Below are positions 1 through 64,000 of a stretch of DNA of 64,000 nucleotides, piece after piece; positions within the stretch are counted from its first letter, which is position 1, and every line of letters starts with the position of its first letter. The stretch is from Pseudohongiella nitratireducens (GTDB lineage: Bacteria > Pseudomonadota > Gammaproteobacteria > Pseudomonadales > Pseudohongiellaceae). The stretch spans positions 124,001 through 188,000 of the forward strand of contig NZ_LWHM01000016.1 of assembly GCF_001642735.1 (NCBI RefSeq), read 5' to 3'. Made by a program: the position numbers and the translations under genes. The notes under the pieces are model-generated. The model saw only the letters and a program-made list of their open reading frames with translations, ran no database searches and had not been told where the DNA came from.

Positions 1-371
1 GTTACACCGGCAATATCAAGCAGCATGAAGAAAACCAACAGGAATAACAGGAAACCCAGAGCACCCTGACCCGCTGGCAATTCATCGATTTGCAGAGACA
101 GCTGTTCCAGCTCTGCACCGCTCAGACCGGCAATACGTGTCTTGGCATCTTCAACATTCACACCACGCTCTGTCAGCATCTGCTGAACCTTTTCCTGTGA
201 CATGAACGCATTCACTTTGGCGAGATTTTCGCTGTGCTGTTGCTGTGACAACAACTGCTGTGTTGTTACCATACCCTCATTAGCGGCCATGGCACTGGGC
301 TGAAATGCGATGCCCGCGGTAAAGACAAGTGCCAACATCCATACTGATACAGAACGAATTGCTTTTTTCAT
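1..371 (-). CDS. PA2779 family protein (3' end outside window)
   Basis: Partial gene; the first 123 codons are present and the reading frame is still open at base 1. The product begins with a basic stretch (MKKAIRS), a hydrophobic segment and an AMA site, so it should be exported. A polar, glutamine-rich middle follows (QQLLSQQQHSENLAKV), and a second hydrophobic segment (about residues 103-120, ending LLDIAGV) runs up to the window edge. This two-helix layout with a C-terminal LLDIAGVT motif is that of the PA2779 family, whose function is unknown; members are commonly followed by a PA2778-type cysteine peptidase, which would lie outside the window. A strong ribosome site (AAGGGAG) precedes the ATG. 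The gene sits 33 bases downstream of the MscS gene, so the two may be co-transcribed. Confidence 0.75.
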   Translation of the reverse strand, partial: MKKAIRSVSVWMLALVFTAGIAFQPSAMAANEGMVTTQQLLSQQQHSENLAKVNAFMSQEKVQQMLTERGVNVEDAKTRIAGLSGAELEQLSLQIDELPAGQGALGFLLFLLVFFMLLDIAGV

Positions 372-404
372 AGGGTTTCTCCCTTCTCTAGTGGCTTAAG
401 TGAA

Positions 405-1262
405 CTAATTCCCAGTTTCACTCGTTATCTCGGTCGCAGTGACCTGATGTATGTGAACGTCGCGCTGTGGAAACGGAATACTCAAACCTTCCTTGTCGAA
501 CGTTTTGTAAACCATCTCGTTCATTCGAAAGTGCACGCCCCAATAATCCGCGGCGTTTACCCAGACCCGTACCACAATATTGACAGAACTGTCTGCCAGT
601 GCAGAAACCGCCATAAAAGGTTCCGGGTCTTTCAGAATACGTTCATCTTCATCAATCAACCGCCCCAGCACTTCGTATGCTTTATCGACATCATCTCCGT
701 AAGCGATGCCGAAAGTCCAGTCGACACGACGTTGGGCTTGTGCAGAAAAGTTGGTCAACGAATCCGTTGCCAGTGGTCCATTCGGCAAAATAATGGTTTT
801 GTTATCCGGTGTCGTTAAAATCGTAACGAAAATCTGGATCTCTTTCACCGTACCCATGTAACCCTGGGCGTCAATAAAGTCACCGACTTTGAAATATTTG
901 AAAAACAAAATCATTACACCACCGGCGAAATTCTGTAATGTGCCTGACAGCGCCAGGCCTACGGCCAGGCCGGCGGCACCCAGAATTGCCACGAATGACG
1001 TCATTTCAATCCCAAGCACACTGAGCGCGGTGATGTAGACCATCACTTTAAGCAGGATAGACACCAGGCTGCAGAGGAAAGAGCAAAGGGATTGGTCGAC
1101 TTTCGAGCGATCCAGGATCCGGCGCACAACACCCAGGATAATATTGGCAATCCACAGACCAATGACCAGGGTGAAAATAGCACCTACCAGCTGTACGCCG
1201 TAGGTCATCACCATCGCCGTCAGCGCTTCGGTGGAAAATTCAAAGTTCTGCATAAATTCCAT
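405..1262 (-). CDS. MscS family small-conductance mechanosensitive channel
   Basis: A 285-residue inner-membrane channel of the MscS family, which releases solutes on osmotic downshock. An N-terminal helix (about 17-40) and two further helices lead into the pore helix, which is rich in Gly and Ala (GAAGLAVGLALSGTLQNFAGG, written here only to locate the segment near residues 94-114). The cytoplasmic beta domain follows with the family motif ending VGDFI, then LPNGPL and the SLTNFSAQ region. Length matches the compact E. coli MscS type (286 residues). The start at 1262 is preceded by GAAGAGAG; a second ATG three codons in is possible. It reads toward the PA2779-family gene. Confidence 0.9.
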   Translation of the reverse strand: MEFMQNFEFSTEALTAMVMTYGVQLVGAIFTLVIGLWIANIILGVVRRILDRSKVDQSLCSFLCSLVSILLKVMVYITALSVLGIEMTSFVAILGAAGLAVGLALSGTLQNFAGGVMILFFKYFKVGDFIDAQGYMGTVKEIQIFVTILTTPDNKTIILPNGPLATDSLTNFSAQAQRRVDWTFGIAYGDDVDKAYEVLGRLIDEDERILKDPEPFMAVSALADSSVNIVVRVWVNAADYWGVHFRMNEMVYKTFDKEGLSIPFPQRDVHIHQVTATEITSETGN

Positions 1263-1444
1263 AGTTCAACTCTCTTCTTATTCATTTATTCGCCCGTCCA
1301 GGGCTTATTCCATTAACCTATAACTTACCCACCAGTGTCAAATGGGTGTTTACAAAGCAGTGTAATTCTTCCATAACTTGTTATTATGACAGCTGAAACT
1401 CATAATCCAGCTTTAACCCCTGCCCAGGGATACAGGAGAGGGCT

Positions 1445-2800
1445 ATGCTGACAGCCACCCCCAGTTGCCTCACCCGCCTGACAACGGCCTTGAGGGCACT
1501 AATTCGCAATACTTCACGTGCTCTGATTATTTCTGCTGGCGTTGCTTCCTTACCTGCGGACAGCTTCGCTCAGACCTCGCCGACAGCCATTACCGGCGCC
1601 AGAATCATTACCGGGCTGAACCAGCCCGCCATTGAAGATGGCACCCTGGTTTTTGAGCAGGGACGTATTACTGCGGTAGGCGAATCCGCCAGTATTACGC
1701 TGCCGGGCAACACTCACATTATCAACCTCAATGGCAAAACCCTCATGCCGGGACTGGTTAATGCCCATGGCCATGCCGGGAATGTTCGCGGCTTGGAAAA
1801 CGGACACTACAGTCGCGAAAACCTGATTCGCCAACTGCGTCTGTATGCTGCCTATGGCGTCACCACGGTTGTCAGCCTGGGTGATGACCAGGCAGAAGGC
1901 TTTACCCTTCGTGACGAACAGGCCACACCGGCTCTTGATCGGGCCAGGCTGTTCGTGGCTGGTCCGGTCCTGTCAGCCAGCTCCCCTGAGCAGGCGATAG
2001 AACGCGTTGACGCAACAGCTGCCATGGACCCGAATTTCATAAAAGTCCGCGTTGATGACAACCTGGGCCGTACGCCCAAAATGCCTGCCGATGTTTACCG
2101 TGCATTTAGTCAACGTGCCAGTCACCACAATATTCCGCTGGCCGTTCATGCCTATTATCTGGAAGACAGTAAAGCCGTCGTCGAGGCTGGTGCTGATTTG
2201 CTTGCTCACAGTGTACGCGACACCAGCGTCGATCAGGCTTTTATCGACCTGCTCAATGAGACCGGCGTATGCTATGTCCCCACTCTCACGAGAGAGGTTT
2301 CTACGTTTGTCTATGAAAACGAACCCGCATTTTTCACTGACCCGTTTTTCCTTGCCAACGCAGAGCCTGATACGCTGACAGCTTTGCGCGACGAGGACCG
2401 CCAACAGGCCATCCGGAACAGTCAATCTGCGCAACATTATAAAACCGCCCTCAATACCGCCATGGAGAATCTTAAGCGCCTCAACGAAGGCGGGGTGACC
2501 ATTGCCATGGGTACAGATAGTGGCCCACCTGCCCGTTTTCAGGGGTATTTTGAACACATGGAAATGTGGATGATGCAAGACGCCGGCCTGTCTCCGGCAG
2601 ATATTATCCGTTCAGCCACGTCCCAGGCAGCAAACTGCACCTTTCTCGAAGGTGTCGGCAGCTTGCAGGCAGGCTATTGGGCCGATTTCCTGGTTCTTTC
2701 CGAAAATCCATTGCAGGATATCAACCTGACACGGTCACTTGAGCAGGTATGGATAGCAGGAAAACCGATTGAGAGAACTGGCTTTGCGACGCAACCTTAA
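1445..2800 (+). CDS. Secreted amidohydrolase family protein
   Basis: A 451-residue metal-dependent hydrolase of the amidohydrolase superfamily (imidazolonepropionase/prolidase-like branch). A long N-terminal segment with a hydrophobic core ends near ADSFAQ (about residue 43), suggesting export. Visible metal-site motifs are NAHGH (HxH, about residue 107), a lysine in IKVRVDD, His in LAVHAY, His in LLAHS, and the Asp in MGTDSG. The C-terminal beta sandwich carries GSLQAGYWADFLVL, typical of the superfamily. The substrate cannot be told from sequence. The ATG follows a good site (CAGGAGAG). The gene ends 16 bases before the histidine kinase gene, so the two probably form an operon. Confidence 0.85.
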   Translation: MLTATPSCLTRLTTALRALIRNTSRALIISAGVASLPADSFAQTSPTAITGARIITGLNQPAIEDGTLVFEQGRITAVGESASITLPGNTHIINLNGKTLMPGLVNAHGHAGNVRGLENGHYSRENLIRQLRLYAAYGVTTVVSLGDDQAEGFTLRDEQATPALDRARLFVAGPVLSASSPEQAIERVDATAAMDPNFIKVRVDDNLGRTPKMPADVYRAFSQRASHHNIPLAVHAYYLEDSKAVVEAGADLLAHSVRDTSVDQAFIDLLNETGVCYVPTLTREVSTFVYENEPAFFTDPFFLANAEPDTLTALRDEDRQQAIRNSQSAQHYKTALNTAMENLKRLNEGGVTIAMGTDSGPPARFQGYFEHMEMWMMQDAGLSPADIIRSATSQAANCTFLEGVGSLQAGYWADFLVLSENPLQDINLTRSLEQVWIAGKPIERTGFATQP

Positions 2801-2816
2801 CTCCCCTGGCAAGATA

Positions 2817-3965
2817 ATGGAATCACACCCCATGGACTCTTTCTGGAACAGTGACCGGGCTCAAAATCTGACTGGGGCTGCCGTACTGGTCATTGTCAGT
2901 ATGCTCAGTGTTTACCTGCTCGGTCAGTCCAGTGAACCCTGGCCCGGCCATATGGCTCTGGCCACTTCGCTGTTTGGCCTGAACCTGGCACTTTTCTTTT
3001 TATACACTCAGCCCTGGGTTCAGCGATTCCGCCCCCGCAAACTACTTATGCTAAGCCTGGAAGCAGTGACAATTGTCAGCCTGTACTTCCTCGTTAACAT
3101 CAGCTTCATTGCGATCCTCGGCATCGTCTGGATTGTTCAAGTCGCCGAAACTCTGCCGATTCGAACAACTGGCTGGCTGCTGGCCGGCGCCGTCAGTGTT
3201 TTCACTATTAGCCAGACTTTTCACTGGCAAGGCACCAGCCTGATGTTAGCGCTGACCGGGTCAGTCACATTATCCCTGTTCCATCTGTTTGCCGTTATCG
3301 CGACACACCGGGCAAGGCGAGAGCAAGTGCTGAGGGAGGAAACTGCAGCGTTAAACCGTGAACTTCTCGCGACACGCGAATTGCTGACCGAGCATTCCCG
3401 TCAATCAGAACGACTGCGAATTGCCCGTGACCTTCACGACCTGTTGGGTCACCATTTAACGGCACAAATTCTCCAGCTTGAGGTCGCTACACATATCACG
3501 GAAGGTGATGGCCGGCAAAAGGTCGAACAGGCGCTGGCACTGGGCAAGTTACTCTTGAGCGACTTACGCACAGCCGTCAGTGAGCTGCGTGAAGATGAAC
3601 CGATCAAGTTTGAAGATGCTATTGAGAAACTGATCAGTGACTTACCAGGCATTCAGGTCCAACTGGATTTTGAAGCACAGCTGGAAGACATAAATCAGGC
3701 TGAAACACTGCTGAGATGCACCCGGGAAGCACTGACTAACGTGCTACGACACAGCAATGCTTCAGAATGCTTGATTACATTCAACCAACAAGACAGCGAT
3801 TTCCAGTTGCGCATCAGCGATAATGGCGTGGCCCGCGAAAAAGTAGAGCCAGGTAATGGCCTGAAAGGTATCCAGGAGCGTGTTGAGGAAACCGGCGGCA
3901 AGGTTTCCTGGTACACAAAAAATGGTTTCACTGTGGATATCCGTTTGCCCGTTACCGGGGATTAA
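2817..3965 (+). CDS. Sensor histidine kinase, HisKA_3 (NarX/DesK) type, orphan
   Basis: About 382 residues. Five or six hydrophobic helices fill the first 165 residues with almost no periplasmic loop, so it probably senses a membrane or intracellular signal. A coiled coil follows, then the dimerisation box RIARDLHDLLGHHL with the phospho-acceptor His near residue 207, and a HATPase domain with N box (REALTNVLRHS), DNG and GNGLKGIQERV. This is the class that normally phosphorylates NarL/FixJ regulators. No response regulator gene lies next to it: the following gene is convergent. The ATG at 2817 is preferred over an upstream TTG inside the amidohydrolase gene; 2832 is another candidate. Confidence 0.85.
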   Translation: MESHPMDSFWNSDRAQNLTGAAVLVIVSMLSVYLLGQSSEPWPGHMALATSLFGLNLALFFLYTQPWVQRFRPRKLLMLSLEAVTIVSLYFLVNISFIAILGIVWIVQVAETLPIRTTGWLLAGAVSVFTISQTFHWQGTSLMLALTGSVTLSLFHLFAVIATHRARREQVLREETAALNRELLATRELLTEHSRQSERLRIARDLHDLLGHHLTAQILQLEVATHITEGDGRQKVEQALALGKLLLSDLRTAVSELREDEPIKFEDAIEKLISDLPGIQVQLDFEAQLEDINQAETLLRCTREALTNVLRHSNASECLITFNQQDSDFQLRISDNGVAREKVEPGNGLKGIQERVEETGGKVSWYTKNGFTVDIRLPVTGD

Positions 3966-3980
3966 GCAGCCACCAATCTA

Positions 3981-4796
3981 CTAACTGACATGCCTTCGCA
4001 CATTGGCTGATACCCACTCAGACAGCAGCACGGTAAGAAAGATCAACACAAAGACGGTTGCCACCTGAGCCCAGGCCAGATTGTTGATTGCCGCATTCAT
4101 AGCCAACCCTATACCACCAGCGCCGACCAGCCCCAATGTCGTAGATTCACGAATATTGATATCCCAACGGTACACACTGATACCGGCAAAAGCGGGTTTG
4201 ATTTGCGGCCATATAGCGACCTGAAGGACCTGCATCGGGCTTGCCCCAGTGGAACGCACAGCTTCAACAGGCCCCACCTCAACTTCTTCTATGGCTTCAT
4301 AAAGCAACTTCCCCAGAAACCCGATAGAGCGCAGTGCAATTGCCAGCATTCCGGCAAACACCCCGGGCCCGACAATGGTAACCAGCAACATCGCCCAGAT
4401 CAGCGCGTTGATAGACCTGGAACTAACGATTACCAGCAAAGCAAAGCCACGCAAAACCGGATGGGGGCTGGTATTGCGGGCAGCCAGAAACGCCAAAGGA
4501 AATGCAATGAGCAGTCCCAGCAAGGTACCAATGGTAGCGATATTTATCGTATCCCATAGCGGCGCCAGCAAAGATCCTGTCACCTGCCAGTCAGGTGGCA
4601 CCATCCGCCCCAGCAAACTCAGTGCTTGCTCGTCAGCATCATACAGAAACTCCCAAATAGTATTTTCCGATATGACCCTCCAGCAAATACAGAATAATGC
4701 CAGACCTGAGAACCAGAGCCCCCAGGCGATCAAACGCTGCCTGCGGCTTTTAGGATGCCAACTGACGCTACCGCTTTTTAAATAATTGACAGGCAT
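3981..4796 (-). CDS. phnE: Phosphonate-type ABC transporter permease (second PhnE)
   Basis: Inner-membrane permease of the PhnE/PtxC family with about six helices and the coupling motif EVGPVEAVRSTGASPMQVL, which docks on the ATPase. It shares the C-terminal signature MYR/VYRWDINIRESTTLGLVGAGGIG with the preceding permease, so the pair arose by duplication and would form a heterodimeric pore. The start is probably the ATG at 4796, which overlaps the stop of the upstream phnE gene (TGATG, translational coupling); a GTG at 4808 is also in frame. It is the last gene of phnD-C-E-E and converges on the histidine kinase gene with only 15 bases between. Confidence 0.9.
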   Translation of the reverse strand: MPVNYLKSGSVSWHPKSRRQRLIAWGLWFSGLALFCICWRVISENTIWEFLYDADEQALSLLGRMVPPDWQVTGSLLAPLWDTINIATIGTLLGLLIAFPLAFLAARNTSPHPVLRGFALLVIVSSRSINALIWAMLLVTIVGPGVFAGMLAIALRSIGFLGKLLYEAIEEVEVGPVEAVRSTGASPMQVLQVAIWPQIKPAFAGISVYRWDINIRESTTLGLVGAGGIGLAMNAAINNLAWAQVATVFVLIFLTVLLSEWVSANVRRHVS

Positions 4797-5626
4797 CAGG
4801 CAGTCCACCGTCTGATATGGCCAGAGAGGTATTCACTGAGCAGTACAATGATAATAATCAAGATCAGAATGGCAGCAGAAGTGTCATAGTCATATCGGTT
4901 AATAGACGTATTCAACGTTGCACCAATCCCCCCCGCACCCACAATGCCGATCACTGCCGACTCGCGAAAATTAATATCCAGGCGATACATGCTAAGCCCT
5001 ATCAAGCGTGGCATCACTTGCGGCTGCACCGCATAGTTAACCCACTGTAACCAGCCAGCACCGGTTGCTTTGACCGCTTCAAGTGCGTCTTTTCTGACAT
5101 CCTCGATATCTTCTGCCAACAGTTTTGCAGTAAAACCCAACGTCGCAAAAGCCAGTGTCATTACCCCGGCAAGTGGACCAAAACCAAACATGGTGACAAA
5201 CAGAATGGCAATAATGATTTCCTGAAAAGTGCGCGAAATGGCAATGACAGCCCGACAAAACAGGTACACCGGAGTGGGTGCCATATTTGCTGCAGCCCCC
5301 AGACCTACCGGTATGGCCAGCACGGTACCTATCACTGTCGCGACAAATGTCATGGTAAGACTTTCCAGCAGGCCCAGACCAATTTCATCCAGGCGAGACA
5401 TAAAGTCAGGACGGGTAAAAGATGCAACAAAGTCCAGACCACGATCCATGCCCTGTGAAACACGGGCCCAATTGACCTCGATACTCGATGTTGCCAGAAC
5501 AAGATAAACGAGCACTGCGGCGTTTAAGGTGAGCCGTTTCCAGCGTTGCCCGATAACCGGCAGAGGCCTCCAGACCCCTTGCCGGGCAGCGTTCAAGCGG
5601 ACATCTTTGCCTGAGATGTCAGTCAT
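4796..5626 (-). CDS. phnE: Phosphonate-type ABC transporter permease (first PhnE)
   Basis: Permease of about 276 residues, PhnE family. After a short N-terminal tail come about six membrane helices and the coupling loop [20 protein letters not shown]. The C-terminal half holds [24 protein letters not shown], the signature shared with the downstream paralogue. The ATG at 5626 is chosen because it has a good site (CAGGAG) eight bases upstream; it overlaps the end of phnC by eight bases. The partner ATPase and binding protein are the two upstream genes. Substrate specificity of this family covers phosphonates, phosphite and related P compounds and cannot be read from the permease. Confidence 0.9.
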
Positions 5627-6380
5627 CTGCGGGCTCCTGCCAGTCTTCCAGGCCATAAATGTCTGTTAACACCTGTTCTGACAAGGCTTCAGGTTTGCCG
5701 TCAAACACAACAGCCCCCTGCTGCAGGCCAATAACCCGGCTGACAAACTGTTGTGCCAAAGCCACATCGTGGATATTGATGATAGCGGCCAGATTCTGCT
5801 CCCTGCACAACTCACATAACAGCCTCATAATTTGCCGTGAACTCTTCGGGTCAAGGCTGGCTGTCGGCTCGTCAACAAGGAGTAAAGCAGGTCGCTGCAT
5901 CAGTGCGCGGGCAATGCCCACACGTTGTTTCTGTCCACCGGAGAGGGCATCTGAACGTTTATCCAGCATCTCACTGAGGCCGACCCTGTCCAGTAATTGT
6001 GTCGCGTATTTGATATCGGCAGCCGGGTAGCGACGCAACAGGCTTTGCCAAAACCCGACGTAGGCAAGACGGCCAGACAATACATTTTCCATAACGCTTA
6101 AGCGCTCTACCAGTGCATAATTCTGGAAAATCATGCCAATCTGCCGCCTGGCCATCCGCAGTTGCCGTCCTTTTAACAATTCAAGACGGCTGTCGTTCAA
6201 CAATACCTGACCATCAGTTGGCTGGACCAACTGGTTAATACAGCGAATCAGCGTGCTTTTACCGGCACCAGAAGGACCAATCAGGGCAACCACTTCGCCA
6301 GCCGCCACATTGAAGCTCACATTATTCAGTGCCAGTTCACCACCAGCGTAGCGTTTGGAAACGCCCTTCAGTTCCAGCAT
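5619..6380 (-). CDS. phnC: Phosphonate-type ABC transporter ATP-binding protein
   Basis: Cytoplasmic ATPase, about 253 residues. Walker [11 protein letters not shown] loop in MIFQNY, signature [15 protein letters not shown], Walker [13 protein letters not shown] and the switch His in INIHDV are all intact. [16 protein letters not shown] just after the Q loop is typical of PhnC. The ATG at 6380 is preferred because a GGAA site lies just upstream and it matches the family start ([11 protein letters not shown]); an in-frame ATG at 6404 is possible. It is translated between phnD and the first phnE, and overlaps the latter by eight bases. Confidence 0.93.
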
Positions 6381-6431
6381 GCAGATTTCCTTATTATTTT
6401 GCACCGCTATAGCCGGTTGCCTTTCACCTGA

Positions 6432-7421
6432 CTAATCACAATAATATGTGGTGTCGTTAACCCGGTCGATATCACGTATCAGCGACCAATGCTCCTGATA
6501 GGTCACAGGAATAAACTGTGACATGCCCGCATCAGCAAACTCTGCGGCGAGCGCACTGCCTTCCCAGTCGTAGTCGAAAAATGCTGCTCTGATCTTGCTG
6601 GCAAGTGCCGGCGCAAGATCGTGCGCAATGCCATAAGCTGTCGTCGGGAATGTCTGGGAGCGATAAACCATGCGGTATTGCGATTCGGAAACCACACCCC
6701 GTCCGACCATCCTTTTCAGTACTTCATTTGCGACTGCAGCTGCCGGGTAATCTCCGTTCACAACGCCAAGGATGGAATTATCATGGCTCCCTGAATAAGT
6801 AGATTCATAATCCACACCGGCAGTCAGATTAAATTCTCCCTCAAGAATACTCACTGGCGCCTTAAACCCTGAATTTGATGTTGGCGAGGTAAATGCCAGC
6901 TTTTTGCCACGTAAATCTTCGGGAGAGTTAATGTCACTGCCTGGATAGGTAATCAGCTCCATTTCATAGCCGTATTGCCCATTCTCACCCGCCATCATGG
7001 CAAATGGCACAAAGCCGGAGCAGTTCACTGCAACCGGGGTAGAGCCGGTGTTAAATCCGGCAATATGTAAACGCCCTGCTCGCATGGCTTCCAGTTGGGC
7101 AGCATTAGACTGGACGGGAAAAAAACGAATTTCCTTATCGGTGGCATCGCTGAGGTGTTGAATGAAGTCGTCCCAGACCCGGGCATAGAGAGCAGGGTCT
7201 TCCACCGGGGTATAGGCAAAGACCAGAATTCGGGGATCTCGCCAGTCCTCTTTTAAGGCCGGGTTATCAGCGACCAGGTCATCATTGGCATCCTGATACC
7301 GGGGGGACAGGCCACGTTGCTGAGCAACAGCGGAGCCAGCAAGAAGCATCAGGAAAAGCAGCAAGGCAGAGCGACTGTAACGCAGGGCGCTGCACCTCAG
7401 GTAATTTGACAGACAGTTCAT
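6432..7421 (-). CDS. phnD: Phosphate/phosphite/phosphonate ABC transporter substrate-binding protein
   Basis: A 329-residue periplasmic binding protein of the PhnD family. The N terminus is basic, then hydrophobic (ALLLFLMLLAGSAVA, cleavage near AVA-QQ). Family features follow: YTPVEDP, the ligand-loop stretch LHIAGFNTGSTPVAVN, and the TSNSGFKAPVSIL segment after KLAFTSP, which in this family contacts the phosphoryl group. It heads a four-gene importer operon. No carbon-phosphorus lyase, phosphonatase or phosphite dehydrogenase gene is present in the window, so the transported compound and its fate are open. Confidence 0.9.
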   Translation of the reverse strand: MNCLSNYLRCSALRYSRSALLLFLMLLAGSAVAQQRGLSPRYQDANDDLVADNPALKEDWRDPRILVFAYTPVEDPALYARVWDDFIQHLSDATDKEIRFFPVQSNAAQLEAMRAGRLHIAGFNTGSTPVAVNCSGFVPFAMMAGENGQYGYEMELITYPGSDINSPEDLRGKKLAFTSPTSNSGFKAPVSILEGEFNLTAGVDYESTYSGSHDNSILGVVNGDYPAAAVANEVLKRMVGRGVVSESQYRMVYRSQTFPTTAYGIAHDLAPALASKIRAAFFDYDWEGSALAAEFADAGMSQFIPVTYQEHWSLIRDIDRVNDTTYYCD

Positions 7422-7480
7422 CGGAAAATCGCTGTTTATTATTTGTTTGATACGATCATAACAGCCTCGAGAGGCGCTGC

Positions 7481-8116
7481 CTATGAGTCAGGGCCTGTTC
7501 CCGCCATGGCAGCATGATGCTGCCAGAGTGCCTGAAACTGGGCCAGCACGTGAGCAAAGTCAGCATTATTCAGCAAACGGTCTGCACCCTCTTCAGGTGG
7601 TTCAAAATCGCCCTGTAGCGCGCGTGCGCTGCTTAAACTGATACCTTCCTGACGGTTTTCAATCCGGCGTTCCCAAAGCGACACCGGTGAGTCTACCCAC
7701 ACAGCCCGGAAATTCGGTATTTGCGCAGCCAGATATTCTCTATGGCTCTTCTTATAAGCCCCCTGAGAAACAAGGATGTTTTGATGCCCATCAGCATCAG
7801 ACAGCCGCTTTTTAAGCAATTTCGCCAGCCTTTCAAAATAGCGGTCACGCATGGCTGGCGTAAAAGGTCGGGACTCTGCCAATGCCTGTTGCATTTCCGC
7901 AGTGAGGTCAGTGTCGGCATGATAGACAGGCCAGCCATAGTATCGGGCCAGATTGTCTGCAACCCAGCTTTTGCCAACACCTGACAAACCGAAAAAGAAC
8001 CAGACCACCGGCTGCGCTGCCTGATCTTGCCCACCCCCCGAATGCTGACTGTCTCTTTGACTTTGCACTAGCACACCCTGACTAATTACCGGACTGTCGA
8101 GAGATATCTCTGGCAC
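7481..8116 (-). CDS. Gluconokinase-like P-loop kinase
   Basis: A 211-residue predicted cytoplasmic kinase. A P loop FGLSGVGKS lies at about residues 42-50, followed by YHADTD, the segment TPAMRDRYFERLAKLL, and LVSQGAYKKSHREYL, which corresponds to the SALKK(H)YRD region of gluconate kinases. FEPPEEGADRLL near the C terminus also fits that family. The phosphorylated substrate is unknown. The first 30 residues are poorly conserved and the likely start is a GTG at 8116, so the N terminus is uncertain. It ends 59 bases before phnD and is read in the same direction, so it may belong to the phn operon. A hairpin element lies about 45 bases upstream of its start. Confidence 0.65.
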   Translation of the reverse strand: MPEISLDSPVISQGVLVQSQRDSQHSGGGQDQAAQPVVWFFFGLSGVGKSWVADNLARYYGWPVYHADTDLTAEMQQALAESRPFTPAMRDRYFERLAKLLKKRLSDADGHQNILVSQGAYKKSHREYLAAQIPNFRAVWVDSPVSLWERRIENRQEGISLSSARALQGDFEPPEEGADRLLNNADFAHVLAQFQALWQHHAAMAGTGPDS

Positions 8117-8161
8117 GCGAATGCCCGCCCGGACTTGCTGAATGACATGGATTTTACCAAC

Positions 8162-8220
8162 CTCTAATGGGTCGTGGTGAAGAGATCTGTTGCAGAACTT
8201 TGCGCACGACCCACTAGCGT
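8162..8220. repeat. Intergenic inverted-repeat element, copy 1
   Basis: Perfect 9-base arms TGGGTCGTG (8168-8176) and CACGACCCA (8205-8213), extendable to 15 positions with two mismatches, around a 28-base loop. The right arm is followed by CTAGCGT. The same arms and the same CCCACTAGCGT border recur at 37800-37850. It lies between the divergent kinase and YebC-family genes. Confidence 0.7.
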
Positions 8221-8264
8221 GTATTATTCGGCTTTTTGCAGCAACATTGTAACAGGTACCAACA

Positions 8265-8996
8265 ATGGGCAGAGCTTACCAGAACAGAAAAGAGTCCATG
8301 GCCAAAACGGCCGCCGCGAAAACCAAGGTGTACAGCAAGTACGCTCGCGAAATATATGTGTCAGCCAAATCTGGCGGAGTAGACCCTGACGGCAACCTTT
8401 CGCTGCGCAGTCTGCTGGAGCGCGCCAAGAAAGACCAGGTGCCATCCCACGTTATCGACAAGGCGATTGAAAAAGCACAGGGTGGCGCTGGCGAGGACTT
8501 TTCCGTTGCCCGGTACGAAGGCTTTGGCCCTGGCAACTGCATGGTGATCGTCGAGTGCCTGACAGACAACCCTAACCGCACTTTTGGCGACGTCAGGCAG
8601 TGCTTCACCAAGACAAAATGTAAAATTGGCGCTCAAGGCAGTGTCAGTCACATGTTCGACCATTGTGCAATCTTTGCGTTCAGCAGTGATGACGAAGAAG
8701 GTGTGCTCGAGGCCATGCTCAATGCAGAAGTGGATGTCACTGATATTGAGAATGAAGGCGGCACCATCACCATCTTTGCCCCACATACCGAGTACGCCAA
8801 AGCGCGCGAAGCCATTCGTGACAATTTTGGCGACATTGAATTGGACACCGACGAGATCCAGTTTTTACCTCAAACCACCACAGACGTCGGCGGCGATGAT
8901 GTAGCACTGTTTGAAAAATTCACAGAGATGCTGAATGACCTGGATGACGTGCAGAATATTTACCACAATGCGGTATTGCCTGAGGAATCCGACTAG
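8265..8996 (+). CDS. YebC/PmpR family protein (YeeN-type)
   Basis: A 243-residue protein of the YebC family, members of which act as transcriptional regulators and, in recent work on the family, as ribosome-associated factors that help translation of proline-rich stretches. The N terminus [19 protein letters not shown] is that of the YeeN subgroup rather than classical YebC (MAGHSKW...). Conserved parts include [29 protein letters not shown], and [16 protein letters not shown]. The C terminus ends [14 protein letters not shown]. The gene stands alone, convergent with the GGDEF-EAL gene. Confidence 0.9.
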
Positions 8997-9009
8997 TTTT
9001 ACCAGCACT

Positions 9010-11676
9010 CTACTCTTTCAAATTCAGTGGCTCTGGTGCAAAACCTTTATTATCAATAATCTTTCTTTGCCACTCTTCCGCGGGTGCAGGACGTCCGTAT
9101 AAATATCCCTGGAAGAGGTGGCATCCCATGGATTCCAGTTTACTGACCTGTTGACGGGACTCGACACCTTCGGCAATGACCCCCAACTCGAGACTGCTGC
9201 CCAGTGCCAGAATAGTCGTCACAATTGCCTCATCATTGTTGTCAGTCAACAGGTCTTTAACAAAAGACTGATCTATCTTCAGCAAAGCCAATGGCAGTTG
9301 CTTAAGATAACCCAGCGAAGCATAGCCGGTACCAAAATCGTCCAGGGCAAACTGAATACCGTGCTTACCCAGCGCTTTCATCCGAGACACAGTAATATCA
9401 ATGTCTTCAATCAACAGGCTTTCTGTCACTTCCAGTTCCAGTTTGCTGCCATCAAGCTGATGGTGTTCCAGTTGTTTTTCTATGACGCTAACAAACTCAG
9501 CATGGTGAAACTGACGGGGGCTGATGTTAATCGACAGCTTTACACTCTTTAGAATAGGGTCATGCTTCCACCTGGCAAGGATTTCACAAGCCTGCTCTAT
9601 CACCCATTCCCCCAATGGAATAATCAGGCCACTCGCCTCAGCAACAGGGATGAAGTCGCTGGGCGGTACAAATCCAAGTATCGGATCCTCCCAGCGTAAC
9701 AAACCCTCAACCCCGAAAATGTGGCGCTCAATGTCAACTTGCGGCTGCAGATAAAGGGAGAGCTGATTGCTATTGACCGCTCTTCTCAAGGCTTTTTCAA
9801 TTGTACTGCGACGATTCAGCTCAACCTGCATATCCGGATCAAAAAACCGGATAGCATTACGGCCGCCAATCTTGGCAGACTGAAGTGCCAGGTCAGCTGC
9901 TTTAAGCAGACCATCACCATCCCATTCGGCATCTGTGAACATCGCCACACCGATACTGACGGTATTATTATATTCGCCCCCCTGCAGCTCAAAAGGCTGA
10001 TTTAATTGCAAACGAAGCGCATTAGCTAGTTCTTTAACCCTTACCCTGGCTTCTGCCGGGTTCTGTGCGAGATCTTCAATAATAATGACAAACTCATCTG
10101 CCCCGAGACGACCTGCGGTATCGCTACTCAGCAAACCACGCTCAATCCGGCGCGCTACCCGCTGCAGCAACAAATCACCCCGGTGATGCCCCTGGGTGTC
10201 ATTCACAGTTTTGAAATTATCCAGGTCGACCAGTAGCAGCGCACCTTCGTGTCCACTTTTCTCATGTGTCTCAAGGGCATGCCTTAATCGATCCAGTATC
10301 AATCTGCGATTGGGCAGGCCGGTGAGCGGATCAAAGTAGGCGAGTTGGTGTAATTGGTTTCGAATCTGTCTGTCTTCAGTAATATCTGTTGATATACCAC
10401 AGAGAGAGTACACCTGCCCCTCTGTATCGCGCAGCGGAAGTTTGACCGAGATCAACGTGTGAGACTGCTGATCCAGCAAGACCGCAGCTTCCTCCTCTGC
10501 TACACGTTCACCTTTATTGATAACGCGACTGTCACTGCGGCGAGCCCGGTTACAAGTGGCATCGTCGTAGAAAGCGTTATCGGTTCGCCCGATAATCTGG
10601 CTGGCCGGTTTGCCCAGCATTTCACAAAATTTCCGGTTCACATATTGATAGCGGAAATCTTTGTCTTTGATATAGATGTAAGCTTCTACACTATTGAGGA
10701 TGGTATGCAGTTGCTCTTCACTTGTGGCCAACTGCCGACTTTTATCTGCCACCATTAAGCGTTGCGCAATAGTCACGGCGGTGGCTATCATCAGCAAAAT
10801 AATCAGCCCCGAGATGACGACCCACTGAAGCGTCGTGAAACGCTGCCCCAGACTGGATGCCATCCATGTATTGATAATCTGATAATAAGGAGAGTTCTCA
10901 TCCGCCCGCCATTGCTGCAAATAACCATCAATGACAGGCAGCAGGGCCTCACCCCTGCCTTCTCCAGCCGCATAGTACAACTGGCTGGGCAAAAAGATGA
11001 TGGTAGTGGCCGTCAATTCTCGACGCACTGATTCAATCTGTCCAAAAAAATGATTGGATGCCACACCGTCAACCAGCTGTTCCGCAACCGCATCGAACGC
11101 CACGGAAAGGTCATCAAACAATACCCAGTCCACATCAAGCTCAAAGCTTTCTGCCAGGTTCGTCAGGTAACTTTGCTGAATGGAACCACGCAGCACTGCA
11201 ATACGGTGCCCGTCAAGATCCAGAGGTGTTGCAAGAGATACTTCGCCGGTACTGAAAATTTGTGACCAGCTTAATAAGGCGGGTGTATGATGGTAGTCAA
11301 AGACCTGTTCCCGTTCTGAGGAACGAGCCACATCAGGCATCAGATCGATTTCTCCCGATTCCAGCATCAACAGACAATCGTTCCATTGGCAGGGATGAAC
11401 CTCAACCTGCCAGCCTTCCTCCGCCGCAATGCGATGAAAAACATCCCCCAGTATGCCTCCCAGGGCTGGTTCAGCCTGGCTTTCCGTATCTAGAAACAGC
11501 TTTGGCGGATTCTCGTATACACCCACACGCACCAAACGGTTTTCACTGGCCAAGCCAGGCGAAACCGCCTGAGCATAGCTGACTGCCGGCAAAACAGAAG
11601 CCAGCAGTGTACAAACAAGCAGGACAAACAGCGTCAGTTTGCTATACATCGTAGTTGACGCGCCTTTGTACTGCAT
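9010..11676 (-). CDS. Periplasmic-sensing PAS-GGDEF-EAL protein (c-di-GMP turnover)
   Basis: An 888-residue inner-membrane protein. Order: signal segment (about 11-35), a periplasmic SBP_bac_3-type solute-binding domain (about 45-275), a membrane helix (about 285-305), a PAS domain (about 325-440), GGDEF (about 445-605) and EAL (about 620-875). The GGDEF signature reads GRLGADEF, a departure from GG(D/E)EF that suggests a weak or inactive cyclase. The EAL signature is EGLLRW, but the other catalytic positions look intact (NISPRQF, EVTES, DDFGTGYASL, KIDQSFV, AEGVE), so phosphodiesterase activity is likely. The start at 11676 follows GGGGGAG; an ATG at 11649 is possible. Confidence 0.9.
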   Translation of the reverse strand: MQYKGASTTMYSKLTLFVLLVCTLLASVLPAVSYAQAVSPGLASENRLVRVGVYENPPKLFLDTESQAEPALGGILGDVFHRIAAEEGWQVEVHPCQWNDCLLMLESGEIDLMPDVARSSEREQVFDYHHTPALLSWSQIFSTGEVSLATPLDLDGHRIAVLRGSIQQSYLTNLAESFELDVDWVLFDDLSVAFDAVAEQLVDGVASNHFFGQIESVRRELTATTIIFLPSQLYYAAGEGRGEALLPVIDGYLQQWRADENSPYYQIINTWMASSLGQRFTTLQWVVISGLIILLMIATAVTIAQRLMVADKSRQLATSEEQLHTILNSVEAYIYIKDKDFRYQYVNRKFCEMLGKPASQIIGRTDNAFYDDATCNRARRSDSRVINKGERVAEEEAAVLLDQQSHTLISVKLPLRDTEGQVYSLCGISTDITEDRQIRNQLHQLAYFDPLTGLPNRRLILDRLRHALETHEKSGHEGALLLVDLDNFKTVNDTQGHHRGDLLLQRVARRIERGLLSSDTAGRLGADEFVIIIEDLAQNPAEARVRVKELANALRLQLNQPFELQGGEYNNTVSIGVAMFTDAEWDGDGLLKAADLALQSAKIGGRNAIRFFDPDMQVELNRRSTIEKALRRAVNSNQLSLYLQPQVDIERHIFGVEGLLRWEDPILGFVPPSDFIPVAEASGLIIPLGEWVIEQACEILARWKHDPILKSVKLSINISPRQFHHAEFVSVIEKQLEHHQLDGSKLELEVTESLLIEDIDITVSRMKALGKHGIQFALDDFGTGYASLGYLKQLPLALLKIDQSFVKDLLTDNNDEAIVTTILALGSSLELGVIAEGVESRQQVSKLESMGCHLFQGYLYGRPAPAEEWQRKIIDNKGFAPEPLNLKE

Positions 11677-11929
11677 TGACTCCCCCAGGCTGGCTTGCAG
11701 ACGAAATTCTTATATCCGATCCTGACACGAACGTGTTGAAGCGACTGGCAGGGCCGGTTCAGGCCGTCAGGGTGTGACCCGAAATTCTTCAAAAGAATCA
11801 ACTGCCTATTGTTGATCCTGAGCATAGATTTGGCAATCTTGATGCTTTGGTCAGAGAACAATTATTAGACCGGGTTCACATTATTAAAAAATAAACGTCT
11901 TGTCACCTGGTGATGCATAGTTTTTGAAG

Positions 11930-11962
11930 AAAAATATCCCCGGAAAACAACAATATTCCGGC
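11930..11962 (-). terminator. Possible terminator of the DTW-domain gene
   Basis: On the minus strand a CCGGAA/TTCCGG stem with a ten-base loop is followed after a few bases by TTTTT. It lies just after the DTW-domain stop codon. The loop is large and the T run displaced, so it is a modest candidate. The rest of the region 11677-11930 holds no gene I can support. Confidence 0.4.
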
Positions 11963-11965
11963 TTA

Positions 11966-12577
11966 TCATCGGTAGTTCTTTATATAAGTTATCGGTCCCA
12001 TGCCCATTGCCTGGTAGTCAATCATGTAATCCATAGCTGCCAGTAAACGACGATACTGATCAAACCGAGGGCTATCCAGGCAGGAAAGGGCCTCAACAAT
12101 AGCTTCTAGTGTCGACAGAGCATTGCCAGCGGGTGACTTACGCAAGGTATACCGGGGACAAGGCACCTGACCCAATTCAAATCGCGGTAATGCTTGCAAA
12201 ACGGGCTGCTCCAGAAACATTCTTTTGCTACGCCGCCAAGTGGCATCAATAAATACCAGAGCATTTCCATTTACCTTAACCGGGCCACATGACGCTACGA
12301 CTTCAGCATTATCACCCGGGTAGATCAAGGCCGCATTATCAGGTAACGAAGACATCAATAATTCGTGACCTGAATCAATTTCACCCGGCTTGATCGGTAA
12401 AACTGTGCAGTTCTTCAATCCGAGGCGAGCAATATTGACGGTATTCAACGCATGGCGTGACTCCCTGGGATCCTGCAACACAATCACCGGCAGCTCATTA
12501 TCAACCACATGTACCAGGTGGCACAGGCAGCGACTTTCAGCTAGGTAACACTCTGGGCATCGTGCTCTGGGCATCAT
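11966..12577 (-). CDS. DTW domain-containing protein, tRNA-uridine aminocarboxypropyltransferase
   Basis: A 203-residue protein of the DTW/TDD family. Members (E. coli TapT/YfiP, TuaA) transfer the 3-amino-3-carboxypropyl group of S-adenosylmethionine to uridine in tRNA (acp3U). An N-terminal four-cysteine zinc knot is visible (CPECYLAESRCLC, residues 7-19). LQDPRESRHALNT, FIDATWRRSKRMF (the DxTW motif), and the PRYTLRKSPAGNALSTLEA stretch are the family hallmarks. It is transcribed alone, with a long inverted repeat 40 bases upstream of its start. Which subfamily member it is cannot be settled here, so no symbol is given. Confidence 0.85.
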   Translation of the reverse strand: MMPRARCPECYLAESRCLCHLVHVVDNELPVIVLQDPRESRHALNTVNIARLGLKNCTVLPIKPGEIDSGHELLMSSLPDNAALIYPGDNAEVVASCGPVKVNGNALVFIDATWRRSKRMFLEQPVLQALPRFELGQVPCPRYTLRKSPAGNALSTLEAIVEALSCLDSPRFDQYRRLLAAMDYMIDYQAMGMGPITYIKNYR

Positions 12578-12617
12578 TCACTCATTTTGTTGCAATCAGA
12601 ATTCCAGGCAGTAGCGC

Positions 12618-12782
12618 TCAGGGCATCATAGCTCAGAGGATAGACGACCACAGCCCATCGTATGCCGCTCGGCAGGCGGAAACTCAGCCTGTCGGCTTCA
12701 GACAATCCGCCCGCGTTTTCGAGCAGCATACGATAGGCTAGACGTGGTCTTACTGTCTGTCCTCTGAGCTATGATGCCCTGA
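12618..12782. repeat. 165-bp intergenic long inverted repeat
   Basis: The left arm (12618-12670) and right arm (12720-12782) are imperfect inverted copies. TCAGGGCATCATAGCTCAGA matches for its full 20 bases; the block ending near TATGC/GCATA also matches, while the right arm carries two small insertions. Inside is a second short stem (GGCGGA at 12675, TCCGCC at 12706). The element fills most of the gap between the DTW-domain gene start and the pnp terminator and contains no credible gene. Confidence 0.8.
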
Positions 12783-12802
12783 CCTTGTGCTATTCACCGG
12801 GC

Positions 12803-12832
12803 AAATAAAAACGGCCGCTTCAGGCGGCCGTT
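12803..12832 (-). terminator. Rho-independent terminator of pnp
   Basis: On the minus strand, AACGGCCGC pairs with GCGGCCGTT around a five-base loop and is followed by TTTTATTT. It lies 50 bases past the pnp stop and would end the rimP-pnp operon transcript. Confidence 0.9.
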
Positions 12833-12881
12833 AATTTCAAAGAGTGACGAGTCTCACCTTAACAGGGAGTCGCGTGGCAAA

Positions 12882-15002
12882 TCAGCCAGCTGCAGCCGCA
12901 AACTCGGCCTTTTCTTCGTCGCTGACTTCTTTGATGCTCAGTTTGATGCGGCCACGTGCATCCAGATCCAGTACTTTGACCACAACTTCCTGGCCTTCTT
13001 CCAGGTACTCGCTGATGTCTTCAACACGCTCACTGGAGATCTGTGAGATGTGTACCAGGCCATCTTTACCCGGCAGGATAGTAACGAATGCACCGAAATC
13101 TACAATACGTGCCACTTTGCCTTTATAAAGCTGACCCACTTCAGCTTCAGCCGTGATACGCTCAATCAGTTCGATCGCTTTATCACGTGAATCAGCGTCT
13201 TCACCATAGATGCGGATGTTGCCATCATCATCAATATCAACCGATGCACCGCTTTCTTCTGTGATAGAACGGATCATGGCGCCGCCTTTACCGATCACAT
13301 CACGAATCTTGTCAGCATCCACTTTGATAGTGGCCATGGATGGTGCATTCTCGGATACCGTCTCACGGGCTTTGTCGATCACCTTATTCATCTCACCCAG
13401 GATATGCAAACGCGCTTCCAGGGCCTGATTCAGGGCAATTTCCATGATCTCTTCGTTGATACCCTGGATCTTGATATCCATCTGCAGCGCAGTGACACCA
13501 GTCTGAGTACCAGCCACTTTGAAATCCATATCACCCAGGTGGTCTTCATCACCCAGGATGTCAGTGATCACAGAGAAACGCTCACCTTCTTTGATCAAAC
13601 CCATAGCGATGCCGGCAACAGGCGCTGTAATTGGCACACCGGCATCCATCATGGCCAGAGAACTGCCACAGACCGAGGCCATGGAACTGGAACCGTTCGA
13701 CTCCGTGATTTCGGAGACGACACGAATCGCATAAGGGAATTCGTCTTCTGACGGCATAACAGCCTGAACACCACGTTTGGCCAACTTACCGTGACCAATC
13801 TCACGACGCTTAGGGCCAGACATAAAGCCTGTTTCACCCACACAGAAAGGAGGGAAGTTATAGTGCAGCATGAACGCTTCTTTGCGCGAACCGTCCAGGC
13901 CTTCAATCATTTGCGCATCACGGACTGCACCCAACGTGGTCACTACCAGTGCCTGGGTTTCACCGCGTGTGAACAGGGCAGAACCGTGAGCTTTAGGCAG
14001 CACACCGGTTTCAACCTCAATCGGTCGAACTGTACGGGTATCACGACCATCAATACGTGGCTGTCCATCAATGATGCGATTGCGCACGATTGATTTTTCC
14101 AGTTTGCCAAACACAGCTTTAACATCGTCTGCAGTGACTTCGTTTTCTTCATCTGCAAATTGCTCTACCGCCTGCTCCTGAAGTTGACCCAGTGCGTCAT
14201 AGCGCTGCATCTTGTCAGAAATCTGGTAGGCCTCAGTAATACCTGCCGTGAACGCTTCAGAAACGGCATTGACCAGCGTTTCATTGCTGGCTTCTGGCTG
14301 CCAGTCCCAAACCGGCTTGCCAGCTTCCTGCTTCAGCTCGTTGATCGCCTTAATGACAGACTGCATGGCTTCGTGACCAAACAGAACCGCACCCAGCATC
14401 TGATCTTCTGTCAGCTGTTTAGCTTCTGATTCAACCATCAATACCGCTGACTCAGTACCCGCAACAACCATGTCCAGCAGAGACGATTCAAGGGCTTCGC
14501 TATCAGGGTTCAGGGTGTAACCCTCATCAGCATCAAAACCTACCCGCGCGGCACCAATTGGTCCAGCGAAGGGAATACCAGAAATGGCCAGCGCCGCTGA
14601 GGCACCAATCATGGCGACAACATCAGGGTCATTCTTCTTGTCGGCCGAGATGACCGTACAAATGACCTGAACTTCGTTCTTGAAGCCATTGGGGAACAGT
14701 GGCCGGATAGGACGGTCGATCAGACGGGAAACCAGTGTTTCCTTTTCTGTCGGACGCCCTTCCCGCTTGAAGAAGCCGCCGGGAATTTTGCCGGCGGCAT
14801 ACGTTTTCTCCTGGTAATTGACTGTCAGTGGAAAGAAATCAGCGTTTGGATTGGCTGTCTTCTTGCCTACTACTGTTGCCAGGACCTGGGTATCCCCCAT
14901 GGTCACGACAACAGAGCCAGTGGCCTGACGTGCAACTTTGCCGGTCTCCAGCGTGACGGTATCATTACCGTACTGGAAGGTTTTGCTAACTATATTAAAC
15001 AT
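12882..15002 (-). CDS. pnp: Polyribonucleotide nucleotidyltransferase (PNPase)
   Basis: 706 residues, close to E. coli PNPase (711). This phosphorolytic 3'-5' exoribonuclease is part of the degradosome and RNA quality control. Two RNase PH domains flank a helical domain; [22 protein letters not shown] and [18 protein letters not shown] mark them. The catalytic region [19 protein letters not shown] is intact. A KH domain ([16 protein letters not shown]) and an S1 domain ([18 protein letters not shown]) close the protein. It follows rpsO by 106 bases, the classic rpsO-pnp pair, and ends at a strong terminator. Confidence 0.98.
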
Positions 15003-15108
15003 ACGTATTTCCTGCTTGTATGAGACCCGGGCAATCTGTCAGTTACATTCTCTTCACCAAGAGTCTCTTTCTTATTCGCTGCTCATCTGTCTCAGACGGC
15101 GCGTCGTT

Positions 15109-15378
15109 TTAGCGACGCAGACCCAGACGTTTGATCAGTGCAGCATAGCGCTCGACATCTTTCTTTTTCAGGTAGTCAAGCAGTTTACGGCGGCTGTTTA
15201 CCATACGGATCAGACCGCGACGGGAGTGATGGTCGTGCTTGTGCTCACGGAAGTGACCCTGCAACAGGTTAATGTTCTCTGTCAGCAGAGCGACCTGTAC
15301 TTCAGGGGAGCCCGTGTCGTTATCACCACGACCAAATTCTTTTACGAGTTCAGCTTTCTTTTCTGTCGTTAATGCCAT
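15109..15378 (-). CDS. rpsO: 30S ribosomal protein S15
   Basis: 89 residues, the usual length. [22 protein letters not shown] and [20 protein letters not shown] are the conserved 16S-binding segments (central-domain rRNA, helices 20-22). GGAGAAAG precedes the ATG. A GCGTCG/CGACGC hairpin spans the stop codon but lacks a T run, so it looks like an RNA-processing or stability element rather than a terminator. Confidence 0.98.
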
Positions 15379-15454
15379 GTTACTTTCTCCAAAAAATATG
15401 CATCTATTGAATTCGGCATCCCATGCCAGCCAGTATAACCGTGCATATTAACAG

Positions 15455-16387
15455 TTACCTGGGTTGCTCCTTCACTAAACGGCGTGGTGACACACGACCA
15501 TCGTCAAGCGCTTCACCAATGCCGAAAAACCTGTTTTCTTCATTATATAACCGAACCAGCGTACCCGGTTCAGGCAAACCTGTGACCATGACAGCCTGGC
15601 CATGTTTCACAAAACCCGCACTGGCCGCCGGCAAATTCACTGCAGGCCAATCACAAATCGCCAGGTCAGCGGGCTTTAGCAAAGCCTCTACAGCGTCACT
15701 ACCCTGCTGCTCTGCCAATGCTTCAAGCTCTGCCAGCGTAATACAGTCTTCTAACTGGAAACTGCCCGCCAGCGTACGTCTCAATCGGGTCACATGAGCG
15801 CCACAACCCAGCGCCTCTCCCAGATCATCAGCAATGGTACGCACATAAGTCCCTTTGCTGCAACGGATATTCAGTGTTGCCGTGTCGCCTTCAAAAGCCA
15901 CAAGCTCAAGCTCATGGATCGTAACCGGGCGAGGCTTGCGTTCAACTTCTTTGCCTTCTCGCGCCAGTTTATACAGCGGTTGCCCCTTGTGTTTCAGGGC
16001 CGAATACATCGGTGGCAACTGTTTAATATGCCCCCGAAACTGTGACAACGCATTGACGACTTTGGTTTCATCAAGATCATCTGTCGGGCGCTCAGCAATC
16101 ACTTCACCCTCTGCATCCGCCGTGTCCGTACGGATTCCAAACCTGATATCAGTCTGGTAACCCTTGTCAGACTCCAGCAAATATTGCGAGACCTTGGTGG
16201 CTTCACCAAAACATAATGGCAGCACGCCAGTTGCTAACGGATCCAAAGCTCCCGTGTGTCCAGCTTTGGCGGCTTGCAAAATACGTTTGACCCGTTGCAA
16301 AGCGCCGTTCGAAGTCAGCCCTTGAGGTTTGTCCAGCAGCAATATACCGTCAACGGGACGCCCTTTTCGTTTTCTGCCTGCAGACAA
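15455..16387 (-). CDS. truB: tRNA pseudouridine(55) synthase
   Basis: Makes pseudouridine 55 in the T loop of tRNAs. KGRPVDGILLLDKPQGLTSN opens the domain; the catalytic Asp is in HTGALDPLATGVLPLC. The C-terminal PUA-like domain ends VSPRRLVKEQ. I place the start at the TTG at 16387, immediately after the rbfA stop (TAAGTTG), which gives 310 residues, close to E. coli TruB (314). The frame is open further upstream to 16450 with two ATGs near 16447, but that would add about 21 residues of non-conserved sequence overlapping rbfA. Confidence 0.93.
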   Translation of the reverse strand: MSAGRKRKGRPVDGILLLDKPQGLTSNGALQRVKRILQAAKAGHTGALDPLATGVLPLCFGEATKVSQYLLESDKGYQTDIRFGIRTDTADAEGEVIAERPTDDLDETKVVNALSQFRGHIKQLPPMYSALKHKGQPLYKLAREGKEVERKPRPVTIHELELVAFEGDTATLNIRCSKGTYVRTIADDLGEALGCGAHVTRLRRTLAGSFQLEDCITLAELEALAEQQGSDAVEALLKPADLAICDWPAVNLPAASAGFVKHGQAVMVTGLPEPGTLVRLYNEENRFFGIGEALDDGRVSPRRLVKEQPR

Positions 16388-16388
16388 C

Positions 16389-16832
16389 TTAGCTTTCCCC
16401 GCTGTCGCCCTGGTCAGTGTGCTCTGTATCACTGGATACGGCATCATCAATCAGGGAAGACAGATACTGACCTTCACCAATACTTTCGTCATACCGGAAC
16501 TTCAGGTTAGGTACCACTCGCAATGTCAGCGAACGTCCCAGTTGGCCACGCAAAAAACCCGCAGCTCGGTTCAATATCTGCAGGTTTTGCTTTATATCAT
16601 CCTGGTCTTCCACCGGCATATCCTGCAGGCGGGTACCAATATTGTGGCGACCAGTACCAGAACTCATCACCGTGACATATACCGTCGCATAAGAGAAATC
16701 CCGACTGACATCAACGCCTGTCACTGAGATCATGCCCAGGCGTGGGTCGCGGATTTCTCGCTGAATGAGATCTGCCAGAATTCGCTGTATCTGGTCAGCA
16801 ACCCGTTGTGCACGCGGCGTCATATTGGCCAT
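16389..16832 (-). CDS. rbfA: Ribosome-binding factor A
   Basis: 147 residues; a KH-fold factor that binds 30S particles and is needed for late 16S maturation and cold adaptation. RAQRVADQIQRILADLIQREI, the DPRLGMISVTGVDVSRD stretch and the VVPNLKFRYDESI motif are typical. The C-terminal tail is acidic and Ser/Asp rich. Its ATG overlaps the infB stop by one base (TAATG), so translation is probably coupled. Confidence 0.97.
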   Translation of the reverse strand: MANMTPRAQRVADQIQRILADLIQREIRDPRLGMISVTGVDVSRDFSYATVYVTVMSSGTGRHNIGTRLQDMPVEDQDDIKQNLQILNRAAGFLRGQLGRSLTLRVVPNLKFRYDESIGEGQYLSSLIDDAVSSDTEHTDQGDSGES

Positions 16833-19507
16833 TACAGTGTCCGTGCCACCTCGATGTTCTGGAACACCTCGATTTTGTCACCGACTTTTACATCATTGTA
16901 GTTCTTAACACCAATACCACATTCCATGCCGTTACGGACTTCATTGGCATCGTCTTTAAAGCGGCGCAGTGATTCCAGCTCGCCTTCGTAAATCACAACG
17001 TTATCGCGAAGTACACGGATTGGCTTACTACGATGCACAGTACCCTCAACCACCATACAACCAGCAACCTGGCCAAACTTCGGCGAGTTAAAGACATCCC
17101 GCACTTCTGCAACACCCAGAATTTCTTCACGAATTTCCGGTGCCAGCATGCCGCCGAGAATCGCTTTCACGTCATCAATCACATCGTAGATGACGTTGTA
17201 ATAACGCAGATTTAGCGCTTCGTTTTCAATTACTTCACGTGCTGCTTTATCGGCACGCGTGTTGAAACCAATCATCATGGCACTTGAGGTTGCCGCCAGG
17301 TGAGCATCGGTTTCAGAGATACCACCAACACCGGCCGCTACTACATTGACTTCAACTTCATCAGTACCCAGTTTCTGTAGTGAGCCTGTAATCGCTTCCA
17401 TTGAGCCACGAACATCGGCCTTAATGATAACGTTCAGAATGCTCTTACCTTCTTTGCCAATACCGGCAAACATGGCTTCAATCTTGTTACCTTGCTGCAG
17501 AGCGGCCATTTTGTCTTTGGTTCGCTCACGTCGGAACTCAGCCACTTCTTTGGCTTTCTTCTCATCAGCAACCACAACAAACTCGTCACCTGCTTCTGGT
17601 ACACCGTTGAAACCCAATACTTCAACCGGAATCGATGGGCCCGCAGATTTCACTGACTGACCTGTTTCATCAATCAGCGCACGTACGCGGCCATACTCAT
17701 GCCCGGCCAGAACAATATCACCGACACTCAGCGTACCGTTTTGAACCAGTACGGAAGCAACCGGACCACGGCCTTTGTCCAAGCGTGACTCAATTACCAC
17801 ACCGCGTCCAGGGCCATCAATATAGGCACTCAGCTCCAGAATTTCAGCCTGCAGGAGAATGGCTTCCAGCAATTCCGGAATACCCTGACCAGTATGAGCT
17901 GATACATTAACGAACTGAATATCGCCACCCCAGCTTTCCGGAATCACATCGTTCGCGGCCAGTTCACTGGTTACCTTATCGATATCAACATCTTCTTTAT
18001 CGACTTTGGTTATCGCAACAACAATCGGGACTTCAGCTGCACGTGCATGCTGAATCGCTTCTTCCGTCTGAGGCTTAACGCCATCATCTGCAGCTACGAC
18101 CAGTACAACAACGTCAGTCGCCTTGGCACCACGCGAGCGCATCGCACTGAATGCAGCGTGTCCGGGTGTATCCAGGAAACAGACCATGCCCTGTTCGGTT
18201 TCTACGTGGTAAGCACCGATATGCTGAGTAATACCACCAGCCTCACCGGTAACGACAGATGCTTTACGGACATAGTCCAGCAGTGATGTCTTACCATGGT
18301 CAACATGCCCCATAACTGTCACAACCGGTGCACGAGACACCATTTGGTCGCCAGCTTCATAGGCAATTGATTCGTAGAGATCATCTTCAATCGCATCCGA
18401 GGACACAAACTTGGCAGTATGACCCATTTCTTCAATAATCAGTGTCGCGGTATCCTGATCCAGGGTTTGGTTGATGGTTGCCATAACGCCCATCTTGAAC
18501 AACGTCTTGATCAGCTCTGCCGATTTAATCGACATTTTCTGGGCCAGTTCAGAGACTGTATTCGCCTCGCCAATGATGACTTCCTTGGAAATAAACTCAG
18601 TTGGCTTTTCAAAACCGTGTTGCTGGGAACGCTGTTTTTTGCGCGGTCCGCCACGACGACGGCCACCGCGATCAAAGTCACCTTCGAGAACGAAGTCATC
18701 CATCCGACCTTTACCCGGCTTCTTGCTGCCAGCCGCTTTTTTGCGGAAGTTGGATTTCTTGCTGTCGTCTTTCTCGTCCAGGTCTTCCTTTCGGCTCTGT
18801 TTGCCAACTGAGCGCGCCTTGCCGGATTTGCTACGCGTCTTATCAGAGCGATCATCCGGTACGGGCTGTGGTTCTACCGGCACATCAGATACTGCCGGTT
18901 TATCAGCGGCTGCAGGTTTGTCATCTGCGGCAGCTACCGGCTTGGCATCACTTTCTGCCGCCTCTTTTTGCGCAGATTGATCGGCGGTTTCACTGGTTTC
19001 TGCCTGAGCTTCCTGAGCCTCGGCACCAGCCGCTTTTTGCTCTTCCGCACCTTCACTAACCGCGGGAGACTCTTCAGCTATGTCTGGCTTATTCTCGACA
19101 GCCGCTTCTGCGGCCACTACCTGTTCTTCCTGAGCCAGCTTTTCTTCGATCGCCTGCTCTGGAACTTCCTGTTGCTCAGGCTGATCCGATTGCAGCTCGC
19201 TACGCTTCACATAGGTACGCTTTTTGCGCACTTCCACGTTAACTGTCTTACCACGCCCCTGTCCGGAACTCTTCAAGGTAGCCACAGTTTTTCGTTTCAG
19301 TGTAATTTTACGAGGCGCCGAATCAGTAGACTGCGCCGTTGCCCCATGACTGCGACGCAGGAACAGCAACAACGTATTTTTATCTTCGTTGGAGATCGGT
19401 TCATCTGCACGCTTATGCGGCAATCCAGCCTCTTTAATCTGGGCCAGAAGCCGATCTTCAGTCACGCCAACTACTTTGGCCAGTTCACCGACTGTTACGT
19501 CTGCCAT
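16832..19507 (-). CDS. infB: Translation initiation factor IF-2
   Basis: 891 residues, the length of E. coli IF2. The GTPase recruits fMet-tRNA to the 30S subunit. An N-terminal IF2 domain ([15 protein letters not shown]) is followed by a long Ala/Glu/Lys-rich linker (about 100-290) with a basic patch. The G domain, near residue 400, shows [21 protein letters not shown] and TKVDKE. The C-terminal domains end KVGDKIEVF. It lies between nusA and rbfA in the canonical operon order. Confidence 0.98.
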
Positions 19508-19542
19508 CTAGTTACTCCTGTCTGCTCTCGCCTTTCCGTTGA

Positions 19543-21030
19543 TTACTCAAACCAAGGTGCGCGAGCGGTCATGATCAGTTTGCCGGCACGCTCTTCATCC
19601 ATGCCGTCAATATCCATCAAATCGTCGATGGATTGCTCTGCCAGATCTTCCATACTCAGAATCTCTTTACCTGCCAGAGCCATTGCCAATTCGTCGTCCA
19701 TACCTTCCATATTGAGAAGGTCTGCTTCCAGATTCGCACTGGAAAGTCCTTCTTCAGATGCAATTGCCTGTGTCAGCAGTGCATCCCGGGCACGATCCCG
19801 CAACTCTTTTGCGATATCTTCATCAAAGCCCTCAATTTCGAGCAGTTCATCCATGGGGACATATGCAATTTCTTCCAGGGATGTAAAGCCTTCCAGTACC
19901 AGCAACTCAGCAACATCCTGGTCGACATCCAGCGTCGCCGTGAAAGATTCAATGTAGCCACTGGATTCTTGCTGCTGCTTCTCTTCCGCTTCCTCAATGC
20001 TCATCACATTGATAGACCAGCCAGTTAATTCGGCTGACAGGCGGACATTCTGGCCGTTGCGACCAATCGCCTGGGCCAGGTTGTCTTCTTCAACAGCAAC
20101 GTCCATTGTATTGCTGTCTTCATCCATAATAATGGATGCAACTTCAGCCGGCGCCATGGCATTAATAACCAGCTGCGCAGGGTTGTCATCCCAGAGGATG
20201 ATATCAATGCGCTCGTTCGCCAACTCATTGGAAACGACCTGTACACGCGAACCGCGCATACCCACACAAGCACCGACAGGATCGATACGACCATCGTTGG
20301 TGCTGACAACAATTTTTGCCCGTGATCCCGGGTCGCGCGCCGCAGCACGGATTTCGATCACTTCTTCAGCAATTTCGGGGACTTCAATCTTGAACAGTTC
20401 GATCAGCATGTTGGGCGCTGTTCGACTTAGGAACAGCTGCGGGCCGCGAACTTCATGACGTACGTCCAGCAACAATGCACGGATGCGATCACCTGTACGG
20501 AACGTTTCACGCGGAATCATCTGGTCTCGTGTCAGCACAGCCTCGGCGTTACCACCCAGATCAACCAGAACATTCTCTCGGGTGACTTTCTTAACGGTAC
20601 CTGATACCAGCTCGCCAACTTTATCCTGATACTCTTTAACAACCAGGTCACGCTCAGCTTCACGAACTTTCTGTACGATCACCTGCTTGGCAGTTTGCGC
20701 CGCGATACGACCAAACTCGACGTTTTCAATTTTCTCTTCCCAGGTATCACCCAGATCCAGACTGTCGTCACGCTCTTTCGCTTCACTCAATGGCAGCTGG
20801 CTCTCTGGCGACTCGACTTCGTCATCAGCGACTACCTGCCAAACCCGGAATGAATCGTATTGGCCGCTCTTGCGATCAATAGCGACACGGCAAACAACAT
20901 CTTCATCGTCAAAGCGTTTTTTGGTAGCTGTTGCCAGCGCAGTTTCGATGGCCTCGAAAATAACATCCCGAGACACTCCCTTCTCATTGGAGACGGCGTC
21001 TGCTACTGCCAGTATTTCTTTACTCATCAT
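19543..21030 (-). CDS. nusA: Transcription termination/antitermination factor NusA
   Basis: 495 residues as in E. coli. It binds RNA polymerase and modulates pausing, termination and rRNA antitermination. The N-terminal polymerase-binding domain is followed by S1 ([19 protein letters not shown]), two KH domains ([35 protein letters not shown]) and two C-terminal acidic repeats ([15 protein letters not shown] and [15 protein letters not shown]). Two adjacent ATGs follow AAGGTG; either may be used. Confidence 0.98.
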
Positions 21031-21062
21031 AGTAGTGTCACCTTACTATCGAAACACACGCA

Positions 21063-21512
21063 TCAATACGCAACATTGGCTTTCTCAATCTGAGAAAACA
21101 GTATTTCAACCGGCTGATTATCAACGGTCATGACTATCTTTTGCGGGTCAGCTGAGTTCAGCACACCCTTAAATTTACGCCGCCCATCGATGGGGCTGCT
21201 CAGACGTACATTTATGACTTCACCGACATAGGCTGTGTAATGTTCAGCCGCAAACAGGGGGCGATCCAGACCCGGGGAAGACACTTCGAGGGTATACTCA
21301 CCTGCAATAGGATCTTCCACATCCAGTATGGCACTAATTTGACGACTGACTTTTTCGCAGTCATCAATGGTCACACCTTCTTCACTATCAATATAAACAC
21401 GCAAAAGAGCCGAGCGACCTTTAGTCAGGTACTCAACTCCCCACAATTCAAGCCCCAGCACCTCAATAGCGGGCTGAAGCATAACCGATAGCTTTTCTGT
21501 TGCAGTTTGCAC
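21063..21512 (-). CDS. rimP: Ribosome maturation factor RimP
   Basis: Binds the 30S precursor and assists early 16S folding. LGLELWGVEYL, LRVYID, SRQISAILDVEDPI and YTLEVSSPGLDRPLF are the family motifs. I place the start at a GTG (21512) downstream of AGGAGAC, which yields 149 residues, like the 150 of E. coli; a TTG at 21536 is also in frame but would precede the ribosome site. First gene of the rimP-pnp run; two terminators separate it from tRNA-fMet. Confidence 0.93.
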   Translation of the reverse strand: MQTATEKLSVMLQPAIEVLGLELWGVEYLTKGRSALLRVYIDSEEGVTIDDCEKVSRQISAILDVEDPIAGEYTLEVSSPGLDRPLFAAEHYTAYVGEVINVRLSSPIDGRRKFKGVLNSADPQKIVMTVDNQPVEILFSQIEKANVAY

Positions 21513-21553
21513 GTCTGCTTTCTGTCTCCTGTGCAATATTTTCGCTGCACAAA

Positions 21554-21577
21554 CAAAAAGTGGGCCAATGGCCCACT
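21554..21577 (-). terminator. Terminator/attenuator t2 between tRNA-fMet and rimP
   Basis: On the minus strand a perfect stem AGTGGGCC / GGCCCACT with a three-base loop is followed by TTTTTG. It lies 40 bases before the rimP start. Confidence 0.85.
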
Positions 21578-21721
21578 ACAAAATACGTTTGTATGGCACC
21601 GGCCTAACCATCTGCCTGTAATCACTGACAGATCCGGTACCCGAGCCATTCGGCAATCCTGGCAGTCTTTCAACTTTTCAACTGCCGATATTACTCGCCA
21701 TCCTTTTTGGATGACCTAACA

Positions 21722-21745
21722 AAAAGCCCCATCGAGGGGGCCTTT
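21722..21745 (-). terminator. Terminator/attenuator t1 downstream of tRNA-fMet
   Basis: On the minus strand a GGCCCC / GGGGC(T) stem with one bulge is followed by TTTTTG, about 40 bases after the tRNA. With the second hairpin at 21554 it repeats the tandem terminator arrangement known after metY in E. coli, where partial read-through feeds the nusA operon. Confidence 0.75.
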
Positions 21746-21781
21746 CCAGTGCAGCCCGGTATAAACCTACTGCGACTTAAT

Positions 21782-21858
<77 letters not shown>

Positions 21859-21929
21859 ACTAAACTGTTACTCAAAGAGCGAATTCTAAACGTATTGACG
21901 ATCTGGCGTGCCGTCAATCGAGGGTCAGT

Positions 21930-21958
21930 ATTGTATGTAATGATATGGCTTTCGTCAA
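21930..21958 (-). promoter_or_regulatory. Sigma-70 promoter for metY-rimP-nusA operon
   Basis: Minus-strand TTGACG (-35) and TACAAT (-10) separated by exactly 17 bases; transcription would start near 21923, about 65 bases before the tRNA. Confidence 0.7.
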
Positions 21959-22030
21959 GTTAAATCATGTGTCCAGGCGACTATTTACGCCACTACCCAG
22001 CTTTTAACATGAAAGCCCACCACGATATTT

Positions 22031-22117
22031 TGGTGCCGAAGGCGAGACTTGAACTCGCACGACCATAAGGCCACTACCCCCTCAAGATAGCGTGTCTACC
22101 AATTCCACCACTTCGGC
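22031..22117 (-). tRNA. leuU: tRNA-Leu (GAG)
   Basis: An 87-base class II tRNA with a long variable arm, CCA encoded, GCCGAAG / CTTCGGC acceptor stem and anticodon loop CTTGAGG (anticodon GAG). It sits 16 bases after the secG stop, the position of leuU in E. coli, and is probably processed from the secG transcript. Confidence 0.96.
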
Positions 22118-22133
22118 AATTCAGATACCTGTA

Positions 22134-22526
22134 TTACTCAGCGTCAGGCGCACTGTCCGGGGCCGTATTCACTTGAGGAATATCAGAAGCTGCATCCGCA
22201 TCAGGCGCGGATACTTGCGGTATATCAGACTGCATTTCTTCCTGCAGCAAGTCCGGGTTTACAATCGGGGCCGCACCATCGCTGGCACCAACACTGTATT
22301 GCTTGGCAAATACTGCCAGCACCAGACTGGTGGCAAAAAAGACAACAGCCGCAAGACTGGTAGTCCTTGTCAGGAAGTTACCTGAACCACCACTACCAAA
22401 CACAGTCTGGGAGGCGCCACTACCAAAAGCTGCTCCGGTTTCAGCACCTTTGCCCTGCTGCAACAGCACCAAACCAATGATCGCAATGGCTGCGATCACG
22501 TGCACGATTATTACCAGCGTCTCCAT
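22134..22526 (-). CDS. secG: Preprotein translocase subunit SecG
   Basis: 130 residues, two membrane helices (about 3-22 and 55-75) joined by the Gly-rich loop GKGAETGAAFGSGASQTVFG that is diagnostic of SecG. Part of the SecYEG channel. The C-terminal tail (about 50 residues) is acidic and Ala/Pro rich, with a near-repeat (SDIPQVSAPDADA / SDIPQVNTAPDSA), longer than in E. coli. It starts three bases after the tpiA stop, so the two are co-transcribed. Confidence 0.95.
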   Translation of the reverse strand: METLVIIVHVIAAIAIIGLVLLQQGKGAETGAAFGSGASQTVFGSGGSGNFLTRTTSLAAVVFFATSLVLAVFAKQYSVGASDGAAPIVNPDLLQEEMQSDIPQVSAPDADAASDIPQVNTAPDSAPDAE

Positions 22527-22529
22527 AAT

Positions 22530-23285
22530 TCAGCTCACACTCTGACAAATTCGTATAAAATCTTTGGCGTTCAGGGACGCACCCCCGACCAAACCACCGT
22601 CAATATCCTCACAGGCAAACAATGCTTCAGCATTATCGGCATTAACGCTGCCACCGTAGAGAATCTGTACACCAGAGGCGACGCCTGCATCAAACTGCGC
22701 AACCACCTGACGAATAAACGCATGCATCAACTGCGCATCTTCCGCGCTTGCTGCCTGCCCGGTACCAATTGCCCAGACTGGCTCATAAGCAATAACCGCG
22801 TCTTCCAGAGCCTTAACACCACACTGCTCAATAATCGCAGTCATTTGCGTGGCCACGACATCCTCTGCATGTCCGCTTTGACGATGATCAAGCGACTCAC
22901 CAACGCAAAGCACTGGAATCAGACCAGCTGCTTGTGCGGCAGCGAACTTTTTCGCTACCAGCTCATCACTTTCCCCGCAGCGAACCCGCCGCTCGGAATG
23001 CCCTACCAGCACAAATCGAACCCGGAAATCAGACAGCATACTGCCCGACACCTCTCCGGTAAAAGCACCCGATGCTTCTTCCGACAAATCCTGCGCACCC
23101 AGTACGATCTCACTACCAAATGCAGCTTCAGCAACCTGTCCCAGGTAGGGATAGGGCGGGCAAACCACAACATCAACACCATTGATGCCATTGGCTAACA
23201 CCGGCAAAAGATCAGACACCAGACTTTTGATACTGGCCTGGCTGCCATTCATTTTCCAGTTACCTGCAACCAGAGCTCGACGCAT
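22530..23285 (-). CDS. tpiA: Triose-phosphate isomerase
   Basis: About 251 residues; interconverts dihydroxyacetone phosphate and glyceraldehyde 3-phosphate. N terminus MRRALVAGNWKMNGS (substrate Lys), catalytic His in LVGHSERR, catalytic Glu in VIAYEPVWAIGTG, and phosphate loops ILYGGSVNADNA and DGGLVGGASL are intact. The start at 23285 is chosen because it matches the family; an open frame extends 27 codons upstream without conservation. Position between glmM and secG is common in Pseudomonas relatives but not in E. coli. Confidence 0.97.
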   Translation of the reverse strand: MRRALVAGNWKMNGSQASIKSLVSDLLPVLANGINGVDVVVCPPYPYLGQVAEAAFGSEIVLGAQDLSEEASGAFTGEVSGSMLSDFRVRFVLVGHSERRVRCGESDELVAKKFAAAQAAGLIPVLCVGESLDHRQSGHAEDVVATQMTAIIEQCGVKALEDAVIAYEPVWAIGTGQAASAEDAQLMHAFIRQVVAQFDAGVASGVQILYGGSVNADNAEALFACEDIDGGLVGGASLNAKDFIRICQSVS

Positions 23286-23426
23286 CGTACTTGCTGTGCC
23301 TCTTATTCTAAAACGGCCGTCGACAAAACGGGGCGCCACTATAGCGATTTTACCCCAACCTTGCAAGCAAACCGAGCAGGGCCCCGCTGCTCATGCGCAA
23401 AGTTCTGAAACTTTAGCTTCCAGCCA

Positions 23427-24785
23427 CTAGCCAGCGACTGACGCCACAACACTTGCCAGTGTTTCGGCCCGCGATTTCACATCACTGGCATCATCACCTT
23501 CAACCATCACCCTGACCACTGGCTCTGTTCCTGACGGCCGCAAAAGGACACGACCGCGACCGGCCATTTCTTTTTCGTGCGCAGCCACCGCCTTTGCAAT
23601 ACTGGCGTCAGTCATGACTTTCTGCTTGTCGGCCACTTTCACATTGCACATGGTCTGGGGCATTTTAACCATCTTTGAACGCAGATCATGAAGTGATGCA
23701 TCACACTGAATCATTGCGACAAGCACCTGCAGCGCCGAGACAATACCATCCCCGGTCGTTGATACATCCAGGCAAACGATGTGACCTGAGGACTCTCCAC
23801 CCAGTGTCCAGTCGTTTTTCTTTAACGCTTCCATCACATAACGATCACCAACATCTGTACGCACAAAAGGAACATCAAGCGCCTCAAGGCCCAGTTGCAA
23901 TCCAAGATTGCTCATCAGCGTCCCTACGACACCGCCAAAAGAGACATTCCTGCGACGCCGGTCACGGGCAATGATGTAAAGAATCTCATCCCCATCTACC
24001 TCTACACCCATGTGATCGACCATCACAACACGATCGCCATCGCCATCAAAGGCAATGCCCAGGTCAGCTTTCTGCGACAGGACTTCTTCAATCAGCTTTT
24101 GCGGGGCTGTCGAACCACACTGCTTATTGATGTTGAGACCGTCGGGAGACGTTCCGATTGTCGTTACACTGGCACCCAGCTCTGAGAAAACATTAGCGGC
24201 AATATGGTAGGTCGAGCCATTGGCACAGTCGAGCACAATTTTAAGGCCTTGCAACACGATGTTGCCGGGAATCGTCCCTTTGCAATACTCGATATAGCGT
24301 CCGGCAGCATCTGTAATCCTGGATACTTTGCCGATATCTTTGGACTCAACCGTCGTGAGCTCTTTTTCCAGGTAAGACTCGATGGCCAACTCTGTTTCAT
24401 CAGGCAACTTACGGCCATCCCCTGCAAAAAACTTGATGCCATTATCCGGATAAGCATTGTGCGAGGCACTAATCACAATCCCTGCCTGCGCCTGGAATGT
24501 TCGTGTAAGATAGGCCACAGCCGGAGTGGGCATTGGCCCTAACATGTGGATGTCGACTCCCGCCGAAGCCAGACCAGCCTCCAGTGCTGCTTCAAACATA
24601 TAGCCGGAAATCCGGGTATCCTTACCTATCAGAATCTTGCCCCGTTTGCCGCCTTCAGCAAATACCTTGCCTGCAGCCCAGCCCAGCTTAAGCACAAAGT
24701 CAGGTGTAATCGGAAAATCACCTACTCTCCCCCGAATACCATCGGTACCGAAATAACGCTTTTGTGATTCCCTTTTTCCACTCAT
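23427..24785 (-). CDS. glmM: Phosphoglucosamine mutase
   Basis: 452 residues; converts glucosamine 6-phosphate to glucosamine 1-phosphate for UDP-GlcNAc, peptidoglycan and LPS synthesis. [13 protein letters not shown] opens the protein; the phosphoserine is in [19 protein letters not shown]; the metal loop is AFDGDGDRV; the sugar loop is GGESSGH; and the phosphate-binding loop [12 protein letters not shown] lies near the C terminus. Length is close to E. coli GlmM (445). It follows folP by 45 bases. Confidence 0.97.
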
Positions 24786-24830
24786 GACTGATCCCTAACT
24801 GTTCTAATAATATTCATATCCGGGGGCACC

Positions 24831-25757
24831 CTAAATCGGGTTAAAAGACACGGCATTTTCGCGCAACGCCGTCACTACCTTGGCGCAATCGACAGTTGCA
24901 GCAACATCATGCACCCGGATGATATCGGCACCAAGCCACATCGCCAATGAGGCACCGGACAGGCTGCCAGCCAATCGTTCTGACACATCCCGCCCGGTCA
25001 CGGCACCAATCATGGATTTGCGCGACAGGCCTATCAGTAACGGCAGGCCCAATTGTTTTATTCCTGGCAATGCCGACAACAACTCATAGTTGTGGGCAAC
25101 GGTTTTACCAAAACCAAAACCAGGATCAAGGCAGATACGCTCAGCAGCAATACCTGCCTCAACACAGGCTGCAACCCGCCCCTCCAGGAATCCAATCACT
25201 TCGTCAGTAACAGAGTCATACAAAGGCGCATCCTGCATGCTCTCAGGCTGACCCTGCATGTGCATCAGACAGACAGCCATGTCACTGTCTGCTACCGCAC
25301 CGAGGGCGCCGGGGCGCTGCAAAGCCCTGACATCATTAATCATACCTGCGCCTGCCCGAGCAGCCTCACGAATAACGGCAGCAGTACTGGTATCAACAGA
25401 GACCAGTGCACCCAGCTGTTTACTGATGGCTTCTACGACAGGAACTACCCGGTCAAGTTCTTCCTGCTCAGACACAGGCTCTGCACCGGGTCGGGTTGAC
25501 TCGCCGCCAACATCAATCAATGCAGCCCCGTCGCGAATCATTTGCTCAGCGCTTGCAAGAGCGCGATCCAGGGAAATACGAAAATCAGACTGGGAAGGAA
25601 AAGACGGTGACCGATAACGGCCACCGTCAGAGAAAGAATCGGGGGTGACATTCAACACCCCCATGATCTTCGGCTGTTTCAGCTCCAGCCATTGCCCGGC
25701 GCACCACAAGCGCTGCGCCGCCGAAATATCACCCGAAAAACTGCGGTGGCTGTCCAT
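24831..25757 (-). CDS. folP: Dihydropteroate synthase
   Basis: About 308 residues; condenses p-aminobenzoate with hydroxymethyl-dihydropterin diphosphate, the sulfonamide target. IMGVLNVTPDSFSDGG, DVGGESTRPGA, VDTSTAAV, LDPGFGFGKT, GLSRKSMIG and the final IRVHDVAAT are all present. The start is uncertain: ATG at 25757, 19 bases after the ftsH stop, or a GTG at 25787 that overlaps the ftsH end. Both leave about 25 residues of tail before the conserved core. Confidence 0.95.
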   Translation of the reverse strand: MDSHRSFSGDISAAQRLWCAGQWLELKQPKIMGVLNVTPDSFSDGGRYRSPSFPSQSDFRISLDRALASAEQMIRDGAALIDVGGESTRPGAEPVSEQEELDRVVPVVEAISKQLGALVSVDTSTAAVIREAARAGAGMINDVRALQRPGALGAVADSDMAVCLMHMQGQPESMQDAPLYDSVTDEVIGFLEGRVAACVEAGIAAERICLDPGFGFGKTVAHNYELLSALPGIKQLGLPLLIGLSRKSMIGAVTGRDVSERLAGSLSGASLAMWLGADIIRVHDVAATVDCAKVVTALRENAVSFNPI

Positions 25758-25776
25758 GCCGGTATCCCGCGCCTGC

Positions 25777-27702
25777 TCAGTGCTCACCTACCGGACCACC
25801 AATCGGCTTGTCCGATTCGGCAGCACCTGATTCGCTCTCACTTCGGGCAGAGCCAGCACCAGGACCATCATGATCCGACCAATCTGCTGGCGGGCGCGGT
25901 TTTCGCCCGTCCATAATGTCGTTAATCTGCTCGACATCGATGGTTTCATATTCCATCAAGGCATCTTTCATCAGCTCCAGCTTGTCGCGATTCTCATGCA
26001 AGAGACGCTCAGCTGTGCTGTAGCAGTAATCCACGATACTCTTAACTTCATCATCAATCAGCTTGGCAGTTTCGCCAGAGTGATGAGTCTGAGAGTGACC
26101 GGCAGAGCGACCCAGGAAGACTTCACCGTCATCCTCGGCATACATTAACGGCCCCAATTTTTCAGACAGACCCCACTTGGTCACCATGTTGCGAGCCATT
26201 TCTGTAGCACGCTGAATATCATTACTGGCACCTGTGGTGACACCTTCTTCGCCCAATGTCATGGCCTCTGCAATCCGGCCACCGTAAAGGCTGCAAATCT
26301 GACTGATCAGCGCACGCTTGCTCAGGCTGTAGCGATCTTCTTCTGGCAGGAACATGGTGACACCCAGAGCCCGGCCACGAGGTATAATACTGACCTTGTA
26401 AACCGGGTCATGCTCAGGCACCAGGCGACCCACAATGGCGTGTCCCGCCTCATGGTAAGCCGTATTACTTTTCTCTTTTTCAGACATAACCATGGACTTG
26501 CGCTCTGCGCCCATCATGATTTTGTCTTTGGCTTTTTCAAATTCTTCCATGGTCACCAGGCGTTTGCTTCCCCTGGCGGCAAACAGAGCAGCCTCGTTAA
26601 CCAGATTAGCCAGGTCTGCACCCGAGAATCCTGGTGTGCCACGGGCAATAACTGCCGGATTAACGTTTTCCGATACCGGCACCTTGCTCATGTGAACCTT
26701 TACGATCTGCTCCCGACCTCTGATGTCCGGCAGCCCGACTACAACCTGGCGATCGAATCGACCAGGACGCAGCAACGCAGGGTCCAGAACGTCTGGACGG
26801 TTGGTTGCAGCAATCACGATGACGCCATCATTAACCTCAAAACCATCCATTTCCACCAGCAACTGGTTCAGTGTCTGCTCACGCTCATCGTGACCACCAC
26901 CCAGGCCAGCACCACGGTGACGACCTACCGCGTCTATCTCATCGATAAAGATAATACAGGGCGCCTGTTTCTTGGCCTGATCAAACATGTCACGAACACG
27001 CGAAGCACCCACACCTACAAACATTTCCACAAAATCCGAACCGGAAATGGAAAAGAAGGGGACTTTTGCTTCGCCGGCGATTGCCTTGGCCAGCAAGGTT
27101 TTACCGGTACCAGGCTGACCAACCATCAGGATGCCACGAGGAATCTTGCCACCCAGACGCTGAAATTTGTCAGGCTCTCGCAGGAAGTCCACCAGCTCTT
27201 TAACATCTTCTTTGGCTTCATCAACGCCAGCGACATCAGAGAACGTCACTTTAATCTGGTCCTCACCCAGCAGCTTCGCCTTGCTCTTACCGAAAGACAT
27301 TGGGCCGCCTTTGCCGCCACCAGCGCCTCCCTGCATCTGCCGCATAAAGAAAAAGAACAACGCGATAATAATCAGGATCGGGAAGCTCGCCACAAGGAGC
27401 TGAGTCCAGAGACTCTGGCGCTCCGGCTCGGAAGCTCGGATTTCCACGCCATTGGCAAACAGGTCATCCATCAGCTGAGGATCGCCAATCATGGGAATCG
27501 TGGTGGTGAAGCGGGAATTGTCTCCTCGCACGCCATTGACTGACACGCCGGAAATATTGACAGAGCGCACCTGCCCGTCACGTACTTCACGAATGAATTC
27601 CGAGTAATTGACCTGAGTGGTGGCCGGCTCCTGGTTAATATTGTTGAACACCGTCAACAACACTGCCGCAATCACCATCCAGAGTAATAAATTCTTTGCC
27701 AT
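25777..27702 (-). CDS. ftsH: ATP-dependent zinc metalloprotease FtsH
   Basis: 641 residues. Membrane-anchored AAA protease that degrades misfolded membrane proteins and regulators such as sigma-32 and LpxC. Helices at about 5-22 and 100-120 flank a periplasmic domain. The AAA module shows Walker A GQPGTGKT (Gln in place of the common Pro), Walker [19 protein letters not shown] and the SRH region; the zinc site is HEAGH. ATG 27702 matches the family start [12 protein letters not shown]; an upstream in-frame TTG is unlikely. A sigma-32-like promoter lies about 200 bases upstream. No rlmE gene precedes it, unlike E. coli. Confidence 0.97.
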
Positions 27703-28036
27703 ATCGTTCAAGGGAAACCCCCTTTTCTCATTCAAACTAACAAATAGACCGCCAACCTGGTCATTCAGTAGACCGCCAAAACGGTCGTTGCCATTCCCTC
27801 AAGCCCCGAATCATTGTTTTTCGTGTCTTGATTGTCACCGGGAAGGCGAGGGCAGTCGAAAGCTGACGCAATGTCTCTGCGTGACTGTCTGTTCTCACAT
27901 CAAGATGGGGGCTGATTTCGATATTACAAGATAGAAGTCTTGATTGTCCAAGAAATGCTGTCCTACAATGCGCCCGCAACGGCGACCAATTACCACGTCA
28001 AGCCTCCCCCTGCTTCTTTCTACAGGCATCCGCACC
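27703..28036. other. Divergent ftsH/yhbY intergenic region with tandem hairpins
   Basis: About 330 bases without a supportable gene. It holds the sigma-32-like promoter for ftsH and two copies of TAGACCGCCAA (27745 and 27769, 24 bases apart), each followed by GGTC so that each can form a small GACC...GGTC hairpin in the ftsH leader. A 72-codon open frame on the minus strand resembles nothing I recognise. Confidence 0.5.
27903..27930 (-). promoter_or_regulatory. Sigma-32-like heat-shock promoter for ftsH
   Basis: On the minus strand CTTGTAA, 13 bases, then CCCCATCT. This is close to the RpoH consensus CTTGAAA-N11-16-CCCCATNT, and ftsH is a known heat-shock gene in E. coli. A sigma-70-like pair (TTGGAC, 17 bases, TGTAAT) overlaps it. 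Confidence 0.65.
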
Positions 28037-28360
28037 ATGAGCACCGACAAGAAAACAATGGACAATCAGCAACTTAAAAAACTCCGCACAATTGCACATC
28101 AGTTACGTCCGATACTGACCATCGCGGGTGACGGCGTTACAGAGAATATTATCAAGGAGCTAAACCAGGCGCTGGAACGCCATGAACTGATAAAAATCAA
28201 AATCCAGCTGGGTGATCGGGAACTGCGCCAGCAAGTCGCCGATGAGCTATGCCTGCAATCCAGCGCCGAATGTGTACAGCGTATTGGTAATGTTGCCGTC
28301 CTGTACCGGGCCGCTAAAGAGCCGAACCCCAAACTGTCAAACCTTCTCCGGCACCAATAG
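28037..28360 (+). CDS. yhbY: YhbY family ribosome assembly RNA-binding protein
   Basis: About 107 residues, single CRM domain; binds pre-50S particles. LRTIAHQLRPILTIAGDGVTENIIKEL and HELIKIKIQLGDRE are the conserved parts; the GxxG-like loop is GDGV. ATG 28037 fits the family start; the frame is open upstream to 27944. The ATG at 28058 is an alternative. It is convergent with greA, 29 bases away, and divergent from ftsH. Confidence 0.93.
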   Translation: MSTDKKTMDNQQLKKLRTIAHQLRPILTIAGDGVTENIIKELNQALERHELIKIKIQLGDRELRQQVADELCLQSSAECVQRIGNVAVLYRAAKEPNPKLSNLLRHQ

Positions 28361-28389
28361 CAATTGCTGCCGGATCAGGGCGATATGAG

Positions 28390-28866
28390 CTAGATGTGCT
28401 CAACTTCGTCGATTTCGTACTCGATTTCACCACCTGGCGCATTAACGACGACTTCCTCACCGACCTCTTTGCCCATTATGGCACGGGCAATCGGCGAGCC
28501 AACCGAAATTTTTCCGGCTTTAACATCAGCCTCATCTTCGCCAACAACCTGGTACTTGACGGTTTTTTCCGTATCCAGGTTTATTAGCGTGACAGTAGCC
28601 CCAAAGATGACTTTGCCGCTGACAGGAATTTTGGTGATATCAATAATCTCGGAATCAGCCAGCTTGCCTTCAATTTCCTTGATTCGCCCTTCACAAAAAC
28701 CCTGCTGCTCCCTGGCCGCGTGATACTCCGCGTTTTCCTTTAAATCACCGTGCTCGCGCGCTTCAGCGATCGCTTCAATAATAGCCGGACGCTTCTCGGT
28801 CTTGAGCTCATGCAGCTCTGAACGCAGGCGCTCAGCCCCTGCCATTGTCATTGGAACTTTTCTCAT
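28390..28866 (-). CDS. greA: Transcription elongation factor GreA
   Basis: 158 residues, as in E. coli. Rescues backtracked RNA polymerase by stimulating transcript cleavage. The N-terminal coiled coil carries the catalytic acidic tip [18 protein letters not shown], followed by QQGFCEGRI. The C-terminal FKBP-like domain has [28 protein letters not shown] and [12 protein letters not shown] 28866 follows GGGAG; an ATG at 28893 lacks a site. Confidence 0.97.
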
Positions 28867-28905
28867 AGCACTCCCAAAATCCTTCGAATGCAAAAATCAC
28901 CAAAC

Positions 28906-28945
28906 AAAAAAAATACGGGCGGGACTTTCTTGCGAAAGCCCCGCC
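28906..28945 (-). terminator. Rho-independent terminator of carB
   Basis: On the minus strand a 12-base-pair stem (GGCGGGGCTTTC / GAAAGTCCCGCC, one wobble pair) with loop GCAA is followed by CGTATTTTTTTT. It separates carAB from greA. Confidence 0.92.
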
Positions 28946-29054
28946 AGCACCAAAAAATCTATGTCTGACCCTATAATGCGACTAAACCCTGAACTTGTCC
29001 AGCCACCCGGGAGCTACAGGCTGCTCTCAACCAAACCCCCGGGCGGCCTCCAAT

Positions 29055-32000
29055 TTACTGGGTAGCCACCTGCTTGTGCAGTTCCTGAAGTGTGTAGACG
29101 TTCAGCTGATCACCAAATTCCAGTGAATCGCAAACCGCACTGGCACTTGCCAGCGTAGTTGTGCAGAACACATCGTGGCGAAGTGCGGTACGCCGGATAG
29201 TCGAGGAATCGGCAATCGCCTGTTTGCCTTCGGTCGTGTTGACGATCAGTTGAATTTCTTCATTCTTGATCATGTCCACGATATGCGGGCGACCTTCCAT
29301 CACTTTGTTAACCCGCTTCACCGGCAGCCCTGCCGACTCAATAATAGTCGCTGTTCCCGTGGTCGCAACCAGGCGGAACCCTAGTTCATGGAAGCGACGC
29401 GCCACATCAGCAACTTTCGCCTTGTCTGCATCACGCACACTGATAAATACAGTGCCTTCACGGGCGATTTCTTCACCTGCGGCAATCTGTGACTTGGCAA
29501 ACGCTTCGGCAAACGTTTTACCGACCCCCATGACTTCACCAGTGGACTTCATTTCCGGCCCAAGAATCGGGTCAACGCCCGGGAATTTGTTGAATGGGAA
29601 CACCGCCTCTTTGACAGCATATGTCTGAGGTATGACTTCCCTGGTGAAGCCCTGCTCTGCCAGCGATGTGCCGGCCATGCAACGGGCCGCCACTTTGGCC
29701 AGTGAGGTACCAATACACTTGGATACGAATGGCACAGTTCGCGATGCGCGAGGGTTGACCTCAATGATGTACAACTCACCGTCCTGGTAAGCCAGCTGAG
29801 TATTCATCAACCCGACCACACCCAGCTCACGGGCCAGGGCTGTGACCTGTTCACGCACCAGCTCCTGTACCTCTGCCGGCAGATTGTACGGCGGCAGAGA
29901 GCAGGCTGAATCACCAGAGTGAACCCCTGCCTGCTCAATATGCTGCATGATCGCCCCAACCACCACGTCTTTGCCATCGCTGACCAGATCAACATCCAGT
30001 TCGATCGCGGCATTCAGGAACGAGTCCAACAACACCGGACTGTCATTGCCCACTTTGACCACCTTGGTCATGTAGCGGTTGAGCTCTTCCTCGTTATATA
30101 CGATCTCCATGGCCCGGCCACCCAGCACGTAAGAGGGGCGAACAACCAGCGGATAGGAAATGCGCTCGGCTTCCTCAATGCACTGTTCGACGCTGCGCAC
30201 GATGCAGTTAGGCGGTTGCTTGAGATTGAGCTTCTGAATCATCTGCTGGAAACGCTCCCGGTCTTCTGCCAGGTCGATTGCATCCGGGCTGGTACCGATC
30301 ACCGGCACACCCGCCTGCTCCAGCTGCGTAGCCAGGTTCAGCGGTGTTTGACCACCAAACTGAACAATCACGCCCTCAGGCTTTTCTATCTCCACAATTT
30401 CCAGCACATCTTCCAGCGTCAGCGGCTCGAAATACAGTCGGTCGGAAATATTGTAGTCTGTCGACACTGTCTCCGGGTTACAGTTCACCATAATGGCTTC
30501 ATAGCCATCTTCACGCATTGCCAGCGCCGCATGAACACAGCAGTAATCAAACTCGATACCCTGGCCAATACGGTTGGGGCCACCACCGAGCACGATGATT
30601 TTCTTGCGATCAGAAGGCTCTGCCTCGCACTCCTCTTCGTAACTGGAGTACATGTATGCTGTGGTCGATTTAAACTCGGCCGCACAAGTGTCAACACGCT
30701 TGTAAACCGGCCTGACACCCAGACCATGTCGATGCTCACGCACTTTTTCTTCACTGACATTCAGCAAAGCGGCAAGCCTGACATCCGAGAAACCTTTCTG
30801 TTTGAGTGAGTACATAGCATCACGATCCAGCACTTCCAGTGCCTGGCCGCTGACTTGTTTCTCAGTTTGGATAATGTCTGCGATCTGGGCCAGAAACCAG
30901 GGATCAATACCTGTCAGTTCCTGGACTTTATCCACACCCAGCCCCTGGCGGAACGCATCACCGATATAACGAATCCGGTCACTGCCTGCGTCCATCAACT
31001 CACCACGGAGAAGATCCATGGCATCACTGAGACCGGTATCCAGAATCGGGTCCAGGCCGCTAATACCGACTTCCAGGCCTCGCAGTGCCTTTTGTAAAGA
31101 TTCCTGGAACGTGCGCCCAATGGCCATCACTTCACCCACCGACTTCATCTGCGTGGTGATTCGGTCACTGGTCTCCGGGAACTTCTCAAAGGTAAAACGC
31201 GGAATCTTGGTAACTACGTAATCGATGGTCGGCTCGAATGAGGCCGGTGTCGCACCACCGGTGATTTCGTTGCTTAATTCATCCAGCGTAAATCCAACTG
31301 CCAGTTTCGCAGCAACGCGAGCAATCGGGAACCCTGTCGCTTTGGAAGCCAGTGCTGACGAACGGGACACGCGCGGGTTCATCTCAATCAACACCAGCCG
31401 CCCATTTTCCGGATTCATACCGAACTGCACGTTGGATCCACCGGTTTCAACACCAATTTCACGCAACACATCGATGGCAGCGTTGCGCAGAATCTGATAT
31501 TCCTTGTCAGTCAGGGTCTGCGAAGGGGCTACGGTAATGGAATCACCCGTGTGGACACCCATGGCATCAAAGTTTTCAATGGTACAAACAATAATGCAGT
31601 TATCTGCCTTATCCCGAACCACTTCCAGTTCGTATTCTTTCCAGCCAATCAGCGACTCATCGATCAGCAGCTCATTGGTTGGCGACAACTCCAGACCGCG
31701 GCTGCAGATCTCAACAAATTCTTCCTTGTTGTAGGCGATACCACCACCGGTACCCCCCATGGTAAAGGAGGGACGAATAATGCAGGGAAAACCAATCTCT
31801 TCCAGCGTCGCAAACGCCTCGTCCATATTGTGCGCCATACCATGTCTTGGCGTTTCCAGGCCGATCCTTTTCATGGCCTGATCAAACAGCTCGCGATTTT
31901 CTGCTTTATCAATCGCCTCTGCGGTCGCACCAATCATTTCCACGCCATATTTTTCCAGTACGCCGTGACGCTGCAGATCCAGCGCACAGTTCAGCGCAGT

Positions 32001-32279
32001 CTGACCGCCCATGGTGGGCAGAATGGCATCTGGTTTTTCCTTGGCAATGATTTTTTCCACAATCTGCCAGGTCACCGGCTCAATGTAGGTGGCATCCGCC
32101 ATGGCCGGATCCGTCATGATCGTGGCCGGATTCGAATTGACCAGAATGACGCGATAACCTTCCTCGCGCAGCGCCTGGCAGGCCTGGGCGCCAGAATAAT
32201 CAAATTCGCAGGCCTGGCCGATGACGATTGGCCCGGCGCCAATGATCAAAATACTATTGATGTCTGTACGTTTTGGCAT
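29055..32279 (-). CDS. carB: Carbamoyl-phosphate synthase large subunit
   Basis: 1074 residues (E. coli 1073). Makes carbamoyl phosphate from bicarbonate, ATP and ammonia channelled from CarA, for arginine and pyrimidines. Two homologous ATP-grasp halves are seen ([17 protein letters not shown] and [17 protein letters not shown]), an oligomerisation domain between, and a C-terminal allosteric MGS-like domain ([14 protein letters not shown]). It starts 42 bases after carA and ends at a terminator. Confidence 0.98.
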
Positions 32280-32321
32280 AAGTAAACCGTATCTGAGTTG
32301 AGTAAGCCCGGCAGGCGTGCA

Positions 32322-33467
32322 TTAACGTGCAGCGCGCTGCGTCATCAGGTCGACAAATTTATTAAACAGTGGAGCGATATCATGTGGCCCCGGACTGGCT
32401 TCAGGGTGACCCTGGAAGGCAAATGCCGGTTTATCCGTTCGCTCAATGCCCTGCAGCGACCCGTCAAACAATGAACGGTGCGTGGCACGCAGATTGGCTG
32501 GCAGCGACGCTTCGTCCACCGCAAAGCCATGGTTCTGACTGGTGATCATGACCGTTTTATCATCCAGGTTCTGTACCGGGTGATTGGCACCGTGATGCCC
32601 CAGTTGCATTTTCAGTGTTTGCGCACCACAGGCCAGCGCCAGCAACTGACAGCCAAGACAGATACCAAACACAGGGATCTCTGTTTCCAGGACTTCTTTA
32701 ATGGCAGCAATGGCATAATCACAAGGTTCTGGATCACCAGGACCGTTGGAGAGGAAAATGCCGTCCGGGTTCATCGCCAGCACTTCCGATGCCGGGGTCT
32801 GGGCAGGCACAACAGTCACGGTGCAATTACGCTCAGCCAGCATCCGCAGGATATTGCGCTTAACGCCGTAGTCCCAGGCTACCACATGGAAAGGTTTGTC
32901 ATGCTGCATCTCCGCATAGCCTTCACCGAGCTTCCACTCGCCCTCATTCCAGGCGTACTGCTGAGTGGTGGAAACTTCTTTGGCAAGGTCCATGCCTTTC
33001 AGCCCGGGGAACCCCTTGGCCTTTTCAATGGCATAGGACTCGCCTTTTTCGACCAGTTCGGCGCCACTGAGGATACAGCCATTCAGAGGGCCTTTATCGC
33101 GCAACAATCGAGTCAAACGACGAGTGTCTATCTCGGCAATGGCGACAACCTGCTCAGCCTTGAGGAACTCATCCAGATTACTCTCACTGCGCCAGCTGCT
33201 GACCATCAAAGGCAGGTTACGAATAACCAGACCTGATGCCCAGACACGTTCTGACTCATTATCCTCTTTGTTCACACCCGTGTTACCGATGTGCGGATAG
33301 GTCAGTGTCACGATCTGTCGTGCATACGACGGATCCGTCAGAATTTCCTGATAACCGGTCATGGCGGTGTTGAAAACCACCTCTCCACTGGTTACCCCTT
33401 GCATGCCAAGGGCCTTGCCTTTAAAGATACTTCCATCTTCTAGGGCTAGAACTGCTGGACTGTTCAA
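32322..33467 (-). CDS. carA: Carbamoyl-phosphate synthase small subunit
   Basis: 381 residues (E. coli 382); glutamine amidotransferase subunit. The triad Cys is in [13 protein letters not shown]; the His and Glu are in [15 protein letters not shown]. The start is a TTG at 33467 preceded by GGGAGAG; E. coli carA is also reported to use a non-ATG start. Its promoter lies upstream of a strong terminator hairpin, so the leader may be regulated. Confidence 0.97.
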
Positions 33468-33494
33468 TGTGCTCTCCCGGGTGTTAAGACAGGC

Positions 33495-33534
33495 GAAAAA
33501 AAGCGGAATGAAAGCTCGCTCTCATTCCGCTTTT
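33495..33534 (-). terminator. Terminator hairpin between dapB and carA (possible carAB attenuator)
   Basis: On the minus strand AAAAGCGGAATGA and TCATTCCGCTTTT form a 13-base stem followed by TTTT. It ends dapB transcription. Because the best carA promoter is upstream of it, carAB transcripts would also have to pass it. Confidence 0.88.
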
Positions 33535-33581
33535 AGGTATTCTGTCTCATGTGTGCTCAGTGATATTCATACTGAGCGGAA

Positions 33582-33611
33582 ATTATACGAAATAGACGCC
33601 CTCACTGTCTA
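33582..33611 (-). promoter_or_regulatory. Sigma-70 promoter for carAB
   Basis: On the minus strand TAGACA, 18 bases, then a perfect TATAAT. The likely start near 33575 falls on a GCTCAGT / ACTGAGC dyad (33555-33577), a candidate operator or leader hairpin. Confidence 0.7.
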
Positions 33612-33624
33612 CGGCGGATTCGCA

Positions 33625-34437
33625 TCAGTTGGCATCTAAGTCCAGAACATCATCGATGGAATACAACCCCGGCCCGCGACTACCCAGCCAGATAGCAGCT
33701 CTGACCGCGCCACTGGCAAAGGTCATGCGGCTGCTGGCTTTGTGACTGATTTCCAGCCGTTCGCCTTCTCCAGCAAAAATTACCGTGTGATCGCCAACAA
33801 TGTCGCCACCCCGGACCGTCGCGAAACCGATGGTCTTACGGTCTCTTTCATCGCCAATGCCTTCACGCCCATAGACGGCCACCTCATTCAGGTCACGCCC
33901 CAGGCTGTCAGCAATGACCTCCCCCATACGCAATGCCGTACCGGATGGCGAGTCTTTTTTATGGCGGTGATGCGCCTCAACGATTTCGATATCGACATCA
34001 TCCCCCAACGCCTTTGCTGCCATCTCCAACAGGCGCAGGGTCAGATTAACGCCCATGCTCATGTTTGGTGCCGTCAGGATTGGCGTTGATGCTGAGGCGC
34101 GCTCAAGCGCTGACTTTTGCTCGTCACTCAGACCCGTCGTGCCGATCACGATCGCTTTGCTATGCTTGCTGCAAAACGCCACATTCTGCATCGTTGCTTC
34201 AGGCGAAGTGAAATCAATCAGCACGTCAAAATCATCAACACAGGCAGACAGCGAATCTACTGCGATAACTTCCAGCGCCCCTGCACCAGCAATCAAACCG
34301 ATGTCCTGACCACATTGAGGATCTTCCTTTAACGTTGTACCTGCTGTTACCTGCGCGTCACCAGAACGAGCCAGCACTGCCTGCACTAATGTTCTTCCCA
34401 TGCGACCGGCTACACCGGCAATCGCGATCCTTATCAT
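33625..34437 (-). CDS. dapB: 4-hydroxy-tetrahydrodipicolinate reductase
   Basis: 270 residues; NAD(P)H-dependent step of lysine/diaminopimelate synthesis. The N-terminal Rossmann motif is [31 protein letters not shown], the catalytic [16 protein letters not shown] and the C-terminal [18 protein letters not shown] are conserved. Upstream of carA as in many pseudomonads; dnaJ, often its neighbour, is absent here. A divergent ECF sigma gene starts 155 bases away. Confidence 0.97.
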
Positions 34438-34591
34438 GACAACCCTTTTTTAAGCTAAGATGTATGGAGAGGATCCATGGTACATGAAACCCGACCAGAC
34501 GATGAACCGGTCATTATAACGGCTATTCGTATTAGCCAACAGCTTTAGAGTTCGCTACTCTACCGAGCAACAGGAACTGCATTGAAATAAG

Positions 34592-35143
34592 ATGGACAAG
34601 CAACCGGTCTCAACCAACAATCAGCGCCGACAGGCTTACGAGTCGATCGTCTCTTCCTATTACCAGGACGTTTATCGTTATGCATTCTGGCTGACGCGAA
34701 ATGCCAATATTGCTGAAGACCTGGTGCAGGAGACTTTCATGCGCGCCTGGCGATCCTTTGACAGCCTGCAAAAAAGCAGCGCTGCCAAAGCCTGGCTGTT
34801 TACCATATTGCGGCGTGAGAATGCCCGTATGTATGAGCGGTACCGACCTGAACTGGTCGATATCACCGATGCCAGCCTGGCTGAAGATAAAGGCGGTGAG
34901 CCCGATCAGTTCCGGGATCGCCAGGAATTGCACCAGGCTATTCTTGGGCTGGAAAGCGACTATCGCGACCCGCTTTTGCTGCAGGTTATTGGCGGATTCA
35001 GCGGGAAAGAAATTGCCAGCATTCTCGATCTTAATAGTAATACAGTAATGACCCGACTGTTTCGCGCCCGTAGCAAGTTGCGCGACACATTAACAAGTGA
35101 AACACCCAGTGATGCCTCGACAACCCAGCAAGAGAGTCAGTGA
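34592..35143 (+). CDS. ECF-type RNA polymerase sigma factor
   Basis: 183 residues with sigma region 2 (YRYAFWLTRNANIAEDLVQETFMRAWRSF) and region 4 (LLQVIGGFSGKEIASILDLNSNTVMTRLFRARSKL), no region 3, hence an extracytoplasmic-function sigma. The partner is the DUF3379 gene three bases downstream. The signal and regulon are not visible. The start follows a weak site; the ATG at 34592 leaves a 15-residue tail before region 2. Confidence 0.9.
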   Translation: MDKQPVSTNNQRRQAYESIVSSYYQDVYRYAFWLTRNANIAEDLVQETFMRAWRSFDSLQKSSAAKAWLFTILRRENARMYERYRPELVDITDASLAEDKGGEPDQFRDRQELHQAILGLESDYRDPLLLQVIGGFSGKEIASILDLNSNTVMTRLFRARSKLRDTLTSETPSDASTTQQESQ

Positions 35144-35146
35144 CAC

Positions 35147-35926
35147 ATGAATGACCAGGAATTCAATCAACGCGCATACAGCAATCCGCGCGATGGTGGT
35201 GAGGATTTCAAGGCAGCATTAGATGCCAGCCCTGACAGACAACGTCTGGTCAGCGAGCTGCAGGCCCTGGAATATCGCCTTGAGCAGACACTGCAGGATA
35301 TCGCCATTCCAGCCAATCTGGAGGATCGCCTAAAACGTAATGGCACCCAGAGCAGCAGTAATGGCGAAAACACGGCCGAGACGCACAAACCAGTACCGGC
35401 ACCCCGGCGACACTGGCAGCGCTTCAGTCGCCCGGCAGCCATCGCTGCATCTTTGCTGATTGCCCTGTCACTGAGTTTCACCGTTCTGACCAGCAGACCG
35501 ACTGCAGCAGATATGGCGCTGGGCAACTCACTGCTCAACCACGTCCATGCAGAAAGCCGGTTCTATAATGTCGATAACAATATCCCCTGGTCATCTGCCA
35601 GCGAGGTCATGCAGCAAACCGGGGCAAGCTTTGCCTCTTTTGCGGATGTGGCGAACGAGATGAACCTGACCTTTGCTGAGTTCTGCCGTCTGATGGGCAA
35701 CGACAAACGCGGCACACACCTGGTGATACGTGGCGAACACGGACCGGTGTCTATTATGTTCATCAACCACCACCCGATCCGTGGCAAGGTGGAATTGCAA
35801 GATAGCGAACTGCGCGGCGAAGTGGTTCCCGTGGAAGATGGGTTTCTGGCAATCTTTGGCTCACCCGATGAACCTATAGCGCGCATTCGCACCCGGTTTC
35901 AGCGACAACTGACCTGGTCTATCTAA
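35147..35926 (+). CDS. DUF3379 family protein, putative anti-sigma factor
   Basis: 259 residues. A cytoplasmic N-terminal part (about 1-100) is followed by one membrane helix (about 104-122, AIAASLLIALSLSFTVL) and a periplasmic domain of about 130 residues. The periplasmic part holds EFCRLMGNDKRGTHLVIRGEHGPVSIMF in its middle, typical of DUF3379. The single-helix topology and tight coupling to the ECF sigma gene support an anti-sigma role, though the family has no direct biochemical assignment that I know of. No clear ZAS zinc motif is seen. Confidence 0.8.
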   Translation: MNDQEFNQRAYSNPRDGGEDFKAALDASPDRQRLVSELQALEYRLEQTLQDIAIPANLEDRLKRNGTQSSSNGENTAETHKPVPAPRRHWQRFSRPAAIAASLLIALSLSFTVLTSRPTAADMALGNSLLNHVHAESRFYNVDNNIPWSSASEVMQQTGASFASFADVANEMNLTFAEFCRLMGNDKRGTHLVIRGEHGPVSIMFINHHPIRGKVELQDSELRGEVVPVEDGFLAIFGSPDEPIARIRTRFQRQLTWSI

Positions 35927-35964
35927 GGCTAAACACCTGATTCAAAACCTAACAGTTATCACCT

Positions 35965-35988
35965 TACGCCTTACAATACGCCTTATAA
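35965..35988. repeat. Short 12-base tandem repeat
   Basis: TACGCCTTACAA followed directly by TACGCCTTATAA (11 of 12 identical) between the convergent DUF3379 and acyl-CoA dehydrogenase genes. No function is apparent. Confidence 0.5.
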
Positions 35989-37764
35989 TCAGAACAGTGC
36001 CGCCGGCATCGACATGACACTATCGCTGCCAGCTTCTATCTCTTTTCGCAGCGCATGTGTTTTTGGCATACAGCGTCGCAGGTAATAGTCTGCGACGTGG
36101 ATTTTCGCCTGACAGAAATCACTGTCACCTTCACCACTATCCAGCTTCGACTGCGCAGTCATGCTCATTCGCGCCCACATGTAGCCGTACATCACAATAG
36201 ATAACAGGTCCAGAAAAGGCACCGAAGCAGCGCCAACTTCGTCAGGCATTTCCACAGACGCCGAGCGCACATGAGCCACTGCCGCCTGTAAATCAGACAG
36301 GGCGTTTTGCAGCCCCTCTGCAAATGGCGCCTGACTGCCTGGCAACTCCTGCGCGAATGACTCAACTTCCCCAATCAGGTCATCCAGCATCCCTTGCCGG
36401 TCATAAACGACCTTGCGCCCCATCAGATCCAGCGCCTGGATCCCGTTAGTACCTTCATAGATTTGTGCGATGCGCGCATCCCGGACTTTTTGTTCCTGCC
36501 CCCATTCACGAACATAGCCATGCCCGCCGAGCACCTGCTGACCCAGCACGCACGCCTCAAACCCCCGGTCCGAAAAAGCAGCCTTGGCTACCGGTGTCAG
36601 CACTGCCACACGCCACTCTGCTTTTTTTCGTGACTCTGCTTCCGGGTGATAGTGAGCAATATCCAGCTGACTGCCCACATACACCGCCAATGCCCGTGCC
36701 GCCTCTGAATTGGCTCGCATGGTTAACAACATGCGCCTTACATCGGCGTGCACTAACAAGGAATCGCCAGCGTCATCCGGCGATTGTGTCCCTCTGGCAG
36801 ATCTGCCCTGCCGCCTCTCGTCTGCATACCGGGCAGCCACCTGGTAGGAGGCATCTCCCAGTGCCAGGCCCTGTAAACCAATTGTCAGACGCTCGTAATT
36901 CATCATCGTAAACATACAGGCCAGACCATTATGGGGCTCTCCGACGAGAAATCCTTTGGCCTGGTCAAAATTCATCACACAGGTTGCCGATCCCAGTAAA
37001 CCCATTTTATGCTCGATAGAACCACAACTGACGCCGTTGGTCTGATCTGGCGATTCTGGCAAATACTTAGGAACCAGAAACAAAGAGACACCTTTTGCCC
37101 CTGCCGGCGCACCAGGTAGCTTGGCAAGCACCAGATGTACAATATTATCCGTCAGATCATGCTCACCACCGGTAATGAACATTTTACTACCGGTTATCCG
37201 GTACGCCTCACCCTCTGGTTCTGCCCGCGTTTTCAACATGGACAAATCTGTGCCAGCCTGCGCCTCAGTCAGGCACATCGTGGCGGACCAGCTACCATCA
37301 TAGAGTTTCGGCAAATAGGTTTGTTTAAGTGATTCGCTGGCGTGCCTGGCAATGGCCAGTGCACCGCCTGCCGTCAACACGGCATAAAGTGCCAGCGAGC
37401 TGTTTGCTGCCATCATCATTTCCTCAATGGAAACGGTCAGCAACTTCGGCATCCCCTGACCGCCGTATTCCGGATCCCCTGACAACCCGATCCAGCCGCC
37501 AGATGCGTACGTGCGGTAAGCATCGACAAACCCTTCAGGTGTAGTGACCTGACCCGCTTCAAACTGGCAACCCTGTTCATCGCCTGACTGATTCAGGGGC
37601 GCCATCAGCGTTTCAGCAATCCTGCCAGCCTCTTCCAGCACGGAATTAATGAGATCTTCACTGAGTTCATCATTGAGATTCAGGTCAGTAAAACGGCTGG
37701 AAATCTGGAAGACATCATGCAGGATAAACTGCATGTCTTTAAGCGGTGCGCGATATTCAAACAC
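35989..37764 (-). CDS. Acyl-CoA dehydrogenase (C-terminal-extended, FadE-like)
   Basis: About 591 residues, a flavoprotein that oxidises acyl-CoA in beta-oxidation. MCLTEAQAGTDLSMLKTRAE and YRITGSKMFITGGEHDL belong to the FAD/substrate pocket; the catalytic Glu is in IYEGTNGIQALDLMGRKV; and a C-terminal extension ends the protein. The GTG at 37764 is chosen because GGGAG lies seven bases upstream and the protein then begins VFEYRAPLKDMQF, the family start; the open frame continues to 37836. A hairpin element lies 36 bases upstream of this start. Confidence 0.92.
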   Translation of the reverse strand: MFEYRAPLKDMQFILHDVFQISSRFTDLNLNDELSEDLINSVLEEAGRIAETLMAPLNQSGDEQGCQFEAGQVTTPEGFVDAYRTYASGGWIGLSGDPEYGGQGMPKLLTVSIEEMMMAANSSLALYAVLTAGGALAIARHASESLKQTYLPKLYDGSWSATMCLTEAQAGTDLSMLKTRAEPEGEAYRITGSKMFITGGEHDLTDNIVHLVLAKLPGAPAGAKGVSLFLVPKYLPESPDQTNGVSCGSIEHKMGLLGSATCVMNFDQAKGFLVGEPHNGLACMFTMMNYERLTIGLQGLALGDASYQVAARYADERRQGRSARGTQSPDDAGDSLLVHADVRRMLLTMRANSEAARALAVYVGSQLDIAHYHPEAESRKKAEWRVAVLTPVAKAAFSDRGFEACVLGQQVLGGHGYVREWGQEQKVRDARIAQIYEGTNGIQALDLMGRKVVYDRQGMLDDLIGEVESFAQELPGSQAPFAEGLQNALSDLQAAVAHVRSASVEMPDEVGAASVPFLDLLSIVMYGYMWARMSMTAQSKLDSGEGDSDFCQAKIHVADYYLRRCMPKTHALRKEIEAGSDSVMSMPAALF

Positions 37765-37799
37765 GGTCAGCTCCCTGTTCAACGGCAATCGTAATAGCG

Positions 37800-37850
37800 A
37801 GTGGGTCGTGTGCCAAGCTCGGTGACCACAGCTCACGTCCCACTAGCGTA
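37800..37850. repeat. Intergenic inverted-repeat element, copy 2
   Basis: Arms AGTGGGTCGTG (37800-37810) and CACGTCCCACT (37834-37844), one mismatch, around 23 bases, followed by AGCGTA. The arms and right border match the element at 8162-8220. It lies between the acyl-CoA dehydrogenase start and the bioD end. Confidence 0.7.
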
Positions 37851-37900
37851 CCGCCAAAAGGAAGCAGATGGAAAGCCCGACAAACCTGCCAGGCAATGCG

Positions 37901-38608
37901 TTAATCGAGCAAGGCCCGAAGAGAGAGTGCTTGCGCTGCAGTTTCAACACTGGCAGCTTCCATCCAGGGCACCTCGCCCAGCAGTGGCCCAGGCATCATT
38001 GAGGTCAGCGTCTGCACATTTTGCTCGGCCACCTCATCAGGTGCTGACAGGTGGTTAGCCACCCATCCCGCCAATGGCAACCCGTCACGACGAATCGCCT
38101 CAGCTGTCAATATGGCATGATTAATACAGCCAAGCCTGATACCGACCACCAGTATGACGGGCAACTGCATACGTGACGCCAGCCCTGACAACATTTCCCG
38201 CTCATTTAATGGTACCCGCCATCCGCCCGCACCTTCAATTACGGTCAGATCTGCTCGTTGCATCATGATCGCCTGACAAAACCCCGTTAACCGGTCCAGG
38301 CTTAAACGCCTGCCGGCCTGAGCCGCCGCAAGATGAGGCGCAATAGCGGCTGGTAAAGCCACCGGGTTCACCTGTTCATAAGGCAACTCAAGTGATGCTG
38401 AGGCCATCAATGCCAGGGCATCTTCATTTCGCCACTGCCCGTCAACTGACTCACACCCAGCAGCCACTGGCTTCATCCCGACCGTTGTTTTGCCAAGCTG
38501 GTTAGCAGCCGTCAATAATGCGGAAGAGACCAGGGTCTTGCCTACCTCGGTATCAGTGCCTGTTACAAAAAAAGCTTTTCTTGCCGCCATTGCGTTAGAT
38601 TCTCCCAT
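37901..38608 (-). CDS. bioD: Dethiobiotin synthase
   Basis: 235 residues; closes the ureido ring of dethiobiotin from 7,8-diaminopelargonate, CO2 and ATP. The P loop FVTGTDTEVGKT, MKPVAAGCE, the VIEGAGGWRVPL motif and GCINHAILTAEAI are present. ATG 38608 follows GAGGA eight bases after the bioF stop. Last gene of the bioB-F-D operon. bioC and bioH, which sit between bioF and bioD in many pseudomonads, are missing here. Confidence 0.95.
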   Translation of the reverse strand: MGESNAMAARKAFFVTGTDTEVGKTLVSSALLTAANQLGKTTVGMKPVAAGCESVDGQWRNEDALALMASASLELPYEQVNPVALPAAIAPHLAAAQAGRRLSLDRLTGFCQAIMMQRADLTVIEGAGGWRVPLNEREMLSGLASRMQLPVILVVGIRLGCINHAILTAEAIRRDGLPLAGWVANHLSAPDEVAEQNVQTLTSMMPGPLLGEVPWMEAASVETAAQALSLRALLD

Positions 38609-38616
38609 TCAAATCC

Positions 38617-39855
38617 TCAACCACGCAGATCATCAGGCAATGAAGCCAGCGCATCAAGTAGCCGCTCATAATGCTCATCCGTGTGTGCTGCGGAAAATGT
38701 GACTCGTAACCTGGCGCTGTCGGCTGGCACCGTGGGCGGCCTGATGGCGCTCACTTGCACACCCTGCTCGCGAAGATACTCACTTGCCTTGACCGCACGA
38801 TCGGCCTCCCCAAGAACGATAGCCTGAACGGGCGTCTGCGAAGGCAGAATGTTCAGCCCCAGGTTCGCAACATCTTGCTGGAAACGCATGACCAGTGACT
38901 GCAAACGCTGTTGCCGCCAGGTCTCTGAACGCAGACAGGCAAGGGCCGCTATCGTTGCCGCCGCCAATGGCGGTGGCATGGCAGTAGTATAGATATGGGT
39001 CCGGGCAAACTGGGTCAGATAATCAATCAACACCTCATCACCTGCCACAAAGGCACCTGCAGTACCCAGTGATTTTCCCAGGGTGCCGACCAGAACAGGC
39101 ACATCCGAGGCGCTTAAACCAAAATGGGACAAGGTGCCAGCACCGGTATCACCGAGACAGCCAATACCGTGCGCATCATCCACAATCAAAGTTGCCTGGT
39201 ATTTGTCCGCCAACGCCACCTGCTCAGGAAGCGGCGCCAGATCACCATCCATACTGAACACGCCATCGGTGATGATCAGGGCACGACTATCGCAATGATG
39301 CCGAATGAGCATGGCTTCCAGATCTTTGGTATCACGGTGGGCAAACCTTCGGCTGTCACCACGACTTAACCATCCTCCATCAAGCAATGAAGCGTGATTG
39401 AGCGCATCCTGAAAAATCGGCGCGCCCGGGTTGGTCAACGCATTAATCACACCGACATTCGCCATGTAGCCGGTGCTGAACAGCATCGCCTTCTGTCGGC
39501 CACAAAAATCAGCTAACGCTTCTGCCAACTCATCATGAACACGACAGTGACCGGTAACCAGGTGCGAGGCCCCGCTACCGACGCCATATTGCTCAGCAGC
39601 AACCTGCATAGCCCGAATAACATCAGGATGACTGGCCAGCCCCAGGTAATCATTGCTACAGAAGTTAACCCGTTTCTGGCCATCACCAAAAAGACTATCC
39701 GGCTGGCAAGGGCCGCAGCGCTGCAGCACCTGCCGAAGCAAATTCTGCTCAGCACGATATTGCAGCTTCTGCTGCAGTTCTGCCTTCAGTCGCTGACTGG
39801 CCCGGCTACCCTGGCTCTCCTGGCCGGTCTGGCTGGCTGGTTCTACTAACGACAT
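38617..39855 (-). CDS. bioF: 8-amino-7-oxononanoate synthase
   Basis: 412 residues; PLP enzyme that condenses pimeloyl thioester with alanine. NFCSNDYLGLASHP, GVGSGASHLVTGHCRVHDELAE, the DDAHGIGCLGDTG motif and the PLP Lys in VGTLGKSLGTAGAFV are intact. The N-terminal tail of about 35 residues is Gln/Ser rich and unconserved. Start lies three bases after the bioB stop, so translation is probably coupled. Confidence 0.96.
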   Translation of the reverse strand: MSLVEPASQTGQESQGSRASQRLKAELQQKLQYRAEQNLLRQVLQRCGPCQPDSLFGDGQKRVNFCSNDYLGLASHPDVIRAMQVAAEQYGVGSGASHLVTGHCRVHDELAEALADFCGRQKAMLFSTGYMANVGVINALTNPGAPIFQDALNHASLLDGGWLSRGDSRRFAHRDTKDLEAMLIRHHCDSRALIITDGVFSMDGDLAPLPEQVALADKYQATLIVDDAHGIGCLGDTGAGTLSHFGLSASDVPVLVGTLGKSLGTAGAFVAGDEVLIDYLTQFARTHIYTTAMPPPLAAATIAALACLRSETWRQQRLQSLVMRFQQDVANLGLNILPSQTPVQAIVLGEADRAVKASEYLREQGVQVSAIRPPTVPADSARLRVTFSAAHTDEHYERLLDALASLPDDLRG

Positions 39856-39858
39856 CGT

Positions 39859-40938
39859 TTACATTGCCGAGTAGAAAGCAGAAGTGCGCGGTTGAGGTTG
39901 ACACTTTCGCGCTTCAGGCTGCATCCCCAGGCGTTTAAGCAACTGCAGGTCATGGCTTTCCTCAGGCAGTGGCGTAGTTAACAGCTTCTCGCCATAAAAA
40001 ATTGAGTTGGCGCCTGCCATAAAGCACATCGCCTGCATCTCATCATTCATTTCTTGCCTGCCTGCGGAAAGCCGCACATACGAGGCAGGCATCATGATAC
40101 GTGCAACAGCAATGGTACGAATAAAATCAAAGTTATCGATTTCCGGCGTGTCAGCCAATGGCGTACCTGCCACTCTGACCAGGTTATTGATCGGGACGCT
40201 ATCCGGATGTGCGGGCATATTCGCCAATTGTTGCAGTAACCCTACCCGGTCTTCAGCGCTCTCACCCATGCCAACGATGCCACCACTACAGACTTTCATG
40301 CCAGCGTCCCTGACATAGGACAGAGTTTCATGGCGCTCTTCATAGGTTCGCGTGGTGATAATGTCCGCGTAATATTCCGGCGAGGTATCCAGGTTGTGGT
40401 TATAGTAATCCAGTCCAGCTTCGGCCAAGGCTTCCGCCTGTGTTTCTGACAGGCGACCCAATGTCATGCAGGTTTCCATTCCCAGGTCCCGGACCTGTCT
40501 TACCATTTCCAATACAGCCGGAAAGTCTTTCTCCGACGGGTGCTTCCAGGCAGCTCCCATACAAAAGCGGGTAGCACCGTTATCACGCGCCTGCTGAGCC
40601 TGCGTCACAACCTTCTGCACTTCCATCAGCTTCTCTTTTTCCAGCCCGGTATTGTAATGGCCACTTTGTGGGCAGTATTTACAATCTTCCGGGCAAGCAC
40701 CGGTTTTGATGGATAGCAAGGTACTCATCTGGACCTGATTGGGGTCAAAATACTGCTGGTGCACTGTTTGTGCCTGAAACAACAAAGACATGAAGGGCAT
40801 ATCGAACAACGCCTGAATCTCTGCCCGATGCCAATCATGGCGAATAGCCGGCTTAGCCGCTTCCTCTGGTGCAGGTGCGCGTTGAACACCCTCCTCCGGG
40901 CTATGAATTTCACTTAGATTCCTTTGCGCTAATGACAT
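39859..40938 (-). CDS. bioB: Biotin synthase
   Basis: About 359 residues; radical-SAM enzyme inserting sulfur into dethiobiotin. The [4Fe-4S] motif is [28 protein letters not shown] and the [2Fe-2S] cysteine region GAAWKHP are present, with the Arg-ligand stretch [14 protein letters not shown] 40938 follows AGGAG. The first 45 residues are a Glu/Pro-rich tail. It heads bioB-F-D and its promoter carries a BirA-type operator. Confidence 0.97.
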
Positions 40939-40984
40939 AACAACTCCTGGTGGCAATAAACCCTGCTATAACAACTGAGGCGAC

Positions 40985-41012
40985 ATTCTAGGCAGGGCAA
41001 GCACATTGTCAA
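40985..41012 (-). promoter_or_regulatory. bioB promoter
   Basis: On the minus strand a perfect TTGACA (41012-41007), 16 bases, then TAGAAT (40990-40985). The -35 box lies inside one half-site of the BirA-type operator. Confidence 0.75.
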
Positions 41013-41038
41013 CTTATAAAACAATAATAAGTTTACAT
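41006..41038. promoter_or_regulatory. BirA-type biotin operator
   Basis: TTGTCAACT, 15 bases, AGTTTACAT: a near-perfect match in both half-sites and spacing to the known BirA operator TTGTAAACC-N15/16-GGTTTACAA. It overlaps the bioB -35 box, so biotinyl-AMP-bound BirA would block bioBFD; it also covers the first codons of comF. Confidence 0.8.
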
Positions 41039-41788
41039 AAGAGCATCAAAAAGGGATACCGCTCACTTACCCCTCTGGCCATCAGCGCCCTGCAATCTGC
41101 CTGCCAAATCTGCCACCTGCCACATTCAGCCTCTTCCGGTATTTGCCTAAACTGCATGGATGAACTGCCCTGGCAGCCACCTGGCTGCAGGATTTGCCAG
41201 GACCAAATCAGTGAATTTTCTAATGGACTTTGCCTTCGGTGTCGCCAGTCTCCACCAGACTTTTCATTATGTCGTGCCGCATTATCCTATCAAGACTCTA
41301 TCCCCGGCTTGATCCACAAAGCCAAGGATAACGGCAATTTTCCTGCGCTTTACAGCCTGGCCAAAATACTCAGCGACACTTTCTGTGCACACTACAGTCA
41401 TCACACACACTACCCGGAAGTGCTCCTGCCAGTGCCATTACACGTTAGACGCCTTGGGTTGCGAGGCTTCAATCAGTCCCTGGAACTTTGCAAGATACTT
41501 AGCAAACAGCTAGGCACTCCGATCCTGTCCGACTCCATCATTCGCCGTGCCAGTCTGGCCCCTCAAAAGGCATTGAACCGGCGTCAGCGACTTAAAAATG
41601 AAGGCATGATGTTTTCACTTAACGGGTCGTCCAGGTTGACATGTTTTAAGCACATCGCCATCATTGACGATGTTGTAACAACTGGCAGCACGGCCAGGGA
41701 GCTTGCCAGCATACTGAGGCGCCAGGCAAAGGTGCCGTTCATAGATGTCTGGGCTATCGCTCGCAGTAACAGCCCGGATTCGCAATAA
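41006..41788 (+). CDS. comF: ComF family protein (phosphoribosyltransferase-like competence protein)
   Basis: Up to 260 residues. A four-cysteine zinc motif (CQICHLPHSASSGICLNC, about residues 33-50) and a second CRIC...CLRC pair are followed by a type I PRTase domain with IIDDVVTTGSTARELA. ComF proteins assist natural transformation in several bacteria. The only in-frame canonical start before the conserved part is a TTG at 41006, inside the BirA operator; no ATG or GTG occurs until the middle of the zinc domain, so the true start is uncertain and may be rarer (ATC/ATA). Confidence 0.85.
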   Translation: MSTYKTIISLHKSIKKGYRSLTPLAISALQSACQICHLPHSASSGICLNCMDELPWQPPGCRICQDQISEFSNGLCLRCRQSPPDFSLCRAALSYQDSIPGLIHKAKDNGNFPALYSLAKILSDTFCAHYSHHTHYPEVLLPVPLHVRRLGLRGFNQSLELCKILSKQLGTPILSDSIIRRASLAPQKALNRRQRLKNEGMMFSLNGSSRLTCFKHIAIIDDVVTTGSTARELASILRRQAKVPFIDVWAIARSNSPDSQ

Positions 41789-41818
41789 CTCCTCATCAAC
41801 TCAACGACACCAGCCTAT

Positions 41819-43096
41819 ATGCAGCAAGCCAGCCTCTCTTTACTCGACACCGATTATCATCACCTCCTGCACCCATACACTGACATGATGTCACCGCAAC
41901 CAGTGGAACTGGTCACCTCAGCCAGCGGGTGCCGACTGACTCTGGCAGACGGGCGGGAACTGATAGATGGTATGAGCTCATGGTGGGCCGCCATCCACGG
42001 TTACAACCATCCTAGATTGAACCAGGCACTGACCGATCAGACAAAATCCATGGCACACGTCATGTTTGGTGGCCTGACTCATGAACCGGCCATCAGGCTA
42101 TGCCGCCAACTACTGGAATGTGTACCCGAGGGGTTGGAAAAAGTTTTCCTCTGCGATTCCGGCTCCGTATCAGTCGAAGTGTCAATCAAGATGGCCATAC
42201 AGTACTGGTATAGCCAGGGATTGACTGAAAAGAAGAAATTTATTGCATTGCGCCGCGGTTACCATGGCGACACCTTTGGCGCCATGTCGCTGTGCGACCC
42301 GGTGACCGGCATGCATCACTTGTTCGCTGAAACCTTAACACCCCAGCTGTTTGCGCCTGCACCGACGGTTGCTTTCGACGCCCAGTGGGATCCGGGTGAC
42401 ATCGCCGAGTTGGCTCAAATGCTGGAGACTCACCAGCAAGAAGTGGCTGCCATTGTGCTAGAGCCAATTATACAGGGCGCTGGCGGCATGTTTTTTTATT
42501 CACCACAGTACCTTGGCGCGGTACGCGAGCTGTGTAACAAGCACAACGTTCTGCTAATCGCCGATGAAATCGCCACCGGGTTCGGCCGCAGCGGCAAGCT
42601 GTTTGCCTGTGAGCATGCCCACATCTCGCCAGACATTATGTGCATAGGCAAGGCTCTGACCGGGGGCTACATGACCATGGCCGCCACTCTGTGCACAGAG
42701 AAAATTGCCCAAACCATTTCTGCCAGCGGGCTGCCACTGATGCATGGCCCCACCTTTATGGCTAACCCGCTTGCCTGTGCGGTTGCCTCGGCCAGCCTGG
42801 AAGTTCTGTTCAGCAGCGACTGGCAAGCGAACGTCAGCCGCATTGAACATCAGCTAAATCTGGAGCTAACGCCTTGCCGTCAACTCCCTGCAGTAAAATC
42901 TGTGCGAGTACTCGGTGCTATTGGGGTGGTGGAGCTGGAGAGCGAGCCTGATGCCGCCTGTCTTCAGTCAAAGCTGACAGAGCAAGGCGTATGGATTCGG
43001 CCATTTGGCAAACTGGTATACATCATGCCGCCTTATATCATCAGCCCGCAGGAACTCAGCAAACTGACCAGTGCGATTTACAATGCCTGCCAGTGA
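41819..43096 (+). CDS. bioA: Adenosylmethionine-8-amino-7-oxononanoate aminotransferase
   Basis: 425 residues; PLP enzyme using S-adenosylmethionine as amino donor to make 7,8-diaminopelargonate. GMSSWWAAIHGYNHP, CDSGSVSVEVSIKMA, RRGYHGDTFGAMS, ADEIATGFGRSGKLFACE and the PLP Lys in CIGKALTGGYMTMA are present. It follows comF by 30 bases on the other side of the divergent bio promoter, so it is not obviously under the same operator unless transcribed through comF. Confidence 0.96.
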   Translation: MQQASLSLLDTDYHHLLHPYTDMMSPQPVELVTSASGCRLTLADGRELIDGMSSWWAAIHGYNHPRLNQALTDQTKSMAHVMFGGLTHEPAIRLCRQLLECVPEGLEKVFLCDSGSVSVEVSIKMAIQYWYSQGLTEKKKFIALRRGYHGDTFGAMSLCDPVTGMHHLFAETLTPQLFAPAPTVAFDAQWDPGDIAELAQMLETHQQEVAAIVLEPIIQGAGGMFFYSPQYLGAVRELCNKHNVLLIADEIATGFGRSGKLFACEHAHISPDIMCIGKALTGGYMTMAATLCTEKIAQTISASGLPLMHGPTFMANPLACAVASASLEVLFSSDWQANVSRIEHQLNLELTPCRQLPAVKSVRVLGAIGVVELESEPDAACLQSKLTEQGVWIRPFGKLVYIMPPYIISPQELSKLTSAIYNACQ

Positions 43097-43175
43097 GACA
43101 GGTCGCGCACAATGTTGGAGGGTTTAGCGACTAAAAATATGGCAGCTAATCTAAGTAGCCGTTCAGAGTGGCCGT

Positions 43176-43961
43176 TCAGAATTGGTACTTGATCGTACCG
43201 TAAGCCATTCGCTCAGGCTCGGTATTGATGGCAGCATCTGCGGCAGGCACCAGACGTTGCTGGTTATCGAAGCGGTTGCGCAAACCAAAAGAGAATGAAG
43301 CACTGCTTTGATCACCTGTTTTCAGCTCATAGCCATAACGCAGATCCAGCGTTGCAATTTGACCTACCAGCTCATTCAGCTGTTCCAGATTCAATGAATC
43401 GAGATTAAGCCGACCCTGTTGAAGATCGGACTGATTGGCGTAGCTGGTCACAGCTGTCGCAGAGTGATTACCAAACTGCCAGGTAAAGGTCAGGCTACTG
43501 CTCAGTGAAGGGATATTACCCATCAATGCTGCTTCTGAGGGGGTGCTACGATTACCGAAGCGCAACTCCTGACTGTCACCCACAAGATCGCTGACAGGTG
43601 AGTACAGGTAGGTCGTATTGGTGCTTAATACGAATTGTCCGAAGCGGGGAGACTCCCATACATAGGAAGCATTAACATCGAGACCTCGCGAATCGGCCGG
43701 ATTGGCCAGCACATCTACCATAGATTCACCGGAAAGGGATCTATCCAGCGACAAGGCATCAACAACTTCTTTCAGTGCCGGAAATGCTTCCAGATTCAAC
43801 CCTTCAGGGGACAAGCTATCCAGCGCCAGCTGACCGGAACCTGCTTCCTCAACAGAATGCCCCTGAAACCCTGTGACCCGCTCCTGTGCTAAAAGCGCAG
43901 GCGCATACAACGACACTGTCGCTGTAAAAATACTGGCCGTGATGAGTCGCAAGGCTGTCAT
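43176..43961 (-). CDS. Small outer-membrane barrel resembling the C-terminal end of a TonB-dependent receptor
   Basis: 261 residues with a signal peptide (cleavage near LLA-QE). From about residue 95 the sequence alternates in beta-strand pattern: LDVNASYVWESPRFGQFVLSTN in two runs, SLTFTWQFGNHSATAVTSYAN, LDLRYGYEL, ASFSFGLRNRF, and a final MAYGTIKYQF with C-terminal Phe, the Bam signal. These resemble the last strands of TonB-dependent receptors, but there is no plug domain and no TonB box, and the gene has its own signal peptide and start. Either a minimal barrel or a relict. It lies downstream of folK. Confidence 0.6.
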   Translation of the reverse strand: MTALRLITASIFTATVSLYAPALLAQERVTGFQGHSVEEAGSGQLALDSLSPEGLNLEAFPALKEVVDALSLDRSLSGESMVDVLANPADSRGLDVNASYVWESPRFGQFVLSTNTTYLYSPVSDLVGDSQELRFGNRSTPSEAALMGNIPSLSSSLTFTWQFGNHSATAVTSYANQSDLQQGRLNLDSLNLEQLNELVGQIATLDLRYGYELKTGDQSSASFSFGLRNRFDNQQRLVPAADAAINTEPERMAYGTIKYQF

Positions 43962-44040
43962 TGGTGGCGGTGTCCGTACGTCAATTCTTTATTTGATCCG
44001 GCCTTTCAGTATACAGCTTTAATTTGCCCGTTCAAGCGGC

Positions 44041-44571
44041 TCAAAGTGATCCAAGTAACGTTTTAACCGATTGAGTTTGCCCCGGAAACTGATAATCAGG
44101 CCAAATCACTGACAAGGGCTCGAGCACAAACCGACGCTGGTGAGCCCGAGGATGGGGGAGAGTCAAAAATTCACTGTGACAACACTCATCTGCAAAGGCG
44201 AGAAGATCCAGGTCAAGGACACGCGGCTCATTGCGCAGCCCGGTGCGCTTGCGGCCTAGCCTGCTTTCAATTTCCAGCAGGGACGCCAGCAATCCAGATG
44301 GCTTGATATCAATTGAGCAGCACAGTAATGCAACCGCATTCATAAACACCGGGCTGCCCGGAGGACAATCCTCAGGCTCGGTGACCAGAAAAGGTGAAAC
44401 CAGCGGGTTTAGCAATGAGAGCGGACGCATTTCCGCCACGGCTTGTCGCAACGTCTCCGCCGGCCCAGACTGTCCGGCCGGCAAGTTGGCGCCAAGCCCC
44501 ACCAGCGCAATATTGGCGCCAACAGGGCAATCTGACAACCAGTTACTGGTGGTATTGGGCAGAGTACTCAT
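44041..44571 (-). CDS. folK: 2-amino-4-hydroxy-6-hydroxymethyldihydropteridine diphosphokinase
   Basis: About 176 residues; transfers pyrophosphate from ATP to hydroxymethyl-dihydropterin, the step before Fol[13 protein letters not shown], the [10 protein letters not shown] segment, [22 protein letters not shown] and [16 protein letters not shown] are the family motifs. It overlaps the hemE stop by 29 bases; ATG 44571 or 44580 may serve as the start. folP lies elsewhere in the window, so the folate genes are not clustered. Confidence 0.92.
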
Positions 44572-45607
44572 GCACAGCATCAACAAAGGCAGTCACGTGA
44601 TCCGGGTTTACCTCTGGCGTAATACCATGACCCAGATTGAAGACATGACCATTGCCGTGACCAAAAGAGGCCAGAATTCGCTTCACTTCTTCCTGGATAC
44701 GGGCAGGAGAGGCATAAAGGATGGAAGGGTCCATATTGCCCTGTATCGCCACCCGGTCGCCAACCAGCTCACGGGCTCTGCCAATCTCCATGGTCCAGTC
44801 CAGACCCACACAATCACAGCCAATGTCAGCAATTTCTGGCAACCACAAGCCACCGTTTTTGGTGAATACGATGACCGGGACCTTCCTGCCATCCGCTTCA
44901 CGGGTCAGACCTGAAACGATCTTTTTCATGTATTGCAGAGAAAATTGCTGGTAGGCAGGCGTAGAGAGAATACCGCCCCAGGTATCAAATATCTGCACAG
45001 CCTGGGCGCCTGCAGCGATTTGGGCATTGAGATATTTGGTGACTGCGTCTGCCAACTTGTCCAGCAGTGCATGCATCACTTCAGGCTGGTCATACATCAA
45101 CGCTTTGGCATTACGGAAATCTTTACTGCCACTGCCTTCAATCATGTATGTTGCCAGTGTCCACGGACTACCGGTAAAGCCAATCAATGGCACGCTGCCA
45201 TTCAGTTCGCGACGGATCAGCGACACAGCGTTCATGACATAGGCCAGATCGGAGGTGACATCCAGCTCGGGCAGAGCAGCAACATCGGCCTCGGAACGCA
45301 CAGTTTTGCGAAACTTTGGCCCCTCACCTTGTTCAAAATACAAGCCCAGCCCCATAGCATCCGGAATAGTCAGGATATCCGAAAAGAGGATGGCGGCGTC
45401 CATGGCGTACCGGCGCAGAGGCTGCATGGTAACTTCGCAGGCCAACTCAGGTGACTGACAAAGACTCATGAAATCGCCAGCCTGCTGTCGAGTTGCCCGA
45501 TATTCAGGCAGATATCGCCCGGCCTGGCGCATCATCCAGATCGGCGTAACATCCACAGCCTCTCCGCTTAGTGCTCGTAGGAATCGGTCATTCTTCAGTT
45601 CTGTCAC
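44543..45607 (-). CDS. hemE: Uroporphyrinogen decarboxylase
   Basis: 354 residues (E. coli 354); decarboxylates uroporphyrinogen III to coproporphyrinogen III in heme synthesis. [16 protein letters not shown] (substrate Arg), [18 protein letters not shown] (catalytic Asp), [16 protein letters not shown] and [16 protein letters not shown] are conserved. It follows aroB, as in many gammaproteobacteria, with a 109-base gap. Confidence 0.98.
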
Positions 45608-45716
45608 GTCTGGCTCCTGGTCTTAAACTGGCTGACTGCCCGAAATCAACTCTGCAGATTTCGCGGCGGCATCTGTCATGTTCGCTAAAAGTAGTGGTGC
45701 GTATGATACACGCAAT

Positions 45717-46805
45717 TCACTGACAAAGCCGCTCACCGGCCGCTAAAGTTTCCCGTAGCAACACCTCATCAACCTTGGCATCAACATAGGCATCGCCCAA
45801 TTCACGCATCAGCACAAAACGAATGTGACCAGCCTGAACTTTCTTATCGACTGACATCAGGGAGAGAAATTGCTCCGCATCCATATCAGCCGGCGGCACA
45901 ACCGGCAGGCCGGCTCGCTCTATCAGGTGCTTAGCCCGCTGGGCGTCAGCCTGTGAGATGTGGCCGATGCGCCAGGACAAATCAGCCGCCATGACCATAC
46001 CTGTCGCGACCGCTTCACCGTGCAACCAAACGCCGTACCCCATAGCAGCCTCTATGGCATGACCGAAGGTATGCCCCAGATTAAGCAGCGCTCGCTGCCC
46101 TCCCTCACGCTCGTCTGCTGCCACGATACGTGCCTTCTCTTCACAGCAGATTTTGACGGCTTCAGCCAGTTTGTCGCTGTCACCGGCCATGAGACTGTCA
46201 ATATGCGTCTCCAGCCACTCGAAAAAAGTAAAATTACCCAACAACCCATACTTGATCACCTCTGCCATACCAGCCTGCAACTCTCGCCCGGGCAAGGTTT
46301 TTAGTGCGGCAATATCGGCAATCACGCACTGAGGCTGGTAGAAAGCACCTATCATGTTTTTGCCAAGTGGGTGGTTAACTGCTGTTTTTCCACCTACCGA
46401 TGAGTCCACCTGCGCCAGCAAAGTCGTCGGCACCTGGATGTAGTTCACGCCACGCTGGTAACAGGCGGCGGCAAAACCTGCCATATCACCGGTCACACCG
46501 CCACCCAAAGCGATCACAGTCGTACTGCGCTCATGCCGATTACCGATCAGCTTGTCAAAAATCAGGTTCAGCGTCTCCAGAGACTTGGTCTGCTCACCAT
46601 CAGGAAGCACCAACGTGTCCACATCGATATCCGGCAGGGCTGCACACAAATTATCCAGATACAAAGGGGCAACCACTTCATTACTGACAACCAATACCTG
46701 CTGACCACCTATAAAGGGCTTAAGCAGATCCTTCTGGCCCAGCAGGTCAGAGCCAATAAAAATCGGATAACTTCGATCTCCCAGATCAACTTTTATATCT
46801 AGCAT
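45717..46805 (-). CDS. aroB: 3-dehydroquinate synthase
   Basis: 362 residues (E. coli 362); second step of the shikimate pathway, NAD- and zinc-dependent. [49 protein letters not shown], the Zn ligands in [12 protein letters not shown] and [10 protein letters not shown] are present. It follows aroK by 42 bases in the aroK-aroB pair. Confidence 0.98.
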
Positions 46806-46847
46806 GGTGGTTCTGTTTCCCGTATTTAGTCGGACGTTCTGCCAGTA

Positions 46848-47375
46848 CTACTGATCACTGACACTGCTTACTTTGCGAATGATTTCCTGCACAACAGAGC
46901 GTGGCCCCCGGCGATTGGTATCAATCACAAGGTGCGCGGTCTCAATATAGAGTGGTTCCCTCAACTTCATCAGTTCCCGAATCTTGGTGAGAGGGTCGGC
47001 AGTTTGCAACAATGGCCGGTTCTTGTCTTTGCTGGTTCGTTCAAACTGTTGATTGATACTGGCTTTCAGATATACCACGAAACCACGCTCATGCAGGCGT
47101 TGCCGGCTTTCGGGGGCCAATATGGCTCCACCACCGGTTGCCATGACAATCCCGTTCATCGCGGATAGCTGGTCAATCATTCTTATTTCTCGCTGGCGAA
47201 ACCCGGCCTCCCCTTCAACATCAAAGATCCAGGGAATATCTGCTCCGGTAACGGCTTCAATCTCACGATCAGAATCATAAAAAGGTCGCTGCAATGTCGT
47301 ACCCAGCATTCGGCCAATCGTGCTTTTACCGACCCCCATAGGGCCTACCAGAAATATATTGTCAGGCTTGCTCAT
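46848..47375 (-). CDS. aroK: Shikimate kinase
   Basis: 175 residues (E. coli AroK 173). P loop GPMGVGKSTIGRML; DSDREIEAVTGADIPWIFDVEGEAGFRQRE in two halves binds shikimate; MATGGGAIL and the LID region RTSKDKNRPLL follow. Upstream of aroB and downstream of the secretin cluster, the canonical order. Confidence 0.97.
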   Translation of the reverse strand: MSKPDNIFLVGPMGVGKSTIGRMLGTTLQRPFYDSDREIEAVTGADIPWIFDVEGEAGFRQREIRMIDQLSAMNGIVMATGGGAILAPESRQRLHERGFVVYLKASINQQFERTSKDKNRPLLQTADPLTKIRELMKLREPLYIETAHLVIDTNRRGPRSVVQEIIRKVSSVSDQ

Positions 47376-47433
47376 GCCAGAATTGTGCTCAAAAAACTGC
47401 GAGCGGGCAATCTACCGTTGAATCGCGGTTAAA

Positions 47434-48474
47434 TCAATGCGCAGGTATGATTACGGGCGTGATAAAAATCAATAGTTCAGAGCGCTGGGTAGAATGGCGG
47501 GTTTGCCGAAACAACCGGCCAACAGCTGGCAACTGGCTCAAAACGGGTACACCGGCCTCATTTTCACGTAATTGATCGCTGAATATTCCGCCAAGCACCA
47601 AGGTATCATGATTCTCCAGCCTGACCTGCGTTGCGATGGTATTGGTATTGATAGCCGGAACCGGGGAATTGCCGGCGGCCACTGCATCCTGCCTGACCTC
47701 CAGTTCCATATGTACCTGGCCATCGGGAGTAATTCGCGGCAACACCGAAAGTGACAGGACAGCATCCACAAACTGCGTGACCGACCCGCCAGCTGTACCA
47801 CCGGCCTGTGATTGATATGGCACCCTGACACCAGACTGAATACTGGCCTGCTGATTCGCTCGTGTCATAATACTGGGGCGGGCCAGCAGCTCAACTTTTC
47901 CGGCCGCCTGCATGGCGGCCAGATCCAATTCCAACCGAAAACGGTCAGTCGCAAAGCCACCCTGAAGCTGGAGACTGTCACCTAACCCCAGACGCCAGTC
48001 ACCTGAAGGCTGACTGCTCTTTGCGGTGGCTGTCGTAGCTGCAGTGGCAAGGTACCGTTGCCCGGTCGAGCCAGCGGAAGGTTGCGCTGCGCTATCATTC
48101 AACTCAAGTGCCTGCCAGTGCACACCCAACTGGCGCGCACTATCCAGTGATGCGCTGATAATCCTGGCTTCCACCAACACCTGACTGACAGGTACATCCA
48201 GCTCTGACAGTAACACATCAATCATAGCCAGCCTCTCTGGCTCATCAGTTATGACCATCGTATTACTTCGCTCATCCAGCTGCGCCCGGCCCCGCTCCGA
48301 CAGCCAGCCTTCTCCACCTGAGGTCTCTTTTATCAGCGCCAGCAAGGACAGCGCGTCAGCATAATGCACGCGGTAATAACGGGTTGACAGTGATACCGGC
48401 CTTTCCGGCACTCCTGGCTCAGCCGCACTACTCACCTCATTGGCGTCACCTTCACTTTCCAGCGTCACCAGCAA
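47434..48474 (-). CDS. HofQ/PilQ-like secretin, C-terminal part (frameshifted from the upstream fragment)
   Basis: 346 codons in a frame that starts only with a TTG. It contains an NolW/secretin N1 repeat (YYRVHYADALSLLALIK; DERSNTMVITDEPE; VSQVLVEARIISASL) and the outer-membrane secretin core (RPSIMTRANQQASIQSG; LENHDTLVLGGIFSDQL; VPVLSQLPAVGRLFRQ; RSELLIFITPVII). The first residues LLVTLESEGD continue naturally from the upstream fragment if one base is added at the C4 run (plus-strand 48479-48482). As written, this half lacks a signal peptide and could not reach the outer membrane. Confidence 0.8.
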   Translation of the reverse strand: MLVTLESEGDANEVSSAAEPGVPERPVSLSTRYYRVHYADALSLLALIKETSGGEGWLSERGRAQLDERSNTMVITDEPERLAMIDVLLSELDVPVSQVLVEARIISASLDSARQLGVHWQALELNDSAAQPSAGSTGQRYLATAATTATAKSSQPSGDWRLGLGDSLQLQGGFATDRFRLELDLAAMQAAGKVELLARPSIMTRANQQASIQSGVRVPYQSQAGGTAGGSVTQFVDAVLSLSVLPRITPDGQVHMELEVRQDAVAAGNSPVPAINTNTIATQVRLENHDTLVLGGIFSDQLRENEAGVPVLSQLPAVGRLFRQTRHSTQRSELLIFITPVIIPAH

Positions 48475-48845
48475 GTCAGGGGCTGTAACTGAAATGCCAG
48501 TTTCTCCGCAGCTGAGTCGGGAATAGCTGAAAGCACCTGCTCCAGTTCATCCTCAAAAACCGCCATGCTGACCACCCGGCGCAGTTGGTGCTCGCTGATA
48601 TTCAAATGCAGTTGCCAACCGAACTCTTCAGCAATGAAGGCCAGTAATGCACGTATTTCCACGTCCTCAACTTGCAGCGAAAAGCCCGGCTTGGCAAACA
48701 GCGGCTGCAAGACTTCATCCGGCCTGATGCCTGACTCTGGCACCGTATCTGCTGCCAATACGTCACTTGGGCCCAGGGTCACCAGAAGAAGCCCCAGCGC
48801 TAAGGAACAAATACTCAGCCAACCACCTGATTTATCAATGTGCAT
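48465..48845 (-). CDS. HofQ/PilQ-like secretin, N-terminal fragment (truncated by frameshift)
   Basis: 126 codons from ATG 48845, which overlaps the stop of the preceding gene. A signal peptide (SICSLALGLLLVTLGPSDVLA) is followed by an STN/secretin N0 domain (VEIRALLAFIAEEFGWQLHL, SMAVFEDELEQVLSAI), then the frame stops after QLQPLTCW. Joined with the following 346 codons it would make a secretin of about 470 residues, similar to HofQ (412) and shorter than PilQ (about 700), with no AMIN domains. Confidence 0.75.
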   Translation of the reverse strand: MHIDKSGGWLSICSLALGLLLVTLGPSDVLAADTVPESGIRPDEVLQPLFAKPGFSLQVEDVEIRALLAFIAEEFGWQLHLNISEHQLRRVVSMAVFEDELEQVLSAIPDSAAEKLAFQLQPLTCW

Positions 48846-49521
48846 GATTTTGAAAACTCCCGCCCGGCTTTGCTGAACGCTGAAGGCGCCCATCCCTCAA
48901 TAACAGACGGGTTTCACCATCACCTCCACCCACCTGCCCAACCACTGCTGCCGGAATATGCCCTATAAGGTGAGCCTGCAATGTTGCCTGACCGTCACCA
49001 GCCCACTTCTGCTGTTGTAATTGCACCCCTGGCAACATCGACAGGTCTGACAAAATACTGACCCAATTATTGGCATCAGCGTGAAACTCAAGTTGATACT
49101 TGCGCCTTAAGCCCTCGCCAGCCACCGGCTCAATTTTTAGTGATGTGACTTGATGGCGTTTAATCTGCCGGGAAAGGATTCTCATATCTGCAAAGCGCTC
49201 CCCCAGGCCCGGTACAGGCAAGGGTGAAGCGAGTGCTGGCATGACGGTTATGCCCAGCCAGCTGCCCTGCCCCAGCGCCGGCATGAGCTGTCCTGCAGCC
49301 TCCTGAAAATGCCCATGCTGCGCTTGCCACTCAACCTGAAATCGCTGCGTTTGCAAAATCATCAGCCCATAGCTTCCCGCGGCGGCACACAACAGGGAGA
49401 CACAGCAAAGCGCCAGGGGCAAAGCCAGGAACGCCTTGGACGACAGGTGCCAAAGAGCGTCACCTCCCAGGAAACGGTTAAATAGCTCCCTGATCCACTG
49501 CCGGCGTCCTGATAACAACAT
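48835..49521 (-). CDS. HofO/PilO-like membrane protein
   Basis: 228 residues. One membrane helix (about 30-57) after a basic N terminus, then a periplasmic part with a PilO-like ferredoxin fold pattern (ITVMPALASPL... SLKIEPVAGEGLRRKYQLEFHADANNWVSILSDLSMLPG split over 150-200). The last 35 residues (VVGQVGGGDGETRLLLRDGRLQ) faintly recall PilP/HofP, whose separate gene is absent. The ATG at 49521 lies inside the end of the previous gene and follows GGAGAGG. Assigned mainly from position and topology. Confidence 0.6.
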   Translation of the reverse strand: MLLSGRRQWIRELFNRFLGGDALWHLSSKAFLALPLALCCVSLLCAAAGSYGLMILQTQRFQVEWQAQHGHFQEAAGQLMPALGQGSWLGITVMPALASPLPVPGLGERFADMRILSRQIKRHQVTSLKIEPVAGEGLRRKYQLEFHADANNWVSILSDLSMLPGVQLQQQKWAGDGQATLQAHLIGHIPAAVVGQVGGGDGETRLLLRDGRLQRSAKPGGSFQNHAH

Positions 49522-50008
49522 TCATTACCTCTCCGTTGGTGTTGAATTCAGCCATTTGCCAAGAGAATTCATTGATTTTAGCGACTAAGCCGGAAAACGC
49601 CCGGTGATCACTGATCTGAAGGTGAATCTCAATTTGCCCCGGTGCCGCCAGCCAGCTTGTGATCTGCAGCCGCCGGTGAGCCAATCCATCGCGCAACCAC
49701 GACAGCCAGACAGGATCATTTACCCGATTCAGACTGGCGTCATTCTCCCGTGTTTGTATCTGCCGTAGCAGGTTATCTTCGTTACTCTGTTCGGGTTGGA
49801 TTTGCTGCCCCAACCCTTTAATGATGACAACCTTATTCTGCAACCTTTCTGTCTCTTCACCCCAGGCAGCTTCCTGCCTGGTCATCAAAACCCGGCAAAC
49901 CAGCACAGCGAAAACCAGGCCGAGTATCGTTACAGTGAATACAATGACCAAGAACTGCTTTCTTCGGGCATGCAAACTTTCTCGCCAGGGTAATAGATTA
50001 ATCGTCAT
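49478..50008 (-). CDS. HofN/PilN-like membrane protein
   Basis: 176 residues. The N-terminal MTINLLPWRESL motif, which in PilN binds PilM, is followed by one helix (about 20-42), a coiled-coil stretch and a periplasmic domain. It lies between the PilM-like and PilO-like genes and overlaps the latter by 44 bases. In type IV pilus and DNA-uptake systems this protein is part of the inner-membrane alignment complex. Confidence 0.75.
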   Translation of the reverse strand: MTINLLPWRESLHARRKQFLVIVFTVTILGLVFAVLVCRVLMTRQEAAWGEETERLQNKVVIIKGLGQQIQPEQSNEDNLLRQIQTRENDASLNRVNDPVWLSWLRDGLAHRRLQITSWLAAPGQIEIHLQISDHRAFSGLVAKINEFSWQMAEFNTNGEVMNVVIRTPAVDQGAI

Positions 50009-50025
50009 TGGCTTTTCCCAGGGAA

Positions 50026-50847
50026 CTAACCCAAGACAGCAGAAGTGGCCAGCAAGGCTTCCCCTGGAATACCGGACACCTCCTGTACCAGTCTAATATC
50101 AGTACCCGGAAGCATTGGCTGCAGCCAATGGCTCAACGCAGTTGCAACTGCCACCACACCTGCCAGCACAAGCGTTGCCGGTGAACGATTATGCGAAACA
50201 ATGAGCCGCTGAAGACCCGCTTGAAATATCTCGACAGCCTCATGCTCAGGTCTGTTCGGCAGGGGTGACCTGATCGCTCCCAGCCACTGGCAGCACCCTG
50301 CTGAGATTGTGTAGATATGTGTGTCCCTGGCACCAATGTCTGCAAGCATGATGTCCCTCCAGACCAGATCAGAAAACAACCTGGGCAAAGTCTGCTCAGC
50401 CACTTCCAGTCGCGTGATGCTGAGGTGAGCATTGCGAAGCGGCATCAGACACTGGTCGACAGATGAGCGTTCGGCTGAATACAGAACGAAGTCGGTCCGG
50501 TTGTCTTTAGTCGCTGGCACATAGTCAAAATAACAGTCTGCAGGGGCTTCCCCCATCCAGGATTCGAGGTTCTGCTCTACCCAGGTATAGACATTAATTG
50601 CTGAAAATTCGGCAGGCACCGTGAATTCAAAACGTTTGACCAGACCTGGCCCCAGACAAAGAGAGGCCTTATTTTCCGGTCCAATCAAAGACAGCAAACA
50701 CTTACTGACTGCAGGCAGGTCCGACTCTGAAACACCCACTTCACAATGAAAAGAACCGGACCCAGACTGCCGGAACGGCCTCCACCGACCCGGGGAACGC
50801 TTGCCGACCAAGCTGTACCCATCACCATCCAACTGAATACCTATCAC
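50026..50847 (-). CDS. HofM/PilM-like actin-fold protein
   Basis: 273 residues. It begins MIGIQLDGDGYSLVG and has YTWVEQNLESWMGEAPADCYFDY and LADIGARDTHIYTISAG, in line with the reduced HofM-type PilM proteins; the classical ATP-binding motifs of PilM are weak. It is the first gene of the cluster, divergent from mrcA, the invariant position of pilM/hofM in gammaproteobacteria. Confidence 0.7.
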   Translation of the reverse strand: MIGIQLDGDGYSLVGKRSPGRWRPFRQSGSGSFHCEVGVSESDLPAVSKCLLSLIGPENKASLCLGPGLVKRFEFTVPAEFSAINVYTWVEQNLESWMGEAPADCYFDYVPATKDNRTDFVLYSAERSSVDQCLMPLRNAHLSITRLEVAEQTLPRLFSDLVWRDIMLADIGARDTHIYTISAGCCQWLGAIRSPLPNRPEHEAVEIFQAGLQRLIVSHNRSPATLVLAGVVAVATALSHWLQPMLPGTDIRLVQEVSGIPGEALLATSAVLG

Positions 50848-51017
50848 TCACCTATCCCTTTATGCCTGACCTTCCTCAAGGGTTTAGCTTAAAACTGTCA
50901 ACTTTGCCTGACAGAATTGTGAGACTGATACAGGCCACAACAAGCAATGAGATGGAATGCGGTATATACTTATTCGTCTGATACAGATGACTTATCAATA
51001 CAAGCTCTGCGAGTGAC

Positions 51018-53501
51018 ATGAAAAAACTGTTTATCTGGATTACCTGGTTTGGCGTATTCTGCCTGAGCGGCGTCTTTATGGTAGCCTCTGCTGCCTATCT
51101 TTACCTGTCACCCCAGCTGCCTTCCCTCGACTCCTATCGCAATGTACAGCTGGAAACACCGCTGCGAATTCTGACGGCTGACGGCAAACTGATTGAAGAG
51201 ATCGGTGTCAGACGGGACCCCGTTCGCTATGAGGACATCCCGCCTCTGATGATCAACACACTGATTGCCAGCGAAGATGCCCGTTTTTATTCCCATCCTG
51301 GCGTTGATTTTCGCAGTCTTGTGCGTGGCTTTTACGGTTTCATCCGTGGTGTGAACCTCGGTGGCGGCAGCACCATCACCATGCAGCTTGCCAACAATAT
51401 TTCCTTTGACAGCGACAATGTCTACGCCAGGAAACTCAAAGAGATTCCTTTTGCGTTACGCCTGCAACAGGAACTGAGCAAGGAAGAAATTCTCGAACTC
51501 TATCTCAACCTGGTTTATTTCGGTCAGGGCGCGGATGGCATCAGTGCAGCGGCCTCTGTGTATTACGATAAGTCGCTGCAAGAAATGACGCTGGGAGAAA
51601 TGGCAACCCTGGTATCCGTCCTGCCCTGCCCGTCCATCTGTAATCCTGTCACAGATGCTGAGCGCGCCAAAACAAGGCGTGATGTCGTTATCAACAAAAT
51701 GCTCGACCAAGGCATGATTGATCGCAGTCAGCGCGATAACGCACTGTCTGAACCCATCGTTGCGCAACGTCACTACCGCAACATTGAAGTCCCTGCACCT
51801 TATGTTGCAGAGATGGTGAGACAGGAACTGTTCCAGCAATATGGTGACGACATTTACCGGCTGGGCATCGAGGTCACAACCAGCGTACAGAGCGAACTCC
51901 AACTTGCAGCCAACCAGGCTTTGGTAGACGGCCTGGAGAATTACTATGATCGCCGCCACGGCTACCGTGGCCCTGAAACCAATATTCCAGCAACTGGCAG
52001 TTCGCCGGAAGAACGCTGGCAGGAAGAATTAAATGTCGTCCCGGTTTTAGGTAATCAGCACCCCGCCTTTGTCACAGCTGTCCATGAGCGCAGCATTGAC
52101 GTACTGATGAAAAACGGTGAAACCATCAGCATCAACTGGGAAGGCCTGTCCTGGGCCAGACCCTTTATTTCCCGCAACAACGCCTGGCCACCACCCGAAG
52201 TCGCCAGCGATGTCGCTACCGTCGGTGACCTTGTACGGGTACGCGAGGGTAATAATGGCAACTGGGAACTCGGTCAGCTTCCCGAGATCGAAGGTGCCAT
52301 CGTTTCAGTATCTCCAGACAACGGAGACATTCTTGCACTGGTTGGTGGCTATGACTTCAATCACAGCCAGGTCAACCGTGCATTAGCCGCCCGCCCGCCT
52401 GGCTCCGGGTTTAAAGCATTTCTGTACGGTGCAGCACTTGAAAATGGTTACACGCCGGCAACACTGATAAACGACGCGCCATTCGCAAGAGGCGACTATC
52501 GCCCACAAAATTACGAGCGCAACTTTGTAGGACCATTGACCCTTCGCAACGCAATCAAAGATTCCCGTAACGTTCCTGCGGTGCGGTTATTTGATCAATT
52601 AGGCTCACAAAAGGTCCTGAGTTTTGCCGGCCGATTTGGCTTTGATGTTGACCGCTTCCCGCGCAGTGACCTGACCGTAGCGCTGGGCAGCCAGGATGTT
52701 CAGCCTCTGCAAATGGCAACTGCCTACGGCATGATCGCCAACGGCGCACACAAACTGGAGTCGACATTAATCAAACGAATAGAGACTTTCGACGGCGTGA
52801 TCTTTGAGGCTAACCCGCCTCGCGCCTGCGAACTGTGTACCGGATGGAAAGATGTCGATAGCGAGAGTCTCAGTCAGGGTCGGCAGTCAACAACAGATGG
52901 CGAAGGCTTACCTGCGCCGCAGGTCAGTAATGCCGAAACTGCAGCCGAAAGCGGCAATACCGCCCAGGCCAACGACATTATCATAGGCGAACAGGTCACC
53001 GATGAACGCGTGACCTATGTACTGAGCACCATGCTTCGCACAGTCGTGGAAGAAGGCAGTGGCCGACCGGTTAACCGTGCCTTCGACCGTACCGACCTGA
53101 TGGGCAAAACCGGCACCACAAATGGCCCGGCAGAAGTCTGGTTCACAGGCTTCAACCGTGATATTGCCACCAGTGTGTTTGTTGGCTTTGATCAACCCGA
53201 ATCGCTGGGTGAATCCGAACAGGGTGCAACGGTTGCCGTACCGATCTGGATCGACTACATGAAAGAGGCTTTGGCTGGCCGGCCCGAGCACGGCGTTGCC
53301 AGACCGCCCGGACTGGTTGACCGACTGATCGATGAGGATAGCGGCCAGCTTGCCCGACCCGATCAAAGCAATACAATGTTCGAGATTTTCCTGACTGAAA
53401 CGGCACCCGGGAGCAATCAACGCAACACCATAAGCCCCAGTCGGAATGACCGGCAGGAAACAAACAGCAATGAATCCCTGTCGACAGAGATTATTTTCTA
53501 G
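51018..53501 (+). CDS. mrcA: Penicillin-binding protein 1A (bifunctional transglycosylase/transpeptidase)
   Basis: 827 residues. N-terminal membrane anchor (about 5-28), GT51 glycosyltransferase domain with the catalytic Glu in ASEDARFYSHPGVD and GGSTITMQLANN, an OB-like insertion, and the transpeptidase with SGFK (active Ser), SRN and KTGTTNG. All three penicillin-binding motifs are present; the residue after SxxK is Ala rather than the usual Pro. A Ser/Thr/Asn-rich tail ends the protein. Divergent from the hof cluster; terminated by a strong hairpin. Confidence 0.97.
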   Translation: MKKLFIWITWFGVFCLSGVFMVASAAYLYLSPQLPSLDSYRNVQLETPLRILTADGKLIEEIGVRRDPVRYEDIPPLMINTLIASEDARFYSHPGVDFRSLVRGFYGFIRGVNLGGGSTITMQLANNISFDSDNVYARKLKEIPFALRLQQELSKEEILELYLNLVYFGQGADGISAAASVYYDKSLQEMTLGEMATLVSVLPCPSICNPVTDAERAKTRRDVVINKMLDQGMIDRSQRDNALSEPIVAQRHYRNIEVPAPYVAEMVRQELFQQYGDDIYRLGIEVTTSVQSELQLAANQALVDGLENYYDRRHGYRGPETNIPATGSSPEERWQEELNVVPVLGNQHPAFVTAVHERSIDVLMKNGETISINWEGLSWARPFISRNNAWPPPEVASDVATVGDLVRVREGNNGNWELGQLPEIEGAIVSVSPDNGDILALVGGYDFNHSQVNRALAARPPGSGFKAFLYGAALENGYTPATLINDAPFARGDYRPQNYERNFVGPLTLRNAIKDSRNVPAVRLFDQLGSQKVLSFAGRFGFDVDRFPRSDLTVALGSQDVQPLQMATAYGMIANGAHKLESTLIKRIETFDGVIFEANPPRACELCTGWKDVDSESLSQGRQSTTDGEGLPAPQVSNAETAAESGNTAQANDIIIGEQVTDERVTYVLSTMLRTVVEEGSGRPVNRAFDRTDLMGKTGTTNGPAEVWFTGFNRDIATSVFVGFDQPESLGESEQGATVAVPIWIDYMKEALAGRPEHGVARPPGLVDRLIDEDSGQLARPDQSNTMFEIFLTETAPGSNQRNTISPSRNDRQETNSNESLSTEIIF

Positions 53502-53606
53502 GTCGGTTGGGCAGGACATCCTAGTTCAGATGGCAGGCGACCACAGCACCTCGGGACGGTCAGGACATCATTTCATGTATGAAGGTGTGTTGGTAATTGC
53601 GAGACA

Positions 53607-53645
53607 AAAAAAATCCGGTCAAGGTCGTCCTTGCCGGATTTTTCG
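53607..53645. terminator. Bidirectional terminator between mrcA and rpmE
   Basis: AAATCCGGTCAAGG pairs with CCTTGCCGGATTT around TCGT, with A8 on one side and TTTTT on the other, so it can end transcription of both convergent genes. Confidence 0.92.
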
Positions 53646-53706
53646 TTGCATTCTGGTGTCAGCAATCAGCTCACCAGCAATGCTCGCTATCAGTAACAGC
53701 GGCCAG

Positions 53707-53916
53707 TTAGACCTTACGGTTACCGAAGCGCTTGTTAAAGCGATCAATACGACCTGCACTGTCAACGATCTTCTGCTTACCAGTGTAGAACGGGTGGCAT
53801 GCAGAACAAACGTCCAGCAGAATGTCACCGCCCATGGTAGAGCGTGTTTCAATTACATTGCCACAGCTGCATGTCGCTTTTAAAGCTTCATATGTTGGAT
53901 GGATGTCGGCCTTCAT
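53707..53916 (-). CDS. rpmE: 50S ribosomal protein L31 (zinc-binding form)
   Basis: 69 residues. CSCGN and [13 protein letters not shown] give the four-cysteine zinc ribbon of the C+ form; [10 protein letters not shown] is the standard start. This form is used under zinc sufficiency; a C- paralogue may lie elsewhere. Monocistronic, as in E. coli, and divergent from nothing nearby. Confidence 0.97.
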
Positions 53917-54118
53917 GGTATTACCTCATAAATGTGCGGCATCGCCACAAAGCCGATACTGAAGATTCGACTCTGCACCATACCTGCTGCATGGCCTGTA
54001 ATAGCTCACTTTGTTATCTCAAAGTGGCCTTGACAGCACCAAGACTATGGAAAAAGGGGCGCTATTTTAACAGAGAATCGCGATTGTGCAAGCCTGTTAC
54101 GCCCACAGACTGCTTAAA

Positions 54119-54541
54119 TCAGGGCTTAGCCTGCAAATTGGATCGAATCTTGTCGTGATTCCTGACCGTTTCACGCATGATCTGCGCCAGGATATCAGCC
54201 ACCAGTTCAGGGTTCACATCATGCTGGCCGCATAACTCACGTATGTCAGCAATTTTTTCGGCCTCTCGCTGGGGGTCAAATGAGTCCAGACCAACCCTCG
54301 CCTTGATCTCGCCGACACGGCGGGTCAACGCAAAGCGATTGGCCAGCATCAGCACCAGCCCGTGGTCCAGGCGGTCAATTTGTTGCCTCAGCGACAACAA
54401 CTCTGCACGCCACTCTTCAGGTGACCAACGAACTGAACGATCGTCCGCTGCTACCGGCTTATTCCCTTGCGCCATTCCCTGGTCATTTTCCATGCCCGGT
54501 TGATCTCCAGACGATGTATTCGAATTTGATTGATCTGCCAT
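54119..54541 (-). CDS. Chorismate mutase, AroQ class (monofunctional)
   Basis: About 140 residues from ATG 54541. A disordered Ser/Asn/Gly-rich tail (about 1-45) precedes the all-helical CM_2 domain: LLSLRQQIDRLDHGLVLML (catalytic Arg), RVGEIKARVG (Lys), DPQREAEKI and NPELVADILAQIMRE. Makes prephenate from chorismate. No prephenate dehydratase or dehydrogenase is fused, and no signal peptide is seen. The frame is open upstream to 54727, overlapping priA, without conservation. Confidence 0.88.
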   Translation of the reverse strand: MADQSNSNTSSGDQPGMENDQGMAQGNKPVAADDRSVRWSPEEWRAELLSLRQQIDRLDHGLVLMLANRFALTRRVGEIKARVGLDSFDPQREAEKIADIRELCGQHDVNPELVADILAQIMRETVRNHDKIRSNLQAKP

Positions 54542-54683
54542 TCTTACCCCGCCACTTGCATTTCTGCTGTCTGATGCAGCTTCAATGAGGCAGTATAATG
54601 CAAGCCGCTCCGCGCTAAAACCAGTTATACTGTTCATGCTGTTTTGTGCGCGCCCGCACCCATTCGAAAATCCCGGAAGTTTC

Positions 54684-56729
54684 ATGCCAGCCAGGACACC
54701 GCAACAATCCCATCCCGCTTCAGGCATAGCCCGGGTTGCAGTCCCCTCACCACTGCGCAGACTGTTCGATTACCTGATACCCGCGAACACACACGTACAG
54801 CCTGGTATCAGGGTGCGGGTTCCGTTTGGCTCGCGTGAGCTCACCGGTATCATCGTCGCAATCGTTGACCAGTCTGACATTGAAACATCTCAACTGCGTC
54901 CCATCACTGAAGTACTGGACCACGACGAGTTGATTCCGTCTCATCTGCTCGACCTATGGCTTTGGGCAGCTAATTACTACCAGCACCCGGTTGGTGACGC
55001 CCTGCACAGTCTGTTGCCTGCCGGGCTGCGAAAAAAATCCGCAGCCAGCATCCGCAGTCATCACAGCGATCCGTCACAGCCGGAGATAACACCAACCGAC
55101 ACGGATATCCCCACACCTAACAGTCAGCAGAATGAAGCCATTCGGGCAGTCAATGACAGCAGCGGACAATTCAACAGTTTTCTGCTGGACGGAGTGACAG
55201 GCAGTGGCAAGACCGAAGTATATCTGCAGTGTATTGACCACATCCTGAAACAGGACAAACAGGCTGTCATGCTGGTGCCGGAAATCAGCCTGACTCCCCA
55301 GACCATTGAACGATTCAGGCAGCGCTTTAGTGCCGCCATCGCCATCCTGCATTCTGGACTGACCCCGCGCCAGCGACTCAACGCTTGGCTGGAAGCTGCC
55401 AGCGGTGTCGCACGCATTATTATCGGCACCCGCTCGGCCCTTTTTACACCGATGGCACAGCCCGGCCTGATTATCATTGATGAAGAACATGATGCTTCAT
55501 TCAAACAGCAAGACGGCTTTCGCTACTCAGCACGCGACCTGGCTGTGCTCAGGGCGCGACATGAATCCATACCGGTCATCCTTGGTTCGGCCACCCCCAG
55601 CCTGGAATCGCTCTACAACGCCAACACCGGGCGTTACCGGCACATCCAACTGACCCAGCGCGCCGGTACAGCCAGCATGCCAACCTTTCAACTGGTAGAC
55701 ACGCGCAGACAACTCAGCGAGGCCGGCCTGAGTAGCGATTTGCTGCTGGCAACGGCCAGACACCTGAAACAGGGCGGCCAGGTACTGATCTTTATTAACC
55801 GTCGCGGATTTGCACCGGTTCTGCACTGTGAAGACTGTGGCTGGACATCGGAATGTCCATCCTGCGACGCACGCCTGACGGTTCACCGTAAACCCCCACA
55901 CCTGTGCTGCCACCATTGCGAAACCCGCCAGCCCGTCCCCGACCACTGTCCTGACTGCCAGGGTAAATCTCTGGGAACTGGCGGCACCGGCACAGAACAG
56001 TGTGAGTCCGCACTTGCCACTGCATTTCCGGATACGCCCGTACTGCGCCTTGACCGGGATGCCACCCGACGTAAAGGAGAGCTGGAGCGTATCCTCAAGC
56101 AGATCAATAATGGTGAGCCCTGTATTCTGGTTGGCACGCAAATGATCGCCAAAGGCCATCACCTGCCCGGGGTCACCCTGGTGGGCGTACTTGATGCCGA
56201 CAACGGCCTGTTCAGTGCTGATTTTCGCGGTCAGGAGTTCATGGCACAAATGCTTATTCAGGTGGCAGGCCGGGCCGGGCGCGCCAGCCAGCCGGGCGAG
56301 GTATTGATACAAACGTCCAACCCTGAGCACCAGAGCCTGCAAACGCTGGTCCACGACGGCTATCATGCCCTGGCCAGGACGCTGTTAAACGAAAGAGAGG
56401 CGGCAGCCATGCCGCCCTATGGCTATCTTGTCATCATCCGTGCCGAAGCTGTCAGCATGGCAGCACCGCAGCGTTATCTGACTCTCGCCAGACAGGTCAT
56501 CAACAGCCAGATACATTCACAACAGCTTAATGACATTGAAGTTCACGGCCCCCTTCCCGCGCCAATGGAAAGGCGGGCCAACCGATATCGACAACATCTG
56601 ATTCTTAAAAGCTCATCGCGGTCTGTTTTACAGTCGCTGCTGACGCCCGTCTGCCAGATCCTCGAAGGACGCAGCGAAAGCCGTCGGGTTCGATGGTCAG
56701 TTGATGTCGACCCGCTGGACATGCTGTAG
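54684..56729 (+). CDS. priA: Primosomal protein N' (replication restart helicase PriA)
   Basis: About 681 residues. The 3'-DNA-binding domain begins ARVAVPSPLRRLFDYLIP; the helicase core shows VTGSGKTEVYLQ, DEEHDASFKQQDG, LGSATPSLES and the RGF motif; eight cysteines (CEDCGWTSECPSC, CCHHCETRQPVPDHCPDC) bind two zinc ions. ATG 54684 follows GGAAG. The conserved rpmE/priA neighbourhood supports the call. Confidence 0.97.
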   Translation: MPARTPQQSHPASGIARVAVPSPLRRLFDYLIPANTHVQPGIRVRVPFGSRELTGIIVAIVDQSDIETSQLRPITEVLDHDELIPSHLLDLWLWAANYYQHPVGDALHSLLPAGLRKKSAASIRSHHSDPSQPEITPTDTDIPTPNSQQNEAIRAVNDSSGQFNSFLLDGVTGSGKTEVYLQCIDHILKQDKQAVMLVPEISLTPQTIERFRQRFSAAIAILHSGLTPRQRLNAWLEAASGVARIIIGTRSALFTPMAQPGLIIIDEEHDASFKQQDGFRYSARDLAVLRARHESIPVILGSATPSLESLYNANTGRYRHIQLTQRAGTASMPTFQLVDTRRQLSEAGLSSDLLLATARHLKQGGQVLIFINRRGFAPVLHCEDCGWTSECPSCDARLTVHRKPPHLCCHHCETRQPVPDHCPDCQGKSLGTGGTGTEQCESALATAFPDTPVLRLDRDATRRKGELERILKQINNGEPCILVGTQMIAKGHHLPGVTLVGVLDADNGLFSADFRGQEFMAQMLIQVAGRAGRASQPGEVLIQTSNPEHQSLQTLVHDGYHALARTLLNEREAAAMPPYGYLVIIRAEAVSMAAPQRYLTLARQVINSQIHSQQLNDIEVHGPLPAPMERRANRYRQHLILKSSSRSVLQSLLTPVCQILEGRSESRRVRWSVDVDPLDML

Positions 56730-56787
56730 ACTTCGAATTGAAAAGGGTAATTGACCGCCTCATCAGGGGACAGGGATAATAGCGAAC

Positions 56788-57528
56788 ATGGATCAGGATT
56801 TTGCAAAACGCCGCAGCCGCACACCACTGGCTGAGAGTAACCCGCCACCGAAGTCTTCGGGGCTCGTCATATTAATGATCGGCGTCTTCACAGGTATTGT
56901 GGTTGGCCTATTTATAGCAATGCTCGTGTATATGAGTGGTCAGCTACCGCCCCCTCCCGGACAAAACTGGGCCAGCGACAACCAGCAACCCGGAAACTCC
57001 ACCCAACCGAGCCAAACTGCCACCAGTGAGAGCGATGAACTGACTGACGAGTTACAGCGTGAAGCAGCTCGATTACAGCTTGAGTTCTACCGGGAGCTAC
57101 CTGACTATGAGGTCGTTGTCGACGTCACCCCGGTCGAAGGTGCCCGACCCCGCGACCAACAAGCAGAACAGTCAGCAGAGCCAGGCAGCGCAGAAGTTGA
57201 GACCGAAACCGCTTCCTCGCAGCAGGAAACCGTCGCTACCGTAACGGCGACAGCCAGGAATGTACCCGCCTCCCTTAGCAGCGGCAGCTATATGCTGCAA
57301 GCTGGTGCGTTTCGCCAGCAGAACACGGCAACGGCCCAGTTAAACCGTCTGCTCAACCTGGGATTAAGCGCACAAATCCGGCAGGAAAGCATGCCGGGGC
57401 GAACCCTGTTTCTTGTTCAGGCCGGGCCTTATGCCTCACGCGACGACATGCTAAGAGCAGAGCAAATCCTGCGCAGCAACAGCATCGATACCATGCGAAT
57501 CACACTGTCACCTCCCAGCAGCGAATAA
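56788..57528 (+). CDS. ftsN: SPOR-domain cell division protein FtsN-like
   Basis: 246 residues. Short basic cytoplasmic part, one membrane helix (about 25-50), a Pro/Ser/Thr/Glu-rich periplasmic linker with helical stretch LQREAARLQLEFYRELPDYEVV, and a C-terminal SPOR domain (YMLQAGAFRQQNTATAQLNRL ... TLFLVQAGPYASRDDM) that binds denuded glycans at the septum. Position between priA and hslV matches ftsN in E. coli, where only cytR intervenes. Confidence 0.9.
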   Translation: MDQDFAKRRSRTPLAESNPPPKSSGLVILMIGVFTGIVVGLFIAMLVYMSGQLPPPPGQNWASDNQQPGNSTQPSQTATSESDELTDELQREAARLQLEFYRELPDYEVVVDVTPVEGARPRDQQAEQSAEPGSAEVETETASSQQETVATVTATARNVPASLSSGSYMLQAGAFRQQNTATAQLNRLLNLGLSAQIRQESMPGRTLFLVQAGPYASRDDMLRAEQILRSNSIDTMRITLSPPSSE

Positions 57529-57591
57529 CCGCTGCTGGCGATCACCTTGAGAGCAAACAAACGCCCCCCTTTTAACAACGCATTGCCAAGC

Positions 57592-57618
57592 CTTGAATCT
57601 CCCAGGAATGCCCCAACC
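57592..57618 (+). promoter_or_regulatory. Sigma-32-like heat-shock promoter for hslVU
   Basis: CTTGAAT, 12 bases, CCCCAACC; a good fit to CTTGAAA-N11-16-CCCCATNT. A poorer second candidate (CTTGAGA at 57546, then CCCCCC) is 46 bases upstream. hslVU is a known RpoH operon in E. coli. Confidence 0.6.
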
Positions 57619-57666
57619 TAGGTATTCAATCCCCAAAGTAATTCGCGTTTAGCAAGGAGAAAGGGT

Positions 57667-58206
57667 TTGGAGCAATACCGCGGAACGACCATCGTATCGG
57701 TTCGCCGGGGCAACACAGTTGTTGTCGGCGGCGACGGGCAGGTATCTCAGGGCAACACTGTCATGAAAGGCAATGCCCGAAAAGTGCGACGACTATACAA
57801 AGACCAGGTACTGGCCGGTTTTGCCGGCGGCACAGCGGATGCTTTTACACTGTTTGAGCGTTTTGAAGAGCAGTTGGAAAAGCACCACGGCAAACTGGTC
57901 AAAGCGGCTGTCAGCCTGGCAAAACTATGGCGCACGGAACGTTCATTACGCCGCCTGGAAGCACTGCTGATCGTCGCTGACAAGGATGCCTCGCTGATCA
58001 TCACCGGTAATGGTGATGTGATCGAGCCGGAAGACGGCTTGATGGCCATTGGCTCCGGCGGCTCCTTTGCACTTTCTGCTGCCCGGGCGCTCTACCACAA
58101 CACAGACATGCCCGCCCGGGATGTTGTCGAAAAAAGCCTGGGTATTGCCGCCGACATTTGTGTGTACACCAACCACGAACACACCGTCGAACAACTGGAC
58201 TATTGA
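57667..58206 (+). CDS. hslV: ATP-dependent protease subunit HslV
   Basis: 179 residues; proteasome-like peptidase. The mature N-terminal Thr is in [35 protein letters not shown] and [15 protein letters not shown] are conserved. The start is a TTG preceded by AAGGAG at the right distance, and the protein starts EQYRGTT. HslU is next, after 57 bases. Confidence 0.97.
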
Positions 58207-58263
58207 TGACTACCGCCAGCCTGAGACAGCTGGCTCAATCAAAAGGTATACAGGATTTACCGC

Positions 58264-59640
58264 ATGAGTATCATGACACCGCGCGAAATCGCGTCTGAAC
58301 TGGATAAACATATTGTCGGCCAGAAATCGGCCAAGCGAGCTGTTGCTATTGCACTGCGTAACCGCTGGCGCCGCATGCAGCTGGACGCCGACATCCGCCA
58401 GGAAATCACGCCGAAAAACATTCTGATGATAGGTCCTACCGGCGTCGGCAAAACCGAAATTGCCCGACGTCTGGCACGCCTGGCCAATGCGCCGTTCATC
58501 AAAGTTGAAGCCACCAAGTTCACCGAAGTGGGCTATGTCGGTCGCGACGTCGAATCAATTGTTCGCGACCTGATCGATGTCGCTGTAAAAATGCTACGCG
58601 AAGATGAGATGCGCAAGGTACGTCACCGCGCTGTAGATGCAGCAGAGGAACGCATTCTTGATGCCCTGCTGCCTCCCGCCAGCAACAGCAACACAAACAG
58701 CAGCGGCACTGACGTCAGCGAACAAGACGGCAAGCGCGACCAGGAATCCTCCACGCGCCAGATCTTCCGCAAAAAGCTGCGTGAAGGGGAACTGGACGAC
58801 AAGGAAATTGAGGTCAATGTCAGTGACAACCCGGGCGGTGTGGAAATCATGGCTCCACCTGGCCTGGAGGAAATGACCAGCCAGTTGAAGAATATGTTCT
58901 CCAACATGAACACGGGTCGCAAACGTAACCGTCGCATGCCGATTAAAGCTGCCTTCCGTCAATTGAAAGACGAGGAGGCGGCCAAACTGGTCAACGAGGA
59001 AGAAATCAAAACCCGCGCCATCGAAGTGACTGAGCAAACCGGTATCGTCTTTATTGACGAGATCGACAAGGTAACCGAGCGTGGCGGCGAAGGCGGTGGC
59101 AGCCAGGGCGGTGTGTCCCGCGAAGGCGTGCAACGTGATTTATTGCCGTTGATTGAAGGTTCAACGGTGACAACCAAATATGGCAGCGTCAAAACAGACC
59201 ATATTCTGTTTATTGCTTCCGGTGCTTTTCACCTGTCCAAACCTTCCGATCTGATTCCTGAGCTACAGGGTCGCCTGCCAATTCGTGTGGAACTGGATGC
59301 ACTGACCGCACAGGACTTCGAGCGCATCCTGACCGAACCTCGCGCATCGCTGACTGAGCAATACCGGTCACTTCTTGCGACTGAAGGTTTGAGTGTCAAC
59401 TTTACCGAAGACGGCATTCGTCGCCTGGCCGAAACAGCCTGGGAAGTTAACGAGCGCACCGAAAACATCGGTGCCCGACGCCTGCATACCATCATGGAAC
59501 GCTTGCTTGAGGAAGTCTCTTTCAGTGCTGCGGATCTTTCTGTTGGCGATGACAAGACACTGGCTATCGATGCCACATATGTCGACAAGCAATTGAGCGA
59601 CCTGGCTGGCAACGAAGATCTCAGCCGGTTTATTCTCTGA
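58264..59640 (+). CDS. hslU: ATP-dependent protease ATPase subunit HslU
   Basis: 458 residues, slightly longer than E. coli (443). [17 protein letters not shown] opens the protein; Walker [17 protein letters not shown]-domain with an extra Ser/Asn-rich loop ([15 protein letters not shown], about 140-155); Walker [13 protein letters not shown]; and the C-terminal LSRFIL that inserts into HslV. It unfolds substrates for HslV. The stop overlaps the next ATG by one base. Confidence 0.97.
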
Positions 59641-60062
59641 TGACAGTGCCGTCTGACATCCGGCTGCGGCGCCGCACTGCGGTGCTGGAGCTGGATTACG
59701 CTGACGGCACTCACTTTCAGCTACCAGCCGAATTACTCCGTGTCCATGCCCCGTCAGCCGATGTGCAGGGACACGGCAACAGCCCGGGTGAACTGGTCAG
59801 CGGCAAACGCCATGTCACCATTGATGACATACAGCCTGTTGGCCACTACGCCATTCAGCTGTTCTTCAGCGACGGACATCATTCCGGTATTTATCACTGG
59901 GAATACCTGCACTCACTTGGCGAAAACCAGCAGCAACTTTGGCAACAGTATCTTGAACGCTTAAAGAACGCCGGCAAAAACCGTGATGACGACACAGTCG
60001 AATTGCGCAATGCCGTGCAAGTCATTAACATTGTGGATCCCCACAACAGGGATCAGAGATGA
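59640..60062 (+). CDS. DUF971 (gamma-butyrobetaine hydroxylase-like N-terminal domain) protein
   Basis: 140 residues. [31 protein letters not shown] and [28 protein letters not shown] are typical of the DUF971 domain, which occurs alone or fused to iron-sulfur and hydroxylase proteins. Its role is not known with certainty. It is coupled on both sides: TGATG with hslU and ATGA with ubiE. The same hslU-DUF971-ubiE order is common in gammaproteobacteria. Confidence 0.88.
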
Positions 60063-60844
60063 GAGAAGAAACCCCGACAGCTATCAATACCAATGCCGAC
60101 AAAAACGGCGAAACCACCCACTTTGGCTATGAAACTGTGCCTAAGGGTGAGAAAGCCGAGCGTGTAGGCCAGGTATTTCATTCCGTAGCCAAACGCTATG
60201 ACCTGATGAATGACCTGATTTCTATGGGCTCTCACCGGATTATCAAACAGTTCACCGTCGAATTAAGCGGCGTACGCCGAGGCCAACAAGTATTGGACCT
60301 GGCTGGTGGTACCGGTGACTTCAGCATGAAGTTTGCCAAACTGGTAGGTGATGAAGGGCATGTTGTGCTCGCCGACATTAACGCTTCCATGCTGGATGTG
60401 GGGCGCGACCGCCTGCTCGACAAAGGCATATCCGGCAACGTCAATATTTCCCAGGTTAATGCCGAATGCCTGCCCTTTGCCGACAATTCCTTTGATTGCA
60501 TCTGCATTGCCTACGGCCTGCGTAATGTCACTGACAAAGAACAGGCATTACGTTCCATGTATCGGGTATTGAAACCAGGTGGCAGAGCCCTGGTGCTTGA
60601 GTTTTCCAAACCTGTGAACCCGTTGCTGGGCAAGGCCTATGACGCCTGGTCAAGGCTATGGCCTGTCGCTGGCAAAGCCGTGACCGGCGATGCCGACAGC
60701 TACCAATACCTGGTTGAGTCCATCCGCATGCACCCTGACCAGGCAACACTACAGGAAATGATGGAAGAGGCCGGTTTTGCTGACTGCCGCTATCACAACC
60801 TGATTGGCGGCATCAGTGCTATCCATGTTGGCTTTAAACGTTAA
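60059..60844 (+). CDS. ubiE: Ubiquinone/menaquinone biosynthesis C-methyltransferase
   Basis: 261 residues; SAM-dependent methylation in ubiquinone (and menaquinone) synthesis. [20 protein letters not shown], the SAM motif [38 protein letters not shown] and [20 protein letters not shown] are the family motifs. Stop codon TAA, then ubiJ after three bases. Confidence 0.98.
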
Positions 60845-60847
60845 CCC

Positions 60848-61456
60848 ATGGGTTTGCTGAGCTTCACATTATTACGTCCCATTAACTTACTGCTGGCACA
60901 GTTTTTATCCCGTGACCCGGCCATCATTCAGAAGCTGCACAATGCCTGCGGTGACTATACCCTGCAGCTGGAGGTGCATAACACGTCGACGGTTGCACTA
61001 TCCCTTGACGCTGATCGATTGCAGATTCTGAGTCATAAACCCGATTCAGCCGATACCGTTCTTTCCGGCAACGTAACAGCACTGCTGGGCCTGCTGTTTC
61101 ATCCGGAGCCGGCATCAGCCTTGTACGACCCGGGGCTGGATGTGCGCGGCGATGTGCATCGCTTGCACGCATTCTACGGCGTACTGCGCCAACTCGACCT
61201 GGACTGGCGTGACTTTTTCGATCATCCGGCTGTCGAAGCCCTGAGTATAGTCTCTGCACCTTTCAGCCAGGGGCTGAAACAGGTGCAACGTCATGGCCCT
61301 GCCAACATGCGTGAATATTTCCGGGACGAATCCGGTCTTTTTCCGGCACGCGATGCATTCCGGCAACAACAGGAACAACTGACAGCCTTGCGGTTGCGGC
61401 TGGATCGACTGGAAGCCAGAACTCAACACATGCTCCACAAACATGTGACAAATTGA
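60848..61456 (+). CDS. ubiJ: Ubiquinone biosynthesis accessory factor UbiJ (SCP2-like)
   Basis: 202 residues. An SCP2-like lipid-binding domain (about 15-115, with SADTVLSGNVTALLGLLF and GLDVRGDVHRLHAFYGVL) and a C-terminal coiled coil. It holds quinone intermediates in the Ubi complex. The gene normally followed by ubiB; here a bufferin operon follows instead. Confidence 0.9.
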   Translation: MGLLSFTLLRPINLLLAQFLSRDPAIIQKLHNACGDYTLQLEVHNTSTVALSLDADRLQILSHKPDSADTVLSGNVTALLGLLFHPEPASALYDPGLDVRGDVHRLHAFYGVLRQLDLDWRDFFDHPAVEALSIVSAPFSQGLKQVQRHGPANMREYFRDESGLFPARDAFRQQQEQLTALRLRLDRLEARTQHMLHKHVTN

Positions 61457-61463
61457 CGCAGAG

Positions 61464-61493
61464 ACTTGTTTTAACAAGTAATATATCGATAAT
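61464..61493 (+). promoter_or_regulatory. Candidate promoter/operator of the buf operon
   Basis: ACTTGTT, two bases, AACAAGT forms a perfect 16-base dyad (61464-61479). It overlaps a possible -35 (TTGTTT, 61466) whose -10 would be GATAAT (61488-61493), spacing 16. A regulator bound to the dyad would control bufABC. Regulator unknown. Confidence 0.4.
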
Positions 61494-61625
61494 CAGAGTC
61501 ACATAACGTCATATCACAGCAATGCTGCGACCCGTCATGCGATTAAGCCGGGATTCAGTCCCGGGCATGCACAATGACAACTATGCAAGATCGGCCATAC
61601 AGGCGGATCACCGGGAGAGTTTGCA

Positions 61626-62174
61626 ATGAATAGCTTTGCAATAAAGAGGTTAGCAATGAAAAAGACGGATGGAATCTCCATGGCCACAGCGGCCGCCGCC
61701 CTGATGATGGCTGGGCATGCTGGCGCAGGCATTGATGTCAGCAACAACAATGCCGAAGAACCCGTCAAAATCAGCGTTTGTCAGGATTTGCATGGTGCAG
61801 GTCAAAGCGCCTGTAACGGCGTTGGCAACGCTGCAGGCGCCGGGCAAAACACCGATGGTAGCGGCTTTGTTGCTATTTCCAGCGGTAACGATGCTTTTTC
61901 AGCGGCACTGTGTCAATTCGCTGGTGGTACAGAAGCCACTGCAGCCACGGCACCAGCAGAAGCCAGCCTTGCAGGTGATGCGGTCAAAGTCACCTACTGT
62001 AATGACGTGTTCACCTGTGCGGGCCTAAGTGCCTGTAAAGGCAATGACAATCCGAATGGCGCTGGACAGAATACCTGCCATGGTATCGGATTTGTTGGCA
62101 TTTACAGTGGCGAAAAAGCCCTGTCTGACCAGCTTTGTGAAAAGCTTGGCGGTACAGTTCTGTCCTCACTGTAA
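61626..62174 (+). CDS. bufA: Bufferin-type RiPP precursor, tandem two-repeat (BufA2-like)
   Basis: 182 residues. A signal peptide (about 11-35, MATAAAALMMAGHAGA) is followed by two related repeats: 47-102 and 120-177. Repeat 2 carries five Cys (125, 131, 137, 151, 171) in the bufferin pattern CxxxxxCAGxSACKG...GAGQNTCHGxGFV...LCEKLGG. Repeat 1 keeps three (52, 63, 96); the positions matching Cys131 and Cys151 are His-Gly and Asp. An Ala/Glu-rich linker (103-119) joins them. In known bufferins an MNIO enzyme converts Cys into metal-binding heterocycles before export. Two starts are plausible, each with its own site: 61626 (GGGAGAG) and 61656 (AAGAGG). Single-domain relatives are about half this length. 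Confidence 0.8.
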   Translation: MNSFAIKRLAMKKTDGISMATAAAALMMAGHAGAGIDVSNNNAEEPVKISVCQDLHGAGQSACNGVGNAAGAGQNTDGSGFVAISSGNDAFSAALCQFAGGTEATAATAPAEASLAGDAVKVTYCNDVFTCAGLSACKGNDNPNGAGQNTCHGIGFVGIYSGEKALSDQLCEKLGGTVLSSL

Positions 62175-62208
62175 TCTCAAGGCAGCCAGCCTGGCCAGTT
62201 ACCCCTGA

Positions 62209-62231
62209 CCAGGCTCATGCCTGGCGTTTTT
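62209..62231 (+). terminator. Terminator between bufA and bufB
   Basis: CCAGGC, loop TCAT, GCCTGG, then CGTTTTT. It lies 35 bases after the precursor stop and before the enzyme genes. Partial read-through would give more precursor than enzyme mRNA. Confidence 0.8.
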
Positions 62232-62262
62232 GACGCAACTCCCTTCTCTATTGAGCATTCAC

Positions 62263-63084
62263 ATGCTGGGTTTCGGACTTGGGCTGCGCAGCCCGCATTA
62301 TGATCAGGTACTCAATCAGCAGCCCACTGAAGTGGACTGGTTTGAGGTGATAACTGAAAACTTCCTTGCCCCCGGCGGACGCCCTCGCGCGATCCTGCGC
62401 CAGGTACGAGAACACTACCCCATCGTTTTACACGGTCTGTCCTTCAATATCGGCAGCGACGAAGCGCCAGATTATGCCTATCTTGATAAACTACGTGACC
62501 TGGCCCGGGAAATAGAGCCTGCCTGGATCTCCGACCATATTTGCTGGACCGGGCTGCACGGGCACACCTCGCACGATCTGCTGCCCATCTCCTACAACCA
62601 GGAAACACTCAGCCTGGTGGCGGACAAGGTATCCCGCATTCAGGATTATCTTGAGCAATCGGTGGTTCTGGAAAATCCTTCGATGTATTTACAGTTTCAG
62701 TCCGCCGACATGACAGAAGCCGACTTTATCAATGCACTGACGAAACAAACCGGATGCCGCTTACTACTGGACGTCAATAATGTTTATGTGAGCAGTTTTA
62801 ATCTCGGCCTGGATCCGTACCGCGAGATAAATGCCATCGCGCCTGAATCCGTACAGCAGTTTCACCTGGCCGGTCACACGCACAATACAACACATATTAT
62901 TGATACTCACGACCACCCGGTCAGTGATCCGGTCTGGGCGCTTTACCAGCATGCCTGTCAGCGCTTTGGCAAAACAGCAACCTTGCTGGAAAGAGATGAT
63001 GATATCCCTGAGATGACCGAACTGATCAAAGAGCTTGACCATGCCCGGCAATTACAAGCCCGGGCCCTGCAGGAATTGTCATGA
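62263..63084 (+). CDS. bufB: Multinuclear non-heme iron oxidase (MNIO, DUF692), bufferin maturase
   Basis: About 273 residues. TIM-barrel MNIO: GFGLGLRSPHY, LHGLSFNIG, WISDHICW, LENPSMYL, LLLDVNNVYVSSFN, FHLAGHTH, IDTHDHPVSDPVW and LERDDDIPE hold the His, Asp and Glu ligands of the di/tri-iron site. Family members (MbnB, BufB, TglH) oxidise Cys residues of peptide substrates. The ATG at 62263 is preferred; a TTG at 62230 lies within the terminator T run. It overlaps bufC by ATGA. Confidence 0.9.
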   Translation: MLGFGLGLRSPHYDQVLNQQPTEVDWFEVITENFLAPGGRPRAILRQVREHYPIVLHGLSFNIGSDEAPDYAYLDKLRDLAREIEPAWISDHICWTGLHGHTSHDLLPISYNQETLSLVADKVSRIQDYLEQSVVLENPSMYLQFQSADMTEADFINALTKQTGCRLLLDVNNVYVSSFNLGLDPYREINAIAPESVQQFHLAGHTHNTTHIIDTHDHPVSDPVWALYQHACQRFGKTATLLERDDDIPEMTELIKELDHARQLQARALQELS

Positions 63085-63911
63085 CCTGGCAGGAAGAACA
63101 GGCTGCCTTTTGGCATTGGATAGTGGATACCCCCGGCTCTGCTGCTCCGACAGAAGCGGAAAAGCTGATGGCGCCGCACCAGCAGTTATCAGTCAACGAT
63201 GCGCTGGGCATATACCAGAATGCCTACCGAGGAAGATTACTGCAGGCGGCCTCTGAACTCTACCCGGTCACTTATTACACGCTGGGCGATGCCGCTCACC
63301 AGCAACTGTGGCTAGGCTACCTTGAGAAGCACCCTCCTAAGCCCGGCCCCATGAGCCAACTGGGAGCATACCTGCTAACCTATTGTCGACAACATGACCC
63401 GTATCGTGGCCTGCCGGCATTACTGGAGTTGATAGCGCTGGAAACACGCCTGGTCGAACTTTTTGAGAACCCGGATTTACCTCACTACTCAAGAGAGCAG
63501 TTGCAAAACAACCCTGCAGAAGACTGGGCTAAGCTGAGTTGGACTGATACCGGAGACTGGACCTTGATGGAGGTAGACTTTGACCTGGAAACCTATTGGC
63601 TGAAGATCCAGGACTATCGCAAACAACCTGGCGCCAAACCGGGCGGCGCCGATTTCCCGGTGCCTGCTTTTACTGACCAGCACCCCCGGCACCTGTTAAT
63701 TCGTCGCCAGAATTACAAGATGCACTTTCAACAGGTCAGCCCGACATTTGCCGGCTTCATTTCTCTGCTTAAGGAGGGCAAGAACTTTGCGGAGCTGTGC
63801 GAATACCTCTCACAGCATGACTCAGAAACTGACGTACCGGCCAAAAGCCTGAATTATTTGCTTCAGGCCATCGACCTTGAATTACTGCACCAGCAAACGA
63901 TCAGGGCGTAA
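63081..63911 (+). CDS. bufC: DUF2063 partner protein of MNIO (BufC/HvfC-like)
   Basis: 276 residues. The N-terminal DUF2063 domain has WIVDTPG, the SVNDALGIYQNAYRGRLLQAASELYPV stretch (about 35-61) and YPVTYYTLGD; the C-terminal part (VDFDLETYWLKIQ, LIRRQNYKMHFQQVSPTFAGFISLL) is typical too. It is thought to bind the precursor leader and present it to the MNIO. The ATG overlaps the bufB stop (ATGA), so the two enzymes are translationally coupled. Confidence 0.88.
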   Translation: MTWQEEQAAFWHWIVDTPGSAAPTEAEKLMAPHQQLSVNDALGIYQNAYRGRLLQAASELYPVTYYTLGDAAHQQLWLGYLEKHPPKPGPMSQLGAYLLTYCRQHDPYRGLPALLELIALETRLVELFENPDLPHYSREQLQNNPAEDWAKLSWTDTGDWTLMEVDFDLETYWLKIQDYRKQPGAKPGGADFPVPAFTDQHPRHLLIRRQNYKMHFQQVSPTFAGFISLLKEGKNFAELCEYLSQHDSETDVPAKSLNYLLQAIDLELLHQQTIRA

Positions 63912-64000
63912 CAATCTCAAAGCTGTGAGTCACCTTCACACCAGCTTCACCAAGCATAATCGACGCCGAACAGTATTTGTCTGCTGACAGATGAACTGCC
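63901..64000 (-). CDS. OsmC family protein, C-terminal end (5' part outside window)
   Basis: The last 32 codons of a minus-strand gene: AVHLSADKYCSASIML ends with VTHSFEIVTP. The conserved Cys in KYCS is the resolving/peroxidatic Cys region of the OsmC/YhfA family, thiol-dependent hydroperoxidases. The stop lies inside the end of bufC by about 11 bases, so the genes are convergent and overlapping. Confidence 0.75.
   Translation of the reverse strand, partial: AVHLSADKYCSASIMLGEAGVKVTHSFEIVTP

Follow-up and report, generated by a model that had tools for sequence, protein, structure and literature searches.

Unequal cysteine content between the two repeats of a bufferin-like precursor from Pseudohongiella nitratireducens and its relatives

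Introduction

In the Buf1 bufferins, the outer Cys residues form a disulphide bond and the inner Cys residues are converted to thiooxazoles (PMC12452194), while the modification of Buf2 is not identified in the available text of the published Buf2 work (PMC12452194). According to the same text, two-domain Buf2 precursors with 12 Cys residues in duplicated six-Cys domains are already known, and a Buf1/Buf1 fusion has also been reported. It is further described there as an open question how the MNIO enzymes and their DUF2063 partners recognize precursors that are as large as proteins and have a signal peptide in place of a leader (PMC12452194).

Here we analyzed a stretch of 64,000 nt from Pseudohongiella nitratireducens (NZ_LWHM01000016.1, positions 124,001-188,000 of the forward strand), referred to as the window, and all coordinates are window positions. 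On the plus strand at 61626-63911, the genes for a precursor, an MNIO enzyme and a DUF2063 partner follow each other in the order bufA-bufB-bufC. As in the 12-Cys Buf2 system, as far as it is described in PMC12452194, the product of bufA is a Cys-rich precursor with a signal peptide-like N-terminus and two similar domains, encoded together with an MNIO enzyme and a DUF2063 protein. However, the Cys residues are distributed 6+6 there, but 3+5 in the window and 2-5 plus 4-6 in its relatives, and the window precursor stays below the cut-off of the BufA2 profile. The six-Cys loop pattern of the single-domain Buf2 proteins (NF050166) is recognisable in the second repeat, although those proteins have one domain and the window precursor has two. 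By analogy, the Buf1 (DUF2282) proteins of Caulobacter resemble the window precursor in the plan of an outer pair with inner Cys residues, and they share the MNIO and DUF2063 partners; in contrast, no DUF2282 match was found in the window precursor or its genome, and the window enzyme has the Asp typical of the Cys-Lys class. The captophorins and EGKCG oxazolins (Fon, Hvf, Mmr) also combine an MNIO enzyme with a DUF2063 partner, there a DUF2063-RRE protein, and precursor Cys residues would be the target in both cases, but the window precursor contains no EGKCG repeats, and the Phe of FonB-type enzymes is replaced by Asp.

Materials and methods

Relatives were searched in 137 genomes of Pseudohongiellaceae, including that of the window. 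Cys totals per repeat and the state of the loop were counted on all 29 precursors found, while Cys counts per position and selection were taken from alignment A1, which holds 26 of the 29 (L013 and L018, duplicates, and L026, whose 5' end is cut, were left out). A2 and A3 cover 22 of the 27 GTDB loci, omitting L037, L041, L044, L045 and L050. The first and second enzyme trees contain 13 and 20 of the 29 family enzymes, respectively. They also include the enzymes of 8 of the 17 two-domain loci and of 45 of the 49 single-domain ones (44 for the second tree), and all are from loci whose stretch contains the enzyme. For the second tree, L104 and four rows classed as 'other' were removed after the first had been inspected. 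L026 has five Cys residues in repeat 1, and its tree label R1C4 is a trimming artefact. C1 to C6 denote the Cys residues of a six-Cys Buf2 domain.

Results and discussion

Organization of the buf operon

The three genes are uninterrupted open reading frames at 61626-62174 (182 aa), 62230-63084 (284 aa) and 63081-63911 (276 aa), and the features of the locus are collected in Table 1. Translation of bufA probably starts at 61656 rather than at 61626, judging from the homologous frames: 28 of 29 have a Met at the position equivalent to M11 (182-aa numbering) or a few residues earlier, with the starts chosen by pattern at that place, and the exception, L026, is cut by a contig end. The start of bufB may likewise be the ATG at 62263 instead of the TTG at 62230, as the match to the BufB family starts at residue 15 in the window enzyme and mostly at residues 8-12 in the relatives (range 1-20).

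Table 1. Coordinates of the features of the buf locus in the window.
Feature	Position	Strand	Remarks
Promoter-like site CTTGTT-N17-GATAAT of the buf operon	61465..61493	+	upstream alignment; putative
bufA, two-domain Buf2-like precursor, 8 Cys	61656..62174	+	172 aa from conserved Met; 182 aa from 61626
Signal peptide-like N-terminus, residues 1-24 (172-aa numbering)	61656..61727	+	by inspection
Repeat 1, residues 36-93 (172-aa numbering)	61761..61934	+	Cys C1, C3, C6 only
Repeat 1 scaffold	61761-61787 + 61863-61934	+	flanks decayed loop
Repeat 1 decayed Cys loop	61788-61862	+	
Repeat 2, residues 109-166 (172-aa numbering)	61980..62153	+	Cys C1, C2, C3, C5, C6
Repeat 2 scaffold	61980-62006 + 62085-62153	+	flanks Cys loop
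Repeat 2 Cys loop	62007-62084	+	
Terminator-like hairpin CCAGGC-TCAT-GCCTGG then CGTTTTT, between bufA and bufB	62209..62224	+	perfect stem; whole region 62209-62236
bufB, MNIO bufferin maturase	62263..63084	+	NF050167 + PF05114 profile matches; alternative start TTG 62230
bufC, DUF2063 partner protein	63081..63911	+	PF09836 profile match

When the products were compared with profiles, the window enzyme matched the BufB profile (NCBIfam NF050167) with 352.8 bits, above the cut-off of 310, and PF05114 with 350.8 bits; it is the only MNIO match in its genome. The bufC product matched DUF2063 (PF09836) with 42.3 bits, exceeding the cut-off of 27.2, and two RRE-type profiles below their cut-offs (NGO1945_C, 16.8 bits against 27; HvfC model, 28.9 bits against 142). 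The bufABC architecture that the initial annotation had proposed is thus borne out by the gene order and by BufB and DUF2063 profiles over cut-off. The order bufA-bufB-bufC is kept in 26 of the 27 GTDB loci, and the remaining one (L045) is cut by a contig end.

For the precursor itself, the initial annotation had advised a profile search against the BufA1 and BufA2 families. The precursor matched the BufA2 profile (NCBIfam NF050166) with 35.6 bits (E 7.7e-9), yet did not reach the cut-off of 60, and none of the Pfam families matched it up to E 10, DUF2282 (PF10048) included; a DUF2282 precursor was not found in the window's genome either. When the repeats were scored singly, repeat 2 gave 28.8 bits and repeat 1 gave no match. 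The precursors of five relatives scored 57.3, 50.2, 43.4, 29.5 and 20.1 bits, also below 60, and since none of the six precursors attains the cut-off, the explanation that we favour below is weakened.

A gene encoding an SCP2-domain protein is located upstream of the operon. The sigma-70-like pattern CTTGTW-N17-GATAAT precedes the locus in 17 of the 19 relatives examined, which belong to the 27 GTDB loci, while a promoter scan of the window did not list the putative site of Table 1. No sigma-factor gene is present among the named neighbours, which are SCP2 in the window and UbiE, SCP2, OsmC and a Crp-type regulator in L034. The hairpin between bufA and bufB could possibly act as an attenuator that damps expression of the enzyme relative to the precursor, but three terminator-like sites occur in the scanned stretch against a mean of 2.7 in shuffled sequences, so that its evidence is weak. 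Because bufB begins nearer to bufA in several relatives, the hairpin is probably not general.

The precursor contains two unequal repeats

The N-terminus of the window BufA has a hydrophobic stretch and an AxA-like site, and AlphaFold2 places a helix at residues 3-19 with low confidence. Behind it, residues 43-102 and 116-177 (182-aa numbering) share 32 identical residues over an alignment of 62 columns. The BLOSUM62 score of this alignment was 131, compared with 30.4 +/- 5.9 (maximum 62) for shuffled sequences, and 0 of 2000 shuffles scored as high; when all Cys residues were masked, the score was 102 and still 0 of 2000 shuffles reached it. The internal repeat noticed in the initial annotation is real by this measure, with or without Cys, and its unequal Cys content is confirmed as well. 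Repeat 1 contains Cys52, Cys63 and Cys96, whereas repeat 2 contains Cys125, Cys131, Cys137, Cys151 and Cys171, so that the six Cys residues per domain characteristic of BufA2 are found in neither. Repeat 2 lacks C4, which is kept in 23 of the 26 aligned sequences, and the Lys after C3 is retained in repeat 2 but gone from repeat 1, where the sequence reads SACNG. It had also been claimed that Gly/His and Asp take the place of two Cys residues in repeat 1. We find that Cys131 and Cys151 are indeed without partners, but both face gaps beside the Gly/His and the Asp rather than these residues themselves.

A similarity of this kind could arise by chance from low complexity, or through a frameshift or misassembly, and the records of 25 of the 27 GTDB relatives are titled as metagenome bins. 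The shuffling result with masked Cys residues speaks against this origin. Moreover, records not titled as bins show both states of the locus, namely Pseudohongiella sp. O18 (L044), in which the loop of repeat 1 is missing, and LSUCC0112 (L049), in which it is present, and the loop-less state also occurs in a genome of one contig (G033). On the shuffles, the non-bin records and the one-contig genome, we rejected chance or artefact as the origin of the repeats, and we regard it as practically negligible. A gene fusion or assembly artefact is excluded by the relatives, since both repeats are held by 29 of 29 family precursors, the window included.

Cys residues and the inner loop are lost from repeat 1 in relatives

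The precursor is present in 29 of the 137 Pseudohongiellaceae genomes and in three of eight genera, and MNIO genes occur in 32 genomes, three more than have the precursor. In one of these three (L130, G002:C65), a genome from another genus of the family, the MNIO gene stands beside a DUF2282 (Buf1) precursor (87.9 bits) instead. Among the 27 GTDB loci with the precursor, five are titled Pseudohongiella (Pseudohongiellaceae) and most others only Gammaproteobacteria. Two records are titled Rhodoferax sp. OV413 (L042) and Klebsiella pneumoniae (L055), yet they are metagenome bins and the titles look wrong; their precursors are 64% and 54% identical to that of the window over the best segment, respectively.

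Repeat 1 has fewer Cys residues than repeat 2 in 28 of the 29 precursors, and in one the numbers are equal. The counts in repeats 1 and 2 are 5 and 6 (eight precursors), 4 and 6 (seven), 2 and 6 (seven) and 3 and 6 (three), with one precursor each having 3 and 5 (the window), 4 and 5, 5 and 5, and 2 and 4. When we counted each position in the 26 aligned sequences, window included, repeat 1 had C1 in 26, C2 in 8, C3 in 19, C5 in 15 and C6 in 26, and C4, as read off the alignment, in none. The corresponding numbers for repeat 2 were 26 for C1, 25 for C2, 25 for C3, 23 for C4, 26 for C5 and 26 for C6. The initial annotation had called this precursor unusual; the asymmetry stands, but it is not a peculiarity of this gene, as a graded and recurrent loss runs through the 29 family genomes.

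The entire inner-Cys loop of repeat 1 is deleted in 8 of 29 precursors, while the domain itself is deleted in none. In the eight loop-less precursors the distance from C1 to the GG motif in repeat 1 is 29-30 residues, compared with 50-52 otherwise. On the BufB tree, which covers 20 of the 29 family enzymes, the loop-less state requires four changes at minimum, with several forks inside the family weakly supported on the BufB trees. Genus 1, together with L027 of genus 5, is separated from genus 6 with support of 100/99, and both loop-less and loop-bearing precursors are found on either side of this split, so at least two losses took place if lost loops were never regained. Sequence copied from repeat 2 could conceivably restore a lost loop in repeat 1.

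In the one-contig genome (L028, G033:C1), the loop of repeat 2 is partly gone in addition to that of repeat 1, leaving 2+4 Cys residues, and the Cys-Lys motif is absent, while the MNIO and partner genes are retained. In one loop-less relative (L027 / L046), the signal sequence ends in a lipobox-like LTGC, so that the precursor may be membrane-anchored.

One possibility raised in the initial annotation was that the two domains differ in metal affinity. Repeat 1 would then be a specialised second metal site (C1, C3 and C6 in the window) with fewer or no heterocycles. Of the 29 precursors, 21 retain C3 in repeat 1, and in 19 of these 21 it is followed by Lys, which would fit such a site. However, the whole loop including C3 has been lost repeatedly (8/29), and the Lys after C3 has disappeared from repeat 1 of the window itself, which makes a second metal site improbable in our judgement.

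The scaffold of repeat 1 is constrained like that of repeat 2

Selection on the loops and scaffolds was compared in four groups of relatives, of which group 3 contains groups 1 and 2; one group was analyzed without L010, and synonymous sites were near saturation in several. In the loop, pN was higher in repeat 1 than in repeat 2 in group 1 (0.103 vs 0.016, one-sided bootstrap P 0.009), group 2 (0.080 vs 0.000, P 0.0003) and group 3 (0.151 vs 0.069, P 0.027), while the difference in group 4 was not significant (0.069 vs 0.027, P 0.07). In contrast, the scaffolds of the two repeats did not differ in constraint in any of the four groups (P 0.42 to 0.85). Since the loop changes more while the scaffolds are equally constrained, repeat 1 is not simply a dying copy.

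Here, we need to consider plain decay, in which one loaded domain suffices for these bacteria and selection on repeat 1 is relaxed, its scaffold simply decaying later than the loop. The graded series of 5, 4, 3 and 2 Cys residues in repeat 1 is what such a process would leave. In the loop-less genus-6 group (four sequences), the scaffold of repeat 1 is also somewhat freer, with dN/dS of 0.15 compared with 0.10 for repeat 2, which fits slow decay and counts against a scaffold that is kept. On the contrary, the domain was lost in 0 of 29 genomes despite loss of the loop in eight, C1 and C6 of repeat 1 are present in 26 of 26 aligned sequences, and its scaffold is constrained like that of repeat 2 in the four groups, one of which contains two others. 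Considering both sides, we find plain decay unlikely.

A possible division of labour between the two domains

The operon, the repeats, the graded loss of Cys residues, the recurrent deletion of the loop and the constraint on the scaffolds are shown by the sequences, and on this basis we lean towards the explanation that repeat 1 is a structural or docking scaffold and repeat 2 the main substrate of BufB and BufC. In this model, bufABC would produce a periplasmic, MNIO-modified and probably copper-binding protein of two domains, each of which would fold into a small scaffold of the form beta-(Cys loop)-beta-alpha-beta that the outer pair C1-C6 closes, with the floppy inner loop (C2-C5) as the site of modification. 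The closure by C1-C6 and the modification of the repeat 2 loop by BufB/BufC are suggested by analogy with Buf1, because its outer Cys residues are disulphide-bonded and its inner ones become thiooxazoles. In Pseudohongiellaceae, the work would then be split between the domains: repeat 2 would keep its loop and serve as the main substrate, while repeat 1 would keep its scaffold and outer Cys pair, lose or have lost the loop, and now be used for structural support or for docking. In a narrower version, which we put forward tentatively, repeat 1 might be a 'pseudo-core', a duplicated substrate domain that is no longer modified and instead serves, within the same protein, to dock or fold repeat 2 and so present it to BufB/BufC, with the loop excised about four times independently and the disulphide-closed scaffold kept.

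Structure models were consulted for the order of elements only, as their mean pLDDT values were low (53.5 for the window precursor and 61.3 for the loop-less homologue L059). AlphaFold2 predicted strand-loop-strand-helix-strand twice in the window precursor, with block-mean pLDDT of 53-72 in the scaffolds and mostly below 50 in the loops. The same elements were predicted in L059 with higher confidence (block-mean pLDDT of 61-80 in repeat 1). A fold search of the PDB with these models gave no significant match.

A division of labour between two copies of a substrate domain, if true, would add something new to what is known of RiPP evolution. The family naturally separates scaffold Cys residues from those that are presumably modified, as the outer ones are kept in every aligned sequence and the inner ones are lost in one domain, and its loop-less and loop-bearing species provide a natural set of substrates for what each part does.

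Enzyme class and comparison with other Buf2 precursors

In Lys-Cys MNIOs the ERD motif is reported to be followed by Phe and in Cys-Lys MNIOs by Asp, and this Asp contacts the substrate Lys of BufA2 in a model (PMC12668002). The window BufB has Asp at this position, where the aligned 3bww has Phe. All 29 family enzymes, with that of the window among them, have Asp here, as do 40 of the 45 enzymes from single-domain Buf2 loci and 5 of the 8 from two-domain ones; since Phe occurs in 3 of the 45 and 3 of the 8, respectively, Asp is not a clean marker.

To see how often two repeats occur next to MNIO genes had been advised in the initial annotation. In 390 genomes of the order, 14 of the 34 BufA2 genes over cut-off contain two BufA2 matches in one frame, all 6+6, with G190 and G297, which are closely related, contributing two apiece. 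With three more genes from class and phylum searches, 17 of 17 ordinary two-domain genes have 6+6 Cys residues, defined as they are by two over-cut-off matches in one frame, a criterion that favours intact 6+6 genes. The two-repeat form, which the initial annotation had viewed as a potential subtype, has already been published as two-domain Buf2 (PMC12452194). When family profile A1 was applied to the 390 genomes, weak matches appeared in six genomes outside the family, all of them known Buf2 genes over cut-off. Within the sampled genomes, two-repeat precursors are common and unequal ones were seen only in Pseudohongiellaceae. In the literature searched, including the available text of PMC12452194, PMC12538549, PMC12668002 and PMC12509749, no precursor was found in which one of the domains had lost its modification sites; within that text, the Cys asymmetry and its pattern among relatives appear to be the new part.

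In 49 of 49 single-domain Buf2 loci, 47-62 residues separate C1 from the stop codon, too few for a second domain behind it. A Met lies 23-44 residues ahead of C1 in 48 of these 49, and a degenerate domain might still lie far upstream.

Two further Buf2-like precursors, L127 (G851:C18) and L128 (G862:C3), have an expanded Cys loop in frames with 10 and 13 Cys residues, respectively, the 13 including a lipobox-like Cys, and each adjoins another Buf2-like frame. Judging from these two, the Cys loop apparently becomes longer in some precursors and shorter in others.
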